A DNA stretch of 25,354 nucleotides from positions 1-25,354 of the IMG/VR virus record IMGVR_UViG_3300045999_007792; one strand, 5' to 3'. Position numbers and translations under genes: made by a program. The stretch is from a virus. The notes under the pieces were generated by a model, which was given only the letters and a program-made list of their open reading frames with translations, did no database searches and was not told where the DNA came from. Below, piece by piece: positions 1 to 25,354 of the stretch; the first letter of the stretch is position 1; every line of letters starts with the position of its first letter.

Positions 1-3000
1 TTAACCTCAAATGTTTTAGCTAATTCTGAAACTATTGATGTTGATTCAACAGTTGGATTTCCAGATTCTGGAGATTTAATTTTAGATGGAGACTTGATTT
101 CTTATGCGAGTAAATCATTAACTCAGTTTTATGGATGCTCAAATATTCTAAGAGAATACCCAAAAGGAACAGATGTTCTTGTTAATGATTTTGCTTATGG
201 TTACAGTGGTAATATAGCAATAGCAGTAAGAATTACAGGAGTCATCAATGACCTTACTGAAATCGACAATGCTTATTATTTAAATGTTGGAGATACGATT
301 CGCATTAAGTCTTTAGGTAAAACAAGTACAGACATTCGCACGAAGAATTGGTTCTATAACATCCCAGTATCTTATAAACTGAGTTCTTTAAATTTAATTG
401 ATGTAAATGCCTCTAAGTATCAAGTAACAACCATTGATGAGAACTTCATCAATAATGGAGATTCGATTGACATTGTTTACAAGAATGGGGATATTGTCTC
501 AACTTCTGTATTTCTTAAAGAAAGCAATAGAAGTTTTATTATTCAAGGGCAAGGTTCCTTATCGTTTTCTAGTATTGATTATATTGAGTTAAAAATCTCT
601 AAGGCATCTGCATCTAATTATCCTGAAATATCATCTATTACAACAAATGTTCAGAATGTTTATGAAAATGGCGAGAATGTATATGTTGCCGCTGCTTCTA
701 TTCCTTCATACTTTAATGGGTCTTTAGAGGTAACAGATAGAAGTTTAGTCTTATCTCAAAATGTTCAAGGATATAATATCATTAAACTTCATCATGGTTT
801 CTTGACTGGAGACGTAGTCATTTATAGTTTTGAGTCAAATTGTAATCATTTAGGAATCCCTCAAGGCACTTATTATATTAAGAGAAATTCTACTGATTCC
901 ATTTCACTATCTTCAAGTCGAGCTAATTTAGCCGCTAATTCCTTAATTCAGTTTTCAGGGACTGCAACCATCAGTGGAATTAGCAAAATCTCTTATAACG
1001 ACCTTAATGGTAAATCTTTAAGGAGTCAAAAACTCATCCGAGAAATTCCTGTTGCAAGTCTTTTACAAGATACAATCGAGACTCCCATAGGGAACATTGG
1101 AATTCTGAATAACGGTGTGGAAATCGTCAATTATAAATCTAGAGATGCAGTATTTTACGGTCCAGTTGAATCAATTGATGTCATTGCTCCTGGAGAAAAT
1201 TATGATGTGATTCATCCACCAGTCATTACTTCAACAGATATTAAAGGTTCTGGATTAGTTGCGCATTGTGAAGTTAAAGGTTCACTTAAGGAAATTAGAC
1301 TTATTGACAGGGGGTTGAATTTTGTTTCAGACCCAACAATTAAAATCACTGGAGGTAATGGAACTGGAGCTAAGGCTAAGGCTGAAGTTGGGTTATTTGA
1401 ACATTCAGCGGTTTTTGAATCTTCCAACATTGTAGATAATACGATTGGTTTCTCGACATATCATGGATTCAATCATTCCGAAAAAATAATTTTTAAACCA
1501 GATGGTATCTCTAGGGTTCTTGGAATAACCACAGATGCTGAATATTTTGCATCCAAGGTGGACGACTCTCAGGTTAGATTACATACAACTCAATCCGATG
1601 CAATCTCTGGGATAAACACCGTCTCCATCACTTATACTGGATTTGAAAAACATAGATTTGTGGCTCATGATGCAAAGACTAAAATCTCTTCCATTATTGT
1701 CAGCGATTCTGGTTATAATTACACCAATAAAAGAATCTCAGTTTCTTCCAGTGGAATTAATACAACAAACAACACAATCATTATTCCGAGTCACGGATTT
1801 AAAACTGGTGAGAAGATAATCTACGAAGGCTATACTAATTCACCAATTGTAGGTCTTTCCACAAATACCCCTTATTATGTTACTGCTGATGAACATTCTT
1901 TTAAGCTCTCACAAGTTTCAAATACGACTGAAGATTTTTTCTTTAAGACTAAGCAATATATTTCATTATCCTCTTCGGGAATTGGTACTCATTTCTTCAA
2001 TTATGAACCAATTAATGTTGAGATTTCTAGTGTTTCTGGAATTGCAACAACTGTAGCTATATTTTCTGCAAAGATTCAACCCATCTTCAGTGGCGAAATT
2101 ACTTCAGTTTTTGTTGAGAATGGGGGTAAAGATTATGGTCAAGAAGACATTTTAAACTATAATCGTCAGCCGGACATTACAATTTCTAGTGGAACTGGAG
2201 CCATCATTCAAGGTATCGTTGCTGATGGTAGAATTAATCAAATTCTCATCATAGATTCAGGGAGTGGATATTATGCTCCTCCTACAATTATTATTAGTGG
2301 AACTGGTAGAAATGCAGAGCTAACTCCAGTAGTTGAAAATGGGCAATTAATCGACGTTAAGATTATAAACCCCGGATATGGTTATGACGCCCGGAATATC
2401 ACTTTAACCGTTGTTCCAGCCGGTTCTGGAGGCATCTTACGCACAAATGCAAAGCAATGGACTATCAACCAAATTGAAAGATTAATTACCTCAAAACAAG
2501 TCACACCTGATGATGGAATACTTGTAAGTGGAATCAACTCCAAATATGGATTACAATATGTTCATGGTTATGTTCCAAGAAAGTTAAGACAAATTTCTAC
2601 CGGAACAAAATTTGTTTCAGGTGAATTAGTCTTTCAAGAAGACCTTAAACTGTTAAATAACATTGAAATTCATTCAGATGCTCATTCACCCATTATTGGA
2701 TGGTCTTATGATGGTTATCCAATTTATGGTCCTTATGGGTTTGATAGGGAAAATGGTGGTCAAATTCGTTATATGAAATCGAGTTATAAACTTGAAGTTA
2801 ATCAAGAAAACCGCCCTGAAGTTTCTCTATACCCTGAAGGTTTATTTGTTGAAGATTATGTCTATAAGAACGATGGAGATTTAGACGAACATAATGGAAG
2901 ATATTGTATAACTCCAGATTTTCCTAAAGGAACTTATGCTTATTTTGCAACCATTACTGGAGATGAAATCCAGTCTGATGGACCATTTGAAAACTACTTC

Positions 3001-6000
3001 AAACCGGCTTTCCCATATTTTATTGGTAAGAGCTATAAATCACCTTACACTGAATATAACTTCGATTATAAATCTAATCAAGACCAGATTGATTTAAATC
3101 AATCAAAATGGTTAAGAAACACGGCACCATACAAGTTAAAATCATCATCTAGTAATTATAATTACATCTTTAAGCCTTTTGATATTATTGAACAAACTGC
3201 AAGAGTGAATAGCACCCTTTCTGGTTCAGTTGAGGAAATAACTTTAACAAGTAGTGGAGATGGATATAAAATTAGAGACTCAGTTATTTTTAATAATACC
3301 TCTACTGGTGGAAGTAATGCAAGAGCTGAAGTTTCATTATTAAAAGGTAAGACCGTTAAGGAGATTGGGGTAGCCTCAACCTCAATTTTTAATGTGGAGT
3401 TTTATCAACAACAATCTGGTTTAATTGGTATCTCTACACTACCTCATCCATTTAATGATGACGATGTTGTTGTTATTTCTAATGTCAATAAGAATAAAAA
3501 GATTTTAGAAAAAACCTTTACAATTAAGGTTCCTAAAAATGTTCTTATTTTGAATGAGGATGTGAATGTTGTCGCTCTCACTGGAATTGCAACTTACATC
3601 AATGTTTATGGGGATTTGAATATTCAGGCAAATGACATCTATCAATTAGAATCTGAAAAAATCAAAGTTCTTAACGTAGATATTGATTCATCAAGACTTT
3701 ATGTTGAAAGGGGTTATGCAGGTTCTATAGCTGGTTATCATACAACTGGAGTTGCAATAACCGAAGTTCCTCGTAAATTTATTGTAGATACCGAAAATAA
3801 TTCCTTCATTAATTCTAAGGTTAATAGAGAGCTTTATTTCATTCCTTCAGAGTCTTTAGGTGTAGGAATAGGGTCTACAGTTATTTTCTCTAATCCGGGC
3901 ATAGGTCTTACAAATATCTTTATTCAACCTAAGAGCATTTATATTCCTCAACATAATATCGTTACTGGTGAAAAATTAAAATATAACGTTAATGGTGGAA
4001 CTGGAATTGTTGTTTCTAATAATGGAATCAATACTTCAGTTCTACAAGATGGTACTGAGGTTTATGCTGTAAAATATTCTGACAATTTTATTGGAGTTTC
4101 AACCGAAAGAGTTGGAATCGGAACTACTGGTAATTTTGTTGGCTATAATACTACAGCTCCAGCTAAAATTCTTTCTTATCATTTCTTCGGCTCTGGAGAT
4201 GAACATAGTTTTAAAACGTCCTATGATGTAACATTTGGACAGGTTGATAGATATTTGGCTAACGTATATACATCTTCAAATTCTCAACTATCGAGAAATG
4301 ATATTGTAAATGTCTCAGTAAAACCCACAACAATTAAAACTATTAAGGTTGTTTACAATCTATTCAGACAATTATTAGTTGTAAATCCTAGAGTATTTGC
4401 TTCTAATGATGTTGATACATCTTTAGATACCATCACAATAGTTAATCACAATTATTTTACTGGCCAGAAGATACTATACAAGTCTGATAATCCTATTACA
4501 GGTCTTTCTAATGATGGTCTTTATTATGTTGTAGTTAAGAACTCCAATAAGATTAGTCTTTGCTCTTCTTATTATAATTCACAATTAGAGGTTCCTATTG
4601 TTATCAACCTCTCATCTCAGTCCATTGGTACACTTTATGAAGTTAATCCTAGAATTGAGATTGCAAAGAATCAAACTCTAGTTTTTGACCTTTCCGATGC
4701 TAGTCTATCTCTCTTTGATGGCTCTCAGTTTGTTTCGGCATTTGATTTTAACATTTTCATTGATAAAAAATTCATCAATGAATTTAGAACAACAAATACC
4801 AACAATACATTCAATGTAATAAAAACAGGAAATATTGGAATTGATAATGATGCCAACTTGACCATCACTTATGACGATAAGATTCCTTCTGAGCTTTATT
4901 ATAATCTGATACCATTGAAAACATTGAATCTCTTTGTTGATGATGAAAACAATGAAACAAATAACATCATCAATTATGTCAATAGTACATTCTCTGGAAC
5001 TTATAGAGTTAGCGGTATCGGAACAACCTCTTTCTCGTATATTTTAGACAAATATCCAGAGGCTGAGAGATATACTCAAAACATTAGTTACACCACCTCT
5101 TCAAAGAATGCTCAAGGTGGAATTGAACGAGTAACTGTAGTTTCTGGTGGTCTTAATTATAAATCTCTTCCTGGTATAAGTTCAATTAAGACTCAACAAG
5201 GAACTGGTGCTATTCTTAATGTTTCTAGTACATCTATTGGTCGAATTAATAATGTTTCAATTAATGATATTGGATATGATTATCCAAGTGACCTTACTCT
5301 AACACCAATAACTCAAACTCCAGTAGTGTTGAAGATTATTCCTCAAAGTGCTCTTGAGAGCGTTGGAATTGCTTCTCAAGGTAGAAACTACCTAATTGCC
5401 CCAGATTTGATTCTTTTAGATGGCTTAACTCTAAAACCAATCGACGAAGTAGACTTAAGATATGAGTTAGGTGACACGGAAGTTAAAATTGTAAAGAATA
5501 GTAAGGGTATCAATAATATTAGTCCCATCATTATTCCAACCAATAATTCAAATGCCATCGGAATAAACTCAATTTCTTATAACTCAACTACAAAAGAAGT
5601 AACTGCAACACTTTTTGAAAGTTATAGCACACTTAATGAGTTTCCGTTTAGAGTTGGAGATAAAGTGTTAGTTGAGAATGTTTCTATTGTTGAGGATGAT
5701 TTAGCTAAAGGATATAATTCATCGTCTTATGATTTTGCAAGATTTACTGTTACAAATATTACGCCAAATCTTGGATTTTCAAATGGAAGCGTAACTTATA
5801 GTCTTCTTGGTTATTTGAAAGATAATGAATATCCTGGTGTTCCTAATTTGGGATTTATAAATGGAACTATTATTCCTGAATCTTTCTTCCCGATTTTTGA
5901 CATTAAATTGAGTAAGAATCTTTTTCTAAAGGACGAAGTTGTAACTTCTGGAGACAATTCTGGAGTTGTTCAATTTTGGAATAAGGAAAACGAATTATTG

Positions 6001-9000
6001 ACAATTTCAACAAATAGTGAATTTAAATCTGGGGAAATTATTGTTGCTTCTGGCTCATTATCAAGTGGAGTTGTTGATAGAGTTTTTGATTTTGAATCAA
6101 GATATGAAATTGATTCCTCTTCTATTGTTAGAAAAGGCTGGAGGACTGAGAAAGGATTCTTGGATAACGAATTTCAACATATTCAAGATAACAATTACTA
6201 TCAATCATTCTCTTATTCACTGAAGTCTAAAATTGACTATAACACCTGGGATAATGCCGTCAGCAGCTTAAATCATACTGCAGGTTTTAAAAAGTTTGCT
6301 GACCTTATTATTGAATCTGAACCAGTTGAAGAAGAAATTGTTCTTGACCCATCTGTTGTAGATTTCATCATTTCAATTGAATCTGATGTAAACTTAAATT
6401 GTATTGACGATTTTGACTTAGCTGGAGAGAATAGTTATTATGTTGATGGTGAATTAGGGTCTAATGAGATTTATCTAAAATCTCAAATCATTGCAGATTA
6501 TACCGAAGCTCTAGGAAACAGAGTATTGATTGTAGATGATATAAGTCCACAATTTGATGGAAATCTAAAGCAATTTGAGCTTAAATCTAATAATTTAGAA
6601 GTATTCTCCAGAACATTTAGTGGAGTTAGTTCTTCAGTTGTTGATGTAAATAATAGTGTTTTAAACCTCAACAATCACTATTTTACTCATGGAGAAAGAG
6701 TCACTTATAATTACGATGTGGCTCCTATTGGTATAACGACCACCAATATCACCGGACTAGGTGCAACTGATAAACTACCTGGAGAAGTTTTCATCATCAA
6801 GTATAGTGATTCTTCAATTGGTTTCTCAACTTCTGCTGCGGATGCCTTAAGAGAAATTCCTCTTCCTATTGTTATTACTGGTGTTGGTGTTGGAACTTCT
6901 CACACTTTAACAGCAACTTCACAAAATAGTAGATCCATTATAACTCTTGGTGGTATTATACAAGCTCCAGTTACACGAACTGAAGTTACTACTCAATTAT
7001 CAAATAATGTTGGAATTGCATCGACAGTTATTTACTTCTATGATACCTCTAGTTTTGCTAGTGGTGATTTTTCAATAATTGATGATGAGGTATTTAAAAT
7101 TGTTTCAGTCGGTCTTGCAGCAACAAATTCACTACATGTTGAACGAGGAATTGCTGGAACTGCAATTACATCACATATTACCAATACAACTGTTTATAAA
7201 GTAACTGGAGATTATAATATTGTTAACAATGTTCTACATTTTGTTGAGGCTCCTAAAGGGCCAACACCAATTGGGACAACTACAGGGTCTTCGGAGAATG
7301 TTGATTTTGTTGGAATAACAACTTCTTTAGATTTTACAGCTAGAGTATTCCTGAGAAATGGTGAACTCAATGACGATAAAGATGCTTATGCAACAAATTA
7401 TGTGTTTGATGATATCTCTACTGGTTTTAATGGTATTACCTCCACCTTCATTTTAAAATCTAAAGGAGTTGATGTTATAGGATTTGAAGAAAATAATGGC
7501 TCAATATTAATTGGAGAGGTTTTTCAATCTCCATCTGATTTTGAGGGCGTTCATAAGACTTATGGTGGTTATACTCTAAAAGAAACAAGTGGCATCACCT
7601 CCATAAGATTCTTAAGTAGTTCTGAACCACAAAGCTATAATTCAGGTGTTTCTGGTATTCCAGTAGGAGGGAATATTGTTGCAATTGGTTATACTGAGAA
7701 CTATGGTTTCCAACCTTTAGTTGCTGCTGGAGGTACGGCTGTTGTTTCTATTGCTGGAACAATTGAATCCATCAGTATTGGTAGCAGTGGTTCTGGGTAT
7801 AGACCTTCTCTACAAACAATTAATGTTGGTGTATATGTTTCTACAACTGATGAAGTTATTAAAACAATTGTTGGAGTTGCATCCGTAGTAAATGGACGTG
7901 TTGTTTCAGTTGCCATCACTAATCCTGGAAGTGGTTTTAGTGCTTCTAGTCCTCCGGTAGTAAAATTTGATGACCCAATTCCTTATCATGATGTACCTTT
8001 AAGATATGTTCATCCAGTTAATGGAATTGGAACAGGTGCTAAGGCAAACATTAAGGTCGGAATGGGTGCTAGTATTATTGATTTCGACTTCTCTAATAGA
8101 GGGTTTGGTTATAATAAAGGAGATATTCTAACAATAGACACGGAGGGACCTTTAGGTATTCCAACCTTCACTTATGCAGCCTCTGAAGGAGGTGGTGGCG
8201 GTGGTGACCTTTATCCTACTTGCACAAATGGACTTCTTATATCAACAATTGCAGGTTCTGGAGGGGCTGGATATACTTGCACTTTAGGAAATGTAGATTA
8301 TACCTTTGCAAATGACATTATAGAACTTAATCTTCCAGATAATGCAGGTTATGTTGATTTTGTAGATTCTGGAACTACTCAACAAGTTATCTTTAAAAAT
8401 TTAAATTTTGAAGGTCTTGCTGCATTTTCTTACAGAATATCTTCAGTTACTAATACCATTACTGAGATTGTTCAGACCTGGACTCAATTACCATCAAGTC
8501 CTCCACCGTTATATTCAGAAATCTTTGCCGACGTTCCTTCCACTGTAGTTTCAGTTGATTCTGTATTTGAGACGGATGTGTCATCTCTAAAGACGCTTAC
8601 TCACACCATAAGCCTGGTTCCCGTCGGCGGTGGCGGCGGTGGAGGGGGATTATCCTCTGAAAGATACACTCCATTCTTAATAACTGTAGAAGATATTTAC
8701 CGTCAAAAATTCGCTGGATGGACTTTTGGACAACTTCAAATTATTGACTCAGTTGAAAGTCTATTCAATAACTCAAGAAAGATTTTTCCTCTTAGGGTGG
8801 ACAATCAGCTCCAGAGTATTAGAAAGCGAATTGGTTCTCCTATTGATATTAATGCTCTTTTCCTGGTCTTTATCAATAATGTACTACAGATTCCAAGATA
8901 TAATTACACAATTTTCGGGAGCAGCTATATTGTCTTCGACGAATCTCCAAGAGTTGGAAGTTCTTGTTTAATTCTCTTTTATCGTGGTAATGGTACTTCC

Positions 9001-10224
9001 GATATTATTGATGTTGAGGTTATTTCTCCTGTAAAAGAAGGAGATGGCGTTCAACTAAAAGATGATAATGGATTTGAAGAGAACGGTAGAATTGTCTCGG
9101 ATATACTTTCATCAGATGCAGTTCTAACTATTCCTTATAATGGTCCTAACATTGTTGAAGATATTAACTACTTAAGGCCAGTTAAATTGTGTATGCAAAC
9201 TGAAGATATTTTCATCAATGGAAAAGAAGTTCCAAAGAATAGAGAAATCTATGAACCTCTTATTGAACCTACGACAAATCTTATCAAGTCTATTGATGGT
9301 TCAACCAATACCATCTTTGTGGAAAATGTTCGCACATTCTTCGACGACCAAAGAGAAAATACCACAGCAAATTATAGAAACAAACTTAAAATCTTCAGTC
9401 AAGATGAAATTAGAGTTGCTATAGCCACGGCATTCGTTTCAACTTCTGGAACCATTAGTAGCGTCTTTATCAATGATTCTGGAAAAGGCTATACCGCTCC
9501 TCCAGAAGTAACATTTTCAAATCCAGTTGGTCTTGGAACAACTTATAGAGCATCTGCTACTGCAACCATCTCTGCAGGGTCTATAAGTTCAATAACTGTT
9601 GTTCAGCCTGGAAGTGAATATTCTAGAATTGCTCCACCTAATGTTCTTATTAGTAATCCTAATGGTGTTATAGAAGATGTAGTATCTTTAGCTATCACTG
9701 GTGATTTTGGTTATATCACTGGAATTAAAACAACAACAGTTGGAATAGCCTCTACAGCTCTTATATTTGATTTCTACATTCCACCAGAGTCTGCATTAAG
9801 AAATACCAGTATTACAGGTACTGCCGTTACAATTAGTAGTATTCAAGATAATTATTATTTTGTAGTGAAGAATACTTTCCTTGGTAATGGAATAACATCA
9901 CTTGAACGAAATGGTGCATTACTCTCTATAGGGAGTAGTTGTCTTGATAACGTTTATAACGTAACAAGTGTTGCTATTGGTCAATCTTTTGTTGTTGGAA
10001 TTGGAACTACGTTTGTTGCCAGTGTAACCACTCAAGTTGTAAATAATTCCATTAGTGGGCTTGGATTTACTCAAATTTATGGAACTTATAGCTGGGGTAG
10101 AATTGTTACTAAACCTAGAACATCTAACACTTCATTTAGTGTATATAACAATGGAATCTCTGGAATTAATAGTTCACCAATTATTAAAAGAGTTAACCCC
10201 TTAAAAAATAAAAATTACACCTAA
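1..10224 (+). CDS. Giant modular baseplate/virion structural protein, 5'-partial (gene 7 position)
   Basis: The reading frame is open from base 1, so the start lies outside the window; the TTG at 94 is internal. At least 3,407 residues are present. Visible modules, numbered from base 1: a Gly-Tyr beta-repeat type (for example residues 387-465, 699-807, 1704-1807, 2585-2720, 3147-3227); an H-G-F-x-T-G-E-K type (six copies); an FP...ID.E...V.RG type (start of window, 1201-1260, 2329-2404); a YHYH-type block (about 841-1000); a polyglycine-bounded cassette (2730-2883); then a C-terminal block beginning near 2899 with GWTFGQL and ending with a YSWGRI segment. It sits immediately before gp8, the slot of T4 gp7 (a baseplate wedge protein of about 1,030 residues), so a baseplate wedge or peripheral fibre role is inferred from synteny and module content. 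Direct homology to gp7 is not visible by eye. No membrane segment or enzyme motif is evident. Confidence 0.85.
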   Translation, partial: LTSNVLANSETIDVDSTVGFPDSGDLILDGDLISYASKSLTQFYGCSNILREYPKGTDVLVNDFAYGYSGNIAIAVRITGVINDLTEIDNAYYLNVGDTIRIKSLGKTSTDIRTKNWFYNIPVSYKLSSLNLIDVNASKYQVTTIDENFINNGDSIDIVYKNGDIVSTSVFLKESNRSFIIQGQGSLSFSSIDYIELKISKASASNYPEISSITTNVQNVYENGENVYVAAASIPSYFNGSLEVTDRSLVLSQNVQGYNIIKLHHGFLTGDVVIYSFESNCNHLGIPQGTYYIKRNSTDSISLSSSRANLAANSLIQFSGTATISGISKISYNDLNGKSLRSQKLIREIPVASLLQDTIETPIGNIGILNNGVEIVNYKSRDAVFYGPVESIDVIAPGENYDVIHPPVITSTDIKGSGLVAHCEVKGSLKEIRLIDRGLNFVSDPTIKITGGNGTGAKAKAEVGLFEHSAVFESSNIVDNTIGFSTYHGFNHSEKIIFKPDGISRVLGITTDAEYFASKVDDSQVRLHTTQSDAISGINTVSITYTGFEKHRFVAHDAKTKISSIIVSDSGYNYTNKRISVSSSGINTTNNTIIIPSHGFKTGEKIIYEGYTNSPIVGLSTNTPYYVTADEHSFKLSQVSNTTEDFFFKTKQYISLSSSGIGTHFFNYEPINVEISSVSGIATTVAIFSAKIQPIFSGEITSVFVENGGKDYGQEDILNYNRQPDITISSGTGAIIQGIVADGRINQILIIDSGSGYYAPPTIIISGTGRNAELTPVVENGQLIDVKIINPGYGYDARNITLTVVPAGSGGILRTNAKQWTINQIERLITSKQVTPDDGILVSGINSKYGLQYVHGYVPRKLRQISTGTKFVSGELVFQEDLKLLNNIEIHSDAHSPIIGWSYDGYPIYGPYGFDRENGGQIRYMKSSYKLEVNQENRPEVSLYPEGLFVEDYVYKNDGDLDEHNGRYCITPDFPKGTYAYFATITGDEIQSDGPFENYFKPAFPYFIGKSYKSPYTEYNFDYKSNQDQIDLNQSKWLRNTAPYKLKSSSSNYNYIFKPFDIIEQTARVNSTLSGSVEEITLTSSGDGYKIRDSVIFNNTSTGGSNARAEVSLLKGKTVKEIGVASTSIFNVEFYQQQSGLIGISTLPHPFNDDDVVVISNVNKNKKILEKTFTIKVPKNVLILNEDVNVVALTGIATYINVYGDLNIQANDIYQLESEKIKVLNVDIDSSRLYVERGYAGSIAGYHTTGVAITEVPRKFIVDTENNSFINSKVNRELYFIPSESLGVGIGSTVIFSNPGIGLTNIFIQPKSIYIPQHNIVTGEKLKYNVNGGTGIVVSNNGINTSVLQDGTEVYAVKYSDNFIGVSTERVGIGTTGNFVGYNTTAPAKILSYHFFGSGDEHSFKTSYDVTFGQVDRYLANVYTSSNSQLSRNDIVNVSVKPTTIKTIKVVYNLFRQLLVVNPRVFASNDVDTSLDTITIVNHNYFTGQKILYKSDNPITGLSNDGLYYVVVKNSNKISLCSSYYNSQLEVPIVINLSSQSIGTLYEVNPRIEIAKNQTLVFDLSDASLSLFDGSQFVSAFDFNIFIDKKFINEFRTTNTNNTFNVIKTGNIGIDNDANLTITYDDKIPSELYYNLIPLKTLNLFVDDENNETNNIINYVNSTFSGTYRVSGIGTTSFSYILDKYPEAERYTQNISYTTSSKNAQGGIERVTVVSGGLNYKSLPGISSIKTQQGTGAILNVSSTSIGRINNVSINDIGYDYPSDLTLTPITQTPVVLKIIPQSALESVGIASQGRNYLIAPDLILLDGLTLKPIDEVDLRYELGDTEVKIVKNSKGINNISPIIIPTNNSNAIGINSISYNSTTKEVTATLFESYSTLNEFPFRVGDKVLVENVSIVEDDLAKGYNSSSYDFARFTVTNITPNLGFSNGSVTYSLLGYLKDNEYPGVPNLGFINGTIIPESFFPIFDIKLSKNLFLKDEVVTSGDNSGVVQFWNKENELLTISTNSEFKSGEIIVASGSLSSGVVDRVFDFESRYEIDSSSIVRKGWRTEKGFLDNEFQHIQDNNYYQSFSYSLKSKIDYNTWDNAVSSLNHTAGFKKFADLIIESEPVEEEIVLDPSVVDFIISIESDVNLNCIDDFDLAGENSYYVDGELGSNEIYLKSQIIADYTEALGNRVLIVDDISPQFDGNLKQFELKSNNLEVFSRTFSGVSSSVVDVNNSVLNLNNHYFTHGERVTYNYDVAPIGITTTNITGLGATDKLPGEVFIIKYSDSSIGFSTSAADALREIPLPIVITGVGVGTSHTLTATSQNSRSIITLGGIIQAPVTRTEVTTQLSNNVGIASTVIYFYDTSSFASGDFSIIDDEVFKIVSVGLAATNSLHVERGIAGTAITSHITNTTVYKVTGDYNIVNNVLHFVEAPKGPTPIGTTTGSSENVDFVGITTSLDFTARVFLRNGELNDDKDAYATNYVFDDISTGFNGITSTFILKSKGVDVIGFEENNGSILIGEVFQSPSDFEGVHKTYGGYTLKETSGITSIRFLSSSEPQSYNSGVSGIPVGGNIVAIGYTENYGFQPLVAAGGTAVVSIAGTIESISIGSSGSGYRPSLQTINVGVYVSTTDEVIKTIVGVASVVNGRVVSVAITNPGSGFSASSPPVVKFDDPIPYHDVPLRYVHPVNGIGTGAKANIKVGMGASIIDFDFSNRGFGYNKGDILTIDTEGPLGIPTFTYAASEGGGGGGDLYPTCTNGLLISTIAGSGGAGYTCTLGNVDYTFANDIIELNLPDNAGYVDFVDSGTTQQVIFKNLNFEGLAAFSYRISSVTNTITEIVQTWTQLPSSPPPLYSEIFADVPSTVVSVDSVFETDVSSLKTLTHTISLVPVGGGGGGGGLSSERYTPFLITVEDIYRQKFAGWTFGQLQIIDSVESLFNNSRKIFPLRVDNQLQSIRKRIGSPIDINALFLVFINNVLQIPRYNYTIFGSSYIVFDESPRVGSSCLILFYRGNGTSDIIDVEVISPVKEGDGVQLKDDNGFEENGRIVSDILSSDAVLTIPYNGPNIVEDINYLRPVKLCMQTEDIFINGKEVPKNREIYEPLIEPTTNLIKSIDGSTNTIFVENVRTFFDDQRENTTANYRNKLKIFSQDEIRVAIATAFVSTSGTISSVFINDSGKGYTAPPEVTFSNPVGLGTTYRASATATISAGSISSITVVQPGSEYSRIAPPNVLISNPNGVIEDVVSLAITGDFGYITGIKTTTVGIASTALIFDFYIPPESALRNTSITGTAVTISSIQDNYYFVVKNTFLGNGITSLERNGALLSIGSSCLDNVYNVTSVAIGQSFVVGIGTTFVASVTTQVVNNSISGLGFTQIYGTYSWGRIVTKPRTSNTSFSVYNNGISGINSSPIIKRVNPLKNKNYT
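781..6900 (+). repeat. Six dispersed H-G-F-x-T-G-E-K-x-x-Y protein modules
   Basis: Diverged copies begin near bases 781, 1441, 1747, 3930, 4417 and 6643. Each opens with a His-Gly/Asn-Phe turn followed by T-G-E/D/Q/H, a hydrophobic strand ending in Tyr or Phe, then a segment like GLSTNTPYYV (best in copies 3 and 5), and a closing strand such as KLS or SLC. Spacing is irregular (about 0.3-2.2 kb) and DNA identity is low, so these are old protein-level repeats, not recent DNA duplications. Such modules are common in marine T4-like structural proteins. A small beta domain is the likely fold. Confidence 0.65.
2521..3000 (+). other. YHYH-type domain inside the giant structural protein
   Basis: Residues 895-913 (bases 2683-2739) read HSPIIGWSYDGYPIYGPYG, and residues 961-982 read as LDEHNGRY...PKGTYAYF. 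These are the two signature blocks of the YHYH family, known from secreted bacterial proteins and from marine phage structural proteins. The usual second block has Cys after LDE; here it is His. The biochemical role of the family is not established. In phage virions it is presumed to be a surface-exposed binding domain; that role is inference. Confidence 0.75.
8188..8649 (+). other. Cassette domain bounded by two polyglycine linkers
   Basis: Six consecutive Gly codons lie at 8188-8205 and eight at 8626-8649, enclosing about 140 residues with two Cys (PTCTNG and GYTCTLG) and a Pro-rich stretch (SSPPPLY). The flanks, GDILTIDTEGP before and SERYTPFLITVED after, look like one continuous conserved region of marine myovirus baseplate proteins, so the segment reads as an inserted domain on flexible linkers. 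The second linker is GC-rich: 35 of 60 bases in 8581-8640 are G or C. The function of the cassette is not recognised. Confidence 0.6.
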
Positions 10225-10227
10225 ATA
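10221..10227 (+). promoter_or_regulatory. Putative T4-type late promoter element CTAAATA upstream of gene 8
   Basis: CTAAATA matches the core of the T4-like/cyanophage late promoter (TATAAATA or CTAAATA), normally recognised by the gp55 sigma factor with gp33 and the gp45 clamp. It ends 14 bases before the gp8 ATG, so a transcript starting 6-7 bases downstream would have a short leader. The TAA inside it is also the stop codon of the upstream giant gene. No Shine-Dalgarno sequence is evident before gp8. Confidence 0.5.
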
Positions 10228-10241
10228 GCTAAAAACTCAAG

Positions 10242-11789
10242 ATGTCAGCAATAAAAACAGACCAATTAAGAATACAAGAAGCCAAGAAGTTTGTTGATGC
10301 AGCAATTTCTGGTCAGGATGTTTATTATACTTTTATTGGTCTGCCTAATGCTATAAACAATGATGAAAACTGGGATTTATCTCCCCCAGCTCCAAAAGAT
10401 AGTTTTAATGATGAGAATAGCTATTGGGATACCATGTTGGCTCTTAAACGAGTTGCACCATCTGGAATCCGTCAAGTTGTAAAAAAAGTCACTTGGACTT
10501 CTGGAACAACTTATGATATGTATCGGCATGATATTACTAGAACAAATACCTCAAAACCCTCTGGAGCAACCAATTTATACTCTGCAAACTACTTTGTTGT
10601 TAATGAGGATTATAGAGTCTACATTTGTCTTTTCAATGGGATGGACCCGGAAAATCCTAATGGTAGACCTTCTTTAAGTCAACCTACTTTTACAGATTTA
10701 GAACCAAGAAGGGCTGGTGAAAGCGGAGATGGTTATATTTGGAAATATCTTTATACAATTAAGCCCAGTGATATTATCAAATTTGAATCTTCTAATTATA
10801 TTCCAGTCCCTAATGACTGGGAAACTAATTCAGAATATTCTGCAGTTCGCAATAATGCGACAATAAGTGGTCAATTAAAGATTGTTACGATTGTAAATCG
10901 TGGAGTTTCTGTAGGTAATCCAAATACAACTTATGTTAGAGTTCCTATTAAAGGAGACGGGTCTGGAGCTGAAGCGACCATTATTACGAACAATGATTCT
11001 AAGATTGACTCCGTAACAATTACAAAAGGTGGAAGTGATTATACATATGGAACTGTTGATTTAGTTGCTGGAGGCATCCAAGTTTCAAATACTTCTCCTG
11101 TTTTTAATGTCATTATTCCTCCTAAAGGTGGGCATGGTTATGATATTTTTAGAGAACTGGGAGCAAAGAAAGTTGTTCTTTATACTCGATTCGAGAATGA
11201 TTCTCTTAATCCAGATTTCATCATTGGAAATCAAGTTGCAAGAGTTGGAGTTGTTAAAAATCCTTTAACACCAACGTCTTCCGCAAAACTGACAACGGAT
11301 AGAGTAAGTGCTCTATATGCAATTAAAGTTGTTGGGTCTAACTTAACTGCATCAACATTTCCATCTGATGCTATTTTTACTCAAACTGTTGGATTAGGAT
11401 TAACTGCTGTAGGAAGAGTTGCATCATTTGACTACACCAACAATGTTCTAAGATATTGGCAAGACCGCTCATTGGTCGGATTTAATACTGATGGCTCTCT
11501 TAATCAAAATCCAACTTATGGATACACTCTGAATAGATTTACGTCAAGTCCAGCGACATCTGGCTCAATTAACTTAACCTGTGGTAACAATGTAGTACCA
11601 ATTGATGTAAGTTTTACAGGTGACTATAACGCAATAAATAATAGTTATCTTGGACAATATTTTACTAATGGACTATCTTCTCCAGAAGTAAAAAAATATT
11701 CAGGTGATATTATTCATGTTGAAAATAGAGCATCATATACGAGGTCTATTAACCAAAAAGAAGATATTAAAGTTAACTTGCAGTTTTAA
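10242..11789 (+). CDS. 8: Baseplate wedge protein gp8
   Basis: The 515-residue product is recognised as the marine T4-like form of gp8, a structural component of the baseplate wedge that assembles with gp7, gp10 and others. Visible family features are an N-terminal YYTFIGLP strand (residues 28-35), a Pro/Asp-rich loop with YWDTMLALK (62-70), a VTWTSGTTYDMY block (about 84-95), DGYIWKYLYTI (about 163-173), and KGGHGYDIFRELGAK near residue 293. T4 gp8 is 334 residues. Part of the excess is a Gly-Tyr repeat unit at about residues 210-275 (VTIVNRG..., GDGSGAEATI, VTITKGG) shared with the preceding giant protein. The ATG start is the only good one, 17 bases after the previous stop. No Shine-Dalgarno is seen, so translation may depend on coupling or the short AT-rich leader. 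Confidence 0.88.
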   Translation: MSAIKTDQLRIQEAKKFVDAAISGQDVYYTFIGLPNAINNDENWDLSPPAPKDSFNDENSYWDTMLALKRVAPSGIRQVVKKVTWTSGTTYDMYRHDITRTNTSKPSGATNLYSANYFVVNEDYRVYICLFNGMDPENPNGRPSLSQPTFTDLEPRRAGESGDGYIWKYLYTIKPSDIIKFESSNYIPVPNDWETNSEYSAVRNNATISGQLKIVTIVNRGVSVGNPNTTYVRVPIKGDGSGAEATIITNNDSKIDSVTITKGGSDYTYGTVDLVAGGIQVSNTSPVFNVIIPPKGGHGYDIFRELGAKKVVLYTRFENDSLNPDFIIGNQVARVGVVKNPLTPTSSAKLTTDRVSALYAIKVVGSNLTASTFPSDAIFTQTVGLGLTAVGRVASFDYTNNVLRYWQDRSLVGFNTDGSLNQNPTYGYTLNRFTSSPATSGSINLTCGNNVVPIDVSFTGDYNAINNSYLGQYFTNGLSSPEVKKYSGDIIHVENRASYTRSINQKEDIKVNLQF

Positions 11790-11795
11790 TACAAA

Positions 11796-14700
11796 ATGCC
11801 ACAGGAAACAAATCTTAATATCAATCCATATAATGATGATTATAGTCCAGCTAATGCGTACTATAAGATATTATTCAAACCACTTCCTGTTCAGGCAAGA
11901 GAATTAAACAGTCTACAATCCATATTTCAAAATCAAATTGAGCAATTTGGAAATCATGTTTTCAAGGAAGGCTCTGTGGTTATTCCTGGAAATATTGATT
12001 ATGATGATGACTTAAATGCAGTTGAACTTCAAAACACTTATAATGGTGTAGAAATTTCATCCTACATATCACTTTTAGATGGTAAAACTCTTAAAGGTAA
12101 AACAAGTGGAGTAAGAGCAACAGTTGTTCAATATAGAAGTGAAATAGAATCCATAAGAGGAAACAATACAATTTATGTAAAATACATCAGTTCAAATTCT
12201 TTAGGTATTAGTGCTCTATTTGTTGATGGTGAAGAGCTTATTGTAGAGGAAACCACAACAAATACTCTTTCCACAGGCGAAACAGTAATCTTTTCAGCTG
12301 GGCAAACAGTTGCCGCAACTATTTCTAGTAATTGTAATTCAATTGCTAGTTCTGTAACAGTTTTTGATGGTATCTATTTTATTCGTGGAACGTTTGTTAA
12401 TGTATTTAAACATTCTATTTTATTAGACCAATATTCAAACAAAGTTTCTTGTAGAGTTGGTTTCAATGTTAATGAAAAAATCATAACGGCTTATGATGAC
12501 TCTTCATTGTTTGATAATTCATCTGGGTTTTCTAACTACACTGCACCTGGAGCGGATAGATTTTCATTTGAACTCATTCTAACCAAATATGACTTAGAAG
12601 AAGAAAAACCAAGCAATTTTGTTCAGTTACTAGAAATACAAAATGGTCTTTTGGTTACAAATCAAAACATTCCTGAGTACAATGTTTTAGAAAAAGAACT
12701 AGCAAGAAGAACTTTCAACGAGTCTGGCAATTATTATGTTTCACCACCTACAATCTCAGTCAACGAATCTTTAAATAACTTCCTAGGAAATAATGGAATC
12801 TATGAATCTACAGAAATCACTTATGACGGAAATACTCCTAATGATTCTTTAGGGATTTATAAGATTTCTCCTATTCAGGCATTTGTTCAAGGTTATGAAG
12901 TAGATACTGGAGTTAATTTTGTAGACTTTTTAAAACCAAGAACAACTAAACTATTAGAAAATCAAGAGCTTAACTATTATACAGGACCAACTTTAACTCT
13001 GAATAGAGTATATGGAACTCCTTTTGTTGGAATCTCAACAAATTATATTTTAAGTTTAAGAGATACTAGAGTTGGTTCTTCACAAATTGTTTCGGCTGGT
13101 AAAGAAATTGGTCTTGCAAGAGTTTATGATTTTGCATTAGAATCTGGAAGCTATTCCACTAGCAATTCAAACTTGAATGAGTGGGATATTGCTCTTTTTG
13201 ACGTACAACCTTATACTGAACTTTCTCTCAATCAAAACTTAACCTCTGATTCTATTTTTAATGTTCCTTGTAAAGTTGAAGGAAATTTGAGTGGAGCTAG
13301 TGGTTTTATTCGTTATGATGTTAGAAATAGTGGAATTGTTACAGTCTATGATGTTAATGGCTCTTTTGCTAGTGGAGAAAGTTTAACATTTAATGGTATT
13401 TCAAATCCTAGAATATCTGTTGCAGTTACTTCATATTCACTGAATGATGTAAAATCTGTTTATGGTACAGTTGGAGCAGGGTTTACCTTTACTGCTGATG
13501 TTAAGCAAAATGTTGGAATAAGAATTGGTCAAGTAAACATTACTCCAATTTCTCCTGCAACTGGAATTTCTACGGTTACATTAACGTCCAATAGTTTTGC
13601 CGGAAATGCAAATATTGGAAACCTTGTTTCATTCTCAACTCCAGGTGTATCCACAGTAAATTATGCTAGAATAACTGAGGTTTCTCATAATACCTTAAAA
13701 ATAACTGGAGTAACTACAGTTGCTGGTATTTGTGAAGGTGCTCTTCCAACAAGTGTTATAAATCCCACAGACTTTACAATACTTTCCTCAGCTTTTACTA
13801 GGTCTCAAGATAATACTCTATACACTAAACTACCCAAGGAAAGGGTTAATGATGTCAATCTAAATGAATCTAATATTGTTATAAGAAAGCAAATTGACGT
13901 TACCGTTTCAGCTAATTCTATTGGTCCAATCAATGCTGATGTAAATGAATCATTCTTACCATTCGATGAAGAACGTTATGCTCTTATTAGAGAAGATGGG
14001 ACGACCGAAGTTTTAACCTCAGATAAATTTGTATTCACGAATGGTTCACAAACCTTAACAATTAATGGTCTGGGAAGTGGTTCTAAAGCCAAGTTAATTG
14101 CAACATTAAGAAAAATTAATGTTAAAGAGAAAGTAAAATATAAGAATAGAGTTAAGACTTTAACTATAAACCTCTCAAAATACTCTAGTTCGGGTATTGG
14201 AACAACAACTCTTAATGACGGGTTATCTTATGGTAATTATCCTTATGGAACAAGAGTTCAAGACCAAGAAATCTGTCTTTTAACTCCAGATGTAACTCAA
14301 ATTTATGGGGTTTTTGAATCTTCTACAATAAATTCAGCAATTTTACCAAATATTTCTCTAATTTCTCTTAATGGTCCTACAAGCAAAACTGATGATTTGA
14401 TTGTTGGTGAAAAACTTATTGGTTCAACCACAAAAACTGTTGCAATTCACATTGGAAAAGTAAATGATTCTAGCATTAATGTCGTTTTCTTAAATTCTTC
14501 TCGTTTTCAATCAAATGAAACAGTAGTTTTTCAAGAATCTGGAGTAACAGGAATCATTAATGGGGTAGTTATCGGGGATTCTGACATCACTTCACATTAT
14601 ATTTTAGAAAAAGGTCAAAAATCTACAATTTATGACTTCGGTAAGATTGTAAGGGCCTCTGATAAACGAGAACCCAATAGACAATTAACGATTATATTTG

Positions 14701-16757
14701 AGTCTGCAGAGTTCTTAACTTCTGATGTTGGTGACATAATCACTGTAAACTCTTATAGCAATTTTGATTATTGTTCACTTCCTAAAGTTGATAATATTTC
14801 TGTCTCTGATATTATTGATATTCGACCAAGAGTGGCAAATTATACCATAAATCAAAATACTAGGTCACCATTTGAATTTTTAGGTAGAGATTTTTCAGCT
14901 ACACATTTAAACCCTAGAAATGTTTTAGCCTCTGATGAGTCTATAAACCTTGATTATTCATTCCATCTCTCAAGAATTGATAAGCTCTTTTTAACTTCTG
15001 AAGGTAACATTGAGTTAATTTCGGGAAACCCTGCTGAAACTCCACAACCTCCTTTTTCATTAGAAAATTCCATTGAAATCGCCTCAATTTATCTACCTGC
15101 ATATCTTTGTTCTGTAGATGATGCTCAACTTGAGCTAAAGATGTATAAACGCTATAGAATGGAAGATATTAAGAGTTTAGAAGATAGAATAAGCAATCTT
15201 GAGTATTATACTTCTCTTACTTTACTTGAATCTGATACTTCTAAATTATTCATTCCAGATAATTTTGGTAATAATCGTTTTAAGTCTGGATTCTTTGTTG
15301 ATAATTTTACTACAACTCTCGCACAAGAACGTACTACAATAATCAAAAATAGTATTGACTTTGATACAAATGAACTAAGACCAGCTCCTTATACAACAGC
15401 ATTAGACCTTATTGTTGCAACTAAGTCAATAATTGGCGTAGGAACTGTTGCGGAATCTAATGTTGATTTAAGATATATCAATGACTTGATTGGAACCAAT
15501 GTTAAGAAAACTGGAAATCTCATCACTTTAGATTATGATGAAGTTGTTGAATTAGTTCAACCATATTCCACAAGAGTTGAGAGTGTTTCAGCTTATAGAA
15601 ACAACCTTTTTCAAGGTTCTATTTCTCTTCAACCTTCCTCTGATGTTTGGGTTGACCAAGCTAAAGTTTCAACAAATTATGTTTCAACTAAGTCTTTAGT
15701 TCCCTCGCCTGAACAAGTTGCTCTAGCTAAATCAAATCAACAGATTGGTCTAAATCCAACAGTTTGGGACCATGTTTCTAAGATTTGGGCCGAAGGTAAT
15801 ACTTTAGTTAGTAGTCAAATCATCAATTACATGAGACAAAGAAACATTGAATTTGTTGGTAGAAGACTAAAACCATTTACTAGACTTTATGTCTTTTTTG
15901 ATAATCGTGGAATGGATAAATTTGTTGTTCCTAAGCTCATTCAAATACAGATGACTTCAGGAACCTTCCAAGTTGGTGAAACTGTTATTGGAACAAATCC
16001 TATTACTGGAGCCACAATAAAGTTTAGAGTAGCCAATAGTAATCATAAATTTGGTCCTTATAATTCTCCCACGGTTGTATTTGTTCAAAATCCTTACAAT
16101 CCTAATACAACACTTCAGGCAAGCTACTCTTCAACTTCTACAATACTCAATGTAGACACGTTTAGTCTATCTAACATGGTTCAAAGTGATTTCATGGGTT
16201 ATATTGATGGTGGAATGAAACTAAAAGGACAAACCTCTAGTGCCGAGGCGATTGTTAGTTCTGACGTTAAATTAATATCAGATGTTTATGGCGACATTCT
16301 TGGGTCTTTGTTTATTCCTAGAGCAAATCCTTCATTTGAAACTGGAAGTAAGAGATTTAGAATAACTGATAGTCCTACAAATTCAACAGCCGAAAGCGGG
16401 GCTAGTTCTTATGCTGAAAACAATTTCATTGCTTCTGGAACGCTTGTAAACTATCAAGAAAATGTTGTTGAAGTTAGACAAATCCCTTCATCTAGCACAC
16501 CTTCTAATACACCAGCCTCTGCAGGTTCTCCAACTCAAGTTCAACAAGTTAGACCGTGGCAAAATGGAGATATTTCACCACGAGGTAATAAGATTGATGA
16601 TTCTGAAGGAAATCGAGTTGTTGATAGTATTAATCAAAAGAATGGAACTTCATTTTCTTTATCTCAATTAAAACAAGCTGCAGGAATTAACAACTTAAAC
16701 AAAGTTTCTGAGCTTAATAGATTAAATGATGCTGCAAAACGATTAGCTGGAAGATAA
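11796..16757 (+). CDS. DUF4815-type baseplate/fibre structural protein
   Basis: The 1,653-residue product opens with INPYNDDYSPANAYYKILF and VQARELNSLQSIFQNQIEQFG, the characteristic N-terminus of the DUF4815 family of large T4-like phage structural proteins. A second conserved core lies at about residues 1000-1200, with DIIDIRPRV, YLPAYLCSVD, and MYKRYRMEDIKSLEDRISNL (from residue 1116). Next come a FVGRRLKPFTRLYVFFDNRG block (about 1350) and a GETVIG...SGA-type region. The last ~95 residues are a Ser/Pro/Thr-rich linker (about 1558-1580) followed by a polar, probably helical tail. Its position after gp8 corresponds to T4 genes 9/10/11, so it is probably a baseplate outer or fibre-attachment component; the exact T4 equivalent is uncertain. 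It starts 6 bases after the gp8 stop, with no clear Shine-Dalgarno, suggesting coupled translation. Confidence 0.82.
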   Translation: MPQETNLNINPYNDDYSPANAYYKILFKPLPVQARELNSLQSIFQNQIEQFGNHVFKEGSVVIPGNIDYDDDLNAVELQNTYNGVEISSYISLLDGKTLKGKTSGVRATVVQYRSEIESIRGNNTIYVKYISSNSLGISALFVDGEELIVEETTTNTLSTGETVIFSAGQTVAATISSNCNSIASSVTVFDGIYFIRGTFVNVFKHSILLDQYSNKVSCRVGFNVNEKIITAYDDSSLFDNSSGFSNYTAPGADRFSFELILTKYDLEEEKPSNFVQLLEIQNGLLVTNQNIPEYNVLEKELARRTFNESGNYYVSPPTISVNESLNNFLGNNGIYESTEITYDGNTPNDSLGIYKISPIQAFVQGYEVDTGVNFVDFLKPRTTKLLENQELNYYTGPTLTLNRVYGTPFVGISTNYILSLRDTRVGSSQIVSAGKEIGLARVYDFALESGSYSTSNSNLNEWDIALFDVQPYTELSLNQNLTSDSIFNVPCKVEGNLSGASGFIRYDVRNSGIVTVYDVNGSFASGESLTFNGISNPRISVAVTSYSLNDVKSVYGTVGAGFTFTADVKQNVGIRIGQVNITPISPATGISTVTLTSNSFAGNANIGNLVSFSTPGVSTVNYARITEVSHNTLKITGVTTVAGICEGALPTSVINPTDFTILSSAFTRSQDNTLYTKLPKERVNDVNLNESNIVIRKQIDVTVSANSIGPINADVNESFLPFDEERYALIREDGTTEVLTSDKFVFTNGSQTLTINGLGSGSKAKLIATLRKINVKEKVKYKNRVKTLTINLSKYSSSGIGTTTLNDGLSYGNYPYGTRVQDQEICLLTPDVTQIYGVFESSTINSAILPNISLISLNGPTSKTDDLIVGEKLIGSTTKTVAIHIGKVNDSSINVVFLNSSRFQSNETVVFQESGVTGIINGVVIGDSDITSHYILEKGQKSTIYDFGKIVRASDKREPNRQLTIIFESAEFLTSDVGDIITVNSYSNFDYCSLPKVDNISVSDIIDIRPRVANYTINQNTRSPFEFLGRDFSATHLNPRNVLASDESINLDYSFHLSRIDKLFLTSEGNIELISGNPAETPQPPFSLENSIEIASIYLPAYLCSVDDAQLELKMYKRYRMEDIKSLEDRISNLEYYTSLTLLESDTSKLFIPDNFGNNRFKSGFFVDNFTTTLAQERTTIIKNSIDFDTNELRPAPYTTALDLIVATKSIIGVGTVAESNVDLRYINDLIGTNVKKTGNLITLDYDEVVELVQPYSTRVESVSAYRNNLFQGSISLQPSSDVWVDQAKVSTNYVSTKSLVPSPEQVALAKSNQQIGLNPTVWDHVSKIWAEGNTLVSSQIINYMRQRNIEFVGRRLKPFTRLYVFFDNRGMDKFVVPKLIQIQMTSGTFQVGETVIGTNPITGATIKFRVANSNHKFGPYNSPTVVFVQNPYNPNTTLQASYSSTSTILNVDTFSLSNMVQSDFMGYIDGGMKLKGQTSSAEAIVSSDVKLISDVYGDILGSLFIPRANPSFETGSKRFRITDSPTNSTAESGASSYAENNFIASGTLVNYQENVVEVRQIPSSSTPSNTPASAGSPTQVQQVRPWQNGDISPRGNKIDDSEGNRVVDSINQKNGTSFSLSQLKQAAGINNLNKVSELNRLNDAAKRLAGR

Positions 16758-16760
16758 ATA
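16753..16760 (+). promoter_or_regulatory. Putative late promoter GATAAATA upstream of the 829-residue structural gene
   Basis: GATAAATA differs from the T4 late consensus TATAAATA only at the first base. It contains the stop codon of the DUF4815-type gene (TAA at 16755-16757). It ends 21 bases before the ATG at 16782, leaving room for a short leader. A second related octamer, AGTAAATA at 16773-16780, lies one base before the ATG and is too close to serve that gene unless the message is leaderless. Confidence 0.5.
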
Positions 16761-16781
16761 GTTTATCGCAATAGTAAATAG

Positions 16782-19271
16782 ATGAAAATATCCGACCCAA
16801 TTGCTCAAACATTTTATGTTCCAGCCAAGTCTGGTTATTTTGCTACATCTATTGATTTGTTTTTCTATAGTAAGGATGTAACACTTCCTGTAACGATACA
16901 ATTAAGACCTACAGAATATGGTCAACCTTCTGATGGGGTCCATCCTTATTCCGAGGTTATTTTAACGCCAGAGGTAATCTCAACATCTGATGATGGCACT
17001 TTAGCTACTAGAGTAAAATTTGATTCACCAGTTTTTCTTGAAGGTGAAACGTTTCATTGTGTTACACTAACCTCTAATTCTGACCAGTATAAGGTTCATG
17101 TTTCAAGACTAACTGAAATGGACCTTTCTTCTAGTTCTAATAGTAGTATATTCGTAACAAAACAACCACTCTCTGGAACATTTTTTAAATCACAAAATGG
17201 TTCAACCTGGACATCAATTCAAACTGATGATTTAAAATTCACCATATATCGAGCGAATTTTAAATCTCTACAAGGTGACATTAATTTCTACAATTCAGAA
17301 CTTGGAGAGGCTAATAATCAAATTGCTATACTCAATCAAAATCCATTAGAGATTATTTCAAGAAAAGTAAGAGTAGGGTTAGGTTCAACTCTAGTCTCAT
17401 CTTCATTAACTACAGGTAACATTGTAACACAAATAAATTCTACAGGTCAGGGTAAATTAGTTGATGTTACGGGACCCGCTTCTGGAAATCTAAAAATTGT
17501 CAATGCTGGAATTGGCTATACTCCTTCAAGTGGTTCTTTAACTTACAATAATGTTCCTCTAACATCTCTAACTGGAACTGGACGAAATGCAACTGCTAAC
17601 ATCACTATAACGAATGGTTCTGTTACTTCAGTTGGAGCTACCATTTCTTCAGGTGGAAATGGTTACAAAATTGGTGAGATTTTAACACCAACAAGTATTG
17701 GTGCTGTAAATTTGGGCTCTAATATGCTCATCTCAGTACAAACCATCTCAGGTCAAAATGAACTTATTTTAGATGAAGTTCAAGGTGAATTTGTAGCAAA
17801 TGATTCCAACAAGACTCTCTATTACAATGCCATTGGTGGAGGTGATTTATATTTTGATGGTGTAGTAAAAGCCTATCCAAATAATCTAATTGTTGAAGAG
17901 AGCGGAGAATATATTAAAGTCAATCATCTAAATCATGGAATGCACTCTAAGACTAATAAAGTTAATTTAAGTAAAGTTTCTAGCGATATTAATACTACTA
18001 AACTTTCTCAGACTTATTCAAATACCTCTACATCAAATATTGTTTTAGAAGATGCTCAAAACTTTACCACGTTTGAAAATCTTCCAGTTTCGGTAACAAA
18101 TCCTGGATATATTTTAATTGACTCTGAGATTCTTTCATATACTGGAGTTTCAGGTAATTCTTTAACTGGAATAACCCGTTCAATTGACCAAACAAAAGCA
18201 TCATCTTATACTTCAATAGATGAAGTTATGAAGTATGAGCTGAATGGTGTATCACTAAGACGTATTAATAAAACTCATTCTCTAACTGATTCTGAAATCA
18301 CTTTAGATTCCTATAAAATTAAAGTAGACTTTTCTCAAGCTGGTAATGTTGCTGCTCTTCCTCAAGGAATCACAAATAGGAGTTCAGGGTCTGCTTTAGG
18401 TCAACTCTTCTTTAAACTTACAGAATCTACTGGAGGTGATAAAGTTAGAGCATCTCAAAACATTCCTTTTGAGATTGTAAAACCATTGATTGAGTCTAAA
18501 GTTCTTCCTAATACAACTCTTGTTTCAAAGCTCAGAACAACGACGGGAACAAGTATAAGTGGAAATGAACTATCTCATCAAGACGGTGGATTTACTGAAA
18601 TCTCTTTGTCGGAGAATAATTACTTTGACACTCCTAGAATAGTTTCTTCCAAGGTTAATGAAACTCAGTATCTAGGCTTTCTACCTGGAAATAAGTCTCT
18701 TACTTTGAATGTTCAATTTAATAGCTCTAATGCTCTTGTTTCACCAACAATTGATTTACAACGAGTAGCATTATCTTTCACTTCCAATAGAATTGATAAT
18801 CTTATTACAAACTTTGCAACTGACAATAGAATTGCTTCTTTATCTAATGACCCTTCAGCATTTGTTTATGTGAGTAAACCAATTGCTCTTGAACTTTCTG
18901 CAAATGCCTTAAAGATTTTCATCACTGCTCACATTAATGTCTTTAGTGAGGTAAAGTGCTTATATTCTGTCTTGAATAATCCTAATGAACCTCTAGTCTA
19001 TTATCCATTTCCTGGTTATAATAATCTTGATTCTAGCAATACAATTATTGATATATCAAAAAACAATGGACTACCTGACAATAGAATACCTAAAGATGAC
19101 TCTATTGGCTTTAAGTCTAATGAAATTACTTATAGGGAGTACAGTTTTACAATGGACAGTTTACCGGCTTTTAGATATTACAGTATTAAGCTAGTTGGAA
19201 ATTCAACAAATCAGGCTTATCCACCGAGAATTAAAGACTTAAGAGTCATTGCATTAGCTGGAGAAAACTAA
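16782..19271 (+). CDS. Large virion structural protein, baseplate/fibre partner of the DUF4815-type protein
   Basis: 829 residues. The N-terminus (KISDPIAQTFYVP, then IDLFFYSKDVTLPVTIQLRP) is a conserved block of marine T4-like structural proteins that I recall occurring at the end of DUF4815-type proteins. A Gly-Tyr repeat pair lies at about residues 235-305 (VNAGIGYTP, LTGTGRNATANITI, ISSGGNGYKIG), and an FP/RG-type module at about 415-490 (YILIDSEILSYTG, GITRSID). The C-terminal ~110 residues (INVFSEVKCLYSV, LPAFRYYSIKLVG, PPRIKDLRVIALA) form another family block. It lies 24 bases after the previous gene. The likely location is the baseplate periphery or the base of the tail fibres, by analogy with T4 gp10-gp12 by position; this is inference. 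The ATG at 16782 is chosen because the conserved N-terminus begins directly after it. Confidence 0.78.
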   Translation: MKISDPIAQTFYVPAKSGYFATSIDLFFYSKDVTLPVTIQLRPTEYGQPSDGVHPYSEVILTPEVISTSDDGTLATRVKFDSPVFLEGETFHCVTLTSNSDQYKVHVSRLTEMDLSSSSNSSIFVTKQPLSGTFFKSQNGSTWTSIQTDDLKFTIYRANFKSLQGDINFYNSELGEANNQIAILNQNPLEIISRKVRVGLGSTLVSSSLTTGNIVTQINSTGQGKLVDVTGPASGNLKIVNAGIGYTPSSGSLTYNNVPLTSLTGTGRNATANITITNGSVTSVGATISSGGNGYKIGEILTPTSIGAVNLGSNMLISVQTISGQNELILDEVQGEFVANDSNKTLYYNAIGGGDLYFDGVVKAYPNNLIVEESGEYIKVNHLNHGMHSKTNKVNLSKVSSDINTTKLSQTYSNTSTSNIVLEDAQNFTTFENLPVSVTNPGYILIDSEILSYTGVSGNSLTGITRSIDQTKASSYTSIDEVMKYELNGVSLRRINKTHSLTDSEITLDSYKIKVDFSQAGNVAALPQGITNRSSGSALGQLFFKLTESTGGDKVRASQNIPFEIVKPLIESKVLPNTTLVSKLRTTTGTSISGNELSHQDGGFTEISLSENNYFDTPRIVSSKVNETQYLGFLPGNKSLTLNVQFNSSNALVSPTIDLQRVALSFTSNRIDNLITNFATDNRIASLSNDPSAFVYVSKPIALELSANALKIFITAHINVFSEVKCLYSVLNNPNEPLVYYPFPGYNNLDSSNTIIDISKNNGLPDNRIPKDDSIGFKSNEITYREYSFTMDSLPAFRYYSIKLVGNSTNQAYPPRIKDLRVIALAGEN
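19260..19263 (+). promoter_or_regulatory. Ribosome binding site (GGAG) for the 76-residue gene
   Basis: GGAG lies inside the last codons of the preceding structural gene, 9 bases before the ATG at 19273. The stop TAA and the ATG are separated by one base, so translation is probably coupled. Confidence 0.55.
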
Positions 19272-19272
19272 A

Positions 19273-19503
19273 ATGACATATACTAAAATTGAAGGTCATT
19301 CAGACTTAATCCGAAACACCGAAACACAATCAATAATTAATACAAACTCGGAAGAATATTCGAGATACTTATCTACATTAAAAATTAAACAAAAAGATAA
19401 GACTAAAGTAGAAGTATTAGAAAGAGACTTGAATGATATTAAAGAAGAAATCAATCAAGTTAAAGAAATGTTACAAAAACTATTAAATTCTTGTAAAGGT
19501 TAA
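19273..19503 (+). CDS. Small coiled-coil virion-associated protein in the wac position
   Basis: 76 residues. The N-terminal half contains KIEGHSDLIRN and IINTNSEEYSRYL, a pattern I associate with small conserved proteins found just before gp13 in marine T4-like phages. Residues about 43-72 (VEVLERDLNDIKEEINQVKEML) have hydrophobic residues at heptad-like spacing and should form a coiled coil. In T4 this slot, between the fibre/baseplate genes and gene 13, is held by wac (fibritin, about 487 residues, a trimeric coiled coil on the neck). Homology to fibritin is not claimed; only position and coiled-coil character agree. No signal peptide or membrane segment is present. Confidence 0.75.
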   Translation: MTYTKIEGHSDLIRNTETQSIINTNSEEYSRYLSTLKIKQKDKTKVEVLERDLNDIKEEINQVKEMLQKLLNSCKG

Positions 19504-19508
19504 TAAAT

Positions 19509-20318
19509 ATGGCTCAACCATCATCAAGACAAGGCTTAATTGATTATTGCCTTCGTAAATTAGGAGCACCTGTCATAGAAATAGCCATTGCTGAAGAGCA
19601 ATTAGATGACTTAATTGATGATGCTCTTCAGTTGTTCTATGAAAGACATTTTGACGGAGTTATTCAAACCTTTCTAAAATATCAAGTAACTCAAGAAGAC
19701 ATTGATAGAGCACAAGGAAATCAAGCTGGTATTGGGACTACATCTATTGATAATTATAACTTTGTTGAAACCGCAAATTATATTAAGATTCCTCCTCATA
19801 TTATTGGCGTCAACAAAATATTTAACTTTGCTGCAGGAACAACTCTTTCTAGTGGAATTTTCAATATTAAATATCAACTTTTCTTGAACGATTTGTATTA
19901 TTGGGGTTCATTAGAATTATTATCTTATACAATGGTTCAAAGATACCTTGAAGATATTAACTGGATTTTAAATCCAGAGAAGGCAGTTAGATTTAATAAA
20001 AGAGGTGATAGACTTTATATTGACGTAAATTGGAAAGATTTATCTGTAGGAGAATATCTTGTTATTGATTGTTACAGAGCTATGGACCCATCAGAATCTT
20101 CAAAGGTTTGGAATGATTCTTTCATTAAAAGATATGCAACTGCTATCATTAAACGACAATGGGGACAGAATTTAATTAAATATCAAGGAATGAAGTTGCC
20201 TGGAGGTGTTGAATTTAACGGTAGGCAAATATATGATGATGCTCAAAAAGAAATTGATATTATTATGGAAAGAATGACCCACGACTATGAAATGCCTCCT
20301 TTTGACCTTATTGGGTAG
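19509..20318 (+). CDS. 13: Neck protein gp13 (head completion)
   Basis: 269 residues, against 309 for T4 gp13. The N-terminus (SRQGLIDYCLRKLGAPVIEI, then EEQLDDLIDDALQLFYERHFDG) is the signature of this family in T4-like phages. Further conserved blocks are YIKIPPHIIGVNKIF (about residues 94-108), a mid-protein DLYYWGSLELLSYTMVQRY and LYIDVNWKD, and a basic C-terminal part (RYATAIIKRQWGQNL). With gp14 it forms the neck that seals the filled head and accepts the tail. It is followed after 2 bases by gp14, as in T4. The ATG lies 5 bases after the previous stop, and AAAGGT at 19495-19500 is a plausible ribosome binding site about 9 bases upstream. Confidence 0.92.
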   Translation: MAQPSSRQGLIDYCLRKLGAPVIEIAIAEEQLDDLIDDALQLFYERHFDGVIQTFLKYQVTQEDIDRAQGNQAGIGTTSIDNYNFVETANYIKIPPHIIGVNKIFNFAAGTTLSSGIFNIKYQLFLNDLYYWGSLELLSYTMVQRYLEDINWILNPEKAVRFNKRGDRLYIDVNWKDLSVGEYLVIDCYRAMDPSESSKVWNDSFIKRYATAIIKRQWGQNLIKYQGMKLPGGVEFNGRQIYDDAQKEIDIIMERMTHDYEMPPFDLIG

Positions 20319-20320
20319 AC

Positions 20321-21700
20321 ATGTTAAATCCTTTTTTTCGTAACGATTCAAGAGTTGAACAATCACTTCTGCAAAGAATGATTAATGAAGCCATTCAAAT
20401 ATATGGGATAGATGTTTACTATCTTCCTAGATTTTATCTTACGAAAAAAAAGGTTATTAGAGAAGTTATCGAATCTGAATTTACAAATGCATATCCAATA
20501 GAGGCTTATATTGAAACATACGAAGGTTATGAAGGTGCTGGGACACTTATGACTAAGTTTGGCATTCAAGCCATGACTGAAACAACTCTTACAATATCAA
20601 GAGAACGTTTTGAAAATTATATTGCCCCGCTTATTAAGAATCTTCCTAATGTCGAATTATCTACAAGACCGAAAGAAGGTGACTTAATTTATTTCCCTCT
20701 TGGGGATAGAATTTTTGAAATTAAATTTGTAGAACATGAAGACCCATTTTATCAGTTAGGAAAAACATATACTTATAAGCTAACCTGCGAATTATTCAGG
20801 TATCAAAATGAGGTTATTGATACTGGAATTGACCCGGTTGATGAAAATCTTATTAATGATGGTTTTATTCAAACTTATATTATGGTTGGTTCTGGTGCGA
20901 CTGCAACAGCATCTGCAAATATCGTTAATGGAGGAGTTTATTCAGTTGTAATGCTCAATAGGGGTTATGACTATGAAACAACGCCTTCAGTGACCTTTGG
21001 AGCGGCTCCTACGGGCGGTCAGACGGCAACTGGTATTGCGGACCTTATTGGTGGAATTTCAGATTTATGTAATCCAAATGCGGACAAATTTAGAGTGCAA
21101 GCTGTAAACATTACAAACTCTGGTTTTGGTTATACTGTTGCTCCTTCGGTTGCCTTTACTGGCGGAGGAGGCTCAGGTGCTGAGGCGATTTCATTCATTG
21201 GAAATGGAGTTGTTGGTTCTGTAAATATTATTGATGGTGGAGGCGGTTATGTTGGCGTCGTAACGGTTTCCTTTGTTGGTATAGCATCAGAAGCTGCTCA
21301 AGGTGTTGCAATTGTTGAAAATAGCTCCATTACTGGAGTAAAAATGATAAACAGTGGATATGGATATACGCAAGCTCCGACAATCACATTTTCAAGTCCA
21401 GTATTTGTTGGAGTTGGAACGTATCAATTTAATGAAGTAGTTGTAGGTTCCGCCACAAGTTATACTGCAAGAGTCAGGTCTTGGGATTCAAACACAAAAA
21501 CTCTACAACTTTCAAATCCAACTGGAATATTTACAAGAGGTGAATTGATTACTGGGGAAACAAGTGGTGCAAGTTATAAAGTAGAAATTCCAAGTTATGG
21601 TGATAACATCTTAGATTCTTATGCCGACAATCTAGATTTACAGGAAGAGGCTGACCAAATTTCTACATTTTCACCCGGCAATCCTTTTGGCAATCTTTAA
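20321..21700 (+). CDS. 14: Neck protein gp14 with a large Gly-Tyr repeat insertion
   Basis: 459 residues; T4 gp14 has 256. Residues 1-180 are clearly gp14: MLNPFFRNDSRVEQSLLQ, INEAIQIYGIDVYYLPR, LSTRPKEGDLIYFPLGDRIFE and TYKLTCELFRYQNEVIDTG. About residues 194-361 then carry at least four Gly-Tyr repeat units. After this a GTYQFNEVVVGSATSYTARVRSWD segment with a GE.ITGETSGASYKV strand resumes, and the protein ends FSPGNPFGNL. gp14 joins gp13 at the head-tail connector. The repeat region is much richer in G+C than the surrounding gene (34 of 60 bases in 21001-21060 versus 18 of 60 in 20701-20760), which suggests later acquisition. The start is 2 bases after the gp13 stop (TAGACATG), implying coupling. 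Confidence 0.9.
   Translation: MLNPFFRNDSRVEQSLLQRMINEAIQIYGIDVYYLPRFYLTKKKVIREVIESEFTNAYPIEAYIETYEGYEGAGTLMTKFGIQAMTETTLTISRERFENYIAPLIKNLPNVELSTRPKEGDLIYFPLGDRIFEIKFVEHEDPFYQLGKTYTYKLTCELFRYQNEVIDTGIDPVDENLINDGFIQTYIMVGSGATATASANIVNGGVYSVVMLNRGYDYETTPSVTFGAAPTGGQTATGIADLIGGISDLCNPNADKFRVQAVNITNSGFGYTVAPSVAFTGGGGSGAEAISFIGNGVVGSVNIIDGGGGYVGVVTVSFVGIASEAAQGVAIVENSSITGVKMINSGYGYTQAPTITFSSPVFVGVGTYQFNEVVVGSATSYTARVRSWDSNTKTLQLSNPTGIFTRGELITGETSGASYKVEIPSYGDNILDSYADNLDLQEEADQISTFSPGNPFGNL
20900..21405 (+). repeat. Tandem Gly-Tyr beta-repeat block within gp14
   Basis: Successive units close with the same turn: LNRGYDYETTPSVTF, TNSGFGYTVAPSVAF, IDGGGGYVGVVTVSF and INSGYGYTQAPTITF. Between them lie Gly-rich strands such as GGGGSGAEAI and short V-x-S-V strands. 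The pattern (about 40-55 residues per unit) is that of the repeats in the giant gene at 1-10224. DNA composition is clearly more GC-rich than the rest of gp14. Confidence 0.75.
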
Positions 21701-21716
21701 GTTCCTAAATTATATA

Positions 21717-21722
21717 AAAGGG
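21717..21722 (+). promoter_or_regulatory. Ribosome binding site of gene 15 (AAAGGG) in the 29-base intergenic gap
   Basis: AAAGGG at 21717-21722 lies 7 bases before the ATG at 21730. The gap also holds CTAAATTATATAAA (21705-21718), which resembles a late promoter core only loosely; it is AT-rich but lacks an exact TAAATA. Confidence 0.45.
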
Positions 21723-21729
21723 TAAGATT

Positions 21730-22734
21730 ATGTTCGGATATTTTTATAACGAAGCTATTCGCAAAACGGTTATTATTTTTGGTAACCTTTTTAGTAATAT
21801 AGAAATTAGGTCTAAAAATGAAGAGGGAAATGTTTTCTTCAGTGGTAAAGTTCCCATTTCATACGGACCCACTCAAAAATTCTTGGCAAGACTTAGAGAA
21901 GTTCCCGACCTCAATAAGCCAGTTCAAATTACTCTTCCAAGAATGTCTTTTGAGTTCATTGGAATTTCGTACGATTCTCAAAGAAAGGTTACAACTACTA
22001 AGGCGTTCTGTGCCAAAGATGTTAACAATAACGTCTTAAGAATGGTTTATATGCCATCTCCTTATAATTTGAATTTTGAATTGAGCATAATGACTAAACA
22101 TAATGATGATATGCTCCAAATTATTGAACAGATTCTACCTTATTTTCAACCCAATCTTAAGGTTTCTGTAACACTTTTAGATTCTATTACAGAAAAGAGA
22201 GACTTAGATATAGTTTTAGATAACATTTCAATGACAGATAATTATGAAGGAGACTTCAGAGAAAGACGAGCCTTAATTTATACTTTAAAGTTCACAGTTA
22301 AAACATATCTTTTCGGTCCAGTGTCTACACAGTCTATGGATTCTCAGATTATTAAAAAGGTGAACATTGGGTTAGTTTCTGGAGAATTTGGTGGAACTCC
22401 AGATAGAGATGTTAATATAACCAGTGAAGTTAGAGCTATTATAAATTATACTGGAATTGTTGAATCTACTTTAACGAAAGAAGTTTCTAAAACTGATGTA
22501 GAAATTGAAGTCGAAAATGCGAACAATTTTCCATTAAATTCATACATAGATATAAATGGTGAAGAAATGTTAATCACCTCCAAAATTGGCAATAAATTAA
22601 GAGTAGAAAGAGGTCAAGACAAAACTGAAATTAAATTACATGTCTCAGGTTCCGATGTTAAAAGAATCACTGTTAGTGATAATGCTCTTATTCCCTATGG
22701 AGACAATTTTGGATTTACAAATGATGTGGAGTAA
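21730..22734 (+). CDS. 15: Tail sheath stabiliser and completion protein gp15 with extra C-terminal domain
   Basis: 334 residues; T4 gp15 has 272. Residues 1-200 show the family pattern: MFGYFYNEAIRKTVIIFGNLF, KVPISYGPTQKFLARL, VQITLPRMSFEFIGISYD, YMPSPYNLNFELSIMTKHND, LPYFQPNLKVSV and FRERRALIYTLKFTVKTYLFGPV. gp15 forms a hexameric ring on the end of the tail tube and sheath and contacts the neck. From about residue 237 there is an additional module (STLTKEVSKTDVEIEVEN, NFPLNSYIDINGEEMLI, LRVERGQDKTEI) of the same type as modules in the giant gene. The ATG is supported by AAAGGG upstream and by the family N-terminus starting at residue 1. Confidence 0.92.
   Translation: MFGYFYNEAIRKTVIIFGNLFSNIEIRSKNEEGNVFFSGKVPISYGPTQKFLARLREVPDLNKPVQITLPRMSFEFIGISYDSQRKVTTTKAFCAKDVNNNVLRMVYMPSPYNLNFELSIMTKHNDDMLQIIEQILPYFQPNLKVSVTLLDSITEKRDLDIVLDNISMTDNYEGDFRERRALIYTLKFTVKTYLFGPVSTQSMDSQIIKKVNIGLVSGEFGGTPDRDVNITSEVRAIINYTGIVESTLTKEVSKTDVEIEVENANNFPLNSYIDINGEEMLITSKIGNKLRVERGQDKTEIKLHVSGSDVKRITVSDNALIPYGDNFGFTNDVE
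22438..22700 (+). other. FP...INGEE...VERG module appended to gp15
   Basis: Residues about 237-325 of gp15 read as a small beta domain: a strand pair ending in ANNFP, then YIDINGEEMLIT, then KLRVERGQ and an H-x-x-G turn (LHVSGSDV). Equivalent patterns occur in the giant gene at 1-150, 3601-3780 (LYVERGYAGS) and 6985-7210 (LHVERGIAGT), and in the 829-residue protein near 18030-18240. The T4-like gp15 core ends before this module. Confidence 0.6.
22728..22731 (+). promoter_or_regulatory. Ribosome binding site (GGAG) for gene 16
   Basis: GGAG lies 6 bases before the ATG at 22738, inside the last codons of gp15. AGTAAATA (22730-22737) overlaps it and contains the gp15 stop codon. Confidence 0.6.
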
Positions 22735-22737
22735 ATA

Positions 22738-23169
22738 ATGGGAAGACCTAAGAAATTTACAAAACTTAATGAAACTTTCAATCTTGACGAGCCTTCAACG
22801 GTAGATGTTCAAGTTGTAGATGAACAAATTTCAGATATTCAAAAGTTTAATGCAGATGTAGATAAAGATTATCATTACTCAAGAACCAGTTATTATAACA
22901 TCATAGAAAAGGGCCAAGAAGCCATATCTAATGCTCTTGAGTTGGCTCAAGAAGTAGACAATGCAAGAGCCTATGAAGTTGTTGGACATCTTATTAAGAG
23001 TGTTTCAGACGCTGCAGATAAGCTAATGGACTTACAAAAAAAGATGAAAGATATTGGTGAAGAAAAGACTCATAAAGGTCCTTCAACTGTTACTAATAAT
23101 GTTGTGTTTACTGGAACAACTGCTGAGGCTCTTAAACTCATTAAACAGCAACTTAAAGGTGAGGGATGA
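22738..23169 (+). CDS. 16: Terminase small subunit gp16
   Basis: 143 residues, slightly shorter than T4 gp16 (164). The N-terminal ~50 residues are polar and probably flexible. The central helical hairpin (DYHYSRTSYYNIIEKGQEAI, ALELAQEVDNARAYEVVGHL, ADKLMDLQKKM; about residues 40-105) is the recognisable gp16 core, which in T4-like phages oligomerises into rings that bind DNA and stimulate the gp17 motor. The C-terminal tail contains VTNNVVFTGTTAEALKLI. It follows gp15 by 3 bases with a good GGAG, and its stop overlaps the next start as ATGA. In T4 the next gene would be 17; here it is an unrelated protein. Confidence 0.88.
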   Translation: MGRPKKFTKLNETFNLDEPSTVDVQVVDEQISDIQKFNADVDKDYHYSRTSYYNIIEKGQEAISNALELAQEVDNARAYEVVGHLIKSVSDAADKLMDLQKKMKDIGEEKTHKGPSTVTNNVVFTGTTAEALKLIKQQLKGEG

Positions 23170-24932
23170 TAAATAAAAATAAGGCTATCAAAGAACTTGA
23201 AAATAATCTAATTGTAGCCAGTGATATTTCTTATAATGCGATTGACAAGATGATGAGAACCATCATGAAAAAATATGGTCTCACAGCTAAAGAACTTCAT
23301 CATGGGTTTAAGAACAAACACAACAAAACTCCCGATGACTGGATTAAAATGAAAAGAAACATTCAGGAAGACCATAAAGAAATTAAAGATGGTCAAAGAA
23401 AAGATGAAGAAGGATATATGGCTAGAGTGGAGTTAGAAAATATTGATAAGTCTATTAAACATTTAAGAAAAGTCATTAAGTCTGGAGACCAACAACTTCC
23501 AGCATGGGTTCAATCAAAAATTACAAGAGCTGCTGATTATATTGATTCTGCTGCTGAATATCTTACATCCAATGAAAAAGTTCAAGAGGATGTTGTATCT
23601 AAGGTTCTTAAGTCCATCTTTGAAGAAGATGATTGTGAATGCGAAAAAGAATCTAAGCCTGTAATGAGTGTTAAGAGTATTGCCAAAAAGCATGGAGTTT
23701 CTTCATCAGATATTCTTTCTCAACTTAAAATGGGAATTAAAGTTGAGAAAGAACATACAACCGATAAAAAAGATGCAAGGGCAATTGCTCTACAACATTT
23801 AGCTGAACGCCCTGATTATTATACAAAACTTAAGAAAGTGGAGACCCCTCAAAATGAGTCTGCAATTCTTAGTAAAGTCTTAGAGGATATTGCCTTAGAT
23901 GAAGCCGGAACTCTTCATCAATGGTTTAAAGATTCAAAATCAAAAGATGGTAAACCTGGTTGGGTGCAAGCTGATGGTTCTCCTTGTGCTAATGAGCCAG
24001 GTGAAACTAAAACTCCTAAATGTTTCAGTAGCTCTAGACTAGCAGCCTTAAAGAAAAAGGGTAAGAAGGGTGAAAATCTTATTAAATCTGCCATTAGACG
24101 AAAAAGAGAAGAAGACCCAAATCAACAATCAAAGGCGGGTTCTGATAAACCAACTAACGTTAAGACTTTTGCTAAAGGTAAAAAGGACAAGAATTACGTT
24201 AAAGCTGAACCGAGCCTTAAAGAATCTAAGAGTCTTGTAGAAGCTAAGAAAGATATTCCTGGAAAGGGTAGTGGAACCAAAGATGCTTGCTATCATAAAG
24301 TCAAATCCAGATTCGATGTCTGGCCGAGTGCATATGGCTCTGCTGCTCTTGTAAAATGTCGTAAAGTTGGTGCAGCTAATTGGGGTAATAAGAGTAAGAA
24401 ATCAGTAAACGAGGCAACTCTTCCCGTTCAGAATGGTCATGTGATGCAAATTTTATTCTCTTGGAGAGGTAAAATGATGACATCTCAACTGTTCTTTCCT
24501 CAGGTTAGAGTTCCTAATAGAATGGAAGTTAATGATGCAATCGTTAAGGTTTATCCAGATGCAAGAGTTCTTAATTACAAAATCTCTGACCGAAATGTAG
24601 GAGAACCCTTAATTCAGATTCCCAACAGTCGTTCAAAGAATTATCTTCTTAATAACAAGACTATCGGTGAGGATGTCGAGTATTTTGATGAAGAAGGTCC
24701 GAGTCTTTCTGTAGGTCGTGGAGAAAAACTTCCCGTCTCAAGAGGTGGTGGATTAACAGCTAAAGGACGAGCAAAGTATAATCGAGCAACAGGTTCAAAT
24801 CTTCAAGCTCCAGTTACAGGAAAAGTTAAAAGAGGTAGTAAAGCCTGGAAGCGTAGAAGAAGATTCTGTAGTCGCTCAAGAAGCTGGACTGGTCCTAGAG
24901 GTAAGGCTGCAAGAAGACGTTGGAGATGTTGA
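23166..24932 (+). CDS. Basic multi-domain protein, possible processed head (internal) protein
   Basis: 588 residues, function unknown. Residues 1-155 are helical and charged (YGLTAKELHHGFKNKHN; AWVQSKITRAADYIDSAA). Residues about 163-226 (VKSIAKKHGVSSSDIL, GIKVEKEHTTD, ALQHLAERPDYYTKL) resemble DUF5661. Residues about 248-336 form a Lys-rich segment with KDGKPGWVQADGSPC and CFSSSRLAALKKKG. Residues 361-411 contain KDACYHKVKSRFDVWPSAYG and KCRKVGAANWGN. Residues about 419-484 form a small alpha/beta domain (VMQILFSWRGKMM, VNDAIVKVYPDARV). Residues 527-588 (GLTAKGRAKYNRATGSNL, SWTGPRGKAARRRW) are very basic. Sites L-x-E/A or S lie between domains (after E246, E353 and E359; V-N-E/A after E416), matching the known T4 gp21 prohead protease preference. 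Walker and nuclease motifs of a large terminase are absent. It overlaps gp16 by 4 bases (ATGA), so it is co-expressed with packaging genes. A DNA-condensing or ejected internal protein is inferred. Confidence 0.8.
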   Translation: MINKNKAIKELENNLIVASDISYNAIDKMMRTIMKKYGLTAKELHHGFKNKHNKTPDDWIKMKRNIQEDHKEIKDGQRKDEEGYMARVELENIDKSIKHLRKVIKSGDQQLPAWVQSKITRAADYIDSAAEYLTSNEKVQEDVVSKVLKSIFEEDDCECEKESKPVMSVKSIAKKHGVSSSDILSQLKMGIKVEKEHTTDKKDARAIALQHLAERPDYYTKLKKVETPQNESAILSKVLEDIALDEAGTLHQWFKDSKSKDGKPGWVQADGSPCANEPGETKTPKCFSSSRLAALKKKGKKGENLIKSAIRRKREEDPNQQSKAGSDKPTNVKTFAKGKKDKNYVKAEPSLKESKSLVEAKKDIPGKGSGTKDACYHKVKSRFDVWPSAYGSAALVKCRKVGAANWGNKSKKSVNEATLPVQNGHVMQILFSWRGKMMTSQLFFPQVRVPNRMEVNDAIVKVYPDARVLNYKISDRNVGEPLIQIPNSRSKNYLLNNKTIGEDVEYFDEEGPSLSVGRGEKLPVSRGGGLTAKGRAKYNRATGSNLQAPVTGKVKRGSKAWKRRRRFCSRSRSWTGPRGKAARRRWRC

Positions 24933-25208
24933 TGGAGATTTCATTTCTTCCATCTCTTCAGTAGTTAACTGCTTATTAAAATATCCATTCTTTTTGAGAA
25001 TCCAATAAGCTAAAGCCTCAGCTTTAGAAAAGCTGTCCATCTTAGCTTGCACAAGAAAAGCTTTTGTTTGAATTTCTTCTAACACTTCATCAATAAAGTC
25101 TGCATAAAATAATTCCTCAGCAACTTTAATGACTTTACGACTTTGGTTAGAGTTCATGTTAAACGATTCTGTTGGTGTTGGGTAGTTCCAATTAATTGGT
25201 TGACTCAT
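24876..25208 (-). CDS. Small hypothetical protein, minus strand, convergent with the 588-residue gene
   Basis: From the ATG at 25208 the product has 110 residues, starting MSQPINWNYPTPTESF. The middle part (SRKVIKVAEELFYADFIDEVLEEIQTKA, in two stretches, and FSKAEALAYWILKKNGYF) is acidic and helical and looks like a real soluble protein; I do not recognise the family. An in-frame TTG at 25223 would add five residues, but ATG is preferred because it overlaps the upstream gene's stop as ATGA, a normal coupling arrangement. The last ~19 residues are Ser/Thr/Pro-rich and are encoded opposite the Arg-rich tail of the plus-strand gene, a 57-base 3' overlap. No signal peptide or membrane helix is seen. 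Confidence 0.65.
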   Translation of the reverse strand: MSQPINWNYPTPTESFNMNSNQSRKVIKVAEELFYADFIDEVLEEIQTKAFLVQAKMDSFSKAEALAYWILKKNGYFNKQLTTEEMEEMKSPSTSPTSSCSLTSRTSPAS

Positions 25209-25354
25209 GGGTTTACAATGCAAGGTTCAAGGTTGCTAAAGTAAATGTTACATTTATTATAAAGAAGTAAAACATTTTCTTCAGTATCATCACGATGAAA
25301 TCTTGATTCTCTATAAACTTTATAATTATTAGAAAATAATTTAATACCCTCATC
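25205..25354 (-). CDS. 3' end of a minus-strand hypothetical gene (cut by window edge)
   Basis: Reading the minus strand from base 25354 gives 49 uninterrupted codons followed by TGA (25207-25205). It starts with DEGIKLFSNNYKVYRE, continues through FHRDDTEENVLLLYNKCN, and ends in EPCIVNP. The start lies beyond the window. The stop overlaps the next gene's start as ATGA, which supports both being real and co-translated. The composition is ordinary for a soluble protein; the family is not recognised. It indicates a minus-strand operon reading toward the structural genes. Confidence 0.6.
   Translation of the reverse strand, partial: DEGIKLFSNNYKVYRESRFHRDDTEENVLLLYNKCNIYFSNLEPCIVNP

Follow-up and report, generated by a model that had tools for sequence, protein, structure and literature searches.

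Predicted prohead-protease sites between the shuffled modules of a cyanophage GC119 protein suggest a head-cargo polyprotein

The window is the whole 25,354-base IMG/VR record IMGVR_UViG_3300045999_007792 and carries tail and neck genes. Their order is gp7-like baseplate protein (open at its 5' end), gp8, a pair of phrog_358 ORFs, gp13-like, gp14, gp15, gp16 and an ORF of 588 amino acids. The terminase small subunit gp16 (22738..23169, plus strand; PF11053 E 1.2e-8, phrog_445 E 1.6e-44) and this last ORF (23166..24932, plus strand, as are all of its parts given below) overlap in an ATGA. Its homologues are annotated as T4-LIKE GC 119 and also follow gp16. From tblastn matches and annotated neighbours, the modular polyprotein could be assigned to the cyanomyovirus T4-GC 119 family, referred to here as GC119. 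The best annotated relatives are the GC119 proteins S-SM1_115, S-SM2_109, Syn19_101 and S-SSM5_108; other homologues are annotated as hypothetical, structural or virion proteins. Some part of the polyprotein is matched in 391 phage records. ORFs 136 and 137 of S-CREM2, which were detected in virions and lie between the sheath terminator and the tail sheath gene (PMC10665884), could not be identified as GC119 homologues and were left uncounted.

In cyanomyoviruses the T4-GC 119 gene sits between gp16 and gp17, and in several relatives the terminase large subunit gene is directly next. Within the window record gp17 is not the next gene, so that its proximity is known from the relatives. The ORF after the polyprotein in the window (24876-25223) lies on the minus strand and has no PHROG matches, whereas in annotated relatives the genes after the polyprotein are on the same strand. 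In phage B23 (L092) the polyprotein is followed by a terminase gene (4624-7266) of 2,643 bases, which is about 1 kb above the other relatives and may contain an insert. Further upstream in the window, the first of two adjacent ORFs (11796-16757) matches phrog_358 at 1-1418, and the second (16782-19271) continues the match at 1421-2055. As S-SM2 has a single VrlC gene at this place, the VrlC-like gene seems to be split in the window. The late-promoter pattern ATAAATA is rarer in the window than expected by chance.

The preliminary description of this DNA saw the 588-residue product as a chain of small domains. This is borne out: seven modules (A to G) could be defined in the window protein, and in relatives they are found reordered. 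Module A (residues 5-60, 23178..23345) is all-helical, with HMM matches in shuffled relatives and a pLDDT of about 73-90. Module B (residues 80-137, 23403..23576) was delimited by HMM and is found in other relatives at the N-terminus or after D or E. Module C (residues 167-226, 23664..23843) is a DUF5661 domain (PF18905 E 3.1e-17) that resembles IF2_N (PF04760 E 1.3e-7). It is followed by two basic modules: D (residues 248-340, 23907..24185; phrog_727, phrog_3477, HMM), which could be modelled in part, and E (residues about 359-410, 24243..24395; HMM), whose alignment shows strong conservation. Module F (residues about 417-487, 24414..24626) was delimited by HMM and is beta-rich. Module G (residues 511-588, or 528-588 by Pfam and HMM, 24696..24929; PF19846 E 8.5e-14, pLDDT 71-89) is a very basic DUF6321 domain and stands at the C-terminus in nearly all multi-module relatives. 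Alignments show the modules to be conserved, domain-like units containing invariant Cys and Trp residues.

In scans of the polyprotein against Pfam, NCBIfam and PADLOC, only DUF5661, DUF6321 and IF2_N came above the cut-off; NCBIfam gave merely a weak luciferase-type match far under the cut-off and PADLOC no match. A sequence search of the PDB found no match, and Foldseek against the PDB none at E <= 0.001. The AlphaFold model of the whole protein has a mean pLDDT of 52.6 (57.8 for modules D-E alone). Modules A, F and G are modelled confidently, and modules B to E too poorly for fold claims.

The same modules occur in varying order across about 100 relatives. By HMM, the orders include ABCDEFG, CADEBG, BCFG, DBEFG, CDEBFG, DEFG, ADEBG and others. 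Some relatives contain additional small modules, such as a CWKGYKQVGMKKKGGKMVPNCV unit and a zinc-ribbon-like RYCPKC...ECxYG unit. In S-SCSM1_29 six modules each start just after hydrophobic-x-Glu, the joints being VSE/GTLHKW, MTE/GKDKKG, FNE/DCWDGY, IKE/DVGQVRYC, IEE/SVRVPAK and VSE/GAAWTK. In S-SM2 (L057) the GC119 homologue carries a DUF192 domain (PF02643, E 3.6e-24; residues 339-441) as an insert flanked by two predicted sites. An 853-residue homologue (L002:4989-7547) holds an intein-like insert inside module E (residues about 455-652), which starts with CVPENSTKSL..., ends with ...ITGN before a Ser and weakly matches a Hint domain (PF01079 E 9.8e-4). Many relatives encode, shortly after the polyprotein, a separate paralogue of module F (102-112 amino acids; for example L050:3515-3829, L056:5857-6189 and L094:5039-5374; phrog_1742 in the one scanned). 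Modules A and B are also found in other proteins beside ribonucleotide reductase genes, in S-N03 (L201, 3695-5041) and S-CAM7 (L099, 3315-3755). The S-N03 protein, otherwise unrelated, contains module A only and was set aside as a relative.

Four predicted prohead-protease sites lie between the modules of the window protein. The preliminary description had placed them after residues 246, 353, 359 and 416 and had counted three exact sites and one near match; both statements hold, with L-x-E/[AGS] at the first three and V-x-E at the fourth. The C-D joint carries LDE/A (E246, codon 23901..23903). This Glu is invariant in a 22-sequence alignment, in which it is one of twelve invariant columns, and a site stands before module D irrespective of what comes ahead of it (C, A or another stretch). 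The D-E joint carries a pair of sites, LKE/S (E353, 24222..24224) in a low-confidence, linker-like segment and LVE/A (E359, 24240..24242). In relatives the first reads IKE/A or IKE/S and the second LNE/A, INE/A, ITE/A or IQE/A, the pair being IKE/A plus LNE/A in most close relatives. At the E-F joint VNE/A (E416, 24411..24413) is found. In relatives module F is likewise preceded by a site (VEE/A, VTE/A, VKE/A, VSE/A or IDE/S), after differing upstream modules.

At two further joints a hydrophobic-x-Glu is present, but Asp follows. These are the candidate sites IQE/D at the A-B joint (E68, 23367..23369), which reads LNE/D and FPE/D in relatives, and VQE/D after module B (E141, 23586..23588), where the joint of relatives reads LKE/S, TKE/S or GTE/S. 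For the last module, a border at 526/527 had been assumed, where no site is present. Its natural border is E509/E510 at the F-G joint (YFDEE/GPSLSVGRGEK; codons 24690..24695), to be read as FDE/E or DEE/G, with FDE/A and LEE/A in close relatives. This is also where free-standing copies of the module start. The basic character ascribed to the pieces is confirmed by their charges (247-416: net +22, pI 9.9; 527-588: net +21, pI 12.0), and for the last basic piece 510/511 is a better border than 527.

Upstream of module D the Glu is retained in most relatives, whether module C, A or none precedes. Where D is N-terminal, the start Met occupies the place of the upstream Glu (MNEDLRDWF; MANKSGDSSLHDWF). 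In one cyanophage subgroup the site before D lies about seven residues further upstream. In the AlphaFold models the four sites at 246, 353, 359 and 416 all fall in low-confidence stretches, which is only mild support because modules B to E are likewise poorly modelled. Counted over the window protein alone, the sites are not above chance (4 versus 2.0 expected by composition, p = 0.15); their significance lies in their position and their conservation in relatives.

Across the relatives, the motif [LIVMFW]xE[AGS] was counted in linkers and in module cores, with composition-preserving shuffles of the same linkers or cores as control. In 30 proteins below 75% identity, the linkers contain 112 sites versus 32.5 +/- 5.7 in shuffles, and the cores (about 9,000 residues) 3 versus 20.1 +/- 4.2, where z-scores overstate independence because the sequences share ancestry. 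At stricter cut-offs (50, 40 and 30%) the linkers of 14 proteins gave 56 sites versus 16.2 (maximum 26), those of 8 proteins 38 versus 10.6 (maximum 19) and those of a five-protein subset of this first set 26 versus 7.8 (maximum 16). A second, held-out set of later loci, filtered against the first, yielded 102 sites versus 35.4 (maximum 47) in linkers and 3 versus 17.3 in cores, and in its strictest subset of five proteins the linker excess lay inside the shuffle range (18 versus 9.4, maximum 21). Some joints are without a strict site (found at CA 0/5, DB 2/5 and EB 6/11), and in one homologue the motif lies inside a DUF192 domain. The preliminary description would have been abandoned had homologues lacked the Glu sites or held them in folded domains; the idea survived, with sites in the linkers, depletion in the cores and the same picture in any module order.

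The specificity recovered from the linkers is V/L/I/F/M at P3, Glu only at P1 and A/G/S at P1'. At P3 of Glu-[AGS] the hydrophobic residues V, L, I, F and M are enriched, and the enrichment is found chiefly at this position. After [LIVM]xE, A/G/S follows in 107/239 cases in linkers (45%, with a background of 20%) and in 1/52 in cores. When the Glu at P1 is replaced by D, Q, K, N or S in the motif, the linker counts are at background. For T4 gp21, cleavage follows L/I-X-E and is blocked when the cut position holds Asp (PMC9026906). Sites of the L/I-x-E consensus are present at predicted processing positions, both as the sites of the window protein and as the linker enrichment in relatives.

The protease gp21 (PF03420) and its standard substrate gp23 (PF07068) were both found in 13/13 relatives searched first, eight of which are named phage genomes. 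In seven further polyprotein records, all of them incomplete contigs, gp21 was found in five. The gp21-gp23 region is missing from the 25-kb fragment that forms the window, and we infer the gp21 of its own phage from these relatives. In gp22 of the relatives the motif occurs 98 times versus 39.8 in shuffles, with six conserved sites (TIFE/A, EMTE/S, DVLE/S, RLAE/S, DVAE/G and TLRE/S). The N-terminal cut region of gp23 reads FLSE/A, FLAE/A, FLAE/G, FLYE/A, LME/A, LFE/A, ISE/A and variants. It had been suggested to look for the same gp21 preference in gp22 and gp23, and their conserved sites do match the polyprotein joints: with the motif conserved in all three, the joints resemble the sites that the same phages have in gp22 and gp23. 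Whole-protein site counts give a weak signal, with gp22, gp21 and GC119 within the top five of 208 ORFs in the S-SM2 proteome and GC119 outside the top 14 in that of DSL-LC02. Being short, the motif also turns up outside expected head proteins: the VrlC-like ORF 11796-16757 has 13 motifs versus 5.9, despite no head role being expected for it. Two S-SM2 ORFs (GU071095.1, 50782-51918 and 131995-133401), ranking first and third for motif excess, may be further gp21 substrates.

Module G also exists as a standalone gene of about 75-90 residues. Its product begins with Met and a few Lys/Arg, followed by GPSLSVGRGEK or variants, which is the sequence after the EE/ joint in the window. These genes contain no site, and their start coincides with the boundary that the site predicts. 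In three records the standalone gene stands between the genes for the terminase large subunit and the portal, in two more it is near a terminase gene, and in S-TIP28 it lies two genes ahead of the terminase large subunit gene. The protease gp21 was found in 0/9 standalone-G records, among them the complete T7-like S-TIP28, the rest being limited by contig incompleteness. The fused, site-bearing form therefore tracks gp21, which is present in 5/7 (and in the 13/13) fused-form records.

Taken together, GC119 is very probably a precursor chain that gp21 cuts between the modules in the prohead, releasing small and mostly basic proteins. A head-packaged precursor had already been suggested, and the linker sites, the specificity matching gp22 and gp23 and the co-occurrence with gp21 lend that reading support from sequence. 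Because its joints carry the site of the head-maturation protease, the chain is probably cut in the growing head into small proteins. It would enter the prohead with the scaffold. During maturation the gp21-type (S77) prohead protease would cut the joints at hydrophobic-x-Glu/small-residue sites, and several small basic proteins would be set free in the head lumen and stay with the DNA. As a module flanked by a short site would be released singly, modules could be swapped, reordered, inserted or lost between phages, in line with what the relatives show. Module shuffling, the placement, specificity and conservation of the sites, gp21 co-occurrence and the position in the packaging cluster can be read from the sequences themselves. 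From these we infer actual cleavage, scaffold-mediated packaging and retention of the pieces with the DNA. As a guess, the pieces might condense or bind DNA, or might act in the host after ejection, and module G might serve as a head-targeting or DNA-binding anchor.

GC119 could instead be of the gp22 or gp67 type, part of the scaffold or core and cut by gp21 at many places; most of its fragments would then leave the prohead, and its modules would have their function in assembly rather than in the mature virion. The dense and conserved sites of this kind in gp22 fit such a role, as does the fate of the T4 core proteins, which are cut to fragments most of which exit (PMC9026906). In GC119, however, the cuts would fall between modules and spare them (the 3 core sites given above), and the modules are conserved and domain-like, down to their invariant Cys and Trp. 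Furthermore, the S-SCSM1 homologue SSCSM1_29 is labelled 'virion protein' in its record. Mass spectrometry identified 45 proteins in S-SCSM1 virions (PMC9602691), and the wording of the record suggests that the label reflects such detection. PHROGs gave no homology to gp22, which is a separate gene in the relatives. A scaffold role is considered unlikely.

It is quite improbable that GC119 is an uncut multi-domain structural protein with flexible acidic linkers, in which the Glu-small motifs reflect linker composition or helix caps. The linkers are indeed Glu-rich and of low confidence in the models, and the site count of the window protein is at chance. When the linkers are shuffled at constant composition, however, the number of sites falls to about a third, Asp does not take the place of Glu, the enrichment of hydrophobics is concentrated at P3, the motif is depleted in modules, and module G is a separate, site-less gene in records without gp21. 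That the cutting is done by a protease of the host, or takes place in the host cell after injection and not in the prohead, is hardly credible: although the identity of the predicted protease rests on sequence, the motif equals the conserved one of gp22 and gp23 in the same phages, the site-bearing fused forms track gp21 and the gene lies in the head and packaging cluster.

The cut-precursor reading accounts for the jumbled-domain look of GC119 and provides a widespread family of cyanophage genes, so far of unknown function, with a role that can be tested. It predicts exact N-termini, which can be searched for in existing virion spectra, and names a set of small proteins as candidates for packaging or injection together with the DNA of viruses that abound in the sea and in fresh water. 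If true, tailed phages would possess a head-cargo polyprotein that is processed by a prohead protease from a gene of its own, and several head-internal proteins could be loaded at a fixed ratio and exchanged by recombination. A broader version, which we hold tentatively and rate somewhat below an even chance, treats the gp21 site as a universal joint by which cargo genes have been fused and reshuffled in one 'cargo train'. The DUF6321 module would bring the chain into the prohead, a single targeting event would supply equal numbers of several proteins, head-internal or injected, and a domain of any kind, as with the DUF192 of S-SM2, could be inserted between two sites. In open-licence full texts, no description of either the module shuffling or the protease sites of GC119 was found, nor any paper naming DUF6321 or DUF5661.

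Several known systems share part of this picture. The T4 internal proteins IPI, IPII and IPIII and Alt, which are gp21 substrates ejected with the DNA, are like GC119 in the predicted processing at hydrophobic-x-Glu, the small basic products and the head cargo. They are, however, encoded by separate genes and carry a short N-terminal targeting propeptide that is removed by the cut (Alt is also cut C-terminally), whereas GC119 is one gene with up to seven or more modules, split by sites and in shuffled order. No sequence relation between them was detected, and the GC119 relatives have no shared N-terminal propeptide, their N-termini varying with the first module. In phiKZ and SPN3US, many inner-body and ejection proteins are substrates of a prohead protease directed at Glu (S/A-X-E and A-X-E), as predicted for GC119. 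There, 13/14 sites belong to N-terminal propeptides (PMC10052503), so that propeptides are removed and no multi-protein chain is divided, unlike the predicted cutting of GC119. The polyvalent proteins (Iyer et al. 2017, PMC5512222) are, like GC119, multi-domain, mosaic and predicted to be head-packaged and processed. They contain an embedded peptidase and recognised effector domains, whereas no peptidase domain was found in GC119 with Pfam, NCBIfam and PADLOC, and its predicted protease is encoded separately as gp21. Finally, the T4 gp22 scaffold resembles GC119 in bearing many gp21 sites in one protein, but those sites chop the core protein itself, while the GC119 sites spare the modules. Set beside these systems, GC119 is predicted to be a domain-shuffled cargo polyprotein for gp21.
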